This document shows, piece after piece, positions 1 through 64,000 of a DNA stretch of 64,000 nucleotides. The translations under genes and the position numbers were made by a program. The stretch spans positions 1 to 64,000 of the forward strand of contig JAJFJQ010000035.1 of the NCBI GenBank assembly GCA_021773835.1, read 5' to 3'. This DNA is from Gammaproteobacteria bacterium. Its GTDB lineage: Bacteria > Pseudomonadota > Gammaproteobacteria > Ga0077536. Positions within the stretch are counted from its first letter, which is position 1. Every line of letters starts with the position of its first letter. Below the pieces are notes generated by a model, which worked only from the letters and a program-made list of their open reading frames with translations, was not told the origin of the DNA and made no database searches.

Positions 1-522
<522 letters not shown>

Positions 523-559
523 CTATTTCCTCTGAAATTAGTTGGACGTTGCCGATGCC

Positions 560-850
560 TTAGGCGTCGATAATTGCCATGATGTCGTCTTCACGCATCA
601 CGAGTAGGTCTTCTTCATCGACTTTAACTTCGGTGCCGGAGTATTTGCCGAAAAGCACCTTGTCGCCGACTTTGAGGTCGAGCCCACGGATCTCGCCGTT
701 GTCGAGTATTTTGCCGTTGCCGACCGCAATGACCTCACCTTTCGAAGGCTTCTCGGTAGCCGAATCCGGGATCACGATACCACCGGCGGACGTCGTATCT
801 TCTTCGGTCCGTTTAATCACCACACGATCGTGTAATGGGCGAATTTTCAT
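560..850 (-). CDS. groES: Co-chaperonin GroES
   Basis: Heptameric lid of the GroEL chamber. The 96-residue length is standard. The protein starts [14 protein letters not shown], has the flexible mobile loop around residues 17-32 ([13 protein letters not shown]) that contacts GroEL, and contains the conserved [13 protein letters not shown]. It is the first gene of groESL. Upstream on the same strand are a sigma-70 type promoter and an imperfect HrcA-type inverted repeat, so repression by HrcA is likely. Confidence 0.98.
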
Positions 851-911
851 CGAATTGTCTCCTCGAATATCTATATAACTTTATGATTTACTGGGAGATT
901 AGTTATTGTTA

Positions 912-938
912 TTAGCACTCTCTGTTCAGTAGTGCCAG
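912..938 (-). promoter_or_regulatory. CIRCE-like operator (HrcA binding site) upstream of groES
   Basis: On the plus strand this reads TTAGCACTC, nine bases, then TAGTGCCAG. The consensus CIRCE element is TTAGCACTC-N9-GAGTGCTAA. The left arm matches 9/9 and the right arm 6/9 with the exact N9 spacing. It lies just downstream of the predicted -10 box of groES, where HrcA would block transcription. No hrcA gene is in the window. Confidence 0.8.
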
Positions 939-940
939 GT

Positions 941-968
941 AATATAGCGGCAAAAACCTGGAAGTCAA
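941..968 (-). promoter_or_regulatory. Predicted sigma-70 promoter of groESL
   Basis: On the minus strand: -35 box TTGACT (963-968), 16-nt spacer, -10 box TATATT (941-946). Both hexamers are one or two bases from consensus. Only a weak sigma-32 match overlaps it (CTTGACT at the -35 side, no good CCCCAT), so HrcA/CIRCE appears to be the main heat control here. Confidence 0.65.
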
Positions 969-1053
969 GGGAACGGCGAAAAAGATCGGTTGACGCCGGC
1001 TGTTTTGAATGGCGAACTAGCGGGACCGTAAACGTTTGGAACGCCGAGAACTG

Positions 1054-1590
1054 ATGAAAATATTTGCCTTATTATGCCTCCTATTAATGATCCCAGGATT
1101 GAGTTTGGCCGCGTCGCCTGATAGTTGGGAATTTAAGCCCTCTGGGCTGACAGTGGTGGTGGTCGGAAAAGACGCGGATTATGACAACGTGCGGTCTTAT
1201 CAGATCATCGTCAGCGATGAACTCCGTACCCTCGTGCGACTCGAGGTCAATCGCGACGGTTTGGTCACCGATGCATGGCTCACCGACCTTGACCGCGATG
1301 GTATGTTCGAAATCGTGGTGGCAACGGGACAATTGGGCGGAGCGGACGGTGGCGCGGTAGATGTCCATGAGTGGCAAGAATTTCGATTCGTCTCATCGAA
1401 ACCCAAGCAATTAGCGGCTTCCGAGCTAGTCGGATACAACGGCAACGACCAGTACACCATCGCCGGAGGCCGGCTACAGCGCTCTTACCCGATGTTTCGT
1501 GAAACCGACGGTGTTCGCGTTCCGACCGGCTCGATGGCCCGCTTCGAATATCAATACCCAGAAGACCGTTGGGAGGCACGGCACCCCTAA
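1054..1590 (+). CDS. Exported protein, PliI-like (inhibitor of I-type lysozyme) candidate
   Basis: A 178-residue protein with a clear Sec signal peptide (MKIFALLCLLLMIPGLSLAA), so the mature protein is periplasmic. I prefer ATG 1054 over the in-frame TTG at 1036 because it puts the positive residue and hydrophobic core at the usual place. The mature part has the phrases LEVNRDGLVTDAWLTDLDRDG, split by short loops, and a later GYNGNDQYTIAGGRL followed by a RSYPMF stretch. These recall periplasmic lysozyme inhibitors of the PliI family, from memory and without a search. The D-x-D-R-D-G loop could also bind calcium. It stands alone between the divergent groES promoter and crp. Confidence 0.6.
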   Translation: MKIFALLCLLLMIPGLSLAASPDSWEFKPSGLTVVVVGKDADYDNVRSYQIIVSDELRTLVRLEVNRDGLVTDAWLTDLDRDGMFEIVVATGQLGGADGGAVDVHEWQEFRFVSSKPKQLAASELVGYNGNDQYTIAGGRLQRSYPMFRETDGVRVPTGSMARFEYQYPEDRWEARHP

Positions 1591-1768
1591 ATCGCCGCCA
1601 AATCAGCGCCAAAAGCAAGACGAGTTTGCAAAATCGGGTTAAATGTTGCTGATTTAGCTCAGGTTTCGTGTGTCTCAGGCCTAGCCTTTACTATACTTGC
1701 TAGAACTCATACGAATCTGACTATGCGCCAACCGCGCTCACCCGCTACTGAAAAAAGGCCCGTGTGCT

Positions 1769-2446
1769 ATGCCCGCTGCGAGTTCCACCGTCTCCGAATC
1801 AATCGTTAGTTTCCTGGCCCAATGTCATAAACGGCAGTTCCCGCCCAAGGCGGCGATCATCCGGCAGGGAGACCCAGCGGGTGAGTTGTACTACATTATT
1901 AGCGGTTCGGTCACAGTCCTACTGGAAGACGATAAGGGCCATGAAATCGTGCTGGCCTACCTTAACCCCGGCGACTTCTTTGGCGAAATCGGTTTGTTTA
2001 ATGAAGATGCCAACCGAACCGCGCTCGTTCGAGCACGCGCGGACAGCGAGATAGCCCAAATTAGCTACAATAAATTACGCGGGCTGACCGAGCTCTACCC
2101 CGATTTGATCATTGCGATGACCTCGCAGATCGCCCGTCGGCTGCGAAATACGAACCGCAAACTTGGGGATTTGGCGTTCATGGACGTCTATGGACGCGTC
2201 GCCAGGACGCTACTCGATTTGTGTGACGAACCCGATGCCATGTCCCACCCAGACGGTACCCAGGTTCGGGTTACCCGTCAGGAACTTGCGCGTCTGGTTG
2301 GTTGTTCGCGCGAGATGGTCGGCAAGGTGGTCAAAGACATGGAAGAGCAAAAACACATCGCTGCCAATGGCAAAAATATTGTCGTATTAGGCTTCCATTC
2401 TTCGATCTCTGCCGACGCCACGTCGGCGCCCCACACCACCGACTAG
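1769..2446 (+). CDS. crp: cAMP receptor protein, CRP/Vfr type transcription factor
   Basis: Global regulator that binds cAMP and then DNA sites of the TGTGA-N6-TCACA type. The 225-residue protein has an N-terminal cyclic-nucleotide-binding domain (about 15-125) with the phosphate-binding cassette FFGEIGLF and the Arg/Thr pair in ANRTALVRA. A dimerisation helix (GDLAFMDVYGRVARTLLDL) follows. The C-terminal winged helix has the recognition helix GCSREMVGKVVKDME, nearly the same as in E. coli CRP and Pseudomonas Vfr. A -10-like TATACT at 1692-1697 lies upstream but its -35 is poor. An AAAGG ribosome site precedes ATG 1769. The C-terminal extension after VVLGF is longer than in Vfr. It is the natural candidate to act at the two CRP-like sites near 31.5 kb. 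Confidence 0.95.
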   Translation: MPAASSTVSESIVSFLAQCHKRQFPPKAAIIRQGDPAGELYYIISGSVTVLLEDDKGHEIVLAYLNPGDFFGEIGLFNEDANRTALVRARADSEIAQISYNKLRGLTELYPDLIIAMTSQIARRLRNTNRKLGDLAFMDVYGRVARTLLDLCDEPDAMSHPDGTQVRVTRQELARLVGCSREMVGKVVKDMEEQKHIAANGKNIVVLGFHSSISADATSAPHTTD

Positions 2447-2447
2447 T

Positions 2448-2464
2448 CACCCCCGCCCGGGGTG
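2448..2464 (+). terminator. Hairpin after crp, possible terminator
   Basis: CACCCC, five bases, GGGGTG: a 6-bp GC-rich stem starting two bases after the crp stop codon. No T-tract follows, so intrinsic termination is uncertain. Confidence 0.35.
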
Positions 2465-2554
2465 CCGTTCCGGAAAATTGACCATCTCTGCGTGGCCAGG
2501 CGCGAAGCATTGCTTTTCCGCGCCCCCCCGATCCCGCGATCGCTCAATATCTTG

Positions 2555-2593
2555 ATGACAGCCTGTTTGCCGTCACAATATACTGTATGTGAC
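2555..2593 (+). promoter_or_regulatory. Predicted promoter with a palindrome over its -10 box, upstream of the Sel1 gene
   Basis: -35 ATGACA (2555-2560, 5/6), 18-nt spacer, -10 TATACT (2579-2584, 5/6). An inverted repeat GTCACA-N10-TGTGAC (2572-2593) has perfect 6-bp arms bracketing the -10 box, which is where a repressor would sit. Its half-sites are the CRP half-site words in the opposite (outward) arrangement, so it is not a standard CRP site. Confidence 0.5.
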
Positions 2594-2665
2594 CCGCGGC
2601 GATATTTTAGTGTTTCAGTTCCGCGATATTGTTCGATCTCGTGCTAGCAATGGAGGCGCAAACGA

Positions 2666-5600
2666 ATGCTGGGACGTACCGGCTTGTGGTTATCATCTTT
2701 TCTCCTATGTGCAGCGGTCACTGCTAATGACTTAATCGATGCGGATACGGCGCTGATGGGAGGCGACTACGGCGCCGCCGTTAAAATCTTACAAGAACAT
2801 GCGGACGGCGGGAATGTGGCGGCAATGGTGCGCTTGGCAAACCTGTACCACCGTGGGGAAGGGGTTGCCCAAGACACCGAAAAGGCAGTTGCTTTATACC
2901 TCGCGGCGGCCGAGACCGGGAATGCCGAGGCGCAGTTCAACTTGGGTAATATGTACTTGTTGGGCGAAGGGCTTCCCCAGGACGAAGACTGGGCGTTAAC
3001 GTTCTATCGTCTGGCCGCCAAGCAAGGGCACCGCATGGCGGAGCGAAATATGCGTGAACTTGCCCGTGCCAACGGTATCGAAATTGGGGGCACGGACGCG
3101 GCGCCCGTGAAGCCGCCGGGCAGCGACGCCATGGATCTCATCGATACACCTGTCGTTGCCCCGCTCGAGCGTCCGGTCGCCCCAATCGCCTTACCCGCCG
3201 AATCCGATTCGGCCCCCAGTGACAGGGCCATAGCCGCACGGCCAAGCGAAACCGAGGGCGACAAAGAGACTGGGCGGGTGGAGGCCCCGATCCAAGATAA
3301 TCCGCCTGTGGCGGCTGGTATTGCCGCCTCACCGATCGAAGCGGAGCCGGCTGTCGAAATAGCGCGCAGTGATGACTCTGAGACGCAGCCATCGACCGCG
3401 GGTGAGATCTATTTGCCGGAACTGGAACAGGTTTCGGTGGCTCCGTTGCCCGCGGAGCTAACGGCGCCGGCACCCGATCCTATCGACGAAACCGAGGACG
3501 GCTTGGCGTCGTCTACAGTTGCGGGTTTGGTGGTTGCTCGAGCCGCAACCGCAGCAGAGATTGCGGCGGCAGCGGCCGCGCAAGAGGCTGCCGTCGAATC
3601 GGATGACGAGATCGACGGCGGCGTTGTGGTTAGCGACGATGCAACACTAACCGCAGAAATTGAGCGTAGTCCGACACCGGCGGTTGCCGAACCTAGCGTG
3701 GCTGGGATCACCACGGGGCCTGACGAGGACACGGCGGGATCGGCAACAACACCAATGGTGGCGCTCGAGCCAATCGACGCTGAAATTGAACGACCCTTTA
3801 GTGAAGGTCCCGCAGATGAAGCAAAGGCACTGCGCCTGGCGCAGGACCATGGCATCGCGGTGCAACTAGACAGTGGGTCGCAGTCACCCCCCGAGGTTGA
3901 GACTTCGGCCGACGCGAATTTACCCCCTGAGGCGCATGCTGCCGAGAGCTTGTCCATGGCCGATCGGTTCGAGCGTGCCCAACGCGCAGTCAATCTGCAG
4001 AACTTCGAACATGCTCGTGAATCGTTGCAAGCGCTTGCGAGTGATGGCTATGCACCAGCGGCCTTAGTGCTTGCCGATATGGCCGAGCGCGGTTCCGGGA
4101 TGGGGGGTGCCGATTCTGTATTGGCGATGCGTTGGCTCGAACGTGCAGCTGTGCTAGGAAGTCCCGAGGCACAATATCAAGTTGCGGAGCGACACCTTAA
4201 TGGGCACGGCCTCGACCCGGACGAAGCCATGGCGATTACCTTTTACCGCGATGCCGCGCGCGGTGGTCACGAAATGGCGCAAGAAAAATTGCGCGTGATT
4301 TTCGCCGAAGCTGGCCTCCCCATGCCGGACTTCACCGATAAACCCAATCCAAAGACGAGTACACCTCACGTGCCGGCGCCGACCGAGCATCCCACGCCGG
4401 CGGAAGACACGCTGTCGCTCACGCCCGATGTCGTATCGGACCCGGCCGACGAACCTAGCGATTCGGTTGTGGCGGATGAGCTGCTAGCCGACGTGACGAG
4501 TGCCTCCGATGATGCGCCCCTACCTGTACTTAGCAAACCGCTTATTGTTGAGGAAGCTGCCCCTGCCGTTTCCCTAAAGGGATCTGCGACCGAGTTGTTA
4601 CAACCGACGACCCGGATTTCAAAACCGGACTTTGCCGTTGAGGGACCGGCCCCCGATATGGTGTTAAAGATCGACGACGCCGCGGTTGAGTCCGAACCAG
4701 AACAAGGCGATCCGGCTGCTTCGTCGGTATCGAGTCCAGAAATCGTCGCGACCCAAATCCAGCGCGATACAGCGGCCGCTGTCGAATCGCCCGAACCAAA
4801 TGACCTTAAGTTGGTCGCGACACCCGCCGTCGAATTATTAGACGAACACGTGGATGAGTCGAACGCTGAGCGGTCGAGCACGGCGCGGGCTGTCGCTGCC
4901 GAAGATCAACCAACCCCCTCGCCTGAAGTGCCGTCTGTTGAAGCGTCTGCGCCACAAGCCGCATTGGCCGAACCCGCGCTGGCCACAACAGTCGACGAGC
5001 CCGATCGCGACGTTGGGGCCACTGAAATGCGCGCGGAGGCTACGCCCGACCCACTCGCCGCAGATCCGGATCAGCTGTCAGCCGAGGTCGTCAATGAACG
5101 GACCGCCGCCGCCCTTTCTGCCGACGAGGCCGAAGCGCTACGGCTCGCGCAACAACATGGTATTGATGTGCAACTTGCCGGCGATTCGACCCCCATCGAC
5201 GGCTCATCGGGGGATGCCAAGTTCCCTACCGTAACAAGTGACGTAGACCCCAACACGGCAGCGCTCGCCGAACGTTATGAGGGCGCTCAACGAATGTTGC
5301 GCTTGGAGAATTTCGAACACGGCGTCAACCGTCTGACAGAATTGGCGAACGAAGGATACGCGCCCGCGGCAAGCTTACTCGCCGATATGGCTGAGCGCGG
5401 TGAAGGCATGGCCGTCGATGTCGAGCAAGCACTTAGCTGGAGGCAGGAAGCAGCAAGGCTTGGCAGCCCCGAGGCACAGTATCAGTTGGCCGAAATGCAC
5501 ATGCACGGCACCACGGTCGAACCAGACGAGGCGATGGCCATTACCTATTACCGGGACGCCGCACGTGGTGGCCACGAGAGTGCAAAGGAAAAATTGCGGC

Positions 5601-7348
5601 TTATCTACGCCGATGCGGGATTACCGATGCCTGATTTTTCTCGGCCGCGCCAACCAATTGCAATCTATGCGCCGGCGAATGGTAACGGGAGTGACACGAG
5701 CGCGAGCGCTGCATCTACCATCGCTGACGCGAACGTCGAGGCAGGCGCAAAGATGGACGACGCCAAGCCGCCAACACCACCCACCGATTCGATGGTCGCC
5801 AAAGCATCTGTTACGCCCGAGGCAGCAGCCCCGACATTACTGGCGTCTGATCCGGAGCCGATACGCGAAGCCGAAGCGACTACGGTAGTGGCGGATCTCG
5901 ACGAGGGATCTTCGGAACTCGTGACGACGAATTCTGATCGTGACGCGATAAAAGTGTCGCCGCCGTTAGCGGTAGAGGATCGCGAGCCGCGCGAAGCCGT
6001 AACTGCGCAGGCGTCGACTGCCGAGAATTTATCCAACGCCACAACATCGTCGGATGATTCGCTAACGGAATTAATCGTGCCCGAATTAGTCGGCGAAGGA
6101 TCAATTACCGCATACGCCGATGAAGCAGAGACGGAGACTAGCCCTGCGGCCGCGTTGTTAGCGGTGCCCGAAGCTGCCGCTCCCAGCGTCGCTGCCACGG
6201 CACCGGATGTCGTGCCGGCGGTGATCGATCCACCTGTTGCTGCCGCCGGCGCCACAGTTGCCGCCACTGCGGCGCTTGGTTCCAACGTGGCAACGCAATC
6301 GCGTAAGGGCTTCTTTGGTCGGCTAAAGGGCATGTTTTCGCGTGACAAGGCAGACGTGAGTAAGGCCGTTGACAACGGGCAGCATCTATCTGTAACCGCG
6401 AGTGAGCCCATCATTGCACCGGACGTAGCTGTTACAGAAACCGAAGCTGAGACAATGACCGACAACGAAGTGCAATTGGCAGCCGTCGATCCCTTGCCCG
6501 TACCAAACTTGGATCCGTCCGAGACTGAAGCCGATGATGCTGTCGATATAGAGCCGGCGGCAACGACGCCGGCCGACCCGGTTGAAACGGACCTTGAAAC
6601 GCGTTCGGTGCAAGATCCCAAGAATACCGAAACGCCCGAAGTTGCGGATGCCGGCACTAGTCCGCCGACGGTAACGATCGACGATGGCAAACGCGCCTTG
6701 GCCGATCGGCAATTTGCCAACGCAATAGAAATATTTACTGAACTCGCAAACGAGGGGAATGCCGAGGCTCAAGCCCACCTGGGCTACATGTATTACAAAG
6801 GAGAAGGCGTCGATGTCGACCTTGGACTCGCGGTCGACTGGTACGAGCGGGCTGCGGTGTTGGGAAATCGAGATGCGCAATACAACTTAGCAGTCGCCTA
6901 TGCGTTTGGAGAAGGCGTTCCACAAGACGACGTACAAGCTGTGACTTGGTACCGGCGAGCCGCCGAGCAAGGTAGCGCTATCGCGCAGTACAGTCTTGGT
7001 GTGTCCTACGCACTTGGCGAAGGTGTCGAGCGCGACGATGCACAAGCCGTTAGTTGGTACAGGGCGGCCGCCGAGCAAGGGTATGCGGCCGCACAATACA
7101 ATCTTGGCTATGGTTATCGAACCGGGAATGGCGTCGAGGCTGACGATACGGAAGCGTTGCGATGGTTTTTGGCGGCCGCGCAAAATGGCCATGCAGCTGC
7201 CCAATACAGTCTCGGTTATATGTACCGCTCCGGTAGGGGTGTCGAGCGCGATTTGAATGAAGCTATCAAATGGTATCGCTTGGCTGCCGATCAAGGACAC
7301 CCAGATGCGAGAGCCGATCTAGCGTCACTAAACCCTGGCGATTCGTAG
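2666..7348 (+). CDS. Giant exported Sel1-repeat protein with duplicated internal modules
   Basis: A 1560-residue protein with a signal peptide (MLGRTGLWLSSFLLCAAVTA). GGAGG at 2652-2656 supports ATG 2666. Sel1 (TPR-like) repeats occur in four blocks: near the N-terminus (about 25-140), two related central modules (about 383-560 and 820-995), and a C-terminal array of about six repeats (about 1340-1550) with the signature A-x-x-Y-x-L-G-x-x-Y-x-x-G-x-G-V. The central modules share EALRLAQ-x-HGI, FEHAR/FEHGV and DEAMAITYYRDAARGGHE, and both end in AGLPMPDF, so they arose by internal duplication. Long acidic Ala/Pro/Glu/Asp linkers separate the blocks. Near residue 1212 a short basic amphipathic stretch (KGFFGRLKGMFSR) stands out and could touch membrane or RNA/protein. 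Sel1 proteins usually act as scaffolds in envelope signalling or assembly. The specific role here is unknown. Confidence 0.9.
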   Translation: MLGRTGLWLSSFLLCAAVTANDLIDADTALMGGDYGAAVKILQEHADGGNVAAMVRLANLYHRGEGVAQDTEKAVALYLAAAETGNAEAQFNLGNMYLLGEGLPQDEDWALTFYRLAAKQGHRMAERNMRELARANGIEIGGTDAAPVKPPGSDAMDLIDTPVVAPLERPVAPIALPAESDSAPSDRAIAARPSETEGDKETGRVEAPIQDNPPVAAGIAASPIEAEPAVEIARSDDSETQPSTAGEIYLPELEQVSVAPLPAELTAPAPDPIDETEDGLASSTVAGLVVARAATAAEIAAAAAAQEAAVESDDEIDGGVVVSDDATLTAEIERSPTPAVAEPSVAGITTGPDEDTAGSATTPMVALEPIDAEIERPFSEGPADEAKALRLAQDHGIAVQLDSGSQSPPEVETSADANLPPEAHAAESLSMADRFERAQRAVNLQNFEHARESLQALASDGYAPAALVLADMAERGSGMGGADSVLAMRWLERAAVLGSPEAQYQVAERHLNGHGLDPDEAMAITFYRDAARGGHEMAQEKLRVIFAEAGLPMPDFTDKPNPKTSTPHVPAPTEHPTPAEDTLSLTPDVVSDPADEPSDSVVADELLADVTSASDDAPLPVLSKPLIVEEAAPAVSLKGSATELLQPTTRISKPDFAVEGPAPDMVLKIDDAAVESEPEQGDPAASSVSSPEIVATQIQRDTAAAVESPEPNDLKLVATPAVELLDEHVDESNAERSSTARAVAAEDQPTPSPEVPSVEASAPQAALAEPALATTVDEPDRDVGATEMRAEATPDPLAADPDQLSAEVVNERTAAALSADEAEALRLAQQHGIDVQLAGDSTPIDGSSGDAKFPTVTSDVDPNTAALAERYEGAQRMLRLENFEHGVNRLTELANEGYAPAASLLADMAERGEGMAVDVEQALSWRQEAARLGSPEAQYQLAEMHMHGTTVEPDEAMAITYYRDAARGGHESAKEKLRLIYADAGLPMPDFSRPRQPIAIYAPANGNGSDTSASAASTIADANVEAGAKMDDAKPPTPPTDSMVAKASVTPEAAAPTLLASDPEPIREAEATTVVADLDEGSSELVTTNSDRDAIKVSPPLAVEDREPREAVTAQASTAENLSNATTSSDDSLTELIVPELVGEGSITAYADEAETETSPAAALLAVPEAAAPSVAATAPDVVPAVIDPPVAAAGATVAATAALGSNVATQSRKGFFGRLKGMFSRDKADVSKAVDNGQHLSVTASEPIIAPDVAVTETEAETMTDNEVQLAAVDPLPVPNLDPSETEADDAVDIEPAATTPADPVETDLETRSVQDPKNTETPEVADAGTSPPTVTIDDGKRALADRQFANAIEIFTELANEGNAEAQAHLGYMYYKGEGVDVDLGLAVDWYERAAVLGNRDAQYNLAVAYAFGEGVPQDDVQAVTWYRRAAEQGSAIAQYSLGVSYALGEGVERDDAQAVSWYRAAAEQGYAAAQYNLGYGYRTGNGVEADDTEALRWFLAAAQNGHAAAQYSLGYMYRSGRGVERDLNEAIKWYRLAADQGHPDARADLASLNPGDS

Positions 7349-7365
7349 TCCGGTCAAATATCGAT

Positions 7366-7980
7366 ATGGGTTTTTATCGAGAAAATATTTTCCCGTGGTT
7401 GCTGGACCATATGGTTACGGGGGAAAAAATCGAAGCGATCCGTGACCGAGTCGTGGAAAAAGCCACGGGTCACGTGATTGAGATTGGCTCCGGTACCGGA
7501 GCCAACTTTATGAGTTATTCAGATTCGATTACCTCACTCACTACCGTCGATCCCAATCCAGGCATGAACAAACTCGCGCGAAGGCGGATAAAGTATCTTG
7601 AGTTTCCGGTTGATACTCGAGAGATCGGGTGTGAGGAACTGCCAATGAAGGACGCGAGTTTCGACTGTGCGGTATCGACCTTAACCTTGTGCAGCCTGCG
7701 TAATGTCGATAAATCCCTGAAGGAAATATATCGGGTGCTAAAGCCAGGTGGGCGTTTCTTGTTTCTGGAACACGGACTGAGTGATTCTGAATCCGTTGGC
7801 CGATGGCAACGGCGCATCAACCCATTGCAACGCCGTCTGTGCGATGGATGCCATCTGAATCGCGGTATTGACACCCTGATCCGTGCCGCAGGCTTCAACC
7901 TTGATGAGATAACAAACTATTACCTTGACCGGGTGCCGCGGGCGTTCGGATATATGTACGAGGGCGTAGCGACAAAATAG
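7366..7980 (+). CDS. Class I SAM-dependent methyltransferase (METTL7/PEMT-like)
   Basis: A 204-residue Rossmann methyltransferase. The SAM-binding motif I is VIEIGSGTGANF. An acidic residue after beta-2 (TTVDPNPGM) binds the ribose, motif IV is FDCAVSTLTLCSL, and a YRVLKPGGRFLFLEHG segment is typical of UbiE/METTL7-like enzymes. C-terminal Cys/His residues (RRLCDGCHLNR) are conserved in the thiol or small-molecule methyltransferase group. I chose ATG 7366, because upstream in-frame codons overlap the end of the Sel1 gene. The substrate cannot be told from sequence. Confidence 0.85.
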   Translation: MGFYRENIFPWLLDHMVTGEKIEAIRDRVVEKATGHVIEIGSGTGANFMSYSDSITSLTTVDPNPGMNKLARRRIKYLEFPVDTREIGCEELPMKDASFDCAVSTLTLCSLRNVDKSLKEIYRVLKPGGRFLFLEHGLSDSESVGRWQRRINPLQRRLCDGCHLNRGIDTLIRAAGFNLDEITNYYLDRVPRAFGYMYEGVATK

Positions 7981-8007
7981 TGCCCTCGGTTTAAATCGCC
8001 GAGGGCA
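7981..8007. terminator. Bidirectional hairpin terminator between convergent genes
   Basis: Perfect 9-bp inverted repeat TGCCCTCGG / CCGAGGGCA with a 9-nt AT-rich loop. It starts immediately after the stop codon of the methyltransferase and precedes the end of the oppositely oriented hsp20. No long T-run is visible on either side. Confidence 0.6.
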
Positions 8008-8026
8008 CGCCGATATGCCTGAAAGC

Positions 8027-8476
8027 TTAGGACTTTACGTTAATCCGCCTAAGTTGAGCCTTGTCGCCTTTGGGGATCGTGATTTCGAGAACGCCATTTT
8101 TACCGTGCGCGCTTATCTTCTCCGGATCTGCGCTATCCGGTAGCGTAAACCGGCGATAAAACGAACCGCTTACACGCTCGACCCGCCGGAAGCCGTTTTG
8201 TTCGACGTTCCGCTCGTCCTTGCGTTCGCCTCTGATAGTCAAAACCCCATTTTCCATGGTGATTTCGATTTCTTCCGGTGCAACCCCGGGTACATCAGCG
8301 GTAATAACAAATTGCGATGTCTGCTCTTCTATGTCCACCGCCGGCGTCCAATTGCTAGTTGCGACGGTGGAACCATCGTTATGGTCGAGACCGCCAATGC
8401 GGCTCTGGAAAACTCGGTTCACGTCGTCGTGTAGCTTAGACAACGTGTGCCAAGGGTCATATGCTACGAGTGCCAT
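8027..8476 (-). CDS. Small heat-shock protein, Hsp20/alpha-crystallin family
   Basis: ATP-independent holdase of 149 residues. The N-terminus (MALVAYDPWHTLSKLHDDVNRVF) is the bacterial class A type. The alpha-crystallin domain (about 45-140) includes WTPAVDIEE, the VPGVAPEEIEI strand, GVLTIRGERK and the hallmark GVLEITIPK close to the C-terminus. A perfect GGAGGTT ribosome-binding site (8481-8487) selects the start at 8476. A sigma-32 promoter lies about 45 bp upstream, so it belongs to the RpoH heat-shock regulon. Confidence 0.95.
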   Translation of the reverse strand: MALVAYDPWHTLSKLHDDVNRVFQSRIGGLDHNDGSTVATSNWTPAVDIEEQTSQFVITADVPGVAPEEIEITMENGVLTIRGERKDERNVEQNGFRRVERVSGSFYRRFTLPDSADPEKISAHGKNGVLEITIPKGDKAQLRRINVKS

Positions 8477-8518
8477 GATTAACCTCCAATAAAAGTACGA
8501 TGACTGTTGGAGAAAAAC

Positions 8519-8544
8519 ATGGGGTTTCGCTAGCAAGAATCAAG
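8519..8544 (-). promoter_or_regulatory. Sigma-32 (RpoH) heat-shock promoter of hsp20
   Basis: On the minus strand: CTTGATT (8538-8544), 13-nt spacer, CCCCAT (8519-8524). The consensus is CTTGAAA-N13/14-CCCCAT; the -10 element is exact and the spacing ideal. Confidence 0.85.
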
Positions 8545-8626
8545 TCATCGGGATAAAAAAATTTCATCCGCTGGCAGTTAAGTTTCCACGTGCACACCGT
8601 ATTGCTCGTTTCGTGACTGCCTTGGC

Positions 8627-9262
8627 TTAAATTTCTACGGGGTCTCCCGGTTCGGTGGGCTTTGTTGTTTTTGGCGGATTCTCAATCGCGTCTTCCAATT
8701 CACGCGCGAAATTTTCCAAACGCTGACGTAACTCGGGGACGTGCTGCTTTATTTGATCTTCGATCCGGGATAATTCTTGCTCGATGTGCGGCAAGGTTTT
8801 CTCGAGCTCCTTCACTGACTGATCAATCCCTTCTTGCAGTGCCGCGCCAAATTCATGGACCTTGCCAATTACCGCAGCAAGTTTCCCTGCGTTCGCCACC
8901 GCACCTATCGTTCGTTGATAGTCAACCTTCCACCGACCATCCTCTACCACTAAATGCGTCTTAAGCGGGAACTCCAATGGTTTATCGCCGTCGACGGTTA
9001 CCGTGGTGTCGATGTAGGCGGTCTCACCTTCGATAACGATTCGGCTCAATCTAGGATTCGAGATCGGCAGTACATCATCCAAGTTTTTTAATGCGACAAC
9101 GTCGGCAGCAGTGATGTGGCGTTTTACCAGGCGCGCGTTGGACTGTTCGATGCCGGTCCAGAATTTGCCCGCGACCTCTTGAGGACTTAGGCTTTGTCCA
9201 CACGAAACGCTAAGAAGGGCCAGCAAGAGAAGGCAGAAGAGATGATATCTAGTGGCGTACAT
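8627..9262 (-). CDS. Lipoprotein of unknown function
   Basis: A 211-residue protein whose N-terminus MYATRYHLFCLLLLALLSVSCGQ is a type II signal peptide with lipobox LSVSC, so it is probably anchored to a membrane by Cys19. The middle (about 25-110) resembles small NTF2/DUF4878-like lipoprotein domains: VAGKFWTGIEQSNARLVKRHIT, then VEDGRWKVDYQRT. The C-terminal 80 residues form an amphipathic helical segment (VKELEKTLPHIEQELSRIEDQ). I start at ATG 9262 rather than an upstream codon because the signal peptide then begins normally. No functional link to neighbours is visible. Confidence 0.75.
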   Translation of the reverse strand: MYATRYHLFCLLLLALLSVSCGQSLSPQEVAGKFWTGIEQSNARLVKRHITAADVVALKNLDDVLPISNPRLSRIVIEGETAYIDTTVTVDGDKPLEFPLKTHLVVEDGRWKVDYQRTIGAVANAGKLAAVIGKVHEFGAALQEGIDQSVKELEKTLPHIEQELSRIEDQIKQHVPELRQRLENFARELEDAIENPPKTTKPTEPGDPVEI

Positions 9263-9368
9263 GGCTTTAATCAATCGGTAAGGCTGGTTCGCATTGGTCC
9301 GCAACCAGCGCAACTAGTTCCCGACGATTACATGGCCCCAAAAATGGGACGAACGGCAATGGCAAGCC

Positions 9369-11153
9369 CTAGGAGGCCGGTGTCGAATTCTCGACTGCGC
9401 GCGGTCCGCTAAATGGCGCTCGATCTGGAGCGATGATCTTGCCCATGCGGATCACGCGCCGCCATTCTTCGTCCGCCATATCAGGACGATGATTTTGATG
9501 TAGGTCCTCAGCGAGCGCGCAGAATTCTTCGACCCGCTCGGTCATATAGAATACTTCGATCAAGCGCAGTTTGGCTGAGAAATTTCTCGGGGTTGACGTT
9601 ATTACCTTCGTCAATAGTGCCTCCGCTTCGGTGTAACGTCCGTGCGCGATATTGATATCAATAGTCGCTTCAACTGACTGTTCGGTGTCGTCCTCAGCGT
9701 TCAGGTCAGCAGCTGGCTGCTCTGGCGGCATACCAGCCGTTGCATCTTTGTCACGCTCGTCGGGCAAGCGTTTAACCTCGGCCTCCATCTCGATACGGTT
9801 CTTGGCCTTCAGTGCAACTTCAGCCCGTCGATCCGCTTCAATCGCGTCACGTTTTTGATCTGCACGATGATTTCTTTGGTTAGCCACGCCCCGACCAATA
9901 ACCCAAAGCAGCATGACCGCCGCGACCACCGCTAATAGCGTTGCAAATATTGAGAAGAATGGAATCGACGCCCAAAAGTTATTGAGCGATTGTAGAAATG
10001 CCCCCATACCAAAGCCCCCACTTGTTACAGTGTTATCTGCACTGCTTGCGCTTATTTCGCGCATGGCGGGCGGCTCTGATTGTAGTTGTTCTACGTTTGG
10101 CAGCGCGGTAGTCGCTACAGTAGGGGAATCGTCGATTGCTTGCAAATCCACGCTAGCCGGGACTTCAGTAACGGTTGCCTGGACTGGTTCACTCGACGCA
10201 ATTGTCGTTGTGGTGGTATCGACAGGCGGTGTGGCTGGCTGTTCTGTACCTTGCAAGGTCGATTGGAGATCGTAGCGTGCGCGGATCGCGGCATACTTTT
10301 GTTTCAACGCCTCAAGTTCCGCGGCTAGCTCCGGGTTGCGTTCTTGCCAGCGGGCTGCGCTCGGCGCGGCGGCAGCCGAGGGTGCTTGGGTTCCCGCGGC
10401 AGACGGTTCAACTACGGATTTTGTTGCGGCGGTTGGTTCGATCCGGGTCGCAGGAGTCGCTACCGGTTCTACTGCAGCCGTCTGCCCAGCGGGTAAATTC
10501 AAACGCGCACCCAGCATCAATTGATCTTGGTTACCGTTAACGAATGCGTGAGGATTGGCGGCGAAGATCTCTTGGACTAAGTTCGCTGTGGCTGCATTAT
10601 TGGTCCCCGCGACACGTCGGGCAATTCCCCACAGCGTATCGCCGCTAGCAACGGTATAAGCCGGTCCGCTGATCGCGTTTTGTTTCGTTGACTGTCGTGG
10701 ACGCGGAATCGGTTTTCGATCGGCCGACGCCCGCGCGCGCTTGTCGACAGCAGGTGGCGTCAGCGCCAAGGCGAAGTTGCGCATGCGCGCCTCATCACCA
10801 ACGTACATCTTGAGACGAAAGGCGACGATCGGCTCGGCGATAGGACCTACCGTTTTAAGACTGACGTAGGAGCGTCCATTCGGGATCTGTACGAGGCTAG
10901 CTTCCATGCGATCGACGATCGCGGTAAGTTTGGAATTAGCAGCATATGAGTGGTCGGGATCGATCTTAAATCGAATCGGTTGCTGCTCGTCTTGTGGGCT
11001 CAGCCACAATCCGATCGTGGCATTAAGCGGCTCTCCGATCCTCGATTGAGCGCTTACTTCCCCCATTTGAAACGCATGGACGGCGCTTGCGAAAAACGAA
11101 ATCCCGAGCAGAGCTAGAATCTGTAGAGTTGTGATCGACGGTCGATTTTGCAT
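9369..11153 (-). CDS. fimV: FimV-like polar hub protein (LysM, membrane anchor, cytoplasmic TPR)
   Basis: A 594-residue protein with a signal peptide ending AVHA. The FimV N-terminal domain follows (FQMGEVSAQSRIGEPLNATI, then LTPPAVDKR). A periplasmic LysM motif YTVASGDTLWGIAR near 166 binds peptidoglycan. A single transmembrane helix lies at about 392-416 (IFATLLAVVAAVMLLWVIGRG). After a charged cytoplasmic segment, the FimV C-terminal TPR motif (INIAHGRYTEAEALLTKVI) precedes the end. FimV organises the cell pole and raises cAMP output through CyaB in Pseudomonas, which may relate to the CRP and cyclic-nucleotide-binding proteins in this window. At 594 residues it is shorter than the roughly 900-residue Pseudomonas protein. 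Confidence 0.88.
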   Translation of the reverse strand: MQNRPSITTLQILALLGISFFASAVHAFQMGEVSAQSRIGEPLNATIGLWLSPQDEQQPIRFKIDPDHSYAANSKLTAIVDRMEASLVQIPNGRSYVSLKTVGPIAEPIVAFRLKMYVGDEARMRNFALALTPPAVDKRARASADRKPIPRPRQSTKQNAISGPAYTVASGDTLWGIARRVAGTNNAATANLVQEIFAANPHAFVNGNQDQLMLGARLNLPAGQTAAVEPVATPATRIEPTAATKSVVEPSAAGTQAPSAAAAPSAARWQERNPELAAELEALKQKYAAIRARYDLQSTLQGTEQPATPPVDTTTTTIASSEPVQATVTEVPASVDLQAIDDSPTVATTALPNVEQLQSEPPAMREISASSADNTVTSGGFGMGAFLQSLNNFWASIPFFSIFATLLAVVAAVMLLWVIGRGVANQRNHRADQKRDAIEADRRAEVALKAKNRIEMEAEVKRLPDERDKDATAGMPPEQPAADLNAEDDTEQSVEATIDINIAHGRYTEAEALLTKVITSTPRNFSAKLRLIEVFYMTERVEEFCALAEDLHQNHRPDMADEEWRRVIRMGKIIAPDRAPFSGPRAVENSTPAS

Positions 11154-11313
11154 CGCTGCTTACCTGTGGGCCGGTGCTAAGATTGCTTGAGTTCTTCTTT
11201 ATTTCAAGATCTTAGACGATTAATCGTGTTAAAAAAATGAACTAGTCCTCACCTGTAAGACTTGTTTACAACTAGGTCGCTAGGGCTTTTAGCGGCTAAA
11301 AACTCTATAACTT

Positions 11314-11952
11314 GTGCTTGCAACAGCAATGACACCAACATCTATGGATGTAGCTGCATTTATGCCTAATCGAGACTTTAACGAAGATTATTACGCCCGC
11401 TATTACAAAGACCGTAACACTCGCGTCGCGGAACCTCGCTATTTTGACAGCCTAGCGAGGTTTATTTCCGGCTACAGCGAATTACTCGGGTTTAAAGTTC
11501 GCTCAATAGTTGACCTGGGTTGCGGGATCGGGACACTCAGAAAACCGCTCCTGAGACACTTTCCTAAGGCGACCTATAGTGGTGTCGACGTCAGCGAGTA
11601 TGCATGTCAAAAATATGGATGGGAGTTGGGCTCGGTGTGCGATTATGCGCCGGCAAACAGCTTCGACCTCGTAATTTGCCATGACGTCGTCCAATATCTT
11701 GATAATAAGGACGCCAAGGCAGCGATCAAAAACCTCGCAGACATCGGTTCAGGCATGCTTTATTTCAGCGTGCTCACGGAAGAAGATTATCTTGAAAACT
11801 GTGACAAATCGCGTACCGATTCGATGGTCAATTTGCGTTCGGCAAATTGGTATCGGCCAAAGTTAAGTCGGTACTTCCGCAACCTAGGTGGTGGTGCGTA
11901 TGTAAGCCGAGAAGTTGACGTTGCGCTTTATGCGCTTGAGCACCTCGATTAA
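11314..11952 (+). CDS. SAM-dependent methyltransferase
   Basis: A protein of about 212 residues with the Rossmann signature IVDLGCGIGTLRKPL (motif I), GVDVSEYAC (ribose-binding Asp) and FDLVICHDVVQYL (motif IV). Substrate unknown. The start is not certain: GTG 11314 gives the longest protein, ATG 11329 is equally good, and no strong ribosome site helps. Its stop codon overlaps the stop codon of the convergent msrB by four bases. It is divergent from fimV. Confidence 0.8.
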   Translation: MLATAMTPTSMDVAAFMPNRDFNEDYYARYYKDRNTRVAEPRYFDSLARFISGYSELLGFKVRSIVDLGCGIGTLRKPLLRHFPKATYSGVDVSEYACQKYGWELGSVCDYAPANSFDLVICHDVVQYLDNKDAKAAIKNLADIGSGMLYFSVLTEEDYLENCDKSRTDSMVNLRSANWYRPKLSRYFRNLGGGAYVSREVDVALYALEHLD

Positions 11953-12506
11953 CCGGCGGGGATAAAGCGCAGCGCGACGCCGTTATTGCACCAGCGATCA
12001 CCGGTTGGTGCTGGGCCGTCTTTAAATACGTGACCTTGGTGCCCGCCACACTTCACACAGTGGTATTCTGTTCGCGGCCAAATCAATTTAAAGTCAGTTT
12101 TGGTAGCAAGGTGTTCAGGAATGCTGGTGAAAAAACTCGGCCAGCCCGTACCGCTGTCATATTTCATCGCGGAACTAAACAGCGGTAAGTTGCAGGCACG
12201 ACAGACGAATACGCCGCTACGTTTTTCATCATTGAGATTACTCGAAAATGGCCGTTCCGTGCCGTCCTCGAACAATACATTGAACGCGTCTGACGGCAGC
12301 TCATCACGCCATGCCGCGAGCTCACGCTGCAGTGGTTTTGTGTCGCCCGCTACGTCGGCTGAGGCGGGTAGCAGGTCGCGCCAGCTAGTCTGAATCAATT
12401 CGATCGAGTTCGAATCGACCGCTGCGCTCGCGAATCGAAATTCGGACAATGCGATCGGTAGCACGCTAATACCGAGGATCTGATTTAGAAATGTACGTCG
12501 TTTCAT
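11949..12506 (-). CDS. msrB: Exported methionine-R-sulfoxide reductase MsrB
   Basis: Reduces methionine-R-sulfoxide in proteins. The 185-residue protein begins MKRRTFLNQ and has a hydrophobic stretch ending FASAA, so it is exported; RRTFLN fits a Tat signal. The MsrB fold is complete: structural zinc pairs CRAC and CVKCGGHQGH, the central SGTGWPSF, and the C-terminal catalytic RWCNNGVALRF with the reactive cysteine. The resolving role may fall to another cysteine or to an external partner, since no fused MsrA or thioredoxin-like partner is adjacent. Confidence 0.93.
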   Translation of the reverse strand: MKRRTFLNQILGISVLPIALSEFRFASAAVDSNSIELIQTSWRDLLPASADVAGDTKPLQRELAAWRDELPSDAFNVLFEDGTERPFSSNLNDEKRSGVFVCRACNLPLFSSAMKYDSGTGWPSFFTSIPEHLATKTDFKLIWPRTEYHCVKCGGHQGHVFKDGPAPTGDRWCNNGVALRFIPAG

Positions 12507-12586
12507 TGCCGTCTCCGGTACAAGATACTGGCCGTGGAGACCATGCTCTCAGGACATTGGTATAGTGTCCCCGGCGCACGAAAAGT

Positions 12587-14179
12587 TCAGTCTGAATCCT
12601 TTTTTAAACCATCGCTGAAGTATCGATCCAGGAACTCGTCAAGATCGATATCGTCGCTGGCTTCAATCTCCGTTTGCTGTTCAATAGATTCGGCCGCAAG
12701 CCGTTGCAAGGACGCAGCTTTGTCTGGATCGAGTTCTCGCTCGCGAAAGTAACGCTCATGTTGTTCCGACATCGATAGCGCGTATTTGGCGAACGGGAGA
12801 CCTGCGTCCTGCATTGCCGACAACAGTTGCGCCGACGGTAGCAATTCGAAATTCTCTAAAGCCGCGCGCTGACGGTCTAGTGCACGTCTATAGGTCGGTA
12901 CGGATTGACCGGAATCGAGGGCAGCGCAGACCGCTTCAACGCCGTCGAGGATCTCGGTCGCCCAAGCCTTTAGCGATTTCGTTCCGTGCTTGAATTGTTG
13001 CAAGTGGAGACCCGGTTCGCGGCCGCGTAAGGCGACCGTAAGTTCGTTGTATTGAATCGTTCGTCGCTCTACCTCGGAAATCGAAGGGCTGTGTTCCAAT
13101 AAGCAAAAAATGATGAACGCTTCCATAAATTTAAGTTGATCGAGATTCACTCCATTTGGCTCAAAAGCGTTGACGTCCAATGCACGGATCTCGACGTATT
13201 CAACACCGCGGTCACGTAATGCGACGCTGGGTTTTTCTCCCGGCTTCGTCACCCGCTTAGGGCGCACGAAGCTGTAGTACTCGTTTTCGATCTGCAGGGT
13301 GTTGGTATTGAGTTGGACGTAATTGTCGCCGTCTTTGATCCCAATTGCTTCGTACTCTGGGTAGGGAGTCTCGATCGCGGCACGCAGACTATTCACGTAG
13401 CCACTGATGTGGTCGTAGGAAATCGCGAGGGCAGATTGGTTTTTGTTCTTGTAGCCGATATCGCTCATTCGCAGCGAGGTTGCATAAGGCAGATAGTGAG
13501 TCCCGGAATCGAACGCCTTAAAGCGGGTTGTGCGGCCGGCAAGAAACGATTTGCACACCGCGGGAGAATTACCGAATAAAAAGGGTACCAGCCAACCGAG
13601 CCGATGGAAATTCCGAATCAATCCGAAGTACTGTTCATCAATGAAATCCCGCAACGGTCCCGCGTCTTCTTCCTCTTGCTGATACTCAGGCCAGAAATCG
13701 ACTGGAAGGGAATAATTAAAATGCACGCCAGCAATCGCTTGCATACGGCGGCCGTAACGATAGTCGAGCCCGACTCGGTAGATATGTTTCATTCTCCCGA
13801 TATTCGACGTGCCATAGTTAGCGATCGGTATGGATTGATCATCGCCGACTGCACACGGCATGCTGGCCGCCCACATCAATTCACTCGTGCTCAAATTGGC
13901 GTACAAAAATCGATGGAGGTCGTCTAGACACTGCAGCATGTCCTCAGTCGCGCTGTTGGGTGGGGTGACGAGTTCCGTTAATGCTTCCGAATAATCAGTG
14001 GTGATGTAAGGATGGGTGAGGGGTGAGCCCCAGGCGCTCGGGTGCGGGGAGATCGCAACTGATCCATCGCGCGCTATGCGCAAACTCTCCTTTTCGAGAC
14101 CTTTGATGCCGCCTTGCAGCAATGTTTCGTCGCCGACACTAGCAAGCCGGTTGATCCGCTCTGCGGCAAGATGATACAT
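12587..14179 (-). CDS. gshA: Glutamate-cysteine ligase (first step of glutathione synthesis)
   Basis: ATP-dependent ligase joining L-glutamate and L-cysteine. The 530-residue length matches the proteobacterial GshA type 1 family. Diagnostic segments are GIEKE-like GLEKESLRI near the N-terminus, ITTDYSEALTELVTPP, the GVHFNYSLP motif, LRMSDIGYKNK, and YVEIRALDVNAFEPNGV near residue 330. It is transcribed toward msrB with an 80-bp gap, which makes a small redox pair on the minus strand. Confidence 0.97.
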   Translation of the reverse strand: MYHLAAERINRLASVGDETLLQGGIKGLEKESLRIARDGSVAISPHPSAWGSPLTHPYITTDYSEALTELVTPPNSATEDMLQCLDDLHRFLYANLSTSELMWAASMPCAVGDDQSIPIANYGTSNIGRMKHIYRVGLDYRYGRRMQAIAGVHFNYSLPVDFWPEYQQEEEDAGPLRDFIDEQYFGLIRNFHRLGWLVPFLFGNSPAVCKSFLAGRTTRFKAFDSGTHYLPYATSLRMSDIGYKNKNQSALAISYDHISGYVNSLRAAIETPYPEYEAIGIKDGDNYVQLNTNTLQIENEYYSFVRPKRVTKPGEKPSVALRDRGVEYVEIRALDVNAFEPNGVNLDQLKFMEAFIIFCLLEHSPSISEVERRTIQYNELTVALRGREPGLHLQQFKHGTKSLKAWATEILDGVEAVCAALDSGQSVPTYRRALDRQRAALENFELLPSAQLLSAMQDAGLPFAKYALSMSEQHERYFRERELDPDKAASLQRLAAESIEQQTEIEASDDIDLDEFLDRYFSDGLKKDSD

Positions 14180-14350
14180 GGGGTGTATTAGGGATCCGGC
14201 AGACTGATAATTGGGCCGCCGGAGTATATCAGCCGATCGTTAATGCCGATATCCTTTCAATTCTCTATGCAATCTGCAGTGACGTTGGGGATTTTCCCCC
14301 GTTTCGCGGGTTCTAATGCACACACACCTAGTATGACGCATGGTGGCATG

Positions 14351-15028
14351 ATGAAAGTGCTAGTGATCGAAGACGACGTAGAAGTTGGGGATTACGTATG
14401 CGATGAATTAAATCGTATCGGGTATACCGTTGCCTCTGCAGTGAATCTGGCTGCGGCGCGGGACCAACTTGAGGCCATTAACTACGATATTGTCGTGCTT
14501 GACCGCATGCTTCCGGACGGTGAGGGTTTGTCATTCATCGAAGAGATGCGCGCAAGCGGTATGGACATGCCGGTTTTGGTGTTGTCTGCACTCGGTGATG
14601 TTAATCACCGAGTCGAAGGTCTGCAGGCCGGGGGCGATGACTATTTAGTTAAACCGTTTGATATCTCAGAACTCGCCGCGCGAATAGAAGTTCTATTAAG
14701 GCGCGCTCAACAATCAGGATCACCGACCGAGTTTCACCTCGGCCCGCTCACCATCGACCTCATTAAACATCAGGTGACACGCGAAGGCCGCGAGATCAGA
14801 CTGCAACCACGAGAATTTAAGCTGCTTGAATATCTCGCGCGTCACGCCGGCCAAGTCGTCACGCGCGCGATGTTACTAGAGGCAGTTTGGGGTCTGAATT
14901 TCGACCCGCAGACCAATGTTGTGGACGTCCATATCAGTCGATTGCGAAACAAGCTCGATGCTGAGTACTCGCAACCGTTGCTACACACGGTTCGAGGGGA
15001 GGGGTATCGGCTTGCAGAGACCCCGTAG
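14351..15028 (+). CDS. OmpR/QseB-family response regulator
   Basis: A 225-residue two-component regulator. The receiver domain (1-115) has the acidic pocket IEDD, the phosphoacceptor Asp51 in VVLDRMLPDGEG, the Ser switch VLSALG and the Lys in YLVKPFD. The C-terminal winged helix (about 130-222) has LQPREFKLLEYLARHAGQVVTR and the recognition-helix region VDVHISRLRNKLD. I start at 14351; the directly preceding ATG at 14348 or a more distant one are possible. The gene overlaps the following kinase, so they are co-translated. Target genes are not evident. Confidence 0.93.
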   Translation: MKVLVIEDDVEVGDYVCDELNRIGYTVASAVNLAAARDQLEAINYDIVVLDRMLPDGEGLSFIEEMRASGMDMPVLVLSALGDVNHRVEGLQAGGDDYLVKPFDISELAARIEVLLRRAQQSGSPTEFHLGPLTIDLIKHQVTREGREIRLQPREFKLLEYLARHAGQVVTRAMLLEAVWGLNFDPQTNVVDVHISRLRNKLDAEYSQPLLHTVRGEGYRLAETP

Positions 15029-16382
15029 ATTCGGCTATTCGACCATCTTTCGGGTGACCATTGCGTTCGTCGTGATCTTGGTGAGCGCTGTAGCGTTTAT
15101 CGGAGGATTCGTCTTTTGGTCAACCGCCGGATTTATGGACAGGCAAACCAACACCGTCATCGAGACTGATATCGAAGGGCTTGCCGAAGTTTACCAACGC
15201 AGTGGCCTCGGCGGGTTGATTGACACAATCGAGTCAAGAATTGAACGTGATCCGACGCGATCATCGATTTATCTTGTCGCGGATGACCAGCGTAGCCCCG
15301 TCGTCGGAAATATTTCGGCATGGCCAAGTGTTGGACCAAACGAATCAGGATGGATTGAATTTGGTCTAACCGAACGCACCACCGGTATAAAAACACGAGC
15401 GCGCTCTCGCCCATTCCTGCTTCGCGGTGGAGTAAACCTTTTGGTTGGACGCGATATTGGGAATTTGCAATCAACAAAAAAGCTGATCGAACGTTCCTTA
15501 TTATCGGCGATGGCGATTGCTATCGTGGTCGGCATTAGCGCGGGCTTATTGTTCTCACGGCGGGTCGGGCGACGTCTACAGAACATCAGCCGTACGAGCC
15601 GTGAGGTTATGCGTGGGAATCTTAGCGAGCGCGTACCGATCTTAGGCCGTGGAGATGATCTAGACGAAGTGGGTCAAAGTTTTAACGCAATGCTGGACGA
15701 GATCCAACAGCTCCTCAGCGGGATCGAACACGTAACCGACAATATTGCGCACGATTTACGTACGCCGCTGTCACGGTTACGCAACCGGTTGGCGCAATTG
15801 CGTCATAGCGCGAGCGAGGATGGCGAATCCGCAGCATCGATTGAAGCTTGCGTCGTCGAGGTTGATCGCTTGCTTACCACTTTCAGCGCGTTGCTACGGA
15901 TCGCCAAGCTCGAAGCCGCCGGTCCCGGTAAAAACTTTGGTATCGTTGACTTGGAAGATGTTGTTCACGCCGCTGTTGAACTGTACGAACCGTTCGCCGA
16001 TGATCGAAAAATCGCCGTGCGGGTGGATGCGACGAAAACAGAGATCCGCGGAGAACGCGAACTTTTAATGCAGGCCGTATGCAATTTGTTGGATAACGCG
16101 ATCAAATTTTCACCGTTTAACGGCAACATCGACATCACCCTAAAGCGCGACGCCGACGGTGGCGTATTGTCCATCGCAGATTCAGGTCAAGGTGTGGAGG
16201 CGAGTGACAGAGAGCGGATTTTCGATCGTTTCTATCGGGCGGAACGCGCACGTGATACCGAAGGCGCAGGGCTGGGTTTGAGTATGGTGAGCGCTATCTG
16301 CGCACATCACGGCGCGAATATTTCAATGCACGAGCACAATCCGGGGCTGTGTGTTCAAATAGTATTTCCCGTGACTGTATGA
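15012..16382 (+). CDS. Sensor histidine kinase partner of the OmpR-type regulator
   Basis: A membrane kinase of about 456 residues. Starting at TTG 15012, which has a strong GAGGGGAGGGG ribosome site just upstream inside the regulator gene, it has TM1 (about 13-35), a periplasmic sensor region of about 120 residues, TM2 (about 158-178), a HAMP linker (RRVGRRLQNISRTSREVM), the HisKA dimerisation helix with the phosphoacceptor in NIAHDLRTPLSRLRNRL, and an HATPase domain with N-box NLLDNAIKFSP, G1 IADSGQGVE and G2 GAGLGLSMV. The kinase and regulator genes overlap by 17 bases. The signal is unknown. Confidence 0.92.
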   Translation: MQRPRRFGYSTIFRVTIAFVVILVSAVAFIGGFVFWSTAGFMDRQTNTVIETDIEGLAEVYQRSGLGGLIDTIESRIERDPTRSSIYLVADDQRSPVVGNISAWPSVGPNESGWIEFGLTERTTGIKTRARSRPFLLRGGVNLLVGRDIGNLQSTKKLIERSLLSAMAIAIVVGISAGLLFSRRVGRRLQNISRTSREVMRGNLSERVPILGRGDDLDEVGQSFNAMLDEIQQLLSGIEHVTDNIAHDLRTPLSRLRNRLAQLRHSASEDGESAASIEACVVEVDRLLTTFSALLRIAKLEAAGPGKNFGIVDLEDVVHAAVELYEPFADDRKIAVRVDATKTEIRGERELLMQAVCNLLDNAIKFSPFNGNIDITLKRDADGGVLSIADSGQGVEASDRERIFDRFYRAERARDTEGAGLGLSMVSAICAHHGANISMHEHNPGLCVQIVFPVTV

Positions 16383-16442
16383 CCGATATTGGCCAATGGT
16401 TGATTGCTAAAAGCTCGCTCAAGCTACAAGGCCCGCATCCTG

Positions 16443-16507
16443 TTGCACCGGTAACGCGAGGCATCGTTATAATCCTGGTCCTAAAATCCCCAATTTCGCC
16501 TAGGCGA
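16443..16507 (+). promoter_or_regulatory. Predicted promoter and leader palindrome of the carboxylase operon
   Basis: A perfect -10 TATAAT at 16468-16473 with a weak -35 TTGCAC (16443-16448, 19-nt spacer). About 23 bases after the -10 is a perfect 12-bp palindrome TCGCCTAGGCGA (16496-16507), a possible operator in the early leader. I see no ykkC-type guanidine riboswitch signature here. Confidence 0.4.
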
Positions 16508-16559
16508 GTGCAAGGATCACGAGCGACCGTGCGACCCATAACTTCGAGAACTACAGTAA

Positions 16560-17921
16560 ATGCGAAAATTACTAGTTGCTAACCGTGGTGAGATTGCGTG
16601 CCGCGTTTTGCGCAGTGCCAGCGCCCTCGGTATCGCTACTGTGGCGGTTTACTCAGAAGCCGATGCGCAATCTCTGCACGTAAAGCGCGCCGATGAAGCG
16701 ATCCTGATCGGCCCTGCCAAAGCAGCCGAGAGCTACCTCGACGTCCAGCGGGTACTCGACGCCGCGCATAATGCCGGCGCGGACGCAATCCATCCGGGCT
16801 ACGGGTTCCTTGCTGAGAATGCGGGTTTCGCCGAACGAGTTTTGGACAGTGGTCTGATCTGGATCGGCCCAAAGCCGGCACAGATCCGGGACATGGGTGA
16901 TAAGGAGCGCGCACGCGGCATTGCCGAGGCGTCCGGAGTGCCGGTGCTCAAAGGTAGTCGCCGCTTCGCGGTGGGCGATACCGACGGCCTTCTCGAAGCC
17001 GCTTCTGTAGTTGGTTATCCGCTATTGGTTAAGGCCTCTGCCGGTGGCGGCGGCATTGGTATGCGTTTGGTTGAACAGCCTGATCAATTGGAAAAAGTCG
17101 TTGAATCGACGCAGGCTATGGCCGAGCGTTCGTTTAGCGACGGTACGGTATTTCTTGAGCGCTATATTGCCAAAGCGCGGCACATCGAGATCCAGATATT
17201 TGGCTTTGGCGGTGGGCGCGCAGTGCATTTCTATGAACGTGAATGTTCTATCCAGCGTCGATTTCAGAAAGTAATCGAGGAAGCGCCAGCCTGCAATCTA
17301 CCGGATGATGTGCGCACCAAAATGGCCGCCGCTGCCGTCGGTCTGGCCGAGAGCCAAGCCTACGAAGGCGCAGGCACAGCGGAGTTCATCGTCGATGCCG
17401 CAACTAACGATTTTTTCTTTTTGGAAATGAATACGCGCATTCAAGTCGAACATCCCGTCACTGAGATGACCACTGACGTAGACCTCGTCGGATTGCAAAT
17501 TAGGCTTGCGCGAGGAGATGATCTCAGCACGCTAACGCAAGCCAACATCAAGCAAGCGGGTCATGCGATCGAATGTCGGTTGTACGCTGAGAACCCGGAA
17601 AAAATGTTTTTACCATCTCCCGGCACTTTGGATACCTTGATCCTTCCGCAAGTGACCGATAGGGTACGGATCGATACCGGCGTTATTGAAGGTGACGTGA
17701 TCACGCCGTTCTATGATCCGATGTTGGCAAAGCTGATTTGTTCGGCGACGACACGTGAGGAATCTCTCACGACGATGGCAGAGGCGCTGGCGGCAACGAA
17801 AATTGAAGGGATCGCCAACAACGTTGCCTTCTTGAAGAAAGTCGTGACGCACCGAGAATTTCAAAAAGGCGATATTTTTACTGGATTTATCGATACGCAT
17901 AAAGCTGATCTCATCGGCTAG
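16560..17921 (+). CDS. Biotin carboxylase subunit (urea-carboxylase-like split enzyme)
   Basis: ATP-grasp enzyme that carboxylates the biotin of the carrier protein using bicarbonate. The 453-residue protein starts MRKLLVANRGEIACRVLR, has HPGYGFLAEN, the glycine-rich lid KASAGGGGIGMR, the catalytic MNTRIQVEHPVTEM and the biotin-carboxylase C-terminal domain (AIECRLYAENPE, FLPSPG). On its own it looks like AccC, but the three following genes in the same direction encode AHS1, AHS2 and a small biotin carrier. That points to a four-subunit urea-carboxylase-like enzyme and not acetyl-CoA carboxylase. No good ribosome site is visible before ATG 16560. Confidence 0.93.
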   Translation: MRKLLVANRGEIACRVLRSASALGIATVAVYSEADAQSLHVKRADEAILIGPAKAAESYLDVQRVLDAAHNAGADAIHPGYGFLAENAGFAERVLDSGLIWIGPKPAQIRDMGDKERARGIAEASGVPVLKGSRRFAVGDTDGLLEAASVVGYPLLVKASAGGGGIGMRLVEQPDQLEKVVESTQAMAERSFSDGTVFLERYIAKARHIEIQIFGFGGGRAVHFYERECSIQRRFQKVIEEAPACNLPDDVRTKMAAAAVGLAESQAYEGAGTAEFIVDAATNDFFFLEMNTRIQVEHPVTEMTTDVDLVGLQIRLARGDDLSTLTQANIKQAGHAIECRLYAENPEKMFLPSPGTLDTLILPQVTDRVRIDTGVIEGDVITPFYDPMLAKLICSATTREESLTTMAEALAATKIEGIANNVAFLKKVVTHREFQKGDIFTGFIDTHKADLIG

Positions 17922-17959
17922 ACGGTGTAGCGAAAAGTACCAAAAGAAGGAACAAGCTT

Positions 17960-18832
17960 ATGATTTACGCTGAGCCCAAATGTTCGCCGGGCGGCGATAG
18001 ATTCATGCTCATTGAATTTGGTGACGAATTGACCCTTGCGCTAAATTTTTTCTCGCAAGGTTTGGCGCGCGCCATGATAGAACAGAAAATTAAAGGTGTG
18101 GTTGAGACTTCACCTTGTTTTTCGTCGCTATCGGTACACTACGAACCGGACGAGGTTCACTATGACGATTTACGCAAAGAAATTTTGGCGCTCGCGAATT
18201 CCTTGGGGGAGGCAGACGACGTAGAAGTCGAAAGTCGACTGCTTTATTTTCCCGCAGTCTATCTCGATCCATGGACTACCGCGGCGATGAAAGAGTACCG
18301 CGAAAAGATTAACCCAGAGAAAGAACCCGATCCTGAATTCATTGCGCAATTGAACAACCTGGACGACGTTGAGCAGTTTGTCAGAGTACATTCCGGTTCT
18401 GAATATTGGTGTGCGGCATTGGGTTTTTGGCCCGGCACCCCATTTCTAATGCCGCTCGATCCGCGCTGTCAACTGACGGCACCGAAATATAATCCACCGC
18501 GTACCTTCACCCCCCGAGGCACAATCGGTATGGGCGGTGGATCGACTGCGATTTATCCTGTCGACGGGCCGGGTGGCTATCAGATTTTCGCGCGAACGCC
18601 GATCCCGATCTGGGATGCAAAACAACGCTTGCCACAGTTCGAATCGCAACTTTGGTTGCTGCAGCCGACCGATCGGATCAAATTCATTCCTTGTTCGGTC
18701 GAAGAATTCAATGAGATTGAGCGCAAGGTGGAAGAAGGTAGCTTCGTGATGAACATTATCGACTACCAGAAAGTTTCGCTTCAGCGTCACCAAGCGTGGG
18801 TCGAGCAGCTCGATCTCAACGCGAGATTTTGA
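17960..18832 (+). CDS. Carboxyltransferase subunit, AHS1/KipI-like with urea-carboxylase-type insertion
   Basis: The 290-residue protein begins with a GGDRFMLIEFG stretch followed by PCFSSLSVHYEP, as in the AHS1 half of urea carboxylase. It keeps the long segment typical of urea carboxylase and absent from short KipI/PxpB proteins: a helical insertion, then GFWPGTPFLMPLDPR, APKYNPPRTFTPRG and GPGGYQIFARTPIPIWD. With the AHS2 partner it forms the carboxyltransferase domain that moves CO2 from carboxybiotin to an amide or amidine-like nitrogen. The ribosome site GAAGGAA supports ATG 17960. The real acceptor (urea, guanidine or another compound) cannot be read from the sequence. Confidence 0.85.
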   Translation: MIYAEPKCSPGGDRFMLIEFGDELTLALNFFSQGLARAMIEQKIKGVVETSPCFSSLSVHYEPDEVHYDDLRKEILALANSLGEADDVEVESRLLYFPAVYLDPWTTAAMKEYREKINPEKEPDPEFIAQLNNLDDVEQFVRVHSGSEYWCAALGFWPGTPFLMPLDPRCQLTAPKYNPPRTFTPRGTIGMGGGSTAIYPVDGPGGYQIFARTPIPIWDAKQRLPQFESQLWLLQPTDRIKFIPCSVEEFNEIERKVEEGSFVMNIIDYQKVSLQRHQAWVEQLDLNARF

Positions 18833-18846
18833 GAGGGGTCGATCGG

Positions 18847-19815
18847 ATGTTAGAAGTAATTAAACCTGGCTTGGAGACGAGTATCCAAGACTATCCCGGT
18901 CGCATCGGCTACCTAAATCTTGGTTTTCCATGGTCAAGCGCAATGGATTCCTGGTCGCTTAGGCTGGCCAACATTCTAGTTGGTAATGATGCGGGGGCGG
19001 CTGGATTGGAATGCCAATTCATCGGTCCGTCGTTAAAGGTGCAGCGTGATACCGTGATCGCGGTTACCGGCGCTGACATGCAAGCCAAGATCGATGGTGC
19101 GGAGATCCCGATGTGGGAAAGTATCGCCATCGGTGCTGGGCAAGTTTTGGAGATGGCATTTGCTAAAACCGGAGCCCGAGGCTATATCGCGGTTGCAGGT
19201 GGGATCAGTTCGCCCGAGTTTTTGGGTTCGCGCTCAACGTTTCATAAGGCCGGGGTGGGCGGCATGGGGGGGCATGCCATTCAAAAAGACCAGGTTGTTC
19301 CAGTGGCGCAAGGCGATGGTAGGCCAGGTCGTAAGGTTAAAGAATCCGCGCGCCCGCCAATCGTTACCGACAAGCAATGGACAGTCGACGTGGTGCGCGG
19401 GCCCAACGATGATTGGGTCGACGACGCGGGGCACGAGCGTTTTTTGTCGACGCAATGGAAACTGTCCGCGAAGAGTGACCGCTCGGGATTTCGCCTCGAA
19501 GGTCCGGATTGGACATTCAATGAAAAAGCCTACGATAAGTTACCAGAGCATGGATCCGACCCGGCAAATATACTCGACCAGGGATATCCCGTTGGCGCTA
19601 TCAATCTTGCGGGGCAAACGCCAATCATCCTCGTTAATGATGGCCCCAGTATGGGCGGATTCATCAATCCATACACCGTGCCACAATGTGCATTCTGGAA
19701 GTTGGGTCAGGCAAAGCCCGGCGAATTATTGTCGTTTGAGGCGATCTCCGTTGACGACGCGCAGCAAAAAGCGCGGGACATCACTGCTTTATGTAGTGAA
19801 GACAGTATCGAATGA
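18847..19815 (+). CDS. Carboxyltransferase subunit, AHS2/KipA-like
   Basis: A 322-residue protein with the AHS2 signature at the N-terminus (LETSIQDYPGRIGYLNLGFP, SSAMDSWSLRLAN), VTGADMQAKIDG, the central ARGYIAVAGGISSPEFLGSRST and a late PIILVNDGPSMGGF. It pairs with the upstream AHS1 subunit. GAGAGGGG 14-20 nt upstream of ATG 18847 picks this start. In fungal and many bacterial urea carboxylases the two halves are fused. Here they are separate genes 14 bp apart. Confidence 0.88.
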   Translation: MLEVIKPGLETSIQDYPGRIGYLNLGFPWSSAMDSWSLRLANILVGNDAGAAGLECQFIGPSLKVQRDTVIAVTGADMQAKIDGAEIPMWESIAIGAGQVLEMAFAKTGARGYIAVAGGISSPEFLGSRSTFHKAGVGGMGGHAIQKDQVVPVAQGDGRPGRKVKESARPPIVTDKQWTVDVVRGPNDDWVDDAGHERFLSTQWKLSAKSDRSGFRLEGPDWTFNEKAYDKLPEHGSDPANILDQGYPVGAINLAGQTPIILVNDGPSMGGFINPYTVPQCAFWKLGQAKPGELLSFEAISVDDAQQKARDITALCSEDSIE

Positions 19816-19872
19816 AGCACCACGGTTTAGTTTGGTGGAAAGCAAAATTATAAAAACGGGGAGGATGAGGAT

Positions 19873-20091
19873 ATGGCTCACGAAGTCGAACTGCAAACTG
19901 CGGGCAACATGTGGAAAGTGATGGTTAAACCCGGAGACCAAGTCAAAGCGGGGGACACTCTGTTCATCATGGAAGTGATGAAGATGGAAGTGCCGCACGA
20001 GGCGCCAGCCGACGGAACAGTCCGAGCGGTGAACATTAGTGAGGGCGAAGAAGGCCTCGATGCGGGTATGGTTGCGGTTGTGATCGATTAA
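19873..20091 (+). CDS. Stand-alone biotin carboxyl carrier protein
   Basis: A 72-residue biotinyl domain. The biotin acceptor is Lys37 in EVMKMEV, flanked by the usual Gly-rich turns (VKPGDQVKAGDTL, APADGTV). It is much shorter than AccB, with no N-terminal linker. It is the last gene of the carboxylase operon. A GAGGAT ribosome site lies 5 bases before the start. It ends only 25 bp from the convergent trpE. Confidence 0.93.
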   Translation: MAHEVELQTAGNMWKVMVKPGDQVKAGDTLFIMEVMKMEVPHEAPADGTVRAVNISEGEEGLDAGMVAVVID

Positions 20092-20115
20092 AATTCGCGC
20101 GCTGGTAATGAACCA

Positions 20116-21609
<1,494 letters not shown>

Positions 21610-21950
21610 AGAGAATGTGTGCTTTGTTTAACAGGTCAAGGCCGGTAATGTCCGGCCGGCGCGAGCCTATAGCACACCCCTGCGGCTCGCAAGTAAAACT
21701 ACCATGCGACAGCGCTTCACAGCTGTAATGTTTGGATGTCTGGCGCCGATGGACGGGTAGGATCGGGTCGTTAAATTACCAAAATGCTTTGATTGAATTA
21801 GCGAGTTGTAACTGAGACGGGCAGCAGGACTGCCCCGTGCGGGGCAGGTCTGGGCATTGAGAAAATTGGAGCGCGGTGTGGTTTGAGTTAACGCTTGGGT
21901 CGCTCAATCCCGGCGTATTCGGGGTATCACCGACCCCGTGTCTGTCCAAA
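21610..21950. other. Intergenic stretch upstream of trpE
   Basis: About 340 bp with no convincing gene. It contains a perfect 8-bp GC hairpin CTGCCCCG-TG-CGGGGCAG at 21830-21847, without a T-run. No Trp codon cluster or attenuator pair could be identified. It presumably contains the trpE promoter. Confidence 0.5.
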
Positions 21951-22160
21951 TTAGGCGCAAAGGCCCGTGTCGTTGGTGTAGAAGATCCCGCTCAATTCTT
22001 CGTCGTCATTGAGTTCTAAGCGAAGCAGTACGCGTGCGCCAACCGAGCGGGCCCGGGTAAAGACCTCGTCCGCCATCGAGAACGGGATAAATTGCCCGTT
22101 GAGGTCGACATAGCCCTCATACTCTACGACTTCTGGGTTGATTTGATACATGACGTTCAT
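21951..22160 (-). CDS. Small acidic protein of unknown function
   Basis: A 69-residue soluble protein beginning MNVMYQINPEVVEYEGYVDL; a second Met at residue 4 is an alternative start. GGAG about 10 bases upstream supports translation. The second half (SVGARVLLRLELNDDEELSGIFYTND) looks like a small beta-rich domain. I do not recognise a family. It stands alone between trpE and the symporter, on the same strand. Confidence 0.5.
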   Translation of the reverse strand: MNVMYQINPEVVEYEGYVDLNGQFIPFSMADEVFTRARSVGARVLLRLELNDDEELSGIFYTNDTGLCA

Positions 22161-22398
22161 CGGCGCTGCTCCAGGGTAATTTTTTTGATTTACCCAACAA
22201 TAGGCAATTTGTGTTCCACCTACGCCACTTCGGGCATCGTGTGAGCAGAAATGAGATCCAGATCAAATTATGCAGATCGGTGTGTGACCGAGTTGGCGTT
22301 TTGGCAGCGGACCAATTCGTCGTTGGCCGTGTGCGCGTCGCACGGAGGTGACAAATTTGATTAGCAAGTGACGTTGTACGTCACCGCGATTGTAGCGG

Positions 22399-23892
22399 TC
22401 ACGAGGTGCGATCCTTAACCCAGCGTGATCCGATGACAGCAATCGTAAGGTTGGGGATGAGGGCGACCAACCCAGGATGGAAGCCGGCAACCTTCCCGTT
22501 GTGAACGAAGTCGAATCCGCCAAAAGCCAGTAGCATCGACAGCGTAATCCCGGTGCATAGCCCCGCTAAGCTTGGCCCGGCCGAGAGCCCCGGCCAACGC
22601 AATCCGACCATGAAGATCGGCACCATTTGGATCAACAAATCCAGCTTTCGGTCCATCAGCGCGACTAGCGACGCATGGTTTCTGAGTACGATCGCGAGCA
22701 GCACGAGTGCCGCAACCATTATCCAAGAACAAATTTTTGCCACTCGGGTTAGGTGTGCTTGGCTTGAACCGGGACGTAGAAATCTAGCGTAAATATCCTT
22801 CGTAAACATGGATGAGATCGACAACAAAGCGGAATCGGCCGTCGACATCATGGCGGCGAGTACGGCCGATAACAGCACCACGACGAGACCGTAACCAAGT
22901 GCCGAATGCGCTTGGATGTCGCGCAATACCCGGCCGAAAATTTGGTCCGACGCTGCGCCCTCCAAGCCTGGGATATAGGCAGCCGCCATGATCCCGGCAA
23001 TCACGGCGATGATCATGGTTGGCAACGGCATAAACGCCATGACCGCAAGGCTGCGGCGTAATGCGCGGCCGGAACGTGCCGCATATATTCGTTGGATCGC
23101 CTGTGGATAGAGCGATACGGCGAGACCGGCGGTTAAGATGTAGCTTAGCCATTGACGGTATTGAAGATTCGTAGGCGGCAGCGCCTTATTCGTTCCGTCG
23201 GTCAGGTCGCGCGCCATCAGTATCCTGGTCGCGTCTTCCAGTGGACCATAGCGCTCGAATAACAAGACCAATAACACGCCGAAACCGAGGGCTAGGATCA
23301 CACCTTGAATCGCGTCGGTCCAGGCGACAGCGCGCAGCCCCCCAAGCGTGCCGTAGATCACCATAATCAACGCTAGGATCACCACGCCGCCGATATAGGC
23401 TGTGTCTTGATTAATTTCTGCAAGCCCCTGCATTGCGCGGCCCATGGCCATTAATTGCGCGAGTAAGAAATTACATAACACAATGATCAAGGTCAGCGTG
23501 ACCAACACGGTTAGGACCTTATTTCCAAAACGATCCTCGACATAATCGCTGGGGGTGACGTAGCCTCGCTCTTTCGCCACGGCGTATAGACGCGGCGCGT
23601 AGAGTAGATAGCAGACGATCACTGCCGTCATGAAATGCACGCTCACGATCCATGCATAGCCGATGCGGTAAGTTGCGCCTGTGAATGCGAAAAACGTGTT
23701 ACCGCTGTACTGCGTGGCAAATAGGGTTAGGAACAAAATAGCGAAGCCAAAGCCGGGGCCGGCAAGATAAAAATCACTCAGAGAGTCTTCCAGGCGTGCG
23801 CGTTTGCCAATAATGCCAATGCCGATCAGTGACAGTAGGTACAGGCCAATGAAGACCCACGCGCCGATGCCAAACGGTATCAATACGTCCAT
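22399..23892 (-). CDS. Sodium/solute symporter (SSS family)
   Basis: A 497-residue inner-membrane protein with about 13 predicted transmembrane helices. SSS hallmarks are DFYLAGPGFG near the start, LFATQYSGNTFFAFTG, YVTPSDYVEDRFG, GTLGGLRAVAWTDAIQG and LLSAVLAAMMSTADSALLSISSMFTKD, which includes the sodium-site Ser/Ala region. It most resembles the pantothenate/monocarboxylate-type symporters. The small upstream gene 3 bp away is its probable accessory subunit. Substrate unknown. Confidence 0.92.
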   Translation of the reverse strand: MDVLIPFGIGAWVFIGLYLLSLIGIGIIGKRARLEDSLSDFYLAGPGFGFAILFLTLFATQYSGNTFFAFTGATYRIGYAWIVSVHFMTAVIVCYLLYAPRLYAVAKERGYVTPSDYVEDRFGNKVLTVLVTLTLIIVLCNFLLAQLMAMGRAMQGLAEINQDTAYIGGVVILALIMVIYGTLGGLRAVAWTDAIQGVILALGFGVLLVLLFERYGPLEDATRILMARDLTDGTNKALPPTNLQYRQWLSYILTAGLAVSLYPQAIQRIYAARSGRALRRSLAVMAFMPLPTMIIAVIAGIMAAAYIPGLEGAASDQIFGRVLRDIQAHSALGYGLVVVLLSAVLAAMMSTADSALLSISSMFTKDIYARFLRPGSSQAHLTRVAKICSWIMVAALVLLAIVLRNHASLVALMDRKLDLLIQMVPIFMVGLRWPGLSAGPSLAGLCTGITLSMLLAFGGFDFVHNGKVAGFHPGLVALIPNLTIAVIGSRWVKDRTS

Positions 23893-23895
23893 GTT

Positions 23896-24165
23896 CTAGT
23901 CGGCATCTAGGTGACGATCTTGCTGGTCTACAGCGGCTGCGTCTGCTTCGCTCGGCCACGGCGACCAGAGCAATGAAGCGGTGAAAATCGAACAAACGAG
24001 TGACGCAGCGATAGCGACGATTACCCATGCAGGCATGCCAAAAATGACCGTGTGATTGTCACTCGGCCAATACCAAGGAATGCCAACCACAATCAGCACC
24101 AGGTAGACGATCGCCGGCCACCAAACCAAGCGCTTCGGATTGGATGGGTCTAAGCGTTTATTCAT
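23896..24165 (-). CDS. Small two-helix membrane protein, DUF3311-like partner of the symporter
   Basis: An 89-residue protein with two transmembrane segments (about 14-32 and 46-67) and the phrases GIPWYW and FGMPAWV, which recall DUF3311 proteins encoded next to SSS symporters. It starts at ATG 24165, overlapping the end of the upstream lipoprotein gene by 8 bases, and ends 3 bases before the symporter start, so translation of the three genes is likely coupled. The longer in-frame extension upstream is not needed. Confidence 0.7.
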   Translation of the reverse strand: MNKRLDPSNPKRLVWWPAIVYLVLIVVGIPWYWPSDNHTVIFGMPAWVIVAIAASLVCSIFTASLLWSPWPSEADAAAVDQQDRHLDAD

Positions 24166-25228
24166 CGGTGTTCTTATCACTGTTTTTTTGTGTGGCACCT
24201 GGCGCCTGCTGGGCATACGGTTTCGCGAGTGGTTCACCGATAAAGATCCCCTGTCCCGGCCATATTACGCTTTTCCAATACGCCTCGATTAGGGTGTCGC
24301 CGGCGAGGTAGTGGCCCATTGCGACGATTGGATCAGGGAATTTCTGAGGAAAATTGCATGGCTCTACAACGGTACCGTAGCTTCCAGTAGCGCCGGCCTC
24401 GAGCCAACGCAACGCGCTCATTTGTCGGCTGTCTGTGAGCCGGCCGCCGGAAGACGTTAGGTGATCCGCCATCGCCCCCGGAAGAAATCCCACTGTGTCG
24501 AGATGCGGTACTTCGCTTGAACCTGTGAAGTAGAACATGATGTCGAATTTATTCCGGATACCTTGAGAGCGGACGATCGCGACAGGAATTTTTGCATTAA
24601 ACCGCCGTTTCGCCAGCACAAAGGCAGGCGCACGCGTGTTTCGTGCCCTATCTTTCGAAATGACCAAGTAGGCTTTAGCTTGGGGATTGGTAAAGTCCGA
24701 TTGGATGCCTCGATCGATCAAGAATTTTGCATTTTCAACCGTGCTGGCCGCCAGCGCTACCGTGGGTCGTATGCCGAAGTCGTTGTAGGGTTCGGTACTC
24801 GAGCTGTCAAAGTACGGGTTAGGCGCGGTTGCGCGGCATCCCTTGGCACAGAATCGCTTTGCATAGCCCATCGCGAAGGCGGATGTTATCGACATGCAGT
24901 CCACGCGATACGGTGCAGCCCAAGTCAAGGCATAGGCCTGAACATCAGATGGCGTTTGTTCTTTTAAACTGTCGTATGCTCGCTTAAAGATTTTTGGATT
25001 TATTACCGTAACACTCGGTGGTAACTCGATATGGAGCACATTTGCCGGTGGTATTTTTCTCTGCTGGGCATAGTAGTTGCCGACTTCAACGCTTACCGGA
25101 TCCTTATCGTTGATGACGAGGCCAAGCTGATCGGCGCGCAATCTTGCACTCGCCGGGTTCGCGCACGCGGCTAAAATCAGCAACCAACACAGCGGTATGG
25201 AAACCCGAGAGTGCCTTACGCAAGGCAT
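24158..25228 (-). CDS. TIGR03790-type conserved lipoprotein/exported protein
   Basis: A 356-residue protein. The N-terminus from ATG 25228 is a signal peptide with a lipobox-like LAAC (WLLILAACANP). The mature part starts with the family's typical pattern INDKDPVSVEVGNYYAQQRKIP followed by NVLHIELP, then a long domain with a Cys cluster (RFCAKGCRA), GFLPGAMADHLTSSGG, the late EAGATGSYGTVVEPCNFPQKFP and WPGQGIFIGEPLAKPY. This matches the TIGR03790 family as I remember it, which has no known function. It lies 11 bases after the VWA gene on the same strand. Confidence 0.75.
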   Translation of the reverse strand: MPCVRHSRVSIPLCWLLILAACANPASARLRADQLGLVINDKDPVSVEVGNYYAQQRKIPPANVLHIELPPSVTVINPKIFKRAYDSLKEQTPSDVQAYALTWAAPYRVDCMSITSAFAMGYAKRFCAKGCRATAPNPYFDSSSTEPYNDFGIRPTVALAASTVENAKFLIDRGIQSDFTNPQAKAYLVISKDRARNTRAPAFVLAKRRFNAKIPVAIVRSQGIRNKFDIMFYFTGSSEVPHLDTVGFLPGAMADHLTSSGGRLTDSRQMSALRWLEAGATGSYGTVVEPCNFPQKFPDPIVAMGHYLAGDTLIEAYWKSVIWPGQGIFIGEPLAKPYAQQAPGATQKNSDKNTDE

Positions 25229-25239
25229 GTGAGCGGTGG

Positions 25240-26424
25240 TCAGTGAGACTTTTTCAGCGCTTTCATCGCGCGTTCGAGGCCGTCGACCGTTAGTGGAAAC
25301 ATTCGATCTGAGATGAGTTCCTTCGTCATCGTGATCGATGGTATGTGGCCCCAGTAATCTTCCGGTTGCGGATTTAACCAAACCGCATAAGGATATAAGG
25401 CCATCATCCGAGCCATCCAATCCGCCCCCGGCTCTTCGTTCCAATGCTCAACGCTGCCGCCTACCGCCATGATCTCATACGGGCTCATGGTCGCATCGCC
25501 GACAAAGACGATTTTGTGGTCGGCGCTATAAGTATTCATGACCTGGGTGGTTGGTACGCGGACATTTGAGCGCAGTTGGTTATCTTTCCAAACCGACTCG
25601 TAGATAAAATTGTGAAAATAATAGTATTCGAGGTGTTTGAATTCTGATCGGGCGGCGGAAAAAAGTTCTTCACAGACCTTTACATGCGGATCCATCGATC
25701 CACCGACATCCAAAAACAGCAGGACTTTGATCGTGTTGTGGCGCTCAGGAACCATTTTAATGTCCAGATATCCACCATTGCGTGCGGTCGAACCTATTGT
25801 GTCATCGAGGTCGAGTTCCTCCTCGGCCCCTTCGCGAGCGAAGCGACGTAGCTGACGCAAGGCAATCTTAATATTGCGCGTTCCGAGTTCGACCTGATCA
25901 TCCAGATTTGCATAATTGCGTTGATCCCACACCTTAACCGCCCGACCTTGGCGCGATTCCTTCTGGCCCATGCGAACGCCTTCGGGGTTGTAGCCGTTAG
26001 CGCCGAACGGCGAGGTTCCTCCAGTGCCGATCATCTTATTGCCACCGTGGTGCTCTTTTTTCTGTTCTGCCAAGCGCTGGCGTAATGTTTCCATTAACTT
26101 GTCCCAGCCACCAAGGCTTTCGATCATCGCTTTTTCTTCGTCGCTGAGATTGAGTTCTTGCTGCTTTTTCAGCCAATCCAGGGGAATTTCTCCGATGATT
26201 TCGTCGAACAGGGATTCCTTACCTTGAATGTAGTCGCTGAAAATCTGATCGAAGCGGTCGAAAAAGCGTTCGTCTTTTACCAGCGCTGAACGCGCGAGGT
26301 AGTAGAAGGCATTCGTGCTGTAACCAGCAAGATGGTGGTCGAGTGCCTTGAGTAAAGTCAGATACTCTGTAATCGAGACTGGTATCTGCGCTTTACGCAG
26401 ATTGTAGAAGAGATCAGCTAGCAC
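25240..26424 (-). CDS. VWA-domain protein, CoxE-like
   Basis: A 394-residue protein of the VWA_CoxE family. The N-terminus (MLADLFYNLRKAQIPVSITEYL) is typical. The VWA domain (about 230-385) has the metal-ion-dependent adhesion motif as VLLFLDVGGSMD, in which DxGxS replaces the usual DxSxS, and a distal VFVGDATMSP. Together with the MoxR ATPase, whose gene overlaps it by 11 bases, it should form a chaperone pair that inserts metals into or activates a partner enzyme or complex. The partner is not obvious in this neighbourhood. Confidence 0.88.
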   Translation of the reverse strand: MLADLFYNLRKAQIPVSITEYLTLLKALDHHLAGYSTNAFYYLARSALVKDERFFDRFDQIFSDYIQGKESLFDEIIGEIPLDWLKKQQELNLSDEEKAMIESLGGWDKLMETLRQRLAEQKKEHHGGNKMIGTGGTSPFGANGYNPEGVRMGQKESRQGRAVKVWDQRNYANLDDQVELGTRNIKIALRQLRRFAREGAEEELDLDDTIGSTARNGGYLDIKMVPERHNTIKVLLFLDVGGSMDPHVKVCEELFSAARSEFKHLEYYYFHNFIYESVWKDNQLRSNVRVPTTQVMNTYSADHKIVFVGDATMSPYEIMAVGGSVEHWNEEPGADWMARMMALYPYAVWLNPQPEDYWGHIPSITMTKELISDRMFPLTVDGLERAMKALKKSH

Positions 26425-27271
26425 CGGTACGCCGCGACATGAACACGAGCCGCTCGAACAAATGCATGTCTTGTTCGTTTTTAAGTAGCGCGCCGTAGAG
26501 TTTCGGGATCGCTTTACGCGAGTCTTTCTCGCGTAGCGCCTCTGGTGGAATGTCGTCGGCGACTAAAAGTTTGATCCAGTCCAGGAGTTCCGAAGTCGAT
26601 GGCTTTTTCTTCAATCCCGGAAGTTCGCGAAGCTCGAAAAAACATTCCATCGCTTCGGCTAATAAACGTTTTTTAATATCCGGAAAATGGACCTTGACGA
26701 TGGTATCCATGGTTTCCATATCTGGAAATTGGATGTAGTGAAAAAAACACCTACGCAAAAATGCATCGGGTAGCTCTTTCTCGTTATTGCTCGTGATAAT
26801 GATGATCGGACGCTGGGTCGCTTTGATCGTCTCTTTCGTCTCGTAGACAAAAAATTCCATCCGGTCGAGTTCTTGGAGTAGGTCGTTAGGAAACTCGATA
26901 TCGGCTTTGTCAATTTCGTCGATCAGTAAAACGGGTTGACGATCCATGCCGAAGGCTTCCCACAACTTTCCTTTCAAAATGTAGTTGCTGATGTCATGGA
27001 CCCGGTCGTCGCCGAGCTGGGAGTCGCGCAGACGGGCAACGGCGTCGTACTCGTAGAGGCCCTTCGCCGCTTTGGTGGTGGATTTAATGTGCCACTGAAT
27101 CAATGGCGCATCGAGTACTTTTGCGACTTCCTCGGCCAGCATCGTTTTCCCCGTACCCGGCTCCCCCTTCACCAGTAGGGGACGTTCGAGCGTGATAGCC
27201 GCATTTACGGCCATCATCAAGTCTTCGGTGGCGACATATGTGTCGGTGCCGGCGAATCGGTTGTTTGACAT
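26414..27271 (-). CDS. MoxR-family AAA+ ATPase
   Basis: A 285-residue MoxR ATPase. Walker A is GEPGTGKTM, Walker B LLIDEIDKAD, sensor 1 IIITSNNEKELP, and the arginine finger lies in DAFLRRCFF. ATG 27271 has a GAGAGG ribosome site. It overlaps the downstream VWA gene, as MoxR and VWA partners usually do. The pair probably remodels or matures another protein in an ATP-driven way. The upstream region to 27595 holds the divergent promoters. Confidence 0.93.
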   Translation of the reverse strand: MSNNRFAGTDTYVATEDLMMAVNAAITLERPLLVKGEPGTGKTMLAEEVAKVLDAPLIQWHIKSTTKAAKGLYEYDAVARLRDSQLGDDRVHDISNYILKGKLWEAFGMDRQPVLLIDEIDKADIEFPNDLLQELDRMEFFVYETKETIKATQRPIIIITSNNEKELPDAFLRRCFFHYIQFPDMETMDTIVKVHFPDIKKRLLAEAMECFFELRELPGLKKKPSTSELLDWIKLLVADDIPPEALREKDSRKAIPKLYGALLKNEQDMHLFERLVFMSRRTGAS

Positions 27272-27594
27272 TGAGCCTCTCAAAAATTTGGTTCAATTGG
27301 GCATTGTAATGCATGCAGCGCGCTCGGAACCATTGCGCGTGTGGCGAGGGTGTTAGTCCAAGTAGCACGGTAAATAATGTGCCGTTCCCGAATGGACGGA
27401 TCTCGGCCGGTGGTGAGACCGGCTGGAATGCAATTTTTACTGGTTCGTGGCACCCACCGACACTGGGGCTTTTGTAAACGAGTGTTAGCGTCGACGTGTC
27501 CGCTCGAGGAATGTGACGGTCTTCGCGGCGCTCCTTGATCCCTTGTTCTAGCATCCAGGTGCAGCCAATATCAGCACGTGGAGATGATCGAGCA

Positions 27595-28080
27595 ATGGCA
27601 ACGCCGAGCCCTTTAACCGCATCAGAGCAAGCCGATGTCGCCTGGCAACTGGTGGAGAAGCTTGACGAACAACGTAAATTTCCGCGGATCGAACTCGATA
27701 TTCCGGTCGCGTTTCGCAATGGGAGCGGTCAGCATTGCGCGGCACGGTTGCTGAATATTGCGCCGGATGGCATCCAGGTGCGATGTAACGTCGCGACTGC
27801 GCAAATACTTCATCCGGGTGGCGGCAAAATTTGCCCCAATAACGCGCCAATGGTGCATACGGCAATTGCGATCCCACTTGGTGAGCGCGTTGAGACATTG
27901 TCGGTATGTTCTAGATTGACCTATCTGACCACCGTTCAGCAGGAGCCGCGCTGCGTGCTCGGCTTGCAGTTTTTGGAACCGCGGCCTAAGGCGCAACGGA
28001 TAATCGAACAATTTTTTGCCATCAAACTGAGCGAATACTACGTCGCAGACGAAGCTGCTGTTGCATTGGCTACGAGGTAA
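27595..28080 (+). CDS. PilZ-domain protein (putative c-di-GMP effector)
   Basis: A 161-residue protein. PilZ motif 1 is RKFPR (RxxxR) and motif 2 is NIAPDG ((D/N)x(S/A)xxG), about 30 residues later, followed by the beta-barrel and a closing ISLxF-like strand VLGLQFLEP. Both c-di-GMP contact motifs are kept, so binding is plausible. ATG 27595 has GGAG 11 bases upstream; an in-frame start at 27535 is possible. It is convergent with the 925-residue cyclic-nucleotide-binding protein, whose gene ends 82 bp away. Confidence 0.82.
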   Translation: MATPSPLTASEQADVAWQLVEKLDEQRKFPRIELDIPVAFRNGSGQHCAARLLNIAPDGIQVRCNVATAQILHPGGGKICPNNAPMVHTAIAIPLGERVETLSVCSRLTYLTTVQQEPRCVLGLQFLEPRPKAQRIIEQFFAIKLSEYYVADEAAVALATR

Positions 28081-28161
28081 GGCCGCCTAACGAGGACGAT
28101 TCGTTCGCGTGGCGAAAGTCGTGGATGCGGCAGCCCTGACGTGTCCGCTCAGCTTACTCGC

Positions 28162-30939
28162 TTACGTATCGCTGCCGAGCTGTGCCGCAATTTCATCCAA
28201 CAGGTTCGCATCGTGCTGAACGCTCTCCTTCTGCGCCTCTATTGCTCGGCTCTTGATCCGTTGTTTTTGCCGCATTTGCTTTTCAAGTTCGTGGCGTTGG
28301 GCCGTGGACCCTTGAATACGCTCTTGCTCCGAGACCCATTCGTCGAGTTCCTTTTGTAGCAGGAGGTTGATCTCGTTTTGGGTACCGTAGGTTCGTTCCA
28401 GGCGCTCCTCCGATTCTCGATGCCGCGTTTCTGCGCTGGTTTCAACCGCGACCGCATTACGCAGGCGCTCGGTGGCGGCGCGTGCCCGTTCTTCGATAGC
28501 GGCGATTTCTTCTTTCAAGTTAGCTTCGGTTGAGTCGATCGAATCGTGCCGTTCGCGAGTGGCCTCAAGCTGCGCCTCGGCCTCGCGCTTGATTGCTTCG
28601 GCCTCGGCCCGTGCATTGGCCGCTTCCTCTAGCTGAGACTTGAGGCGAGCAGCGTCGGCCTCGATTTGTTTGCGTTGCTCGATCAGTTTTGCCGTTTGCT
28701 CGGCCTGCAGTTTTTCCTGCGCTTGCTTGTATTCGAGGATGATGCGTTGGGCCTCTTCGGCGGCACCCATTTTCGCGGCTTCTGCGGCCTGCTGTTCGCG
28801 ATGGGCCCGATCGATTTGCTCAGCGGTATTGGCAAACTCAGCCTCGAGCTTTTTACGTTCGGCGTTTAGCTCCGCCTGCAACTCCGCGCGCATCTGATTT
28901 TCTTTCTCTTCCATTTCCTGCTCGCGTTGTTGCTCGACCCGGAGCAATTCAGCCTCGAGTTCTTTCGCCGCCGCTAGGCGTTCCTTGGACAAGGTTGCTT
29001 CCGTCTCTATTTGCGCCCACGCGCCTTCGAGCTCTGCTTGCGTTTTTTCACGCTCTTGTTCTAATTCCTCCAGTTTCTCGGTTTGTTGGCGGTACAGCTC
29101 CTCGATCCGTTTCTCTTCCGCTTGCAGCCGCATCTCAGCTTCACGTTCTAGTGCAGTGGTTTGGTCTTGTTGCTCCCGGTGACGTCGTTCGGCCTCTTCT
29201 GCCGCAAGCGATTGTTGACGCTCGATTTCGTCTTTGAGCCGTTGTGCTTCGGCCAATTGTTTCTCTATTGCCGCTGCCTCGGCGTCAATTTTGGCCCGCT
29301 CTGCTTGCAGAATTTCGGCAGCACGGCGGTCGGTTGCCTCTTTCGCCGCTTGTGCCTCGGCGATTCTGGCGCGTTCAGCACGAAGCTCTTCGGCGAGCTG
29401 GCGATCGGCTTCTTCCTTAGCGGCTTGCTCAGCGGCCATCTTGGCGCGCTCTTCGGCCAAAATCGCCGCCGCTAGTCGATCCGCATCCTGTCTGGCTGTT
29501 TGTTCTGCGGCTTTCTTAACCTCTTCTGCCTGGCGTTGTTGCTCAGCGGCGATTTTCGCGCGTTCGGCTTGCAGCTGCTCTTCGGCTAGACGCGCGGCTT
29601 TCTCCTTGGCCGCTAATTCTTCCGTCAATTTGGCACGTTCGGCCTGAAGCTTCTCCTCGACCACGCGATCGGCCTCTTGTTTTGCGGCTTGAGCTTCGGC
29701 CATTAGCCGTTGTGCTTGTTCTATCTGAAGATTCGCCTTCTCCAAATCGGCCGCAAGCGATTGCGCGCGAATATCGGCATCGACGATCTCGTCTTGTGGC
29801 GTGCTCGGTTCCGGTTCTGGATTTGGATCTGGATGGGCTTCGGGTTGATTTACGGCTTGTGGTTCGGCGATTTGGGCCGTTTGTTTCTGCGGTACCTCAT
29901 CAATCGCGCCGCCTTCAACATAAGAAACCTCGAAACCTTCCTGAGTGAGCAAAAAGGCGGCGGCCGAGCTACGTCCTCCGGTGTCGCAATAGGCGACATA
30001 ATAGGTTTCACGGTCGAGTTCATGGTGTGAACCTCGGAGATTACTGAGCGGGATATTGATGCTACCGTCGAGCCCGTTTGCGGCCTGTTCTTCGGGAAAG
30101 CGAACATCCAACCACTTTGCCCCATCGGCGACAATCGCCCGGGCCTCGTCCAAGGTGCAGGTCCGCATTACGGGGGTCTTGATGAGTTCCACGAATTCCG
30201 CTTTGGTCAAACGGGCCAATTCGCCATCTGTCAGCATCTTGACTGTTGCATTGCGCTTGGCGTTTGAAACAAGCGCTTCTTCGCCGAATCTGGCACCCGG
30301 ACCGAGTTCTGCGAGTTTTATTGGTTTGCCTTTTTTAGCGGAGCGCAATACTTCACATCGCCCGGATTGGATGGCGTAGTAGTAGTCTCCTGGCGATCCT
30401 TGCTCGATGACGACGTCCCCAGCCTTAAACTCTACGGACTCAAGTGTCTCCAGCAATCGCTGAATATTTGACGGGGGGACATGCGCAAACAGCTCAGATT
30501 GCAACATGTCGGTCAACCAATCACCGGATGACTCGGCTTCAAGCTCAGTGACTTCAATGTCGGGTGTATCTGGGCTCGCCGTATTCTCGACGCTCAGCAA
30601 GCGATCGAGCAGCCCCCGATCGACGCGTAACACCTTGACCTTGGACCTTGCCTGGGCCGACATTTGGCGGGGTTGGAGCTGTGCTAACGCATGGAACGAT
30701 GCGCCTTCGCCGCCAACCACCCGTTTTATCAGTTGGTCATCGGCATACAATTCCACCTCACCCTCGATAACGTAGAAGGACCAACCGTCACGGTCCCCCT
30801 GGCGGAACACGTACTCCTTCTTTTTGATATCGATGATCTCGGCACCCTGGAGCACTTGCTCTTGTTGTGCGGGCCCGAGATTGTTGAGTGGGACCAATAA
30901 GGTCAGGCGTGAGTGAAGGGCCTCTTGTTCTTCGGTCAT
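28162..30939 (-). CDS. Dual cyclic-nucleotide-binding, rhodanese and long coiled-coil protein (copy 1)
   Basis: A 925-residue cytoplasmic protein without a signal peptide. CNBD1 (about 15-115) keeps the fold (FRQGDRDGWSFYVIEGEVELY) but its phosphate cassette is degenerate. CNBD2 (about 150-252) has an intact cassette FGEEALVSNAKRNATV with Glu220/Glu221 and Arg229, so it can bind a cyclic nucleotide. A rhodanese domain (about 262-347) follows with WLDVRFPEE and an active loop CDTGGRSS starting at Cys318. After a Pro/Glu-rich linker, residues about 395-925 form an almost continuous Ala/Glu/Arg/Lys/Gln coiled coil with many AKEEADR/LQAERAKI-like heptads. It is paralogous to the divergent 31608-34550 gene. 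The DUF465 gene 33 bp upstream is probably in its operon. Function unknown; ligand sensing linked to a filament or scaffold is my inference. Confidence 0.92.
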   Translation of the reverse strand: MTEEQEALHSRLTLLVPLNNLGPAQQEQVLQGAEIIDIKKKEYVFRQGDRDGWSFYVIEGEVELYADDQLIKRVVGGEGASFHALAQLQPRQMSAQARSKVKVLRVDRGLLDRLLSVENTASPDTPDIEVTELEAESSGDWLTDMLQSELFAHVPPSNIQRLLETLESVEFKAGDVVIEQGSPGDYYYAIQSGRCEVLRSAKKGKPIKLAELGPGARFGEEALVSNAKRNATVKMLTDGELARLTKAEFVELIKTPVMRTCTLDEARAIVADGAKWLDVRFPEEQAANGLDGSINIPLSNLRGSHHELDRETYYVAYCDTGGRSSAAAFLLTQEGFEVSYVEGGAIDEVPQKQTAQIAEPQAVNQPEAHPDPNPEPEPSTPQDEIVDADIRAQSLAADLEKANLQIEQAQRLMAEAQAAKQEADRVVEEKLQAERAKLTEELAAKEKAARLAEEQLQAERAKIAAEQQRQAEEVKKAAEQTARQDADRLAAAILAEERAKMAAEQAAKEEADRQLAEELRAERARIAEAQAAKEATDRRAAEILQAERAKIDAEAAAIEKQLAEAQRLKDEIERQQSLAAEEAERRHREQQDQTTALEREAEMRLQAEEKRIEELYRQQTEKLEELEQEREKTQAELEGAWAQIETEATLSKERLAAAKELEAELLRVEQQREQEMEEKENQMRAELQAELNAERKKLEAEFANTAEQIDRAHREQQAAEAAKMGAAEEAQRIILEYKQAQEKLQAEQTAKLIEQRKQIEADAARLKSQLEEAANARAEAEAIKREAEAQLEATRERHDSIDSTEANLKEEIAAIEERARAATERLRNAVAVETSAETRHRESEERLERTYGTQNEINLLLQKELDEWVSEQERIQGSTAQRHELEKQMRQKQRIKSRAIEAQKESVQHDANLLDEIAAQLGSDT

Positions 30940-30971
30940 AGCAGCGTGAAATTCAGGTTGAAAAGTTAAAG

Positions 30972-31178
30972 TTAAGCATCCAGATCTGGAATTAACTCAC
31001 TCTTGAGTCTCGATATTTGGTCTTTTAGTCGGAGCTTGCGTAATTTCAATCTGCGGATCATTAATTGGTCGACATCGAACGTCGCAGATAACCGGTTAAC
31101 AACCTCATCGAGGTCACGATGCTCAATCTGCAATTCGTATATTCGCCGCTGTATCGATTTTTCTGAGGAATCCGTCAC
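30972..31178 (-). CDS. DUF465/YdcH-family small coiled-coil protein
   Basis: A 68-residue helical protein (RRIYELQIEHRDLDEVVNRL, then IRRLKLRKLRLKDQISRLKSEL). The pattern H-x-x-L-D and the RLKxxKLxLKDxI motif are typical of DUF465 (YdcH-like) proteins. It is read toward the 925-residue CNBD-rhodanese gene with a 33-bp gap, so the two are probably co-transcribed. The conserved link between DUF465 and a giant coiled-coil protein is suggestive but unproven. Confidence 0.85.
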   Translation of the reverse strand: MTDSSEKSIQRRIYELQIEHRDLDEVVNRLSATFDVDQLMIRRLKLRKLRLKDQISRLKSELIPDLDA

Positions 31179-31461
31179 CAGATCTCGTTCTCGCCGCCGG
31201 TCAAAAATCGAGGTAGAATTCTACGCTCAAATGTAAAAAAGTGTGGCATCGGATTTTGCGGTCGAATAATTGACCGGTTTGTTGAGGAGCAGCGACAAAG
31301 ATCGCGCCCACATCGGGTAAGTAGTCCCGACGATAGCCCAAGGAATTAATAAAGCAAAATGTACGGATACGCGCGAAGTGAAGGCAGCGTTGGTAGGTAA
31401 TACATTTTCCGGTGCAAATTCGGAAATTTTGAGCACTCCTGTCTCCCGCTCCCGGGTCGGT

Positions 31462-31477
31462 GGTGACTAGGGTCACA
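31462..31477. promoter_or_regulatory. CRP-type binding site 1
   Basis: GGTGA-CTAGGG-TCACA: 9 of 10 bases match the TGTGA-N6-TCACA consensus. It lies between the DUF465/CNBD operon and the divergent 980-residue CNBD gene. Confidence 0.65.
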
Positions 31478-31502
31478 ATTTCCGTTGAATCATCGGCGAT
31501 TG

Positions 31503-31518
31503 CGTGACGCCTATCACA
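31503..31518. promoter_or_regulatory. CRP-type binding site 2
   Basis: CGTGA-CGCCTA-TCACA: 9 of 10 bases match the consensus. Its centre is 41 bp from the centre of site 1, about four helical turns, so both would face the same side of the DNA. A TAAACC hexamer at 31541-31546 could be a -10 box placing this site near -41.5 for the rightward gene, the class II CRP position. Confidence 0.62.
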
Positions 31519-31607
31519 AACACCCTCCAGTGAACCTGCGTAAACCCGTTACGGTTGCTTAACTGTATGAAGGTGGCCACGTCGATTATGTCAACCCGTG
31601 CCCTAGT

Positions 31608-34550
31608 GTGGAAGAAGGTTTTAGCCGAATGGCCGCAATGCCAGCATTAGAACAAAGATTTGAAAGCGTCTTTCAGATGCTCGTGCCTATCAATGGGCTG
31701 TCTCTTCAACGTCAGCAGCAATTGTTGACGCAGTCCGAAACACTCAGTTTTGGGCCGCGTGAATTTGTCTTTCGCGAAGGTGATCGGGACAACTACGCCT
31801 TCTTTTTGCTAGAAGGGCGACTTGAGTTGCTTGCCCAAGATCAACTCGTTAAAAAACTAGAGGGCGGTACCGGGGATGGCGTCTACGCCTTAGCCCAACT
31901 TCAACCGCGCCAACTCTCTGCGCGCGCTAAGACTCGGGTCACGGTATTGCGTGCGGACCGGGCATTAATGGACAAATTGCTTGCCATCGACGGGGCTGGC
32001 GAAATCCAGGAAGTCAAGGTTAGCGAAATTGAAGCGGCCGACGACGGCGATTGGATGACTCGAATGCTCCAATCCGAGTTATTTTCCCGCGTCCCGGCGG
32101 CCAACATCCAACGGATATTTACAAAGCTCGAATCGATCACTGTTAATGCGGGCGATGTAATCGTTGAGCAAGACGCGCAAGGGGATTTTTACTACATCAT
32201 CCAACATGGCCGTTGTGAGGTCACTCGGCAAACCGCCACTGGTAAGGCTCCGATTAAATTAGCAGAGCTCGGTCCTGGGGACTCATTTGGCGAGGAGGCG
32301 CTGGTATCCGATTCGGAACGCAATGCCAACGTCAAAATGCTAACCGATGGCGAACTTATGCGTCTGGTGAAAGACGACTTTGTTGAACTGATAAAAACGC
32401 CGTTATTGAGCGCCCTCGACCTGGCCGAAGGCAAGCGTCGCGTAGCCGAGGAAGGTGCGCAGTGGGTCGATGTGAGATTTCCGGAAGAACATGCAGTCGG
32501 CGCGATCGAGGGCAGCATCAACCAATCGCTCAATACGCTACGGATGCACGCGGAGCGACTCAACAAAGACAAAACCTATATCGTCTATTGCGATAGTGGC
32601 TCGCGTAGTTCAGTCGCGGCTTTCCTCCTATCTGAGCGTGGGTTCGACGTCCACTGCTTGCGTGGCGGCTTATTGGAATATGGAATTCTTAGCGCAACCG
32701 ACCAACGCTTCACGGAGGATATAAAAGATCCTGAAGCGGCGACGGGCGACCTTACCATCGATGCAGGGAATGCGGGCGATTTACCGATTACGGTTGCCGC
32801 CTTGGTGCCTTCGTCGCATCGGTCAGAGGTCGAACAAGATTCAGCGAGCACGCCGAGGTCGTCCGATGTAGATGATGTGATTGACTCGGAAATCAAGGCG
32901 CAGGCGTTAAAAGCGGAACTTGGCAAGGCGAACATAAAACTCGAGGAGGCCCGCCGCTATAAGGAACAAGCAGAGCTCGCGCGCGAACAGCTCGAAGTCG
33001 AGGCTTCAAAAACGCTCGAACAAGAGCGCCAGCGTCTCGCCGAGGAAGCACGCGAGGCGAAAAAGCAGTTAGAAGAAGCAGAAGCGTTGAAAAAAGAGCT
33101 GGCGAAAGCCAAACAAGAAGCGAAGAAACATGCCGCTGAACTAGAGAAAAAACGCATTGCGGAACTCGAAGAAGCTAACCGGCAAGCCGAAGAAGCGCGA
33201 CAACTGAAGAAAGAACTGGCGAAGGCCAAACGTGTGGCTGCGGAGCAGGCAAAGAATCTCAAGTTAAAAGAAAAGACAGAGCTTGCCGAAGCCAACGCAC
33301 AGCTCGAAGAAGCGCGCCGTCTCAAAGAAGAAGCCGAGGCCGCGGCGAAGCGCGTAGACGAGGAAGTTGCCGAACGGCTGCGCCTGGAACAGGAACGCTT
33401 GTCAGAAGAAGCTCAGCGCGCAAAAGCGGTTTTGGATGACGCCGAGCGAATTAAGGAGGAGATCGCGCGGCAAAAAGAAATCGCCGAAGCGGAAGCTGAA
33501 AAGCGTCGCCTTGAACAGGAAGCCGAGTTCGAAGCGATGCAGCGTGAGGCTGACACTCGCATGCGCGAGGAAGAAAAGAAGCTTGCCGAAAGTTATGCCT
33601 GGCAAGCGGAAGAACTCGCGCGACTACAAGAAATGAAGGATGAGGCCGAGGCCGAGCTTAAACTAGAACGCGAGCGACTAAAAACGGAAGCCTCAGAGGC
33701 GAAACTCCGACTACGCGAAGCGCAACGGATCCAGCATGAAGTTGAGCAGACCCGGATAGAGAGCTCTAAGGAAGCCGAGGAAAGACAGCGACGGCAGGTC
33801 GAGCTGGAGCGAAAGCTCAGGGACGAGGTGCAAGAAAAAATCGTTTCCGAACGGCACAAGATCGAAGCCGAGTTCGCGCGCAATGCCGAAGAGCTGGAAC
33901 GTGCACGTAGTGAGAAAGCGGCCGCGGAAGCAGCTCGTATTGCCGCAGCCGAAGAAGCAGAACGGATCATTCAAGAATACAAGGAGACGCACGAACTCCT
34001 ACGCGTACGGGAAGAAGAGAAACTCAATAGCGAACGGCAACGTTTGCAGCGGGAAGCGGCCGAGCTGCGTGAGGCTCTGGAGGAATCTAGACGAGAAAAA
34101 GAAGAAGCCTTGGCGCATCAACTATCCGCAGAGAAACAAATAGCGACATTAGCGGCAGAAGCCGGAACCGGGGCGAAAGCAGAAGAATTGGCGGCCGATA
34201 TTGCCGCACTTGAAGCGGAAGCAAAAGAAGCAAGGGATGCCGCAGAGGCGGCCGAAGAGGCTCAGCGCAAAGCACAGGCTGCCGCGGACGCAAACCGCGA
34301 GTTCATGGAGCAGAACCAAAATGAAGAGAACGAAAGTCGCGATCGCTTCGAGGACGAGATCGCCAGCTGGCTGCAGGAACAAGAAGCCTATGAAAGTAGC
34401 GAACTACAGCAGCAGATCCTGGCGAATCAAAAGGCGCATCTAGAGCGCATAAAAGCGAGGGCGCAGTCGGCCCGCGAAGCAGCCAAACAGCATGATCAAT
34501 CACTGATCGATGAGCTAGCCGATCATCTGCGTGAGGACGAATCGCTCTAG
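31608..34550 (+). CDS. Dual cyclic-nucleotide-binding, rhodanese and long coiled-coil protein (copy 2)
   Basis: A 980-residue paralogue of the 28162-30939 product with the same domain order. CNBD1 is at about 23-125 (degenerate cassette). CNBD2 is at about 160-262 with FGEEALVSDSERNANV (Glu229/230, Arg239). The rhodanese domain is at about 270-357 with VDVRFPEE and the loop CDSGSRSS from Cys328. Then comes a coiled coil of about 540 residues rich in EEARRLKEEAEAA-like heptads. It starts at GTG 31608; ATG 31629 or 31638 would align better with copy 1 and remain possible. The tail (HDQSLIDELADHL) matches the end of copy 1 (HDANLLDEIAAQL), so even the C-terminus is under constraint. It is divergent from copy 1 across two CRP-like sites. 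Confidence 0.92.
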   Translation: MEEGFSRMAAMPALEQRFESVFQMLVPINGLSLQRQQQLLTQSETLSFGPREFVFREGDRDNYAFFLLEGRLELLAQDQLVKKLEGGTGDGVYALAQLQPRQLSARAKTRVTVLRADRALMDKLLAIDGAGEIQEVKVSEIEAADDGDWMTRMLQSELFSRVPAANIQRIFTKLESITVNAGDVIVEQDAQGDFYYIIQHGRCEVTRQTATGKAPIKLAELGPGDSFGEEALVSDSERNANVKMLTDGELMRLVKDDFVELIKTPLLSALDLAEGKRRVAEEGAQWVDVRFPEEHAVGAIEGSINQSLNTLRMHAERLNKDKTYIVYCDSGSRSSVAAFLLSERGFDVHCLRGGLLEYGILSATDQRFTEDIKDPEAATGDLTIDAGNAGDLPITVAALVPSSHRSEVEQDSASTPRSSDVDDVIDSEIKAQALKAELGKANIKLEEARRYKEQAELAREQLEVEASKTLEQERQRLAEEAREAKKQLEEAEALKKELAKAKQEAKKHAAELEKKRIAELEEANRQAEEARQLKKELAKAKRVAAEQAKNLKLKEKTELAEANAQLEEARRLKEEAEAAAKRVDEEVAERLRLEQERLSEEAQRAKAVLDDAERIKEEIARQKEIAEAEAEKRRLEQEAEFEAMQREADTRMREEEKKLAESYAWQAEELARLQEMKDEAEAELKLERERLKTEASEAKLRLREAQRIQHEVEQTRIESSKEAEERQRRQVELERKLRDEVQEKIVSERHKIEAEFARNAEELERARSEKAAAEAARIAAAEEAERIIQEYKETHELLRVREEEKLNSERQRLQREAAELREALEESRREKEEALAHQLSAEKQIATLAAEAGTGAKAEELAADIAALEAEAKEARDAAEAAEEAQRKAQAAADANREFMEQNQNEENESRDRFEDEIASWLQEQEAYESSELQQQILANQKAHLERIKARAQSAREAAKQHDQSLIDELADHLREDESL

Positions 34551-34572
34551 AAGGTCCGCAGGGATCCGCCAT

Positions 34573-34914
34573 TTACAGAGCATCTTTGGCGGGTACGTCG
34601 ATGAAATAGCTGCCGTCCGGGTGCTCGATCCGGACCCAATCCAGGCGTAAACCGATCAATGCGATCTCACCGAGATTACGATCCAAGCCATTACTGCTGA
34701 ACTCGAAGCGAAAGATCCGAATCAGGTTCAAGCCATTGCCGGTCCAGCGCAATCGCAGCCGTCTCAGCACGACGCCATCGTCGAGGCGTTGCACGTCGAG
34801 ATCATTGCAAACCACTTTGCTGATCTCGAGAACTTTTTCATGCGCCGTTCGGCTGGTGTACCAAAACCATGCAACACCGCTAAGTAACAGCAGCAACGGA
34901 GTTCCATCGTTCAC
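34573..34914 (-). CDS. DUF3301-like membrane-anchored protein
   Basis: A 113-residue protein with one N-terminal hydrophobic helix (LLLLLSGVAWFWYTS) and a soluble domain with LRLRWTGNGLNLIRIFRFEFSSNG, which fits DUF3301 proteins of Gammaproteobacteria. It ends 22 bp from the convergent copy 2 gene. It is the last of three small genes (YajQ, CPXCG protein, this) read leftward. No function is known. Confidence 0.75.
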   Translation of the reverse strand: MNDGTPLLLLLSGVAWFWYTSRTAHEKVLEISKVVCNDLDVQRLDDGVVLRRLRLRWTGNGLNLIRIFRFEFSSNGLDRNLGEIALIGLRLDWVRIEHPDGSYFIDVPAKDAL

Positions 34915-34930
34915 GGCGGGATAGCGTTAG

Positions 34931-35134
34931 TTATTCGTCGGTACGGTTAGATTGAAAAAAACCTAGGAGTCCGTCTTCCGAGCGGTAGCACAATTCGATT
35001 GGTCGACAGCATACTTCGCAATCCTCGATGTAGGTCTGCTCCGGGATCGAAAGGTCAAGCACCATAGAGATCGACTCTCCGCAGTACGGGCATGAAAAGC
35101 GATGCTCGTCTATCATTTTTCGGGCATGGGTCAA
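34931..35134 (-). CDS. CPXCG-motif cysteine-rich protein
   Basis: A small zinc-ribbon-like protein of 67 residues (or 61 from ATG 35116). CPYCGESI and a second CEVCCRPIEL supply four to five cysteines, and the order matches the CPXCG family. The start codon at 35134 overlaps the yajQ stop, which suggests translational coupling. The C-terminus is charged. Role unknown. Confidence 0.78.
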   Translation of the reverse strand: MTHARKMIDEHRFSCPYCGESISMVLDLSIPEQTYIEDCEVCCRPIELCYRSEDGLLGFFQSNRTDE

Positions 35135-35613
35135 TCACGGAAATTAGTAAACTGAAAGGGAAGCCCAAATTTGGCCTTTTTTAGTTCAGACATTGCGGCT
35201 TGTAAGTCGTCGCGCTTTTTCCCTGTGATCCGAACCTGTTCCTGCTGAATTTGAGTTTGTACCTTTAGCTTTGTTTCCTTGATCAGTTTAACGACTTTTC
35301 TGGCGCTCTCCTTGTCGATTCCATGCCGCGCAGTGACGGTTTGTTTTGACGCATTGATGGTATTTTCGAGCTCCCCAAGTTCGAGGCACTCGATATCTAT
35401 ACCGCGTTTAGTAATTTTACCTTGCAAGACATCCAAGATCTGGGCGATGTGAAATTCAGCATCGCCGATGATGGTCAGCACACGCTCGTTCTGCTCAACG
35501 GTCGCTTTGGTGCCTTTTAGATCGAAGCGGTTTCCGATCTCTCGATTAGCCTGGTCTACGGCGTTGGTCAGCTCATGCAGATCGACTTCGGATACGACAT
35601 CAAAAGACGGCAT
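35131..35613 (-). CDS. yajQ: YajQ-family nucleotide-binding protein
   Basis: A 160-residue protein with the family start MPSFDVVSEVDLHELTNAVDQ, RFDLKGTKATVE, LGELENTINASKQTV and a C-terminal KKRDDLQAAMSELK. Two RNP-like folds are expected. YajQ-family proteins bind nucleotides; the Xanthomonas member was reported to bind c-di-GMP. It is upstream of, and overlaps, the CPXCG gene. A PilZ protein and two cyclic-nucleotide-binding proteins are nearby. Confidence 0.94.
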   Translation of the reverse strand: MPSFDVVSEVDLHELTNAVDQANREIGNRFDLKGTKATVEQNERVLTIIGDAEFHIAQILDVLQGKITKRGIDIECLELGELENTINASKQTVTARHGIDKESARKVVKLIKETKLKVQTQIQQEQVRITGKKRDDLQAAMSELKKAKFGLPFQFTNFRD

Positions 35614-35842
35614 TTATCTACTCCAGTTGGTACAGCGGTCCTGAAAGTATAGGCGCTGAGGAATTATGAATTATCGCGAGGACGATGTAACCGATCTCTG
35701 ATCATTAAACACCTGATCGGACGCCCAGCCGTCGATAAATGCTGCCAAGTCGGATCAATATGGCATCATAGCGGGCCAATTTGGGTGCACGGTCGGAATA
35801 TGTCCGGACCGAGTCAACCCTCCACGGAGATCACCTTAGTAA

Positions 35843-38749
35843 ATGACCCACCCCGCATTCGAACAGACAAACCGTCGACATGTTGCTGCCTTGCATCTCG
35901 ATTTCGACTCCTACGTGCATCGCCAGACCGGCGCACGGCATTTACATTTCGGCTGTGAGGATACGAATAACGCATTCATGATTGCGTTTCCAACCTTACC
36001 CACGGACTCGAGCGGCGTTGCACACATTCTCGAACATACGACATTGTGCGGCAGTCGCCGCTTCCCCGTTCGTGATCCGTTTTTTATGATGCTGCGCCGC
36101 TCCCTGAACACGTTCATGAACGCTTTTACGAGTGGCGACAGTACGGCCTACCCGTTCGCGACGCAAAATCGTAAAGACTTCAGCAATCTTTTGGCCGTCT
36201 ATCTCGACGCAGTATTTTTCCCTACGCTAGATCCGCTCGATTTTGCGCAAGAGGGCTGGCGCTTGGATTTTGTCTCGCCAGATGATGAATCTGAACTCAT
36301 GTTTAAAGGCGTCGTATTCAACGAAATGAAAGGTGCGATGAGCGCGCCATCGACGCAGTTGTGGCAACGGGTACACAGTGCGGTGCTTCCGGATACGGTC
36401 TATCAATTCAACAGTGGTGGAGATCCGGCGCGAATTCCGGATTTGAGTTACGAACAACTTAAGGCATTTCACGCGAAACACTACCATCCGAGTCACGCAA
36501 TTTTCATGACATACGGAAATTTCTCGGTAGACGAACATCACGAACAGTTTGAATCGTTGGCGCTGAGTAACTTCAGCGAGAGCGCTTCGCAACTGGACTG
36601 TGCAATACAACCTCGCTTTGCGTCGCCAATAACGATCGAAGATATTTATGGCGTTGCAGACGAATCGGAACTGGAGCGCGGCACGCATGCGGTTTGGGCA
36701 TGGTTGCTAGGTCGATCCGCTGACGTGAACACCTTACTCGAAGCGCACTTGCTTGCCGGGTTTCTGCTTGACCACGGTGCCTCACCGCTACGTCACTATC
36801 TGGAAACGACGGAGCTCGCGGACGCACCTTCCGAGCTTTGTGGGTTAGACGACTCGGGTCAAGAGCTCGTGTTGTGCTGTGGTGTTGAGGGCACCGATCC
36901 GGACCATATCGAACGGTTAAATGATGAGATTCTGGCACTGTTGAGCCGGCAAGCGGATCAGGTAGTCGATCATCAGACCTTAGTTGGAATACTCGACCGC
37001 ATGGAAATGGCGCAACGTGACCTCGGTGGTGGCGGCTATCCTTTCGGCCTACAGCTCATGGGCAGGGCGCTGCCGGGATCACTATATGGCGGCGACCCCG
37101 CGGCCCTCATAGACATCGATGACGCACTCGAAAATTTGCGCCGCCGTATCGAAGATCCGAACTACATGGGCAGCCGCATTGCCGAGTTATTGGTTAATAA
37201 CCCCCACCGCGTACGTACCGTGATGCAGCCTGACGAGCATAAACTCCAGCGTGACGATGAGTTGGAAAAGGCAACGTTGTCGCAACGCCTGGCGCAAATG
37301 ACTGAGACTCAACGTCGCGAGATCCGAATCGCATCGGCGGCCCTCGAGCAACGCCAAGACGAGCCGCAAGATGCAGATCTATTGCCAAAAGTGAGTTTGG
37401 CCGATGTTCCAAAAAACTTACCGGACATTGCAGCTACTCAAGTCGCGGTCGCGGATTTGCATGCGCATCAATATCGGGTTGCGACCAACGGATTGTTATA
37501 TCTGCAGCTGGTCGTCGAACTCCCGGCGCTCGACGACCTGGAGTTGGCGCAACTGCCATTGTTTTGTGAATACCTAACCGAGCTAGGATCGGGTGCTGAG
37601 GACTATCTTGACACGCAAGCACGTCGCGCGCTGGTCGGCAACGTCGGCGCTTATGCGGCTGCCAGTACGAGTGTTGATAGCATCGACGTGTTGAACGGTC
37701 GCTTAGTAGTGACCGTGAAAGGGCTTAAGCGCAAGTGGGATGATTTGGTGCATAACCTATTCGAAGTGATAGACGCGGTTCGCTTCGATGAAATCGAGAG
37801 ACTTAAAGATCTAATCGCACATTCCCGGGTTGATGCGGACGCCTCGATCACCGATCGCGGACATCACTTGGCTATGCAGGGGGCCGCAAGGGCATTGTCG
37901 GCAGGCGGCTACCTCGACGATCTGTGGGAAGGTCCTGCCAATATTTTATTCGTGCAGAACCTAGACCGCACTTGTCGCGATAAGGCCGCTGCTGTCGAGG
38001 CGCTCGCGCAAGCGTTTGATCGGATCAGGCACAAGCTTTTGTGTGCACCCTGGCGCGTGCTGGTGGTTGGCGAGGATGAGGTCGTGAGCGCGACCATGGA
38101 GGGGCTCGTCACAAATGCTCCGGTTATGGGGCGGGCGGACGAGTTCCGACCGTTCGCTGTACGACACCCAGAGTCCGCGGTCGATTGCGCCTGGGTGACG
38201 AATACGCAGGTGAATTTCTGTGCGCGCGCGTATCCAGCGGTAGTAGAAGGTCACCACGACGCAGCGGGGTTATGCGTATTGGCGAAATATATGCAAGACG
38301 GCTACCTGCACCCGGCGATCAGGGAGAAAGGCGGGGCCTATGGTGCTGGTGCGCAATATGATCCAGAGAGTGCAAGTTTTCGTTTCTTCTCTTATCGGGA
38401 TCCTCGCCTGGCGGAGACGCTCGGCGATTTTGATCGCGCACTCGATTGGCTAGCTGATTCGAACGATCCGAGGCGACTAGAAGAGTCCATCCTTGGTGTG
38501 ATCCGAAACCTGGACACCGCGCGAACCCCGGCAGGCGCCGCGATCCACGCGTTCTATGATGAACTGGACGGCCGTACGTGTGAATTCCGGTTGCGACATC
38601 GAGACGCGGTATTAACGACGACCATTGATGATATCAATCGGGTCGCGCAACAGTATTTACGTGGTCATCAAGGCGCCACTGGTGTGGTCACAAATGCAAG
38701 CCACAAAGCCGAGATTGAGCAGCTACACTTAAAGCAAGTAAAGCTGTGA
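35843..38749 (+). CDS. M16 family zinc metallopeptidase, presequence-protease (PreP)-like
   Basis: A 968-residue M16C peptidase. The inverted zinc motif HILEH (His61, Glu64, His65) is in SSGVAHILEHTTLCGS, with FVSP then VVFNEMKGAMSAP carrying the third ligand Glu. The PreP-type halves are joined in one chain: a catalytic N-terminal half, a hinge, and a non-catalytic C-terminal half with REKGGAYGAGAQYDPES, the region that binds the substrate tail. No signal peptide is present, so it should degrade short peptides in the cytoplasm. GGAGAT upstream of ATG 35843 is an adequate ribosome site. Confidence 0.92.
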   Translation: MTHPAFEQTNRRHVAALHLDFDSYVHRQTGARHLHFGCEDTNNAFMIAFPTLPTDSSGVAHILEHTTLCGSRRFPVRDPFFMMLRRSLNTFMNAFTSGDSTAYPFATQNRKDFSNLLAVYLDAVFFPTLDPLDFAQEGWRLDFVSPDDESELMFKGVVFNEMKGAMSAPSTQLWQRVHSAVLPDTVYQFNSGGDPARIPDLSYEQLKAFHAKHYHPSHAIFMTYGNFSVDEHHEQFESLALSNFSESASQLDCAIQPRFASPITIEDIYGVADESELERGTHAVWAWLLGRSADVNTLLEAHLLAGFLLDHGASPLRHYLETTELADAPSELCGLDDSGQELVLCCGVEGTDPDHIERLNDEILALLSRQADQVVDHQTLVGILDRMEMAQRDLGGGGYPFGLQLMGRALPGSLYGGDPAALIDIDDALENLRRRIEDPNYMGSRIAELLVNNPHRVRTVMQPDEHKLQRDDELEKATLSQRLAQMTETQRREIRIASAALEQRQDEPQDADLLPKVSLADVPKNLPDIAATQVAVADLHAHQYRVATNGLLYLQLVVELPALDDLELAQLPLFCEYLTELGSGAEDYLDTQARRALVGNVGAYAAASTSVDSIDVLNGRLVVTVKGLKRKWDDLVHNLFEVIDAVRFDEIERLKDLIAHSRVDADASITDRGHHLAMQGAARALSAGGYLDDLWEGPANILFVQNLDRTCRDKAAAVEALAQAFDRIRHKLLCAPWRVLVVGEDEVVSATMEGLVTNAPVMGRADEFRPFAVRHPESAVDCAWVTNTQVNFCARAYPAVVEGHHDAAGLCVLAKYMQDGYLHPAIREKGGAYGAGAQYDPESASFRFFSYRDPRLAETLGDFDRALDWLADSNDPRRLEESILGVIRNLDTARTPAGAAIHAFYDELDGRTCEFRLRHRDAVLTTTIDDINRVAQQYLRGHQGATGVVTNASHKAEIEQLHLKQVKL

Positions 38750-38768
38750 ACGGCAACTGGTGTAGCTG

Positions 38769-39200
38769 GTGAAACTAGAGTTCAGTAAAGACAAAAAAGG
38801 GTATATCGAGGCCGAGCACCTATTACGTATTACGCGCCAGCTAAAGGTGTCGGACGAAACCGAGCGCGTACGCGGCGAATTGGAACGGATCGCGTTCGAG
38901 CATCTTGGTCATGATGTAGCGGAGCTTGACCGAGTTCATGCCGTTTTGGACCAGCAATCGACGACGTTATTGGCGCGTCTATCGAACGCGTGGCATCGTT
39001 TCTGGGGACCTTCGAGTGTCGAGGTGGATCTCAGCAAGCAGCGCATCGACGCCTTGGAGCGAGCAGATCGCGCAGAGCGTTCCGCATTTGAATCGCTTGC
39101 CGAGATGTCGCGCGTGGGCCGCGAACGGGATCAGGCCTTGGCAGAGCTAAAGGATTTACGTCACCAACTCGATAAAATCCAAAATGATCAGAAAAAATAA
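38769..39200 (+). CDS. Helical protein of unknown function
   Basis: A 143-residue soluble protein starting at GTG 38769, 19 bp after the peptidase stop. It is mostly helical, with a central LLARLSNAWHRFWGPSS and a coiled-coil C-terminal half (RADRAERSAFESLAEMSRVGRERDQALAELKDLRHQL). I do not recognise a family. It overlaps the next gene by 17 bases, which suggests coupled translation. Confidence 0.65.
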   Translation: MKLEFSKDKKGYIEAEHLLRITRQLKVSDETERVRGELERIAFEHLGHDVAELDRVHAVLDQQSTTLLARLSNAWHRFWGPSSVEVDLSKQRIDALERADRAERSAFESLAEMSRVGRERDQALAELKDLRHQLDKIQNDQKK

Positions 39201-39636
39201 CATCAGCCGGCAAGTTATCTGCCCAATAGCTATGTGGCTCGCTGCGATAGTCGTGGTGACGGTTTGGCTTTTATACAGCCCGGTAAGCTCTGCCGAATTT
39301 TACGCGCGACGAGATCATCTCGGCCGCACGCACCTCAGTAACTTACCGCCTCGCAGCTTCGACCATAACGGCGAGATACGACGTGCCTACGACCCCAATT
39401 CGATTGTCTACCAACATGCAAAAATGCTCGAGGCGCTTGCCGATCAGAGCGCGGAAATTGCGCAGGCACAAGAGCAGGAAGCACGCGAGATAGAAAATAA
39501 GGCAGCAGTATTAGGCGCGCTAAAAGCGCCACCCGCTCGCGGCCTCCCGCGCGAAGGCAACATGAACCTAGATGAATTGATCGCATTGGAAAAACGCGGT
39601 GGGCGTTGGCAACCAGGCATTGAGGAGAGACCTTAA
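39184..39636 (+). CDS. Membrane-anchored or exported protein with a DUF4124-like start
   Basis: A 150-residue protein with an N-terminal hydrophobic segment (WLAAIVVVTVWLLYSPVSSA), then EFYARRDHLGRTHLSNLPP. This resembles the opening of DUF4124-type envelope proteins, where a short D-x-x-G-x-x-H-x-S beta motif follows the signal. The rest is a charged helix (QSAEIAQAQEQEAREIENK) and a Gly/Pro tail. It overlaps the preceding gene by 17 bases. No function can be assigned. Confidence 0.65.
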   Translation: MIRKNNISRQVICPIAMWLAAIVVVTVWLLYSPVSSAEFYARRDHLGRTHLSNLPPRSFDHNGEIRRAYDPNSIVYQHAKMLEALADQSAEIAQAQEQEAREIENKAAVLGALKAPPARGLPREGNMNLDELIALEKRGGRWQPGIEERP

Positions 39637-39780
39637 GCTTCGTCTTCCATATCGGCATCTGAGTTTCTGCTTGTCCCGACAATGTTCGAAGGGCTTTGGT
39701 GCCGCCGATAGCAGTCATTAGCAGATTCGCATTTAGTTTCCGATATGTGCGCTAAGCTGACCTTCGTAGATGAAGTTGTA

Positions 39781-40242
39781 CTACACCAACTCCTCCAACG
39801 ACGCCTTCGCGCCCCTCAAATTTTTGGTTGTTTGTTCCGCTCTACCTACTCGGCGTTGGTTGAAAAAGAAGACGAGTGCGCCGATATAGCTCAGCATGCC
39901 GACTACAATCGCGCTGAACTGCAATATGGGTACCAAGCTACTAAGTACCGGAGTCGCCGTACCGTGCCAACCTAAACTCGTGGGGTTCTCGGCCGCTTGA
40001 GTCCAAATTTGATCTGCCAGTCCCGCCACGTCGTGTCCGTAGCCGAGAACGGTGATTGATTGTTGTAGTGTCAGAATAGTAAACGGTCCGACCACTATAG
40101 CTACCATCCCCGATTGCAGTTTGCCGGCAACCAAATGGCCGGCGATCAGAAATGCGAATAGCACAGCCACAAAATTCATGAATGACGATTGCAGCGCGCC
40201 TGTATACCCCATGAACAAATCGGCCAATTCATAGTCGCTCAT
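39781..40242 (-). CDS. Integral membrane protein of unknown function
   Basis: A 153-residue protein with four likely transmembrane helices: about 15-35, 45-63, a weaker one near 65-75, and about 106-130. A strong AAGGAGG ribosome site precedes ATG 40242. The C-terminus is charged and cytoplasmic. It is convergent with the 39184 gene and faces the repeat-rich intergenic region. Family not recognised. Confidence 0.7.
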   Translation of the reverse strand: MSDYELADLFMGYTGALQSSFMNFVAVLFAFLIAGHLVAGKLQSGMVAIVVGPFTILTLQQSITVLGYGHDVAGLADQIWTQAAENPTSLGWHGTATPVLSSLVPILQFSAIVVGMLSYIGALVFFFNQRRVGRAEQTTKNLRGAKASLEELV

Positions 40243-40378
40243 CGTTGCCTCCTTAATGTAGTGTGTTGGCGCCGCTCAGTATCGTGTGCCGACCAAATCA
40301 AAGCTACGCCTTAGTCGGGTCACGTTTCTGGGGATCGGTGACTCACTGGAGGGAAACTGGAGAGCGCCTAGGTCCGCT

Positions 40379-40444
40379 CCTGGTCGGTTTCAGCTGTAGG
40401 AAAAAGCAAAACGAAGTTCGGTTTACGGAAAAGAAAAGTTGTCA
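40379..40444 (+). repeat. 66-bp dispersed repeat, copy 1
   Basis: About 88% identical (8 mismatches by eye) to 44755-44820. The best-conserved part is AACGAAGTTCGGTTTACGG. The GAAGTTCGG word recurs twice more at 40449-40480 next to GGGACACCCA. Confidence 0.75.
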
Positions 40445-40484
40445 CGGCGAAGTTCGGGACACCCATAACGAAGTTCGGAAGTTC

Positions 40485-40566
40485 GGGACACCCACAAAAT
40501 TCACACTTAGGAATCGAGAAATCACGGTCACTCCATATCGACCGCCGCAAAATTTGTGGGTGTCCC
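40485..40566. repeat. Long inverted repeat (82-bp stem-loop)
   Basis: Left arm GGGACACCCACAAAATT (40485-40501) pairs with AAATTTGTGGGTGTCCC (40550-40566) at 16 of 17 positions, with a 48-nt loop. A partial extra copy of GTTCGGGACACCCA precedes it at 40452-40465. This could be a MITE or REP-type element or the remains of an insertion sequence. Confidence 0.75.
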
Positions 40567-40604
40567 ACATTCCCTCCCCACATTCCCTCCCTACATTCTC
40601 GTCC

Positions 40605-40638
40605 CTGGTCTGTTAATTGATTAACTTATCGGTATCCC
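40605..40638 (+). repeat. 34-bp direct repeat, copy 1
   Basis: Starts CTGGTCTGT and contains AATTGATTAACTTATC. It matches 42493-42526 with about four mismatches and lies about 450 bp before the PEP-CTERM gene. Confidence 0.7.
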
Positions 40639-41089
40639 CATGGGCTTCATAAATTCGTGCCAGGCGAGCTATCACGTGTGGATCGGGGAGATCGTCCAAT
40701 TTCTTTACACGCACAAAAGCGGCAAGGCGCTGAGGCAACGTATTGTTATTTCTAGAATAAATTTGTCACGGCAGTCGAAATAACGAAGTGCACTAGCACT
40801 ACGGCAGGGTTTTTCTGTCTAGAAATTTTACAAATCCACTGTCGCGGGCGCTCGCGAAATCGAGTGAACCACGTAACCGATTGTTCTTATTCTATATTGC
40901 TGGGTTGGCGCAGTTTGTGCATACGTCAACGTTAGCAAGTTTAATACGATCGGAAGGCCGCTTATCCTTCCTACACCTTTCGGCGACGCGCATGTTTCCG
41001 CGAATTCCAAGATTAAGGATCCGAAACAACAACGTCATAATTAAATACACACTGCGGACCGCACATTCATTAAATTATGGGGTAATAAG

Positions 41090-42478
41090 ATGGATATTAG
41101 GGTTATAAAGTCGGGCTACGAAAACGGTTTGTTTATTAGCGCCTTATTACTGCTGGCACAACAGGCTGGCGCCGCGGGATTATTTATCGAAAGCTTCGAA
41201 AACGATACTCAATTCACCGTATCGAGTGGCCTATTCTCGGACGGTGGCTTTGATTATCTCGGTCTCACCTCGGGCAATTACGGTGGCGGTGCGGCACCGT
41301 CGGGGCTCAAGACATATACCGGTTTTAGCGGCTCCTTTCTGAGCGGGATGGATTTGGATGGCGAGGGTGCGACGCTGCCGGTAGACATCACGTGGTCCAA
41401 TATCGACATCAGCGGCCACGATAATCTGGAATTCTCCGGGTTATTCGCTGAGGCGTTCGACGCGCCCGGCGATATCGACTTCGATGATTTCCTCGTGGTC
41501 TCCTACGCGATCGACGGCGGCCCGTATCAAACGTTGGTCGACTTTCGTCTAGACGTGGCTGAGCCCGATAATTTCAACGGTATTTTTCGTGAAGATACCA
41601 ACGGTGACAACCGCGGCGAGGGTGCCATGCTGAGCGATAATGCGTCGAACTTCACCAAATCGATTGCTGGAACGGGCAACTCGCTGGATTTGCGTTTGAC
41701 TGCGCGCGTCAACGCCGGCGATGAAGACTTTGCCGTCGATACCTTTGCGATTAACGGCACACCAACCGTCGTCGAAACGTTGTTTAATGAGAGCTTCGAA
41801 AATGATGACCAATTCACAGTCTCGAGTGGATTCTTTTCGGATGGCGGTTTTGATTACCTTGGTCTCAGCTCGGGCGATTACGGAGGAGATCCAGCACCGT
41901 CGGGTGTCAAACCCTACACGGGTTTTAGCGACTCCTTTCTGACGGGGATGGATTTGGACGGCGAAGGGGCGACGCTACCGGTCGACATTACCTGGTCGAA
42001 CATCGACATCAGCGGATTCAAGAATTTGCAATTCTCTGGGTTATTCGCCGAGTGGTTTGACTCGCCCGGCGACATCGACTTCGACGATTTTCTCGAACTG
42101 TCCTACGCTATCGATGGTGGCGCGTTTCAATCGCTGCTCGATTTTCGCCTTGACGAGGACGAACCCGATAATTTCAATGGCATATTTCGCGAAGATACCG
42201 ACGGAGACAACCGCGGCGACGGCGACATGCTGGGTGGTAACGCGGAAAACTTTTTCAAGACGATTTCTGGAACGGGTGATTCGTTGGACTTGCGTTTAAC
42301 GGTGCGCGTCAATGCTGGCGATGAAGATTTCGCCATTGACACCTTTAGGATCAAGGGAGTACGTACCGACACCGCAATCGTTCCTGAACCAAGCTCGCTG
42401 GCCATGGTTGTCGCTGGTCTAGCCTTGTCGTCGCGGCTCACGCGTCGCCGAAACAACAAAGTTAGGGGGCACGGATAA
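41090..42478 (+). CDS. Exported PEP-CTERM protein made of two near-identical tandem domains
   Basis: A 462-residue protein with a hydrophobic signal near the N-terminus (ISALLLLAQQAGAAG). The two domains (about 30-222 and 229-421, offset about 199 residues) are so alike that whole phrases recur: GFDYLGL-x-SG, SGMDLDGEGATLPVDITWSN or its TGMDLDGEGATLPVD form, PDNFNGIFREDT and RVNAGDEDFA-x-DTF. Both carry Asp-rich GDNRG loops suited to calcium. The C-terminus is a PEP-CTERM sorting signal: VPEPSSLAM, a short hydrophobic helix and a basic RLTRRR end, expected to be processed by an exosortase/archaeosortase. No exosortase gene is in the window. A surface or exopolysaccharide-associated role is plausible. 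Confidence 0.88.
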   Translation: MDIRVIKSGYENGLFISALLLLAQQAGAAGLFIESFENDTQFTVSSGLFSDGGFDYLGLTSGNYGGGAAPSGLKTYTGFSGSFLSGMDLDGEGATLPVDITWSNIDISGHDNLEFSGLFAEAFDAPGDIDFDDFLVVSYAIDGGPYQTLVDFRLDVAEPDNFNGIFREDTNGDNRGEGAMLSDNASNFTKSIAGTGNSLDLRLTARVNAGDEDFAVDTFAINGTPTVVETLFNESFENDDQFTVSSGFFSDGGFDYLGLSSGDYGGDPAPSGVKPYTGFSDSFLTGMDLDGEGATLPVDITWSNIDISGFKNLQFSGLFAEWFDSPGDIDFDDFLELSYAIDGGAFQSLLDFRLDEDEPDNFNGIFREDTDGDNRGDGDMLGGNAENFFKTISGTGDSLDLRLTVRVNAGDEDFAIDTFRIKGVRTDTAIVPEPSSLAMVVAGLALSSRLTRRRNNKVRGHG

Positions 42479-42798
42479 GTTAATCACCCACACTGGTCTG
42501 TCAATTGATTAACTTATCAGTGTCCGCAGGACCGGACCGAAACTCCCTTGGTTGGCTACTAGTTTCCGACGCAGTCGTCGCCCCACTGCCCTCGCCGTCC
42601 TCTTGCTGGCATCGGGATTAATCAGCATTTTATTCAGGCGCACAATGAGTTGAATAGCAATCAAGCGTTTTGAGGATCCCTTTTCACTTCGCCACGCGAA
42701 GCCGAATTAGGCTCCCCATTTCTCGTTGTGTTTTCATACACCTTCGGCTGAGGACGGCCGTTGGAGAGTTCACTAATAAACGAACAAGTCCGAGCGGA
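42479..42798. other. Intergenic region after the PEP-CTERM gene
   Basis: 320 bp with no gene I can support. It includes the second copy of the 34-bp direct repeat (42493-42526). Confidence 0.5.
42493..42526 (+). repeat. 34-bp direct repeat, copy 2
   Basis: Matches 40605-40638 with about four mismatches, beginning 15 bases after the PEP-CTERM stop codon. The pair brackets that gene, as remnants of an insertion event or recombination cassette might. Confidence 0.7.
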
Positions 42799-43632
42799 TC
42801 AGCTGTATGGCGGTGGGCCGAGAAGAATTTCGTCGCGGGCCTGCTGAGCGGTGTTTTCGGCATTGAAACCAACTTTCCACCACGTCACGCCAGCATCGGC
42901 ATATGGTGCAACTTCGGCTGCGCTCGGGTGTGTTACGCCGAATGACGCGACCACATCAATTGTCGATTCTGCGTCTCCATGCGTCTCGATATAACTCAAC
43001 ATGGCAAGATATTCATCCGGCTCCAGTGGCCCGCCCGGCCCGCGTCTGAGCGGTACGATCCCGTCCCATTTGGCGGCGCGGCGAAACGGTTTAGTGCCGG
43101 GCCAAAGACCGGCAACCCAGATCGGGATCCTCGGACGTTGCCTTGGTCGCGGCAAAAAGCATGTTGCTTCAACCGTGTAGTGCGTACCCGTGTGCTGGAA
43201 AGTCTCGCCGCTCCAGAGGCCGTTGAGGATATCCAGTGCCTCATCAAGCATTTGTCCGTGAGCCTTAGGATCGGTGATCTCACCAAAGTTGGTGTAGTCA
43301 CCGAAGCGGTTGGTGCCGATGCCGGCCCCGAGTGTTAGGCGTCCCGCCGAAAGCTGATCGAGTGTGGCGGCCTGTCGTGCGACTTGCCAAGGTCGTCGCC
43401 GGGGGAGTGGTGATATTAATGGCGCGAGCCGAATTCTACTTGTCGCCATCGCGATTGCCGCCAGTGCAATCCATGGTTCGACGATCGGCTGGTTTTGAGG
43501 CTCTGTCCAAAGGACGTGGTCCCAGATAAAAAACCCATCCCACCCTGCGTCTTCTGCGTCGCGGGCGAGGTCTGCTAGCACGCGAGCATCACCAAAAGGG
43601 CCAAAGTTCGGGACGCTTATCGCATATTTCAT
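42799..43632 (-). CDS. LLM-class flavin-dependent oxidoreductase
   Basis: A 277-residue luciferase-like TIM-barrel enzyme using FMN or F420. It starts MKYAISVPNFGPFGD, has AGWDGFFIWDHVLW, the phosphate-binding LSAGRLTLGAGIG, the NGLWSGETFQHTGTHY segment and the late GVTHPSAAEVAPYADAGVTWW. This is the short F420-type length class. Substrate unknown. It lies upstream of the alpha/beta hydrolase in a degradation-flavoured region, though with a gap of 260 bp. Confidence 0.9.
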   Translation of the reverse strand: MKYAISVPNFGPFGDARVLADLARDAEDAGWDGFFIWDHVLWTEPQNQPIVEPWIALAAIAMATSRIRLAPLISPLPRRRPWQVARQAATLDQLSAGRLTLGAGIGTNRFGDYTNFGEITDPKAHGQMLDEALDILNGLWSGETFQHTGTHYTVEATCFLPRPRQRPRIPIWVAGLWPGTKPFRRAAKWDGIVPLRRGPGGPLEPDEYLAMLSYIETHGDAESTIDVVASFGVTHPSAAEVAPYADAGVTWWKVGFNAENTAQQARDEILLGPPPYS

Positions 43633-43891
43633 ATGATTCCCAAGTTCTTCGATATCGCTCGTTACATTGTACGGAAATCATCCAGTGAACGCGGGCCGCC
43701 CGAGCGGCGATCGCACGACTTTAAATCCTGGTTGGAAAAGGGGCGCACTTATTTGGTTGTGCGATGACAAGGTGTACGTGCGCTTTAGTCAGCATGAATG
43801 TCTCATGTTGGCTGTTCGCGTCGATTTTAGCCCCAGGGGCCGACGCCGGAGACCGGGCTCTATAGTTAAGACAACAAGTTAATGGTGTCCC

Positions 43892-44617
43892 CTATAAATT
43901 GTTTCGCTGCAGAAACTCGAGGCATAGTTTCATCGCCGCGTTGCGGGCTTCGCCTTCCTTCCAGGATTCGATTAGCGTCGCGTTCGGTGCAGTATCCGCG
44001 AGCATGCGTGAGGTGGACTGCGGGTGATACAGATCGTTACCGAGTAGCACCAGTAACGGGGTGGTGCAGGCGGCAATGAAGGTTTCGTCGACATTGAACA
44101 GCACCTTGTCTCCGCCATACATGTTTTCGCGGAAGCTTGACCATGTGTCGCGGCTCACGTTAGCCATCTCGGTCGCGAGCGTACTCGCCCAGTCGTCGAA
44201 CATGGCGTAGAACGCATCGCGGTTGTCATCGCGTCCGATCGGTTGAAACAGGGTCGCCGACACGACACGCTCGGGTGCGCCCCCGATCAGCCCAAAGCTG
44301 TACGGGCCGCCGATACACATTCCAGCGACGTGAAACCGTTGGATGCCGAGGTGATCCATCAGGCCAAGTTGATCCGCAGTATAAGTATGCCACCCGTCCT
44401 CGGCCCTAACCGGTGCGGTCGAACGCCCGGCGTTGCGTTGATCCATCGCGATCACGCGAAATCGGCCTCTCAGGTGTTCGCGGGGGTCCCAAGGCGTGTT
44501 GTCCCAAAAACCAATAGAGGATTTCATGCCGCCGGGCGCAATAAGCAAAACGGCCGGGAGATTATCTCCGGAATCTTCGTAATAAATCGACGCGCCGTCC
44601 CGTTCGTAGTTGGACAT
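43892..44617 (-). CDS. Alpha/beta hydrolase with a cysteine in the nucleophile elbow
   Basis: A 241-residue hydrolase. The usual GxSxG elbow reads GMCIGG, so the nucleophile would be Cys rather than Ser, as in dienelactone-hydrolase-type enzymes. Other parts fit: oxyanion region LIAPGGMKSSIG, VIAMDQRNAGRS, an Asp candidate near PLLVLLGNDLYHP, and a C-terminal catalytic position where no clear His is visible close to the end (IESWKEGEARNAAMK). ATG 44617 (MSNYERDGASIYYED) is preferred over a GTG at 44650; neither has a strong ribosome site. Function might be lost or altered. Confidence 0.8.
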   Translation of the reverse strand: MSNYERDGASIYYEDSGDNLPAVLLIAPGGMKSSIGFWDNTPWDPREHLRGRFRVIAMDQRNAGRSTAPVRAEDGWHTYTADQLGLMDHLGIQRFHVAGMCIGGPYSFGLIGGAPERVVSATLFQPIGRDDNRDAFYAMFDDWASTLATEMANVSRDTWSSFRENMYGGDKVLFNVDETFIAACTTPLLVLLGNDLYHPQSTSRMLADTAPNATLIESWKEGEARNAAMKLCLEFLQRNNL

Positions 44618-44754
44618 GATGTTGTTCCAGTCTATTTCGTTTGAATTCACCGACAGTATATTTATTTCACGCGAATAAGCATAAAGTGGTTGGTACCCTT
44701 TCCCGCTTAAACTTGGGCTCCGGGCAATTCCTTTTGGCCTATTGAACGTCTCTT

Positions 44755-44820
44755 CCTGGCCGATTTCGGCTTTAGGTAAAAGCGAAACGAAGTTCGGTTT
44801 ACGGAAAAGTAAAGATGTCA
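44755..44820 (+). repeat. 66-bp dispersed repeat, copy 2
   Basis: About 88% identical to 40379-40444. It lies in the 243-bp gap upstream of the hydrolase, and nothing else is recognised there. Confidence 0.75.
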
Positions 44821-44892
44821 GGTTAATTTAAAAAGGTTCTTCGAATTGTTTTCGAAATAAAGCTTGATACATTTTCGCCACGTCAGAAATAA

Positions 44893-45273
44893 CTACCGGC
44901 GAGTTGAATTATCAAGTATCCAAGTCTCCGCCTCTTCCAGCCGGCGAAAAACCTGTAATGTTTGTGGGAGGGAAATTCCCTGCGATGCATACATTCTAGA
45001 AACGCCAAATGCTAAATCGTCCTCCGCGACAATAGCGATAAGCGCGTTGCCGCGACTAGGGAACTTCGCACGGATCTCGAGTAGCTTTTTCATGAACTCC
45101 CAATCGAACTGGGAAAAATCCATTGCGGAAAGATCCCAAATAGTAGGGACGGTTGCCGGAAAATTTGCGCCGCTGACGATATGAATTAACTGTTCTTCAA
45201 ATTCATCAAGCGTGAATGCGCCAGCGTAGCTGCCGTACAGGATATTTTTTCCTGCATCATATTTCAGTTCCAA
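44893..45273 (-). CDS. STAS-like/SpoIIAA-type small protein
   Basis: A 126-residue protein (MELKYDAGKNILYGSYAGAFTLDEFEEQL ..., in short: alternating beta and alpha elements), with WDLSAMDFS in the middle and VFRRLEEAETWIL at the end. This is the shape of stand-alone STAS-like proteins found widely in proteobacteria. It stands alone beside repeats. No partner is seen. The family call is from fold pattern only. Confidence 0.6.
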   Translation of the reverse strand: MELKYDAGKNILYGSYAGAFTLDEFEEQLIHIVSGANFPATVPTIWDLSAMDFSQFDWEFMKKLLEIRAKFPSRGNALIAIVAEDDLAFGVSRMYASQGISLPQTLQVFRRLEEAETWILDNSTRR

Positions 45274-45333
45274 TTAAACTTCTCAACCTTGTGGGTACAT
45301 CAAGATTGTCCTGACGTCATCCAGTCAAATGAA

Positions 45334-45411
45334 GTAGGGGACAGAGATCACTTATCAACTTACACCCGGTTAGCCCGTAGGTACCGTTAATGGGTGATCA
45401 ATGTCTCCTAC
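45334..45411. repeat. 78-bp hairpin-forming repeat element
   Basis: Left arm GTAGGGGACAGAGATCAC (45334-45351) pairs with GTGATCAATGTCTCCTAC (45394-45411) at 15 of 18 positions, with a 42-nt loop. It lies between two leftward genes. It looks like a MITE or REP-type unit; the GTAGGGGACA end resembles the GGTGTCCCCTA found at 43884. Confidence 0.65.
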
Positions 45412-45465
45412 CTTTGTCGCCGGAAGAACAATTTTAACTTCTTACAACTTGAGCGCACACCCTAT

Positions 45466-46083
45466 TTACTCATTGTCGTAACTCAGATCATGTGCAACTG
45501 GCTCGACGGCACTAGTCGCCGGATCAAAGTAGTTGAGTGTCTCTTGCGTGATGTCGCCGCCATATATATGCACGCTGACAGTGGGCTGTTCGGTGGGATT
45601 GATAAAGTCATGGATATACTGGTCGGGATATTGCACGTGGGCAACGTCACCGGGCAGCATATCTAGCGTCATTGATTTGCGCAGGTCTGCGTGGCCGGGC
45701 TGACTGCCGTCGTCCTGGCGCACATAGCGGATCGTGTGTAGTTTATTCCGGTAGACCCCCTCAACAACCCAGTTCCCAGCATGATCGTGGACCCCGGTGC
45801 CACCGCCGGCGGGCCAGATCGCCGCCATGATATTGAATCGATCGCCGGATCCTCGATGAAGCCGGTAGAGCGTGAAGTCTTGGTGGTCACTGGCGATGCG
45901 GTTTGGTGCCGCGCAGCAAAACTGATCCGGCAAGGTTTCTGCGGCTAAAAACCGGGCTAGTAATGGTTCGAGCTGCTGAACTATCCGTGCTTGCGTGGAC
46001 TCGCGCGTAACTACGGCGTCCACGTCCGCGGCAAACGCTTCAAGGGTATACGGCTCATGCTCACGGATTGGATTGCTGGCCAT
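45466..46083 (-). CDS. Cysteine-dioxygenase-like cupin (thiol dioxygenase family)
   Basis: A 205-residue cupin. Iron-ligand residues sit in GGTGVHDHAGNWVVEGVYRN (the H-x-H pair then E) and the distal His in QYIHDFINP. The phrases RFNIMAAIWPAGG and VSVHIYGGDI are typical of CDO/PCO-type thiol dioxygenases. The AAAGAGGT ribosome site marks the start at 46083. It is divergent from the Rieske oxygenase gene and may act on a sulfur-containing or related substrate. The exact thiol is unknown. Confidence 0.85.
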   Translation of the reverse strand: MASNPIREHEPYTLEAFAADVDAVVTRESTQARIVQQLEPLLARFLAAETLPDQFCCAAPNRIASDHQDFTLYRLHRGSGDRFNIMAAIWPAGGGTGVHDHAGNWVVEGVYRNKLHTIRYVRQDDGSQPGHADLRKSMTLDMLPGDVAHVQYPDQYIHDFINPTEQPTVSVHIYGGDITQETLNYFDPATSAVEPVAHDLSYDNE

Positions 46084-46180
46084 TATTGCTACCTCTTTGT
46101 CGACTGCTGCCCACCTTATCGCACCCCAACCGGATACGGTCAACATGCGCGGATCCCTATTTTGGTATTACAATCACTTG

Positions 46181-47347
46181 ATGGTCGCCTCCGCTTCAAT
46201 GACCGGGCTGGACCGGCTGCTGACGGTGTTCGCCGAGTACCTCCAACTCGACGATACCGATTGCCTGAGCCTGCCTCCTGCTGCCTACTACAACGCTGAT
46301 TTGTATCAACTCGAGATGGAGACGATCTTTCGGAAGTCGTGGTTGTGTGTTGGTCGTGTCGAGTACCTGCCAAATTCCGGAGACTACATCACCTTTGAAT
46401 TGCTCGGCGATCTGCTAGTGATCGTTCGCGGTGACGACGGCATTATCCGTGCCTTATCCAGTATCTGCCGACATCGCTTTATGCCCTTGGTACAGGATTC
46501 GGGTAACACGCGACGCTTCACTTGCCCGTATCACTCGTGGACTTATGCCACCGATGGTCGCCTGCTCTCGGCACCATACATGGAAGGTTCACAACGTTTT
46601 GTAAAAGAGCAATGCGGCCTTCCCGAATACCGGCTCGAGACATGGGCTGGGTTCATTTTTGTCAATTTTGATAAAGAAGCGCCTTCGTTGGCAACGCGAA
46701 TGGCTACCCTTGATGGCTACATCGCGAATTATCGGGTGCCTGAACAAACGGAAATTCTCCACTATGAATCCGTGTGGGAAGGTAACTGGAAACTTTCGGC
46801 TGAGAATTCAATGGAGTACTACCACCACGTTGGACTGCACAAGGACACAGTGCAGGACTACATGCCGGCAAAGAACTCCTACACGCCCAAACCGCCAGAT
46901 GATCTTTCTTTTACGCATATGCGCTGTGGCATGAATGAGGCGTTCAAATCTGGGGGCCACATCATGCATCCCCAAGGTCGGCTCGATACCTTTACCGAGG
47001 AAGATCTAAGTACCGGTTACCTCGTGTATGTGTGGCCCGCGTTCACCATGGCGATGCGCCCCAACGGCAACAACTGGTTAAGTTTCCATCCGCAGGGGCC
47101 CGAGCAGACCGGCATCCTTGGTGGTTATATGGCATCGCCTGACCTGCTTGAAGCCGCCCCGGATATTGGTGAACAGCGCCGTGAAGTGATTGCACGCGTC
47201 AACGAGCAGGACCGACTAGCGACGTCTGAACTGGCCAAGGCGATGCATTCCAGCGAGGCTAAACGTGGGCCGTTGAGCCCGTTCGAGCAGACTATCGCTC
47301 AGTTTTATCGGTGGCTCGCGCGCGAACTCGTTGAGCCGCCTCGCTGA
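46181..47347 (+). CDS. Rieske non-heme iron oxygenase alpha subunit
   Basis: A protein of 388 residues from ATG 46181; ATG 46145 and 46199 are alternatives. The N-terminal Rieske domain has the [2Fe-2S] ligands in CRHRFMPL and CPYHSWTY. The C-terminal catalytic domain has AENSMEYYHHVGLH, in which the usual bridging Asp of N-x2-D-x2-H-x4-H is Glu. This is the arrangement known in carnitine- and quaternary-amine-type Rieske oxygenases (CntA-like). No beta subunit follows, unlike the second Rieske pair at 51807. An electron-transfer reductase is not visible in the window. Confidence 0.9.
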   Translation: MVASASMTGLDRLLTVFAEYLQLDDTDCLSLPPAAYYNADLYQLEMETIFRKSWLCVGRVEYLPNSGDYITFELLGDLLVIVRGDDGIIRALSSICRHRFMPLVQDSGNTRRFTCPYHSWTYATDGRLLSAPYMEGSQRFVKEQCGLPEYRLETWAGFIFVNFDKEAPSLATRMATLDGYIANYRVPEQTEILHYESVWEGNWKLSAENSMEYYHHVGLHKDTVQDYMPAKNSYTPKPPDDLSFTHMRCGMNEAFKSGGHIMHPQGRLDTFTEEDLSTGYLVYVWPAFTMAMRPNGNNWLSFHPQGPEQTGILGGYMASPDLLEAAPDIGEQRREVIARVNEQDRLATSELAKAMHSSEAKRGPLSPFEQTIAQFYRWLARELVEPPR

Positions 47348-47390
47348 TCGAGCGGAGGGATAGGACGCTCAGCAGGCGCCACCCGCCACT

Positions 47391-48863
47391 TTATTGTGCA
47401 CGTTCGAAATAGCGATCGAGTAGATCCGGATCATCGAAATGGCGGCGCCCCACAAACGCAATCGGGTGATGTCCAAATTGGCGCATGGCGCCCGCCGATG
47501 CAATACCCATTGGCCATAGCAGCCACCGTTCTGCGCGTTCACTACCGGTAATCAAACCGTCGGGATCGAACATGCTTTTAAATCGATGTTGCGAAATTGG
47601 CAGGTTTCTCAGTTCACTGTAATTAACGGTGGACATTTCCAGGTAGGCCGGCGCCACATCGACAACTTCAACGTTGCGGATATAGTGCGCGGTCTCGGAG
47701 ATGTGGATCACGGTATAGGCGCCTTCTTTGCGCTCAAGCTTCTGCGGTATCCACAGCGGTTCCTCGAGCCCAGATCGCTTTTCTCTCGATTGTAGTACCG
47801 TCGTTGGTAGGGCCATGTAATAGCAACCACAATTGTGCATCGCGTCGGCAAGAAGGACGTTGCCTGTGGTGTCCAAGGTAACGCGCCAGGTTATCCCGTC
47901 GAGCTCACCACCAAGAATGTCGAATGCCCCTGTTTTCGGTCGTGCGGAAAACCAGACGGTGTAATTGAGTTGGGCCAGTACGTCGCCGCCAAATCTTGTG
48001 AAGCTCAAGTGCGTATAGACCGATGGAGTGTGCGTGTCGATAGTAAGTCGGTCGTTTTCGTAGGCGACGGTGCCGATACGATCGTCGGGTGTTCGAGTGC
48101 TAACGAGCCAGATCGGACTGTGGCGTACAAACAATGCATCCAGCTCGTCTGATTCGATGACGGGAATGCCTAACGCATCTCGTGCTAGGACCGTCTCGCC
48201 ATCGGCGTCCGTATCGCCATTGACTATCCCGTACGCAATTCGTTTTGAACTTGTGACGGTGCTTGGCGGATCATTGGAGAAATGGCGGCCTTCGTTCGCG
48301 TGCAAGCGACGCACGCCGCGCAGCACGAACAATGATGTCACGGGGTAGATTCCCAGGGTGCGGGCCCAAAGCTGATAGCTATCGGGTACCACAGCTTGAT
48401 CCCTGATCTCGGCCAAACGCGCGGGGTTCGATAGCACGGTTTCGATCAGCAGGTTTCTGCAGCGCGCCAGTTCATCCATCGTCTGACGGGTTGGTCGCTT
48501 TCCTGCTGGTAGGTTTTTGATTTCGATTTGTCGGGCTTCTAGATCGAGCTGTGAAAGGTGTGTGAGCCAGGTTTCCTGTTTCGAAGCAGTATCCAGCTCG
48601 TCGCGCAGCGACGACAGAAATCGGTTCGAACGCAGAAAAGGAAACGCATGGACTTGGCGAGCCTGGGCATCGCGCACACCGGCGTGTTTGATCAGCGCAT
48701 CGTTCTCCTCGTAAGCTGCATGGCAATCGGCGTATTCTGGGGTCTCGATTGCAACTCGGTTCCGCTCGATGGGAACCAGCGTGCAACCAGTGGAAAGTGT
48801 TGCAAGCCCTAACAAAATTGCTGGCAGTTTCAACGAGCTGAGCAGCGCATTGGATATCAGCAT
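47391..48863 (-). CDS. Large lipoprotein of unknown function
   Basis: A 490-residue protein. From ATG 48863 the signal is a type II peptide: LPAILLGLATLSTGC with lipobox LSTGC. The soluble part has several Trp/Tyr-rich beta segments, for example SQLDLEARQIEIKN, a middle GVRRLHANEG, LAQLNYTVWFSARP, LGGELDGITWRVTLDTTGNVLLADAMHNCGC split by turns, and HISETAHYIRNVE. The C-terminus ends in DPDLLDRYFERAQ. I recognise no named family. It sits between a Rieske oxygenase and a kinase and could be an envelope factor of that region. Confidence 0.7.
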   Translation of the reverse strand: MLISNALLSSLKLPAILLGLATLSTGCTLVPIERNRVAIETPEYADCHAAYEENDALIKHAGVRDAQARQVHAFPFLRSNRFLSSLRDELDTASKQETWLTHLSQLDLEARQIEIKNLPAGKRPTRQTMDELARCRNLLIETVLSNPARLAEIRDQAVVPDSYQLWARTLGIYPVTSLFVLRGVRRLHANEGRHFSNDPPSTVTSSKRIAYGIVNGDTDADGETVLARDALGIPVIESDELDALFVRHSPIWLVSTRTPDDRIGTVAYENDRLTIDTHTPSVYTHLSFTRFGGDVLAQLNYTVWFSARPKTGAFDILGGELDGITWRVTLDTTGNVLLADAMHNCGCYYMALPTTVLQSREKRSGLEEPLWIPQKLERKEGAYTVIHISETAHYIRNVEVVDVAPAYLEMSTVNYSELRNLPISQHRFKSMFDPDGLITGSERAERWLLWPMGIASAGAMRQFGHHPIAFVGRRHFDDPDLLDRYFERAQ

Positions 48864-49014
48864 TTCTTCGCGCAATAATTTCGTAATGTCGACCCAATCA
48901 TTCAATCGAGTTTAAACCCTTTACAGTTCCGCGCGAGGACTCAAAGCCGGCCTATGAGATGCTGCTGCTCATCTTGAAACGTGCCTCGTTTGCTAAATTT
49001 TCGGAGACACCTTA

Positions 49015-50070
49015 GTGCGTACCGATAGCGATACGATCCCGCCACGAATACTAGAGGCATATGGACTCGAACTCCAAGCCGCTCGGCGTGCGACTAGTGG
49101 GCTTATTCATCAAACGTGGATCATTGAGACGCAATCGGCTGAGCGTTATGTCTTGCAGCAACTGCATCGGATGATTCCACCCGAGGTCAACGAGCGCATT
49201 CGGGTGGTGACCGAGCACCTGCGTGAACTAGGGCAATGTACGCCGCTTTTGGTGCCGACAGTACAGGGCGAGCATTTCGTGCAAATTGGTGATGACAGTT
49301 GGCGTGTGCTGACTTATGTACCTGGAACTAGTTTCGACACAATGCCGGACTTCGCGCATGCCTGTGAAGCTGGGCGCTTGCTGGCCCGCTTTCACGCCGC
49401 TGGTGTTAATTGGGGCGCGCTCGAAACCTTACCCGTGTCCACGACACACAATCTTGCGCGACATCTCGAGCTGTTGCGCGCTGCGTTAAAAAGTGAATCT
49501 CAACATGGTGACCACCGACAAATAGCGATGCTGGCGGAAGAGATATTTGGCCTTGTGAAAACATTGCCGGCAACTACCGCCAATCCACCGCGTCTGGTGC
49601 ATGGAGATCCAAAGCTCTCGAATATTTTATTCGGCGATAACGGTGCGGCTATCTGTCTGGTTGATCTTGATACGGTTGGGTTGATGGATTTAGTTTGGGA
49701 ACTTGGCGATGCGTTTCGATCCTGGTGTAACCCAGCCGGTGAAGATACGGAAAATGCCGCCTTTTCCCTCGATATCTTTGAACATGCAATATCTGGATAC
49801 GCCGAACTTGGGCATCGGTTTATCAACCCCCAAGAGCTTGCTGGTATCGTCCCGGGGACTATTACAATTTATATTGAATTGGCCGCGCGATTTTGTGCTG
49901 ATGCGTTGCTCGAGCGATATTTTGCGTGGGACTCAGCGCGATTTCCATCGCGTACCGCGCACAATTTTATTCGTGCACAAGGCCAGCTGAATGCGGCAAA
50001 AGATCTAATAGCCAAGCGCCTGGCGGCTGATCGCATCGTTGGGCGCGTGTTTGGCACAGTGAGGAATTGA
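49015..50070 (+). CDS. APH-family small-molecule kinase (NahK/homoserine-kinase-like)
   Basis: A 351-residue kinase-fold protein. The catalytic loop is RLVHGDPKLSNILF (HGDxxxxN), followed by the metal-binding VDLDTVG in place of DFD. The N-lobe shows GLIHQTWII and RYVLQQL with the ATP-binding Lys replaced by Gln or located elsewhere. The sequence resembles N-acetylhexosamine kinases and choline/homoserine kinases. GTG 49015 has a good GGAG site. It overlaps the downstream lipoprotein gene by one base (ATGA type). Confidence 0.85.
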   Translation: MRTDSDTIPPRILEAYGLELQAARRATSGLIHQTWIIETQSAERYVLQQLHRMIPPEVNERIRVVTEHLRELGQCTPLLVPTVQGEHFVQIGDDSWRVLTYVPGTSFDTMPDFAHACEAGRLLARFHAAGVNWGALETLPVSTTHNLARHLELLRAALKSESQHGDHRQIAMLAEEIFGLVKTLPATTANPPRLVHGDPKLSNILFGDNGAAICLVDLDTVGLMDLVWELGDAFRSWCNPAGEDTENAAFSLDIFEHAISGYAELGHRFINPQELAGIVPGTITIYIELAARFCADALLERYFAWDSARFPSRTAHNFIRAQGQLNAAKDLIAKRLAADRIVGRVFGTVRN

Positions 50071-50519
50071 TGCCAGGCATCGACTCAGTGTCCGTAGGTT
50101 CCAGGCGGTGGGCACATCAGGTCAAAACTTGGTGCCGAGCGGTGCCGCTCGCACTTGTGGCCTCCTGCATGCTTTGTGCCTGTTCAACTGTCAATACCTA
50201 CACGGCGAATGGGAAGCCGATCCGTATGACCCGCGAAGAGTTTGGCGAATATGTCGAGGCAACTTTTCGATATCACAATCGAGTTGTTAGCGAGTTGATC
50301 ACGGTGTTTAGCATGAGCGACGAGGATATTCCGTTCCCGCAGGCATTGATTCGAGCCGAAGAAGACATGACTGCACGCTGCCAACCCATCAACGAAATGG
50401 TATCGGCTATGATCGAGGGACGCGAGCAATCGTTGTGGACGAAGCTTCAACTATTGAACAGCACGCCACTGTGTGAGGCGGCGACGCAACAGGTGGAACA
50501 ACTGATACCGAGTATCTAA
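50070..50519 (+). CDS. Small lipoprotein of unknown function
   Basis: A 149-residue protein with lipobox LCACS (VPLALVASCMLCAC). The start ATG overlaps the stop of the kinase gene (ATGA), and GAGG at 50061-50064 is the ribosome site, so the two genes are translationally coupled. The mature part is helical, with REEFGEYVEATFRYHNRVVSEL and a Cys pair (CQPI, LCEAA) that might form a disulfide. Family not recognised. Confidence 0.7.
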   Translation: MPGIDSVSVGSRRWAHQVKTWCRAVPLALVASCMLCACSTVNTYTANGKPIRMTREEFGEYVEATFRYHNRVVSELITVFSMSDEDIPFPQALIRAEEDMTARCQPINEMVSAMIEGREQSLWTKLQLLNSTPLCEAATQQVEQLIPSI

Positions 50520-50573
50520 GGTTGGCCAAACCGACGACTGGACGACATGCGAGCTCCGGTCGACTGGAAATGC

Positions 50574-51692
50574 TTAACCCGCTTGTCGATTTGTGGCGAA
50601 GCCAACAGAAGAGCCGAGTATTGCCGCCGGTGCCTTCATGCTCTCCTGCCACAATAACGATTCCATCATGATATGCAGCGGTTGATCCTGCACCGTCAAC
50701 TCGTACACAGGTTCGTCGTAGGACGCATGATTATGTACCGCCCAGCCAGGCGCGGAGACCATGAGATCGCCGGCTCGCCACTCATAGCGCTTTCCTTCTA
50801 CAACGCTATAGCCGGAACCGCGAAAATAATAGTTGATCGCTGAAGAGACATGGCGGTGTGGGCGGTCGATGATCTCGGGTGGCCGGATTGTCATGGTGGC
50901 GAAGAAACTCGGGGTGGTCCCATTGGAGCGGCCGGTCATCGGGTTATACATCAGGTATAGACGCCGTCCGATGTATTGCTTACCTAAGGCCGCCAATTTG
51001 TCGATATTCTCTTGGACCACAGCCCATGGCCAATGCAAGGCTTTTGACTCGACACTGGGGGGTGAGATCAGTGTTTCGTACGGCATCAATAAGGCGCCGT
51101 CATCGTCGATGGGGAAGGTACCGTACGGGCTATTGCCGCGATTTGATGTCGGCTCTGGTGCATCGACTACGGTAACCTCCGCGCCGAGCGGCGGATTTTC
51201 TTCCACCAGATGGACTTTTAACATTTCAAGTAATGGTGCGTTTGAATAGGTAAAGCGCACATGCAGGTCGTCGCTGTCGTTGACATGGCGGTATGGGATA
51301 AATGACGGGTGATTCCACACATCGTATTGATTGAAGTGGATCTGTTTACCCGACACGATGGTTGCGCCGCGGCCACGGATGCAGAAATTCACCTGTGTCG
51401 AGTTGTGCCGGATCGGTGTCGTCTCTTCACGCGGTAATAACACTTCCATGGTCAGGCGCACGCCGGGGTTTAATCCCGGTGTGTCCGGATTCGCACTCGG
51501 ATGGACAAACTGCACCTGGCGCCTACCGTTCGCGGGCCGCGGCAGGTCTGCCAGTCGTTCGATCTCGAGATCGATCGTCTCCCGCGTGATCAACACAGGC
51601 GGCCAGTCCTGGGCCGGCTTGGCCGCATCCGGTGACGGCGCTGTGTTCTCCGAACCGCTTTGATCGAGAACGAGTGCAGTTGTTTCCGCCAT
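50574..51692 (-). CDS. Bicupin ring-cleavage dioxygenase, gentisate/salicylate 1,2-dioxygenase-like
   Basis: A 372-residue protein with two cupin barrels. The N-terminal cupin holds PIRHNSTQVNFCIRGRG and YDVWNHPSF. The C-terminal cupin has RPHRHVSSAINYYFRGSG, then WRAGDLMVSAPGWAVHNHA, with plausible iron ligands (His-x-His and a distal His). In gentisate 1,2-dioxygenases the metal site is mainly in the first cupin, so which domain is active is open. It is read away from the Rieske oxygenase at 51807 (115-bp intergenic gap), which resembles salicylate 5-hydroxylase. Together they could do salicylate to gentisate and ring cleavage. Confidence 0.78.
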   Translation of the reverse strand: MAETTALVLDQSGSENTAPSPDAAKPAQDWPPVLITRETIDLEIERLADLPRPANGRRQVQFVHPSANPDTPGLNPGVRLTMEVLLPREETTPIRHNSTQVNFCIRGRGATIVSGKQIHFNQYDVWNHPSFIPYRHVNDSDDLHVRFTYSNAPLLEMLKVHLVEENPPLGAEVTVVDAPEPTSNRGNSPYGTFPIDDDGALLMPYETLISPPSVESKALHWPWAVVQENIDKLAALGKQYIGRRLYLMYNPMTGRSNGTTPSFFATMTIRPPEIIDRPHRHVSSAINYYFRGSGYSVVEGKRYEWRAGDLMVSAPGWAVHNHASYDEPVYELTVQDQPLHIMMESLLWQESMKAPAAILGSSVGFATNRQAG

Positions 51693-51806
51693 GTGCCTAT
51701 GTCTCCGTGCAAGAAAGGGCGTGGATCGACAAAAATACTTTGTTTCCTAAGTAAAATAACATATGCTCGGCCCAATGTGGACCTCTAAATCGAGTCGATT
51801 TTGCAC

Positions 51807-53045
51807 ATGAATAAGCGCGCAACAGAGGCGTCACGTCTGTGGCCAGACGCCGGCAACTCGCAGATCCCCTATTGGATCTATTCCGATCCCGATATCTTCG
51901 ACAAGGAGATGGAACGCATATTTTGTGGGTCGAGTTGGGCCTATGTCGGATTAGCCGCCGAGTTGCCGGAGCCCGGCAGCTTCCTAACAACGAATATTGG
52001 CGACCGCCCGGTCGTTATCTGCCGAAACCGCGAGGGCGATCTGCGTGGCTTCGTCAATCGCTGTGCACACCGTGGCGTAAAATTCTGCCGGCATCGCTCG
52101 GGTCAAACCAATCGATTCACTTGTCCCTATCATCAATGGACTTACGATCTCAATGGCGACCTAAAAGGCGTGCCATTCATGCGTGGTGTAAATGGCCAAG
52201 GTGGCATGCCGGCAGATTTTGATCCGGCTGCGAATGGCTTGCAGCAACTCAAGGTGATCGCCCACAACGGTGTTTTATTCGCGTCGTTTGACCTCGACAT
52301 GACGGATTTTACGAGCTACTTAGGTGAGTCAAATCGTTACTATTTCGAGCGCGTTTTCGACGGCCGCGAGCTACGCTTACTTGGTCATTCGCGCCAGCTC
52401 ATCCGCGGCAACTGGAAGCTAATGTTTGAGAACATCAAGGATCCCTATCACGCGTCATTACTACACGTCTTTTTAGTCACCTTCGGGTTATTTCGCGCCG
52501 ATCAACAAGCGCAAGTGAAGATGGACGCCAGCGGTGGTCATGGATTGTTGATCTCACGCAAAGGCGAGCAAAAAGCGAGTGAAGCGACGCAAGATATCGC
52601 GAATTTGCGCGAAGACTTTAAACTCAAAGACCCCCGCTTACTTGATCCAGTGAAAGAATTTAAAGATTCGGCGACGGTCGTAATGCAGACACTATGGCCG
52701 AACCTTATTATCCAACAGCAATCGAATACTATCGCGATGCGTCAGGTACAACCCCGCGATCCATCTTCGTTTATCCTCGCCTGGACATTTTTTGGCTATG
52801 CCGATGATGACGAAGCAATGACGACTCGACGCCTACGCCAAGCAAACCTCATGAGCGCCTCCGGACTCGTGTCATGCGATGACAGCGAGGTGATCAAGCT
52901 CGCGCAAGACGGAATCAATAGTGATGTTGATGGGCACGCGCTGCTCGAAATGGGCGGTCGCGACACGGAAGATACCGAGCACATGGTGACGGAAACGGCG
53001 ATCCGCGCGTTTTATAAACATTATCGAGCGGTGATGGAGCTGTAA
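51807..53045 (+). CDS. Aromatic-ring hydroxylating Rieske oxygenase, large subunit (salicylate 5-hydroxylase/NagG-like)
   Basis: A 412-residue Rieske alpha subunit. The [2Fe-2S] ligands are in CAHRGVKFC and CPYHQWTY. The catalytic motif ENIKDPYHASLLH (N-x2-D-x2-H-x4-H) is intact. The long region YYFERVFDGRELRLLGHSRQ with NWKLMFENIKDP, and the tail GGRDTEDTEHMVTETAIR, are very similar, from memory, to NagG-type salicylate 5-hydroxylases. ATG 51807 was chosen; a TTG at 51801 is in frame. Its small subunit begins 5 bases after the stop. The matching ferredoxin and reductase are missing here. Confidence 0.9.
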   Translation: MNKRATEASRLWPDAGNSQIPYWIYSDPDIFDKEMERIFCGSSWAYVGLAAELPEPGSFLTTNIGDRPVVICRNREGDLRGFVNRCAHRGVKFCRHRSGQTNRFTCPYHQWTYDLNGDLKGVPFMRGVNGQGGMPADFDPAANGLQQLKVIAHNGVLFASFDLDMTDFTSYLGESNRYYFERVFDGRELRLLGHSRQLIRGNWKLMFENIKDPYHASLLHVFLVTFGLFRADQQAQVKMDASGGHGLLISRKGEQKASEATQDIANLREDFKLKDPRLLDPVKEFKDSATVVMQTLWPNLIIQQQSNTIAMRQVQPRDPSSFILAWTFFGYADDDEAMTTRRLRQANLMSASGLVSCDDSEVIKLAQDGINSDVDGHALLEMGGRDTEDTEHMVTETAIRAFYKHYRAVMEL

Positions 53046-53049
53046 TTAG

Positions 53050-53532
53050 GTGTCGGCTTCGCGCGCGGAACTGTTCTACGAACTGTATGATTTCTACGCC
53101 CGTTACACCGAGGCGCTCGACGACGGCCCGCTTGAGCGCTGGCCGGAGTTTTTTAGCGAAGATTGCATGTATCAAATCATTCCGCGTGACAATTACGATA
53201 GGGATCTTCCGGTGGCGATCATGCGTTGTGAAAGTCGTGACATGATCCGAGATCGAGTCACTGCGGTGAACGAGACCATGATGTATGAGCCACGCTACTT
53301 GCGTCATCACACGACTGACATTCGCATTGAAGAAACGCCCGGCCCGGACATTACCGTGCGGGCGAATTTCTCTGTTATCGAGACGTTACCAGATGAATTG
53401 CCACGTATTTTAATGTCTGGGCGCTACCTTGATCGGATCGTACGATCGGATGACCTCGGCTTGCAGTTTAAGGAAAAACTGTGTGTTTTCGATTCGGTCT
53501 TGGTGCCGAACTCGATCGTGTTTCCGGTCTAA
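53050..53532 (+). CDS. Aromatic-ring hydroxylating oxygenase, small (beta) subunit
   Basis: A 160-residue SnoaL/NTF2-like beta subunit starting with GTG 53050, four bases after the alpha gene. It has YELYDFYARYTEALDDGPLERWPEFFSEDC, a segment that is a standard start of these subunits, and LRHHTTDIRIEE. It stabilises the alpha subunit and helps set substrate range. It is followed without a gap by the MarR gene. Confidence 0.93.
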   Translation: MSASRAELFYELYDFYARYTEALDDGPLERWPEFFSEDCMYQIIPRDNYDRDLPVAIMRCESRDMIRDRVTAVNETMMYEPRYLRHHTTDIRIEETPGPDITVRANFSVIETLPDELPRILMSGRYLDRIVRSDDLGLQFKEKLCVFDSVLVPNSIVFPV

Positions 53533-54018
53533 ATGACGAGTAATTCCGGCAGCGTCGCGGCTAACGAGCTGCCTAATACGATCGATTTTCCGCTCGAGGC
53601 AAGTATCGGCGCATTGATACGTTTTACCCACCGCGCCTTTGCGGAGGACCTGCAGGCCCATTTGCTGAAACACCGGGTGAATGTTGGGATGTGGTATTTG
53701 CTGCGTGCCTTGTGGGAGGAGGACGGACTGACGCAGCGTGAGCTTAGTCGCTTAATCGGCGTCACCGAGCCGACGGCCTTGCAACAGCTGCGGAAAATGG
53801 AAGCCGACGGCTTGATCGAACGACGGCCATCACAGCGCGACCGTCGTAAGGTGCATATTTTTCTTACTCGCGAAGGACGCTCGTTGCGACGCAAGTTGAT
53901 GCCGTACGCGATGGAGGTTAATGCCGCCGCTTTGGAAGGCTTGGACCCGCGCGAAGTCCGGCAGCTGCACGAGACCTTGCGCAAGGTAAGAGATAACTTA
54001 CAACGGCGTAACCCATAG
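53533..54018 (+). CDS. MarR-family transcriptional regulator
   Basis: A 161-residue winged-helix regulator whose ATG directly follows the stop of the beta-subunit gene. The HTH reads LTQRELSRLIGVTEPTALQQLRKMEADGLIERR, with the wing DRRKVHIFLT and dimerisation helices at both ends. MarR proteins usually repress nearby catabolic genes and respond to aromatic acids, so it probably controls the oxygenase, SDR and TRAP genes. Confidence 0.93.
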   Translation: MTSNSGSVAANELPNTIDFPLEASIGALIRFTHRAFAEDLQAHLLKHRVNVGMWYLLRALWEEDGLTQRELSRLIGVTEPTALQQLRKMEADGLIERRPSQRDRRKVHIFLTREGRSLRRKLMPYAMEVNAAALEGLDPREVRQLHETLRKVRDNLQRRNP

Positions 54019-54136
54019 AGCGGGCTCCAGTAGTCCAACATTAACAAGACCAGCCGGCGCGAAATAACGATATTCAACATACAAACCTACAATGGGTGCT
54101 TCGATCCAGTACCCGTTTGATGAGGAGGAGAACGTT

Positions 54137-54904
54137 GTGAGTCAACGATTTGATGTGAGCGACCGTGTGGTCATTATCACTGGGGCGGGTCAGGGTATTG
54201 GGCGGGCGTTTGCGCATGCGTTTGCCGCCGCTGGCGCGATCCCGGTGATCGCCGAGCTCAATGCGGATGCGGGTGAAGCTGTCGCCGAAGCGATCCGTGA
54301 AACCGGCGCGCAGGCACTCGCGGTCGCAACGGATATCGGCGACGAGCAGTCGACGCTTGCGTTGGCGGCTGCGGTTCAAGAACGGTTCGGCCGCATTGAT
54401 GTGTTGATCAACAACGCGGGTATATTTTCGACGATCACAATGCGACCGTTCTCAGAGATCCCGCTGGCGGAATGGAACCAGGTCATGCACGTTAATGTAA
54501 CGGGCGTATTTTTGATGACCCGGGCGGTGGCACCCACTATGAAACAGCAAGGCTTTGGTCGCATTATCAACATCTCGTCTGCGGCGGTGACGATGGGGCG
54601 CCCCGGTTATCTGCACTACATCGCATCTAAGTCCGCACTTCTAGGGATGTCACGCAGCCTTGCGCATGAACTCGGCGGTGATGGCGTGACGGTCAACTCA
54701 TTGCTACCTGGGGCTACCGAAACCGAGATCGATCGTGCCACCGTCAGCCCCGAGCAAAGAAAGGCAATGCTTGCGATGCGCAGTGTTTCGCGTGCGGAGA
54801 CGCCTGAGGATCTAGTCGGTACGGCATTATTTTTGGCTAGCCCCGACAGTGCGTTTCTGACCGGGCAGTCGCTTACCGTGGATGGCGGCCTGACGCATCT
54901 TTGA
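54137..54904 (+). CDS. Short-chain dehydrogenase/reductase (SDR)
   Basis: A 255-residue NAD(P)-dependent SDR. The cofactor motif is TGAGQGIG, followed by NNAG, the catalytic Ser in INISSAA and the YxxxK pair in YLHYIASKSAL. The C-terminal GQSLTVDGGLTHL is standard. GTG 54137 has a GAGGAGG ribosome site; the in-frame ATG at 54092 lacks one. In context it could be a dihydrodiol or hydroxy-acid dehydrogenase in the pathway. The true substrate is unknown. Confidence 0.92.
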   Translation: MSQRFDVSDRVVIITGAGQGIGRAFAHAFAAAGAIPVIAELNADAGEAVAEAIRETGAQALAVATDIGDEQSTLALAAAVQERFGRIDVLINNAGIFSTITMRPFSEIPLAEWNQVMHVNVTGVFLMTRAVAPTMKQQGFGRIINISSAAVTMGRPGYLHYIASKSALLGMSRSLAHELGGDGVTVNSLLPGATETEIDRATVSPEQRKAMLAMRSVSRAETPEDLVGTALFLASPDSAFLTGQSLTVDGGLTHL

Positions 54905-54914
54905 GACGGATCAA

Positions 54915-55886
54915 GTGATCCCAAATCTGCATTACTGTGTTGTTGGGCTCTTGGTTCTTGTGGTGAATGTTGGCGCAGAAGAGTTTCAACTGTTATCGAG
55001 TTGGTCGCCCGCCTATGTCGGCCATGCAGAAATCGCCGGGCGTTTTGCCGACCAACTAACGCGTAGCTCGAACGGTGATATTACCGTACGCATTACCGGA
55101 CCCGGAGCGATCCCGCCGTTCGAGCAGCTGCAACCGGCTGCCGCGGGCTTGGTTGATTTTTTATTCACCCATGGCGCCTACCACATCGGTGAGAGTGGTA
55201 TCGGGATGGCGTTAAATGCAATCGATGGTGATCCGAAGGCATTACGGGCAAGTGGTATTTGGCAGGCCGTAGATGAACATTACCGCACGCTTGGCCTCAA
55301 GCTGCTGGCGTTGCCGAGCTCAGCGCGTGGCTATCACATGTTGCTAAAGGACGAAATCGGTACAGACTGTGATCTAAGCGGCCGCAAGATTAGAGGATCA
55401 CCTGCGTATCTCGGATTAATTCAATCGCTGGGCGCGACCCCAGTGGTGCTACCCGCGGGCGAAGTCTACGCGGCGCTCGAAAAGCACGTTGTCGACGGCG
55501 CAGCGTGGCCAGCAGCTGGGTCATTGCCGTTCCGCTGGTATGAGGTTACAGCACACTATTTACGCCCGACGTTTGGCGCAACCACGCATCAACTTTTCAT
55601 TAACCTACAACGTTTCGACGGGTTAAGTGTGGCCGTTCGGCAATTATTGCTTAGCGAAGGTGAAGTACTCGAACGCGATGTGCAGCGACGTTTCTACGAG
55701 CTTGTGACGATTGAAGAAGAAGCATTTAAGAAGTTTGGATTGACCGCCACCAGGCTCTGCGGTGAGCCTTTGGCGCAGTTGCCGCGGTATTGGTCGGACG
55801 GTAGTTGGTCGATGGCTATTGCGAAAACGCCGGTAATGGCCAAACGCCTATACGAGCTCGCAGTCGCGGCGGGAATGACTAAATGA
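54915..55886 (+). CDS. TRAP transporter substrate-binding protein, DctP type
   Basis: A 323-residue periplasmic binding protein starting at GTG 54915 with a signal peptide ending around NVGA. The phrases LLSSWSPAYVGHAEIAGRFADQL, GLVDFLFTHGAYH, DLSGRKIRGSPAY and GATPVVLPAGEVYAALEKHVVDGA mark DctP-type proteins that bind carboxylate ligands through an Arg salt bridge (the RG in KIRGSP). With the two following permease genes it forms a full TRAP system. Confidence 0.9.
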   Translation: MIPNLHYCVVGLLVLVVNVGAEEFQLLSSWSPAYVGHAEIAGRFADQLTRSSNGDITVRITGPGAIPPFEQLQPAAAGLVDFLFTHGAYHIGESGIGMALNAIDGDPKALRASGIWQAVDEHYRTLGLKLLALPSSARGYHMLLKDEIGTDCDLSGRKIRGSPAYLGLIQSLGATPVVLPAGEVYAALEKHVVDGAAWPAAGSLPFRWYEVTAHYLRPTFGATTHQLFINLQRFDGLSVAVRQLLLSEGEVLERDVQRRFYELVTIEEEAFKKFGLTATRLCGEPLAQLPRYWSDGSWSMAIAKTPVMAKRLYELAVAAGMTK

Positions 55887-55911
55887 CGCGGGTAGTTGGC
55901 AATATTGCCCA

Positions 55912-56427
55912 ATGAGACAACTCGAATTTATTCGTCGCCTTGCCAATGCCTTGACGACCGTCGGGGTCGCCGTTGCGAGCGGTGCATTGTGCGTTATCGT
56001 GGTTGCATATTGCTACGAAGTGGTGTCGCGCTACTTTTTTAATTATCCGACGCTCTGGGCCAGCGATCTCGTTGCCTTTCTTTTGTTCATTTCAATTTTT
56101 CTCATGATTCCAGAAGTGACTCGAAGCGGCGGGCATGTCAGTGTGACGCTACTTGGAGACCGACTTTCCGAACGCGCAAACGATCGGCTCCAAGCCTGGC
56201 TTGCCTTGCTGAGTGCTGTTGCGTGTTTTGCCGCAGCATGGATCAGCGGACTTGAAAACGTGCGCCAGTTTGTACATGAGATCACCACGGTCTCGGTTTA
56301 CCCGATCCCGAAATGGATCTTATCGTGCACGGTCACCTATGGTTTCGCGCTTTCCGGCACACATTTTCTCCTAATATTTTTATCTCCGGCGGCGATCCGG
56401 GATAGTAAGACAGGTGGATTCACGTGA
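55912..56427 (+). CDS. TRAP transporter small permease, DctQ type
   Basis: A 171-residue protein with four transmembrane helices (about 15-40, 50-68, 90-110 and 130-152). RRLANALTTVGVAVASGALC and YEVVSRYFFNYPTLWASDLVAF are typical of DctQ. It overlaps the next gene by four bases, a common TRAP arrangement. Confidence 0.92.
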   Translation: MRQLEFIRRLANALTTVGVAVASGALCVIVVAYCYEVVSRYFFNYPTLWASDLVAFLLFISIFLMIPEVTRSGGHVSVTLLGDRLSERANDRLQAWLALLSAVACFAAAWISGLENVRQFVHEITTVSVYPIPKWILSCTVTYGFALSGTHFLLIFLSPAAIRDSKTGGFT

Positions 56428-57737
56428 GCGGCGTCGTTCTTGTCATCGCCGCGATCGCATTGCTGTTGTGCCTGTTCGCGTTAGGTGTGCCAGTGGTTAT
56501 CGCATTTCTGTTGTGCGACCTACTCGGTCTCTTGTTGATTACTGGCAGTGCGGGCTTCGGCATGTTTGCCAACAGTATGTTTAACACCGGCACAATGGCC
56601 GCACTGGTTACGATCCCCTTATTTTTGTTGGTCGGCGAGATCCTCGCGCGCGGGCGGGCGATCGAGAAGATGTTTAGTTCGGTCGATACCTTGATCGGGC
56701 ATCTGCGTGGACGCCAATATGTGCTGGCGATCACACTCGCCACAATTTTTGGTGCCTTGTCCGGGACCGCGATGGGGGTCGCGGCGATGTTGGGCCGCTC
56801 GGTGCTCCCGGGCATGCGCGAGCGCAATTACGATGCGCGTTTATCGGCGGGTACGATCATGGCCGGCGCGTGTCTTGCGCCAATTATTCCACCGAGTGTG
56901 CTGGTCATTATTATCGGCACGATGGCCGGGGTCTCGATCGCGGGACTGATGGTCGCCGGCATCCTTCCAGGTTTACTGTTGGCGATCCTGTTTTTGGGCT
57001 ACATCTTGTTTCGGGTTCGTCGAGACCCGAGTCTTGCACCATCGAAAGAGGCGGAGCGAATAGGTTCAGTATCCGAGGTAACGGTTCTCAGTGCGCTGGC
57101 CCAGCTATTGCCCGTGAGCTTCGTGATCCTTTCGATCATGGGCTTGATTCTATTAGGCATCGCAACGCCGTCGGAAGCAGCGGCGACCGGCGTGCTCGGT
57201 GCGATCATCACGGTCGCCATCTATGGCGGACTGAGCTTCGAGATGTTGCGCGCCTCGTTTCGTGCGGCCGCTTACACCGCGGCGATGGTGCTGATCATCA
57301 TGGTCGCATCGAAAATCTTCGGCCAACTATTGGCGTTCACCGGCGCAACCGGGGCGATCACCGGGAGCATCGCGGGTCTCGGTTTGGCACCAGGCATCAT
57401 GTTGATCTTAATGCTCGGGCTGCCGTTTCTACTGTGTATGTTCATCGATCAAATCGCGCTGATGATGGTGATTATTCCGATCTATCGCCCGATTGTGGCG
57501 CAGCTCGGCTTCGACCCGATCTGGTTCTGGTTACTCTTCTTAATCAATATCACCGTCGGCGGTATGACCCCGCCCTTCGGGTATACGATTTTTGCACTAA
57601 AGGGTGTCGTGCGAGATATGTCGATCGCAGAGATGTATCAAGCGGCGTGGCCATTCGTTGGTCTTTTTGTATTTGCAGTGATTCTCTTCGCGCTATTTCC
57701 AAGCCTCGTGACCGTATTGCCACAAGCATTGTTATGA
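56424..57737 (+). CDS. TRAP transporter large permease, DctM type
   Basis: A 437-residue protein with about 12 transmembrane helices. ATIFGALSGTAMGVAAMLGRS, AGACLAPIIPPSVLVIIIG and GIATPSEAAATGVLGAI carry the sodium-binding and family motifs of DctM. It couples sodium import to solute import with DctP and DctQ. Likely cargo, from context, is an aromatic or other carboxylic acid. The system ends just before the element boundary at 57837. Confidence 0.94.
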   Translation: MSGVVLVIAAIALLLCLFALGVPVVIAFLLCDLLGLLLITGSAGFGMFANSMFNTGTMAALVTIPLFLLVGEILARGRAIEKMFSSVDTLIGHLRGRQYVLAITLATIFGALSGTAMGVAAMLGRSVLPGMRERNYDARLSAGTIMAGACLAPIIPPSVLVIIIGTMAGVSIAGLMVAGILPGLLLAILFLGYILFRVRRDPSLAPSKEAERIGSVSEVTVLSALAQLLPVSFVILSIMGLILLGIATPSEAAATGVLGAIITVAIYGGLSFEMLRASFRAAAYTAAMVLIIMVASKIFGQLLAFTGATGAITGSIAGLGLAPGIMLILMLGLPFLLCMFIDQIALMMVIIPIYRPIVAQLGFDPIWFWLLFLINITVGGMTPPFGYTIFALKGVVRDMSIAEMYQAAWPFVGLFVFAVILFALFPSLVTVLPQALL

Positions 57738-57796
57738 GGGAATCACGCCGGGTGCGAGTCTAGTTGCGCTACTAACGATGAAAATTGTTTGGTGCC

Positions 57797-57828
57797 GCGC
57801 GCTAGCGCGCCCAGTTGCGCTGCAGCGC
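57797..57828. terminator. Two short GC palindromes after the TRAP operon
   Basis: GCGCGCTAGCGCGC (57797-57810) is a perfect 14-bp palindrome and GCGCTGCAGCGC (57817-57828) is a perfect 12-bp palindrome. They end 8 bases before the tRNA-Leu fragment. They may terminate the TRAP operon or form structure next to the att site; no T-run is present. Confidence 0.4.
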
Positions 57829-57836
57829 TAGGGATT

Positions 57837-57895
57837 TGGTGCCGGGAGCGAGAATCGAACTCGCACACCCTTTCGGATACCAGATTTTGAGTCTG
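57837..57895 (-). other. att site: 3' fragment of a tRNA-Leu(CAA) gene
   Basis: Read on the minus strand this is the 3' part of a tRNA-Leu: anticodon loop CTCAAAA (anticodon CAA at 57887-57889), a class II variable arm, the T arm GCGAG-TTCGATTC-CTCGC, and the acceptor 3' strand ending CACCA (CCA encoded at 57837-57839). The similarity stops just 5' of the anticodon stem; the D arm and the 5' acceptor strand are missing. Tyrosine recombinases insert at tRNA 3' ends and duplicate this part, so it is the left att copy of the element; the intact tRNA should lie at the other end. Confidence 0.85.
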
Positions 57896-58072
57896 ATAAT
57901 TCAGGATTCCTGAAGATTCCCGGAAATACCTAATTGCTTGAAATTGGTTAGGAATGCCCGTTTACCTTTTCCTGAGATTCCTCTAAATTCTTGAGTATTC
58001 CGCACGAGGTGATTGCTATGTGATTGCTAGTCGGCAGCATTTCGTCTTTATCTTATCGCTGAGGGAAAGTCC

Positions 58073-59302
58073 GTGGCGACCGGCAAAATATCGAAAAGTA
58101 GCGTCAACAAACTTCGACCAGGCGAAAAGGACGAATTTCTCTGGGACGAGGATTTACACGGTTTTGGCGTGAAAGTGACGCGGGCGGGACGGATCGTCTA
58201 CCTCGCCCAGTACCGAATTGGTGGACGCAAGAGTCCCACCCGCCGCGTGACGCTCGGCGAACACGGTAAGTTGACCCCCGCCGAAGCCCGGGTCGAAGCC
58301 CGTAAGGTCCTCGGTAAAGCCGCCCTGATGGAGGATGTCGCCGAAACGCGTGCCAAGCTGCGCAGGCAGGGCACCGTATCCGATGTCGCGGACCGTTACC
58401 TGAAGGAGCACGTGGCCCGACACAACAAGCCCAGTACACAAGCAGAGGCCGGGCGGATTGTGGAAAAGCGTATCCGGCCGGATCTTGGCAAGCTTAAAAT
58501 CCAGGCTTTGACCCGAGCCAAAGCGAAAGAATGGCACCAGGAGATGCGAGACTCCCCGTATGAGGCGAACCGGGCCCTCGCGTACCTGTCGAAGATGATG
58601 TCTCTCGCTGCAGACGAGTGGGAGCTGATTCCGAACAATCCGTGTCGCGGGTTGAAGCGATTTCCCGAGAAAAAGCGGGAACGTTTTTTGACAGAAGAGG
58701 AGCTTACTGAGCTAGGCAAAGCCTTATCCCGATGCGAGAAAAGTAGTGCCGTCCCTGAAACGTTTTCAGGCGCGCTGAGATTGTTATCGATCACAGGCTG
58801 TCGCATGAGTGAAATCCTGAATCTCCGATGGGAGGACGTGGATAACGATCTATCCGCGCTGCGCCTAGCGGATGCGAAAACAGGACCGCGAGTCGTTCCG
58901 CTCGCCGGCGCCGCGCAGAAACTTCTCAGGAAATTGGACAGGACCGACGGGTGGGTATTTCCGGCCATCAAACACGATCTGCCAATGTCCCGACACGCGT
59001 TCCACCATTACTGGACGCGGGTAAAGAACGAGTCGGCATTGTCCAACATCCGCCCGCACGACCTCCGACATACGGCAGGCACCTATGCGGCGCAGGCAGG
59101 ATTTAACGCCTTCCATGTTCGGGATTATCTTGGACATCGCTCGCTCGCGATGAGTGGTCGTTATGTGGAACGCTCTGCCGATCCGATTCGAGCAACGGCT
59201 GATTCGGTCGGTACAAGGATCGCGAATGCGTTGGAGGGTAAACAAGCTGGACGTGTAATAGGCCTGAAACAGCGAAGAAAACCGTCCGGGAAGAAACCTT
59301 GA
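58073..59302 (+). CDS. Tyrosine integrase of the island
   Basis: A 409-residue phage-type integrase starting at GTG 58073. It has an N-terminal arm-binding domain with a DUF4102-like RKSPTRRVTLGEHGKLTPAEARVEA segment, a core-binding domain (about 105-185) and the catalytic domain with Arg in TGCRMSEIL, HxxR in PHDLRHTAGTYA, GH in LGHRSLAMSGRYV and Tyr in the last. It is 178 bp from the tRNA fragment, which is where integrase genes normally sit. It overlaps the next gene by four bases. Confidence 0.95.
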   Translation: MATGKISKSSVNKLRPGEKDEFLWDEDLHGFGVKVTRAGRIVYLAQYRIGGRKSPTRRVTLGEHGKLTPAEARVEARKVLGKAALMEDVAETRAKLRRQGTVSDVADRYLKEHVARHNKPSTQAEAGRIVEKRIRPDLGKLKIQALTRAKAKEWHQEMRDSPYEANRALAYLSKMMSLAADEWELIPNNPCRGLKRFPEKKRERFLTEEELTELGKALSRCEKSSAVPETFSGALRLLSITGCRMSEILNLRWEDVDNDLSALRLADAKTGPRVVPLAGAAQKLLRKLDRTDGWVFPAIKHDLPMSRHAFHHYWTRVKNESALSNIRPHDLRHTAGTYAAQAGFNAFHVRDYLGHRSLAMSGRYVERSADPIRATADSVGTRIANALEGKQAGRVIGLKQRRKPSGKKP

Positions 59303-60780
59303 AAGGCCCGGTCGACGCTTTCGACGAAGTTCATTGGAATTTAGCGCAGCTAGCTGCGTGGGTATGTCTGCGTGATCGGGAATTAGTTACCCAGCATTCG
59401 GATACGCGTGACGATAAGCCATCCGCTAGCCACGTCGCCGTCGCTCTGGCGTTGCGCCAAGGCTACGAGGAGACACGATGGGGCGTCGTGCTGAACCAAG
59501 TCATGCTCGCTCTACAGGAAGGCAAAATCGAGGCTTCCGGGGTTCGAGTCGGTACTAATGTGCGGGCAATAATCGACGCGCTCGATTGGGCGGATCTTGA
59601 TTTCAAATTTGATCCGGATCAGGCGATGGAAACAAATTCGAGCGGAATTTGGGAGCCGCGCTGGGAGAAACTGAAGTTCCGTCGGGCGGGCATTTTGGCC
59701 AACTGGCCCGAAATAGACGTTCATACCGCTACCGACGCGCCACCCGATATCAAAGTCAAAGAACTTCGCGCTTGGTTAAAACACGACTCCTGGACGGCCG
59801 CTGAGGCAATGCTGATTTTGCATGGCAAGGTACCGAGGGAGCCGTGGTTACAGAATGACGAGTTGGAGACTCATTTTCCGCAGGCGAAAGTTTATCTGAA
59901 CCGAGCGCTTCAGAGCGGAATCGTGGGCGAGCGAGTACGCGTCGATGGACGGGCTCAGTGGATTGATACACCTGTTCGCTGGTTGGACTGGGCAATTCAT
60001 AAAATTTCAATTCCAAAGCTCGTCCAGTCTGCGTTTCATGAGAACCGGTACGCTGCGACGCCTCGAGTCCATTATTTGCGGGCGAAAGCTCTCCTCCGAG
60101 AGAGACTTCAAGCTGGTCCTCAGGAAATAGCGATGTGGGTTTTCATGGAGGAGTTGATCGCTTGGCAAGGTCAGGAGCTCGGTTCGCAACGTTTCTATTT
60201 CGAATGGATGCCGGGAGACGACTACGATTATGTGAACCGTCTTATTGATACGGACTTCTCCAGCGACCAACTGAATCTATTTCAACCCCACGAACGGTGG
60301 CTGACCCATCGGGAATTGATCGAACGATGGGCCACCTCGATGACCCGCGATGAGGCGCTGAGCCTGATTCGGTCTCGAGCCAAAAGTGGCGATCTTGTAG
60401 TGGCGCACCCGCTCGCGGGCATACCCAGCGACGATGGCGAACCAGGGTTGGAGGACTGTCTCTTTTCTGCTGCGGACGCCGAACAGTTGCAGGCCGAATT
60501 TGGGGTACGACCGTCTGATAAAGGCACCAGCACACGAGAGCCTGCTGATGAAGAGCCAGTGTCGCCCGTAGGACTGATCTCGGCAGAAGTAAAATGCCGA
60601 AAATGGCTCGAACAGCTTATGGACGAGGGCGGCTCATCTCGGCAACCCAAACGAGCCTACCTCGCTGAAGCACAGCAAAAATTTTCGGGACTTTCGCAAC
60701 GCTCGTTCGACACCGCCTGGAAACAGGCGATTTCAAACACCGGGAATTCCCAATGGTCGAAACCAGGACGGAAATCCTAA
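59299..60780 (+). CDS. Unknown protein coupled to the integrase
   Basis: A 493-residue protein starting at TTG 59299, which overlaps the integrase stop (TTGA). It is soluble and helical, with many Trp residues: FDEVHWNLAQLAAWVCLRD near the start, EPRWEKLKF, a middle ELIAWQGQELG and, near 330, a possible winged-helix segment WLTHRELIERWATSMTRDEALS. The C-terminus RSFDTAWKQAISNTG then WSKPGRKS is a tail I recall from other integrase-linked proteins, where it resembles DNA-interacting modules. Function unknown; a role in excision, transfer or regulation is possible. Confidence 0.75.
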   Translation: MKGPVDAFDEVHWNLAQLAAWVCLRDRELVTQHSDTRDDKPSASHVAVALALRQGYEETRWGVVLNQVMLALQEGKIEASGVRVGTNVRAIIDALDWADLDFKFDPDQAMETNSSGIWEPRWEKLKFRRAGILANWPEIDVHTATDAPPDIKVKELRAWLKHDSWTAAEAMLILHGKVPREPWLQNDELETHFPQAKVYLNRALQSGIVGERVRVDGRAQWIDTPVRWLDWAIHKISIPKLVQSAFHENRYAATPRVHYLRAKALLRERLQAGPQEIAMWVFMEELIAWQGQELGSQRFYFEWMPGDDYDYVNRLIDTDFSSDQLNLFQPHERWLTHRELIERWATSMTRDEALSLIRSRAKSGDLVVAHPLAGIPSDDGEPGLEDCLFSAADAEQLQAEFGVRPSDKGTSTREPADEEPVSPVGLISAEVKCRKWLEQLMDEGGSSRQPKRAYLAEAQQKFSGLSQRSFDTAWKQAISNTGNSQWSKPGRKS

Positions 60781-60890
60781 CAGCGTATCGATACGCCAAT
60801 TAAATCGTGACGACTATTTAGGCGAGCCAAGTTCCTCCAGATTGCACGCTATACCGCAGGGTATGCGGGGAATTACGGAGCAACCTGGAG

Positions 60891-61100
60891 ATGATTACTG
60901 ACGAAACCAGCGGCAGCCGTTTGTCGACGGATGCCGCCGCGGACTACACGGGGCTCGGCCGCCAAACGCTCGCAAAGTTGCGTGTTTACGGTGGAGGACC
61001 CAGATTCATTAAGCTCGGGCGGCGTGTTGTTTACGACTCGCGCGACCTCGATTCCTGGATGGAGTCGCGCAAGCGGTCGTCCACTTCGGAAGGCGAGTAG
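60891..61100 (+). CDS. Excisionase/AlpA-type HTH protein
   Basis: A 69-residue winged-helix protein of the HTH_17 (MerR-like) class: RLSTDAAADYTGLGRQTLAKLRVYG, then GPRFIKLGRRVVYDSRDLDSWM. This is the usual shape of recombination directionality factors and AlpA-like regulators. It lies 16 bp upstream of the next HTH gene and is likely to regulate the element. Confidence 0.85.
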   Translation: MITDETSGSRLSTDAAADYTGLGRQTLAKLRVYGGGPRFIKLGRRVVYDSRDLDSWMESRKRSSTSEGE

Positions 61101-61116
61101 TATCGGACCTGCCGGC

Positions 61117-61560
61117 ATGGGCTCGCGCAAGCTGAATCCCCGCCTCGCCAAGATCCATCGGAACTATACGGTTGAGGAAGTTGCGAATCTGTACGGCATT
61201 CACCGCAATACCGTCAGGCAGTGGATCAAGCAGGGGTTACCCGTCATCGACGACAAACGGCCGGCGCTAATCCTCGGTCGCGATCTCTTCAGCTTCATCG
61301 ACGTCAAACGGAAGAAAAACAAACGGCGATGCCCGGATGGCTATTTGTACTGCCTTCGTTGCCGCGAACCCCGCCGACCGATCAACGATTCGGCGATATA
61401 CGTGCCAGCCACCGAGTGTAACGGGAACCTAATAGCCAACTGCAGCCAATGCGAAACGACCATGTATCGACGGGTGAATGCGGCTAGGTTGGACGCGGTC
61501 CGGGGAGATATTGAGATTCGCGCCGCGAAAAGCCCTTCACGTATATGTGCGCACGATTAA
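61117..61560 (+). CDS. HTH protein with a zinc-ribbon-like C-terminus
   Basis: A 147-residue protein from ATG 61117. An N-terminal HTH (YTVEEVANLYGIHRNTVRQWIKQG) is followed by IDDKRPALILGRDLFSFID, then a Cys-containing segment with YCLRCREP and later NCSQCETT, plus a single Cys between, which fits a four-Cys zinc ribbon. It is likely to bind DNA and to work with the recombinase encoded 39 bp downstream. Confidence 0.8.
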   Translation: MGSRKLNPRLAKIHRNYTVEEVANLYGIHRNTVRQWIKQGLPVIDDKRPALILGRDLFSFIDVKRKKNKRRCPDGYLYCLRCREPRRPINDSAIYVPATECNGNLIANCSQCETTMYRRVNAARLDAVRGDIEIRAAKSPSRICAHD

Positions 61561-61599
61561 CTCTCCCTAAACAGTGACTTCAACAAGGGCGACGGACGG

Positions 61600-62691
61600 A
61601 TGAAAAAACACAACGCGAGTAACGAACGTGTGAAGCGCCAGTATCTATGCTTCCTAAAAGAGGCTAAACGGCAAAGCGAGGCAACGATAGACAGCGTAGC
61701 GAAGGCATTCGCTAGGTTTGAGGAGCACACCGATTTTCGAGACTTCAAGCGGTTTCACCGTGAGCAAGCTATTTCGTTTAAGCGGCATCTCGCAGAAGTA
61801 CGAAGCTGCTCCACTAGCGGGAAATTGAGTAAATCGACTATGCACGCGACGCTCGCCCATTTGAAGCGGTTTTTCGAGTGGCTTGCCATGCAGCCTGGTT
61901 ATAAGTCGCGCGTTCAATATACGGATGCGGAATATTTCAATCTGTCAGAAAACGATACGCGGATCGCGACGGCGCGCCGGGAGCGGCCGTACCCAACACT
62001 AAAACAAGTGAAATCCACGCTCGCAGGAATGCCGCAAAATTCAGAAATCGAAAATAGAAACCGGGCGCTCGTTGCGTTTTCGTTATTAACGGGTGCGCGC
62101 GACAGTGCAATCGCGTCGGCCAAATTGAAACATGTCGATATAGAGCAGCGGTTGTTTTTCCAGGATGCCCGTGACGTAAAGACGAAATTCAGGAAGAGCT
62201 TTCCGACGTACTTTTTCCCGGTGGGCGACGAAGTGCTCAAGGTCTTCGACGATTGGTTGGACTACCTCCGACGCGTGAAGCTGTATGTGAACGAGGACCC
62301 GCTATTCCCATCGACCAATATCGTCGTGAATGAAAATCAGCGCTTCGAGCCCGGAGGGATCAGTCGGGAACATTGGAAAAATACGTCGGCGATTCGAAAA
62401 ATATTTCGCGCGTCGTTTGAAGCGGTCAATCTCCCGTATTTCAACCCGCATAGCATTCGTAAAACCTTGGTCGAATTCGGGTCAAAAGTCTGTCAAACGC
62501 CGCAAGAGTTTAAGGCCTGGAGTCAGAATCTCGGCCACGAAGGCGTTTTGACTACGTTCGATAGTTACGGATATGTAAACGATAGAGATCAACGGGAGAT
62601 CATTCTCGGGTTAGATCCGCAGCGTAGTAAGGAAACGTTGGATATCGAACGCATTGCGGAGGCGGTTGCGCGACAACTTAAGCATGGGTAG
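61600..62691 (+). CDS. Second tyrosine recombinase
   Basis: A 363-residue recombinase of a type distinct from the first integrase. A SAM-like core-binding domain occupies about 10-100 (KRQSEATIDSVAKAFARFEEHT). The catalytic domain has Arg in LTGARDSAIASAKLKHVD, HxxR in FNPHSIRKTLVEFG, GH in NLGHEGVLTTFDSYG and Tyr just after. It lacks the DUF4102 arm-binding domain of the first. It follows the HTH/zinc-ribbon gene closely and may form a recombination module with it. Confidence 0.92.
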   Translation: MKKHNASNERVKRQYLCFLKEAKRQSEATIDSVAKAFARFEEHTDFRDFKRFHREQAISFKRHLAEVRSCSTSGKLSKSTMHATLAHLKRFFEWLAMQPGYKSRVQYTDAEYFNLSENDTRIATARRERPYPTLKQVKSTLAGMPQNSEIENRNRALVAFSLLTGARDSAIASAKLKHVDIEQRLFFQDARDVKTKFRKSFPTYFFPVGDEVLKVFDDWLDYLRRVKLYVNEDPLFPSTNIVVNENQRFEPGGISREHWKNTSAIRKIFRASFEAVNLPYFNPHSIRKTLVEFGSKVCQTPQEFKAWSQNLGHEGVLTTFDSYGYVNDRDQREIILGLDPQRSKETLDIERIAEAVARQLKHG

Positions 62692-62817
62692 CGAAAAGAT
62701 CAAATGCCCCACCTAAAGATACGCCGATTCAATCCAGTGCGCTCCGAATTACGTCATTATTTGTACGTGGCGTCGATCCTGATCGCCATCAAATTAACAA
62801 TTCGGAGGAAAGCAGTT

Positions 62818-63027
62818 ATGCAAATAAACCATCTTCCCGTTCCTGGGTACTCACGGCTTCGCGATGTCCTGGCAGTAATCCCCGTTAGCCGAAGCGCTTG
62901 GTATGCGGCAATCGCGAAAGGCCGCGTGTTGCCAGCAACAAAACTAGGCGCCCGGACTGCCGCCTGGTCAAACGCATACCTGAACGAGTTACTTGATCGC
63001 ATCGAAGCGGGAGAGCGGGTCCTCTAG
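62818..63027 (+). CDS. AlpA-like HTH protein
   Basis: A 69-residue protein from ATG 62818 with a strong GGAGG ribosome site about 12 bases upstream. The HTH is YSRLRDVLAVIPVSRSAWYAAIAKGRVLPATKLG, followed by TAAWSNAYLNELLDRIEAG. AlpA and related proteins regulate excision. It is the second small HTH protein of the island. Confidence 0.85.
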   Translation: MQINHLPVPGYSRLRDVLAVIPVSRSAWYAAIAKGRVLPATKLGARTAAWSNAYLNELLDRIEAGERVL

Positions 63028-63165
63028 AAGATTCGACGGTAAAATATCGACAACGCTATGGCACGCAGTATTTCGTCAGCGGCGCTAAGAGTCCTCTGAT
63101 GATTCATCGGCGCTCTGTATGCACTTCTCGTTTTGCGCCGCTACGCTTTTTGTTAGGCCGGAAAA

Positions 63166-63411
63166 TTAATCAGGCGCATCCTTGAGGGTTGCCTCATTCT
63201 TTCGCGCAGATTCTAAAAACGGCCAAGCCGCAGCGACATCGAGAATAGTGCATCCGCTAAAAGCCCATGCAACACGCCAAAACGCGCCGGGCCGCCCGTC
63301 TAGAAGGGTCCGGTCGGCTACCAAGTGATACAAGAATTCGTTCTCGCCCCAACGAATTTCACGCGCGATTACACATATACAAGCGTCTTCCATCCGTGTA
63401 AGAAGATTCAT
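63166..63411 (-). CDS. Small protein of unknown function
   Basis: An 81-residue reading frame on the minus strand, divergent from the HD-domain gene with a 34-bp gap. The sequence (CICVIAREIRWGENEFLYHLV, then PGAFWRVAWAFSGCTILDVAAAWPFL) looks like a compact soluble protein with several Cys and Trp residues. No ribosome site is clear and no family is recognised; it could be a chance frame. Confidence 0.4.
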   Translation of the reverse strand: MNLLTRMEDACICVIAREIRWGENEFLYHLVADRTLLDGRPGAFWRVAWAFSGCTILDVAAAWPFLESARKNEATLKDAPD

Positions 63412-63445
63412 ATCATGGGTTCAGCTAGTCGGCACGAGCTTAATC

Positions 63446-63937
63446 ATGATCCCGTCCGAACTTATCGCTTTCCTTCGGAACGAATTTCAGCTCGACTGGC
63501 ACGGCATTCATGGTGCCGGACACTGGGCGCGAGTTCGCTACAACGGACTTCTAATTGCGTGCCGAAACGGCGCGAATATTCAGGTCGTAGAATTGTTCGC
63601 ATTTCTTCACGACGCTCGGCGTCTTGACGATGGTCGCGATCCCTTTCATGGCGAGAGGGCGGCGACGCTCGTTCGCGAACTCGACGGGAGGTTTTTCTCT
63701 TTAGCACCTGAAGAGCTGCGCCTCTTAGAACGGGCCTGCCGTGATCACAGCGACGGGCGCGTTGAGGCGGACATAACCATCCAGACGTGTTGGGATGCAG
63801 ATCGACTCGATTTGGGGCGCATTGGAATCATACCTAACCCGGATTATCTCAGCACCGATGAGGCACGAGAACCGGAGGTGATCGCCGCCGCAATGAGCCG
63901 CAGCGCTGCCGCGCAGAAAATGTTTATTGCCGTGTAG
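63446..63937 (+). CDS. HD-domain phosphohydrolase
   Basis: A 163-residue protein with the HD-type metal motif: HGIHGAGHWARV (first His), LFAFLHDARR (HD), the DPFHGERAA pair and a later CWDADRLDL Asp. HD enzymes hydrolyse nucleotides or cyclic dinucleotides. It is cargo of the island, possibly linked to defence or nucleotide signalling. The ATG at 63446 overlaps no other gene. Confidence 0.82.
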   Translation: MIPSELIAFLRNEFQLDWHGIHGAGHWARVRYNGLLIACRNGANIQVVELFAFLHDARRLDDGRDPFHGERAATLVRELDGRFFSLAPEELRLLERACRDHSDGRVEADITIQTCWDADRLDLGRIGIIPNPDYLSTDEAREPEVIAAAMSRSAAAQKMFIAV

Positions 63938-64000
63938 TAGGATTCTGCATTCTGTCGTTAACGTAAAATCATTTTTCTCAACCATAAGGCGATTTTAAGT

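Follow-up and report, generated by a model that had tools for sequence, protein, structure and literature searches.

A predicted class I CRP-type promoter upstream of a CNBD-rhodanese-coiled-coil gene in a gammaproteobacterial genome

In Pseudomonas aeruginosa, CbpA, a protein that pairs a degenerate cyclic-nucleotide-binding domain (CNBD) with an intact one, is reportedly controlled by Vfr, a finding ascribed to Endoh and Engel in 2009. Its gene, cbpA (PA4704), is mentioned under Vfr in PMC7247823 and PMC11139211. In the class I CRP promoters of Escherichia coli, which are of the lac type, CRP is positioned at -61.5 (PMC5957442, PMC10882989); -60.5 and -61.5 are the customary class I positions, and -60.5 was found to be active at malT (PMC10882989, PMC5957442). 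The tfoX promoter of Vibrio cholerae is of the tandem-site kind (class III), with CRP sites at -84.5 and -41.5, 43 bp apart (PMC4595672). The same paper, citing Busby 1994, attributes synergistic action to tandem CRP sites 40-50 bp apart.

Here, we analyse a 64-kb stretch of DNA (the window) from a gammaproteobacterial genome, G000, in which two CRP-type palindromes, site 1 and site 2, lie upstream of a rightward gene whose paralog is transcribed leftward on the other side of the sites (Table 1). Comparison with related genomes leads us to consider it probable that the rightward gene has a class I CRP-dependent promoter. Such a layout is well established, and the locus is a sound yet unremarkable instance of a familiar type of bacterial promoter. 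As in the E. coli class I promoters, one CRP-type palindrome is centred near -61, the -35 element is poor and the -10 element follows at a fixed spacing. Nevertheless, it differs from them in that the start is here inferred from the sequence, the site begins with C and an extra upstream site is present in some genomes. The likeness to V. cholerae tfoX lies in the pairing of CRP-type sites at a spacing of 41-43 bp, as seen in G000, G009, G010 and G017, but the near site would here lie around -60.5 and the far one lacks conservation. The closest known precedent appears to be P. aeruginosa CbpA under Vfr, which shares with this locus the predicted CRP/Vfr control of a non-transcription-factor protein with a degenerate and an intact CNBD; unlike CbpA, the locus comprises a divergent gene pair whose proteins have a long coiled coil, and they also carry a rhodanese domain. 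The analysis provides a testable predicted promoter for a family of apparent non-transcription-factor cyclic-nucleotide effectors, in a little-studied group of gammaproteobacteria that is rich in nucleotidyl cyclases.

Table 1. Positions of the promoter elements, genes and candidate regulators, numbered within the 64-kb window unless a contig is given.
Feature	Position	Strand	Remarks
CRP/Vfr-type regulator gene, candidate binder	1769-2446	+	phmmer to Vfr 7few, E 1e-70
Leftward gene, paralogous 2xCNBD-rhodanese-coiled-coil protein	28162-30939	-	
68-aa DUF465 (YdcH-like) small ORF	30972-31178	-	PF04325, E 6.9e-13; conserved in 7 genomes
Leftward operon -10, TAGAAT, inside GCGTAGAAT	31218-31223	-	near-consensus; alignment of 7 genomes
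Site 1, CRP-type operator GGTGACTAGGGTCACA	31462-31477	+	9/10 match; predicted centre about -101.5
Site 2, CRP-type operator CGTGACGCCTATCACA	31503-31518	+	9/10 match, GTGA-N6-TCACA invariant across genera; predicted centre -60.5
Weak -35-like hexamer CTGCGT	31536-31541	+	17 bp before -10
TAAACC, -10 proposed in the preliminary description	31541-31546	+	not conserved
-10-like hexamer TTAACT	31559-31564	+	starts 41 bases after site 2; predicted start near 31571
Rightward gene, two cNMP-binding domains, rhodanese, long coiled coil	31629-34550	+	Pfam PF00027 x2, PF00581
Second CRP-type gene (general type)	C21:614557		

Both CRP-type DNA sites are truly present. The preliminary description had placed them at these coordinates with 9/10 matches to TGTGA-N6-TCACA and a spacing of 41 bp; we find one mismatch per site, and the spacing holds when measured start to start. 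The window contains four 9/10 sites against 1.21 expected from shuffles, and one of 100 shuffles reached four. For the whole genome, we counted pairs of the form GTGA-N6-TCAC, 15-45 bp gap, GTGA-N6-TCAC, with the reversed pattern as a control. The pair pattern occurs at only two places in 6.1 Mb and the control at none. The only other tandem pair, 32 bp apart (C59:21258-21304), is flanked by the 3' end of an argininosuccinate-synthase-like gene on one side and by the start of a PAS/GGDEF-like gene on the other. Single GTGA-N6-TCACA sequences gave 44 strand-matches genome-wide vs 22 for the reversed control, and lone matches are weak evidence on their own. A simple scan also flagged a stem-loop followed by a T run at site 1; the stem is the palindrome itself, and we took this terminator candidate to be due to chance. 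An Rfam search of the intergenic region for RNA elements gave no match.

Relatives were found with the rightward protein as the query, and their upstream regions were then scanned. The resulting set comprises 11 genomes of eight genera (G000, G001, G004, G009, G010, G011, G012, G016, G017, G040 and G043), and site 2 is found at the equivalent position upstream of the rightward gene in all of them. Its nine bases GTGA-N6-TCACA are invariant throughout, whereas the N6 and the surrounding sequence vary, with a flank identity to G000 of 0.55 in the sister species, 0.41 and 0.36 in two others and 0.27-0.32 in the other seven. The first base of site 2 (31503) is C rather than T in 10 of the 11 genomes, with a preceding G in nine; this conserved C in the first half-site position is an unusual departure from TGTGA. 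In G018, the rightward gene is kept and site 2 is missing; this genome has no second match for the leftward gene and no close copy of the window-type CRP.

Site 1 behaves differently from site 2. It is complete in 4 of the 11 genomes (three genera), where it lies 41 bp (G000), 42 bp (G009) or 43 bp (G010 and G017) upstream of site 2, as the far site of a tandem (class III) promoter might. The right half alone is kept in G001 and G016, the match in G004 is imperfect and lies at 32 bp, and when the upstream regions of the 11 genomes were compared the site was absent from G011, G012, G040 and G043. Thus, the equal standing that had been given to the two sites is not supported. The preliminary description had named as a test of the idea whether close relatives in which both genes are retained have lost the sites; site 2 passes it in all such genomes checked, but site 1 does not. 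Its variability between genomes suggests that site 1 is probably auxiliary, an extra element that certain lineages have upstream. It might be argued that the palindromes arose by chance, as about half of the GTGA-N6-TCACA matches in the genome are expected as background and site 1 lacks conservation. However, the invariance of site 2 across genera contradicts this for site 2, and just one other pair exists in the genome, so that we regard chance as an extremely improbable source.

The position of the promoter relative to site 2 was examined by scoring every offset downstream of the site for a -10 element in nine genomes, using approximate E. coli weights set by hand. The summed score at offset 41 was +33.1 and the next best was -20.5; when the sequences were shifted at random, with close relatives moved together, 0 of 1000 trials equalled the offset-41 score. 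In all 11 genomes, the distance from site 2 to the start of a -10-like hexamer (T....T) is exactly 41 bases. G040 and G043 were examined after the offset-41 rule had been set; both have TTTAAT there, with a score reached by 0.7% and 0.5%, respectively, of the hexamers within 300 bases. In G010 and G017, a better hexamer, TATAGT, is located at offset 39. The -35-like CTGCG is common to G000, G001, G011 and G012, with a third-position G in 10 of 11 genomes. In G000, TTAACT is a poor -10 that lacks A at position 2, and a consensus promoter scan of this genome did not call a plus-strand promoter at it. Poor -10 elements that are missed by promoter scans are common among activator-dependent promoters.

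This conserved -10 at offset 41 would place site 2 near -60.5 in a class I layout. A GTGA-N6-TCAC core palindrome is present upstream of the -35, and the centre at -60.5 that is inferred from the conserved -10 is clear of the -35 and agrees with the -61.5 or helical-turn multiple expected of class I sites. The preliminary description had instead adopted TAAACC as the -10, which would put site 2 at -41.5 of a class II promoter, with cAMP controlling both divergent genes. In G000 the hexamer does lie at the right distance for about -42, and the sites are located between the two CNBD genes. However, a class II site at -41.5 has its -10 about 22 bases downstream, and there is no conserved -10 there: TAAACC has no counterpart in any relative, and its offset scored -60.8, against +33.1 for offset 41, without a -10-like hexamer in any relative. 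The class II geometry with TAAACC was rejected for this missing conservation.

The part of that proposal that concerns the leftward gene fares no better. The two divergent CNBD genes are not directly adjacent, for the previously overlooked DUF465 ORF sits between them, directly upstream of the leftward CNBD gene, with which it is apparently co-transcribed; in the alignment of seven genomes, the GCGTAGAAT block precedes this ORF. Roughly 290 bp separate this element from site 2; relative to the leftward start that it implies, the two CRP-type sites lie some 260 and 300 bp upstream. No left-facing -10-like element was found at class I or class II distance from site 1 or site 2. With its own promoter element and no such -10, control of the leftward gene from the sites is not supported, and it was rejected as a candidate. 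The divergent DUF465-CNBD operon probably has its own promoter, to judge from the alignment, and is probably not controlled from the CRP-type sites. Thus, of the earlier suggestion that cAMP and CRP control both genes, the part on the rightward gene is supported by the CRP-type sites and the cross-genus conservation of site 2, and the part on the leftward gene is not supported; we consider a class II promoter with dual control to be very improbable.

The retention of site 2 in 11 genomes, along with a promoter element whose distance from it is constant, makes it very likely that site 2 switches on the rightward gene, and this gene only. At the class I promoter that we favour, a CRP/Vfr-type dimer, presumably cAMP-bound, would occupy site 2 near -60.5 and would recruit RNA polymerase through the C-terminal domain of the alpha subunit to a promoter whose -35 is poor and whose -10 keeps a constant spacing from the site. 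In G000, another dimer, bound at site 1 four helical turns farther upstream, would probably add synergy without being essential. CRP-family proteins are also capable of repression, and the tandem sites are in phase, so CRP bound here might repress the rightward gene or shape the intergenic DNA. We think this improbable, as the fixed class I geometry and the poor -35 across eight genera form a pattern that would be expected of activation.

For the rightward gene, ATG 31629 is the probable start rather than GTG 31608, since homologues begin with MTAMPAIEERF and similar sequences. Its product and that of the leftward gene both have two cNMP domains, a rhodanese domain and a coiled coil. In these proteins, the first CNBD has VYALAQLQPRQLSA, without Gly-Glu, and the second has FGEEALVSDSERNA, in which the phosphate-binding cassette (FGEEAL...R.A) is kept and which matches PKG/PKA regulatory domains; a degenerate first and an intact second CNBD is the CbpA-like arrangement. 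The two proteins differ in the residue that follows R-N-A, which is Asn in the rightward and Thr in the leftward protein. They appear to be putative cyclic-nucleotide effectors rather than transcription factors, and their activity, as the preliminary description suggests, may also be under cAMP control. No CRP site with a match of at least 9/10 was found in the stretches examined upstream of the other CNBD paralogs of this genome.

Two CRP-type proteins are candidates for binding site 2. The gene at 1769 had been called CRP/Vfr, and the phmmer match to Vfr confirms it. Both proteins have the recognition helix GCSREMVG(K/R) and the ligand cassette GE...R(T/S)A. The window CRP follows the helix pattern RQE...GCSRE.VGR save for a Lys in place of the last Arg, which is the second DNA-contacting Arg, and it has the cAMP residues (GE..., R(S/T)A and the C-helix T) in GEIGLFNEDANRTA and LRNTNRK, with Asn after the C-helix Thr. 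No site with two or fewer mismatches that would point to autoregulation was found upstream of its gene. One variant, compatible with the class I promoter, is that the operator is dedicated to this paralog, with its Lys substitution, rather than to the general CRP at C21:614557. In seven genomes (G000, G009, G011, G012, G016, G040 and G043), a distance of 18-26 kb separates the window-type CRP from the CNBD pair, a linkage that hints at a functional tie; this type of CRP is also present in most genomes with the CNBD pair, and G018, which has no close copy of it, also lacks the site. Against this, the recognition helices are nearly identical (GCSREMVGK in the window CRP vs GCSREMVGR in C21), so that either CRP could bind, the site in G004 (62% complete) is accompanied by the general-type CRP alone, and G008 and G022 have the window-type CRP with no CNBD pair detected. 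We therefore regard a dedicated operator as a tentative proposal, somewhat less than evenly probable. More doubtful still is the wider idea of a conserved cAMP feed-forward module made up of the linked, dedicated CRP paralog and the CNBD-rhodanese-coiled-coil pair, in which the messenger would both induce the rightward protein and bind to it while its partner is made independently.

With regard to the supply of the messenger, G000 has 23 matches to the class III adenylate/guanylate cyclase domain and one class I adenylate cyclase, which makes cAMP signalling plausible. A perfect TGTGA-N6-TCACA at C59:47828-47843 precedes a response-regulator/class III cyclase gene (C59:48062); it was not found upstream of the three relatives of this gene. 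Finally, CGTGA-N6-TCACA at C41:12990-13004 is followed by TATAAT at offset 40, with an FHA-like gene downstream, and this may possibly be another class I promoter.

Follow-up and report, generated by a model that had tools for sequence, protein, structure and literature searches.

A tRNA-Leu(CAA) 3′ fragment marks one end of a tRNA-inserted island whose integrase lies beside the fragment

The window, by which we mean the whole 64,000-nt stretch of DNA analysed here, lies at the start of contig C29 and shares its numbering. Near its right end, a gene for a DctM-type TRAP transporter (56424..57737, + strand; Pfam DctM, 2.3e-70) forms the left host flank and is followed by a 59-bp segment (57837..57895) whose minus strand runs from the anticodon stem to the CCA of a tRNA-Leu(CAA). 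An earlier note on this DNA had given these coordinates, the strand and the anticodon correctly, together with the distance of 178 bp (58073 minus 57895) to the start codon of a tyrosine integrase gene at 58073. This integrase (58073..59302, + strand, 409 aa) is encoded by an uninterrupted frame with the motifs TGCR, HDLRH, LGHR and SGRY and possesses an arm DNA-binding domain (Pfam Phage_integrase, 5.3e-25; Phage_int_SAM_3, 2.7e-9; Arm-DNA-bind_3, 9.8e-9), the scores for Arm-DNA-bind_3 and Phage_integrase both being above the curated cut-offs, as in P4-type (arm-domain) integrases. Between the fragment and the integrase gene lies one copy of a 21-bp element, GGTGATTGCTATGTGATTGCT (58008..58028, + strand), and a consensus scan of 57700-58200 detected neither a sigma-70 promoter nor a terminator. 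The 10-mer TTTGGTGCCG occurs five times on the + strand of the window (39695, 45902, 49248, 57788 and 57835; 0.15 expected); the copy at 57788 was considered as an older attachment remnant and rejected on account of these five occurrences, the contexts of which look unlike.

The end of the integrase gene is overlapped by a 493-aa ORF (59299..60780, + strand), for which no match was found in Pfam, PADLOC, PHROGs or NCBIfam and no relative in the 19 related elements described below. Further downstream lies a gene for a 69-aa HTH protein (60891..61100, + strand; Pfam HTH_17, 3.4e-8), a candidate excisionase (directionality factor) that matches PHROG 66, excisionase and regulator (1.2e-7), remains under the cut-off of NCBIfam TIGR01764 excise (22.2 of 28.8 bits) and has relatives within the first 15 kb of 12 of the 19 related elements. 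A second tyrosine recombinase (61600..62691, + strand; Pfam Phage_integrase, 1.5e-10), in which no arm domain was found and which has no relative in the 19 elements at E 1e-2, precedes a gene for an AlpA-like small DNA-binding protein (62704..63027, + strand; Pfam Phage_AlpA, 6.7e-4, just under the cut-off). The two genes (61600-63027) perhaps represent a nested or older element; a nested element with a long repeat of its own was rejected, as no repeat of at least 18 bp was present inside L007:1830-20000 or L008:1-4000, each scanned separately.

The island also codes for a serine recombinase and a DUF6998 protein. Beyond the window, genes for an SNF2-type helicase (best PADLOC match, C3a139), a DUF4391 protein and type III Mod and Res proteins stand in a row (L007:10833-19992; C29:66832-75991). 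The neighbouring Mod and Res frames (MTase_III, 2.2e-197; REase_III, 1218 bits) mark a putative type III restriction-modification system, with which the helicase and the DUF4391 protein may belong. After this cluster follows an LmuA/LmuB-like pair (L008:7-3429; C29:76006-79428), in which genes matching LmuA (9.5e-23) and LmuB (2.7e-99) occur together as in Lamassu systems, with a 185-aa frame between the two. Judged from these matches, the island likely carries anti-virus defence genes, and the families found in it include none that we recognised as conjugation genes. Near the right island end, a short frame (L008:3531-3716) reads by eye like the start of a transposase; it had no Pfam match at E 0.1 and was rejected as a transposase remnant.

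All 59 bp of the fragment (59/59) are repeated at C29:79789-79847, 21,952 bp to the right, on the minus strand and in the same orientation, where they form the 3′ part of an intact tRNA-Leu(CAA) gene (C29:79789-79875, minus strand). The repeat is exactly 59 bp long, with no extra matching base beyond either end, and when the 88 bases of an ARAGORN call over the fragment were compared with the genome to which the window belongs (6.14 Mb, 74 contigs), no further strong copy appeared, the next match spanning 20 bases (E = 1.63). The island thus delimited is 21,952 bp long; the window holds its left part (57837..64000), and it continues to C29:79788 beside the intact tRNA gene. Its G+C content is 50.0%, compared with 53.9% in the window to its left and 54.6% in the 16 kb to its right, where frames were named queA, tgt, yajC, secD and secF from reading of the frames alone. 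Two congeners, G001 and G003, have a dctM-like gene (70% and 80% DNA identity to the window's gene, respectively), tRNA-Leu and a queA-like gene adjacent to each other, and the island is absent; in G003, a run of N (an assembly gap) splits the tRNA-Leu gene at the empty site. A third congener searched (G002, 57% complete) gave no match. Since the flanks are joined without the island in G001 and G003, the stretch is best explained as DNA inserted into the window's genome.

These results agree with the earlier note, which had taken the fragment for the left border of an island, had expected, beyond the right edge of the window, an intact tRNA-Leu(CAA) on the minus strand that shares this 3′ half, and had proposed a comparison with relatives lacking the island: the exact repeat at the far end, the intact gene and the empty site in two of the three other congeners searched were all found. 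The note had also named two outcomes that would count against it. One, the lack of a matching intact tRNA in the remaining genome, was not seen, as the gene exists; as to the other, a fragment without an island, no clean 59-bp fragment occurs among the matches listed in 95 other genomes, which reach about E = 1.5e-4. Two of these listed matches cover the 3′ half only, one in G003, with its gene split by N, and one on C31 of G016. The latter (L051:7548-7613; G016:C31:83547-83612), in a genome of the same family, is a degenerate tRNA-Leu-like 3′ remnant adjoining frames that were named helicase-like and GNAT-like by eye, and perhaps goes back to an old island at this type of tRNA. With an intact tRNA at one end, a 3′ fragment in the same orientation at the other, an integrase inside and an uninterrupted site in G001 and G003, the segment 57837-57895 is confirmed as one end of a tRNA-inserted island that is ordinary in kind, and the exact repeat at the intact tRNA together with the empty sites identifies the fragment as its displaced attachment core.

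The 21-bp element near the left end has a second, exactly matching copy near the right end (C29:79730-79750, same strand), the distances from the core being 112 bp (left) and 38 bp (right). The element consists of one motif present twice, 11 bp apart. At up to two mismatches, its 20-base form matched nowhere else in the genome, at three mismatches it gave one match, and the pattern read backwards had none. Arm-type sites of tyrosine integrases are often made of one repeated motif, and the two elements are, by their sequence, probable arm sites of the integrase. In a set of 12 elements (the window's island and 11 relatives; G590 was left out), the longest exact match between left and right arms was 9-24 bp and reached at least 19 bp in seven; the 132 mismatched arm pairs gave 6-12 bp, with one at 20 bp, so that, by that measure alone, the five elements at 9-12 bp are not exceptional. 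Self-identity at a lag of 11 bp was 0.56 and 0.57 on the two arms, and at most 0.32 at other lags from 5 to 17. Arm positions were set by shared matches rather than by periodicity and, among several matches, were chosen by hand.

A pattern search for close relatives of the integrase gave one distant match in genome contigs and none in viral contigs, and no match at E <= 1e-60 was obtained in 368 other genomes of the class, with at most a few candidates scored per genome. At E <= 1e-45, matches were present in 34 of 398 genomes of the phylum, the window's own included, and we assembled 31 relatives, namely 29 loci from 29 of the 33 other matching genomes and two plasmid records, both from Alphaproteobacteria. 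Most of the other relatives come from the same phylum and another class than the window's genome, L080 (G760) being from the same class. A strict T-arm scan of up to 700 bp upstream of the integrase gene detected a tRNA 3′ end antisense to it in 24 of the 31 and a sense one in none (0.08 per set in 100 shuffled sets), and the same scan downstream found none in the 31 relatives. A relaxed scan in which CCA was required, run on the seven misses of the strict scan and on L081 and having no control of its own, added L056 and L068, the latter (G590) with a 47-base match to an intact tRNA downstream, and brought the count of antisense 3′ ends to 26 of 31. In L061, L067, L070, L072 and L074, neither scan found an antisense 3′ end; for L072 and L074, the sequence to be scanned was limited to 204 and 394 bp, respectively. 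Two antisense T arms are located upstream in L081, one of them within an intact tRNA-Asn, and the antisense T arm of L079 is 439 bp from the integrase gene. Apart from the antisense tRNA-Asn of L081 and a tRNA-Ser in L083, on the integrase strand and 2.3 kb upstream, ARAGORN reported no tRNA in the 31 loci, leaving 29 with none. In most of the sampled relatives, the usual place of the integrase is beside the cast-off tRNA piece and not the restored tRNA.

We examined the DNA downstream of the integrase in 19 relatives and found an intact tRNA at the far end in 12, with an exact repeat in nine and an inexact match in three (G680, G552 and G590). In the other seven (G483, G623, G760, G750, G525, G458 and the Indioceanicola record), an intact partner was not found in the 7.6-59.5 kb covered. 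The nine exact repeats (45-67 bp) connect the fragment with an intact tRNA 7.1-40.2 kb downstream, always antisense to the integrase; the integrases of G499 and the Ruegeria record are near-identical and these two cases are therefore not independent. The far-end tRNAs of the relatives are Met, Thr, Lys and Pro. In all nine exact cases, the repeat stops on its inner side 33-35 bases from the T-arm start; by tRNA numbering, it would include the anticodon loop and up to two of the stem pairs of that loop. Relatives with a short span and both ends found measure 7-10 kb. By eye, L084, L087, L090, L096, L106 and L104 within this size range are alike in their integrase, a small HTH gene and a further frame, and bear varied cargo resembling restriction, methylase or ATPase genes; they possibly constitute a family of small defence-carrying islands. 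Nearby, AAA-family and other genes are annotated in the Ruegeria and Indioceanicola records.

It is very likely that a mobile island inserted in the host tRNA-Leu(CAA) gene, leaving a restored tRNA on the right and the host's 3′ half as the fragment on the left. We favour this reading because of the exact repeat, the intact tRNA, the empty sites, the lower G+C content, the nearby integrase, the 21-bp elements and, in the relatives, the layout and the tandem motif at 11 bp on both arms; the seven of 19 relatives in which no partner was found, the arm matches of 9-12 bp in five of 12 elements, the lack of a sigma-70 promoter in the scan and the two of 30 control integrases (described below) that are reversed outside the clade speak against it. 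In circular form, the island would have brought along a tRNA 3′ half of its own as attachment core, flanked on either side by paired arm sites, and would most likely have been inserted by its own tyrosine integrase at the anticodon-loop region of the host gene. The crossover would have created a restored tRNA gene at the right end, made of the host 5′ half and the island 3′ half, and would have displaced the original 3′ half of the host gene to the left border as the 59-bp fragment. As the integrase gene of the circular form would be situated 5′ of the tRNA half, it would come to lie beside the fragment after integration, away from the working tRNA. We infer that this integrase made the insertion and that the 69-aa HTH protein aids excision.

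ARAGORN called a complete 88-nt tRNA-Leu(CAA) at 57837-57924 (minus strand). We take this full-length call to be false and due to chance; with this refinement, the statement of the earlier note that the fragment lacks the D arm and the 5′ acceptor strand holds in substance. The call arose because the adjoining island DNA (57896..57924, minus strand) pairs with six of seven acceptor positions and forms a hairpin in the place of the D arm, as read by eye. The chance that the call and the acceptor pairs reflect a second, working tRNA-Leu(CAA) gene is negligible: when the 59 bp were fused to shuffled flanks or to flanks from within the island, a tRNA was also called in 34 and 71 of 2000 fusions, respectively, placing the call at about the 2-4% level by chance; Rfam matched the region only to tRNA-Sec with 27 bits, below the gathering score of 47; and the fragment was called as a tRNA in none of the nine relatives having an exact repeat, in which a chance tRNA-like 5′ half kept as a conserved feature was likewise not seen. 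By these controls, Rfam and the relatives, a second tRNA gene was rejected. The region is also, by eye, without T8 and without GG in the D loop, both of which are the rule for tRNAs. Such a false call is a warning for automatic annotation. That the second copy stems from duplication of a tRNA end or from homologous recombination, with the integrase as a bystander, is very improbable; other events are conceivable in an island that encodes two tyrosine recombinases and a serine recombinase, but the identity comprises exactly the 3′ half from the anticodon stem, the same cut recurs in nine of nine exact-repeat relatives with the integrase at the same place, and the arm-like elements match at both ends. 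Less remote, though still unlikely, is a role of the 21-bp elements in binding a directionality factor or repressor instead of the arm domain of the integrase. The winged-helix factor RdfS of ICEMlSymR7A was proposed to bind much like BldC, neighbouring molecules being spaced by one turn of DNA (PMC11963761). The spacing of the present motifs is close to one turn. Yet related elements have the pair, unchanged in form, to the left and right of the core, which is expected of arm sites.

Control loci were drawn from 115 genomes of the class, 55 of which had an integrase with an arm domain, by choosing 30 loci among the best-scoring, one per genome; the arm domain of the window's integrase reaches just 39.8 bits, and these controls are therefore no close relatives of it. 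In 25 of the 30, the integrase is preceded on its own strand by an intact tRNA or tmRNA whose 3′ end faces it (the called tRNA being more than 600 bp away in L126 and L129), unlike the window's integrase, which adjoins the fragment and has the intact tRNA at the far end instead of the usual P4-type placement by an intact tRNA. Among the remaining controls, L150 and L151 have the reversed layout (an antisense T arm with CCA) outside the clade, L154 has an antisense intact tRNA-Arg, and nothing was found upstream in L127 and L153. The controls include one from the window's own genome (L134, tRNA-Thr) and one using tRNA-Leu(CAA) in the usual layout (L132). In a tree of 58 integrases (the 31 relatives and the window's, plus 26 controls with a length of 300 aa or more), a single change split the 28 reversed layouts from the 21 usual ones, with a support of 100/99 and in 100% of 200 bootstrap trees, and a value as low was reached in 0 of 500 shuffles; the bootstrap was still unsettled (0.962), nine rows are unlabelled, including L056, which is itself reversed, and L151, L152 and L080 have long branches. 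As the relatives were picked by similarity and the controls by domain score, intermediates are thinly sampled. Together with the two reversed controls and the unsettled bootstrap, this gives some weight to the possibility that the reversed layout is common and scattered, and that the contrast in the tree results from how rows were picked; the single change with its support argues against it, and we regard it as doubtful. We are evenly divided on the joint reading, i.e., an arm-domain clade in at least two classes of one phylum, with a mirror-image attachment region that arose once and with islands that surveys miss.

The published work compared here includes studies of S. meliloti hot spots (PMC11476347), archaeal recombinases (PMC8371274), Integrase-On-Demand (PMC12884075) and Vibrio islands (PMC6360697). 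Like the Islander islands, of which 3919 are reported, 2083 with an anticodon-centred sub-site and 3760 with a 3′ fragment, the present island has an intact tRNA at one end, a 3′ fragment in the same orientation at the other, a tyrosine integrase between and an anticodon-centred crossover; the end at which the integrase lies is not treated in the passages available (PMC4383910). As described for KplE1, the integrase promoter region would overlap the attachment region (PMC2951348). In the survey accompanying that description, 1273 tRNA-adjacent integrases (tRNAscan-SE) comprised 736 same-strand, tRNA-first pairs, 438 convergent pairs and fewer than 8% in the other two classes, and self-control was predicted for the same-strand, tRNA-first and the divergent pairs (PMC2951348). 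Unlike these pairs, the integrase here lies by the fragment, with the intact tRNA about 22 kb off. An N-terminal arm domain is shared with the DUF4102 (arm-domain) integrases, the IntSXT subgroup with the P4 cluster, and tRNA-gene insertion was reported for the P4 cluster (Smyshlyaev et al., PMC8138268). ICEMlSymR7A of Mesorhizobium has five arm-type motifs (TGKTGGTATC), a wHTH directionality factor and an insertion in a phe-tRNA gene; the window's island resembles it in a core flanked by several probable arm-type motifs, a small HTH protein as candidate factor and the tRNA insertion, and differs from this conjugative element of hundreds of kb (PMC11963761). In the literature on tRNA islands and integrases searched, mostly outside subscription papers and available in part, we found no account of a clade with the integrase beside the fragment.

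Beyond the earlier note, the location of the integrase at the less usual end and the arm-like repeats are the parts worth following. With both ends mapped to the base, an empty site, probable arm sites and a candidate excisionase, excision of this island is directly testable. If the reversed layout is a true trait of the group, the integrase would lie beside the discarded fragment, while the working tRNA would close the cargo end; the integrase would escape transcription that reads through from the host tRNA promoter, and arm sites located directly before its gene could serve self-control. The locus L132, which also uses a tRNA-Leu(CAA) but in the usual layout, and the window's island would then offer a natural contrast in the influence of the host tRNA promoter on integrase control. 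A T arm with CCA in antisense orientation, about 170-440 bp before an integrase gene, could serve as a search rule for islands that searches by tRNA adjacency pass over. Surveys of tRNA-adjacent integrases would miss such islands, several of which appear to carry defence genes.
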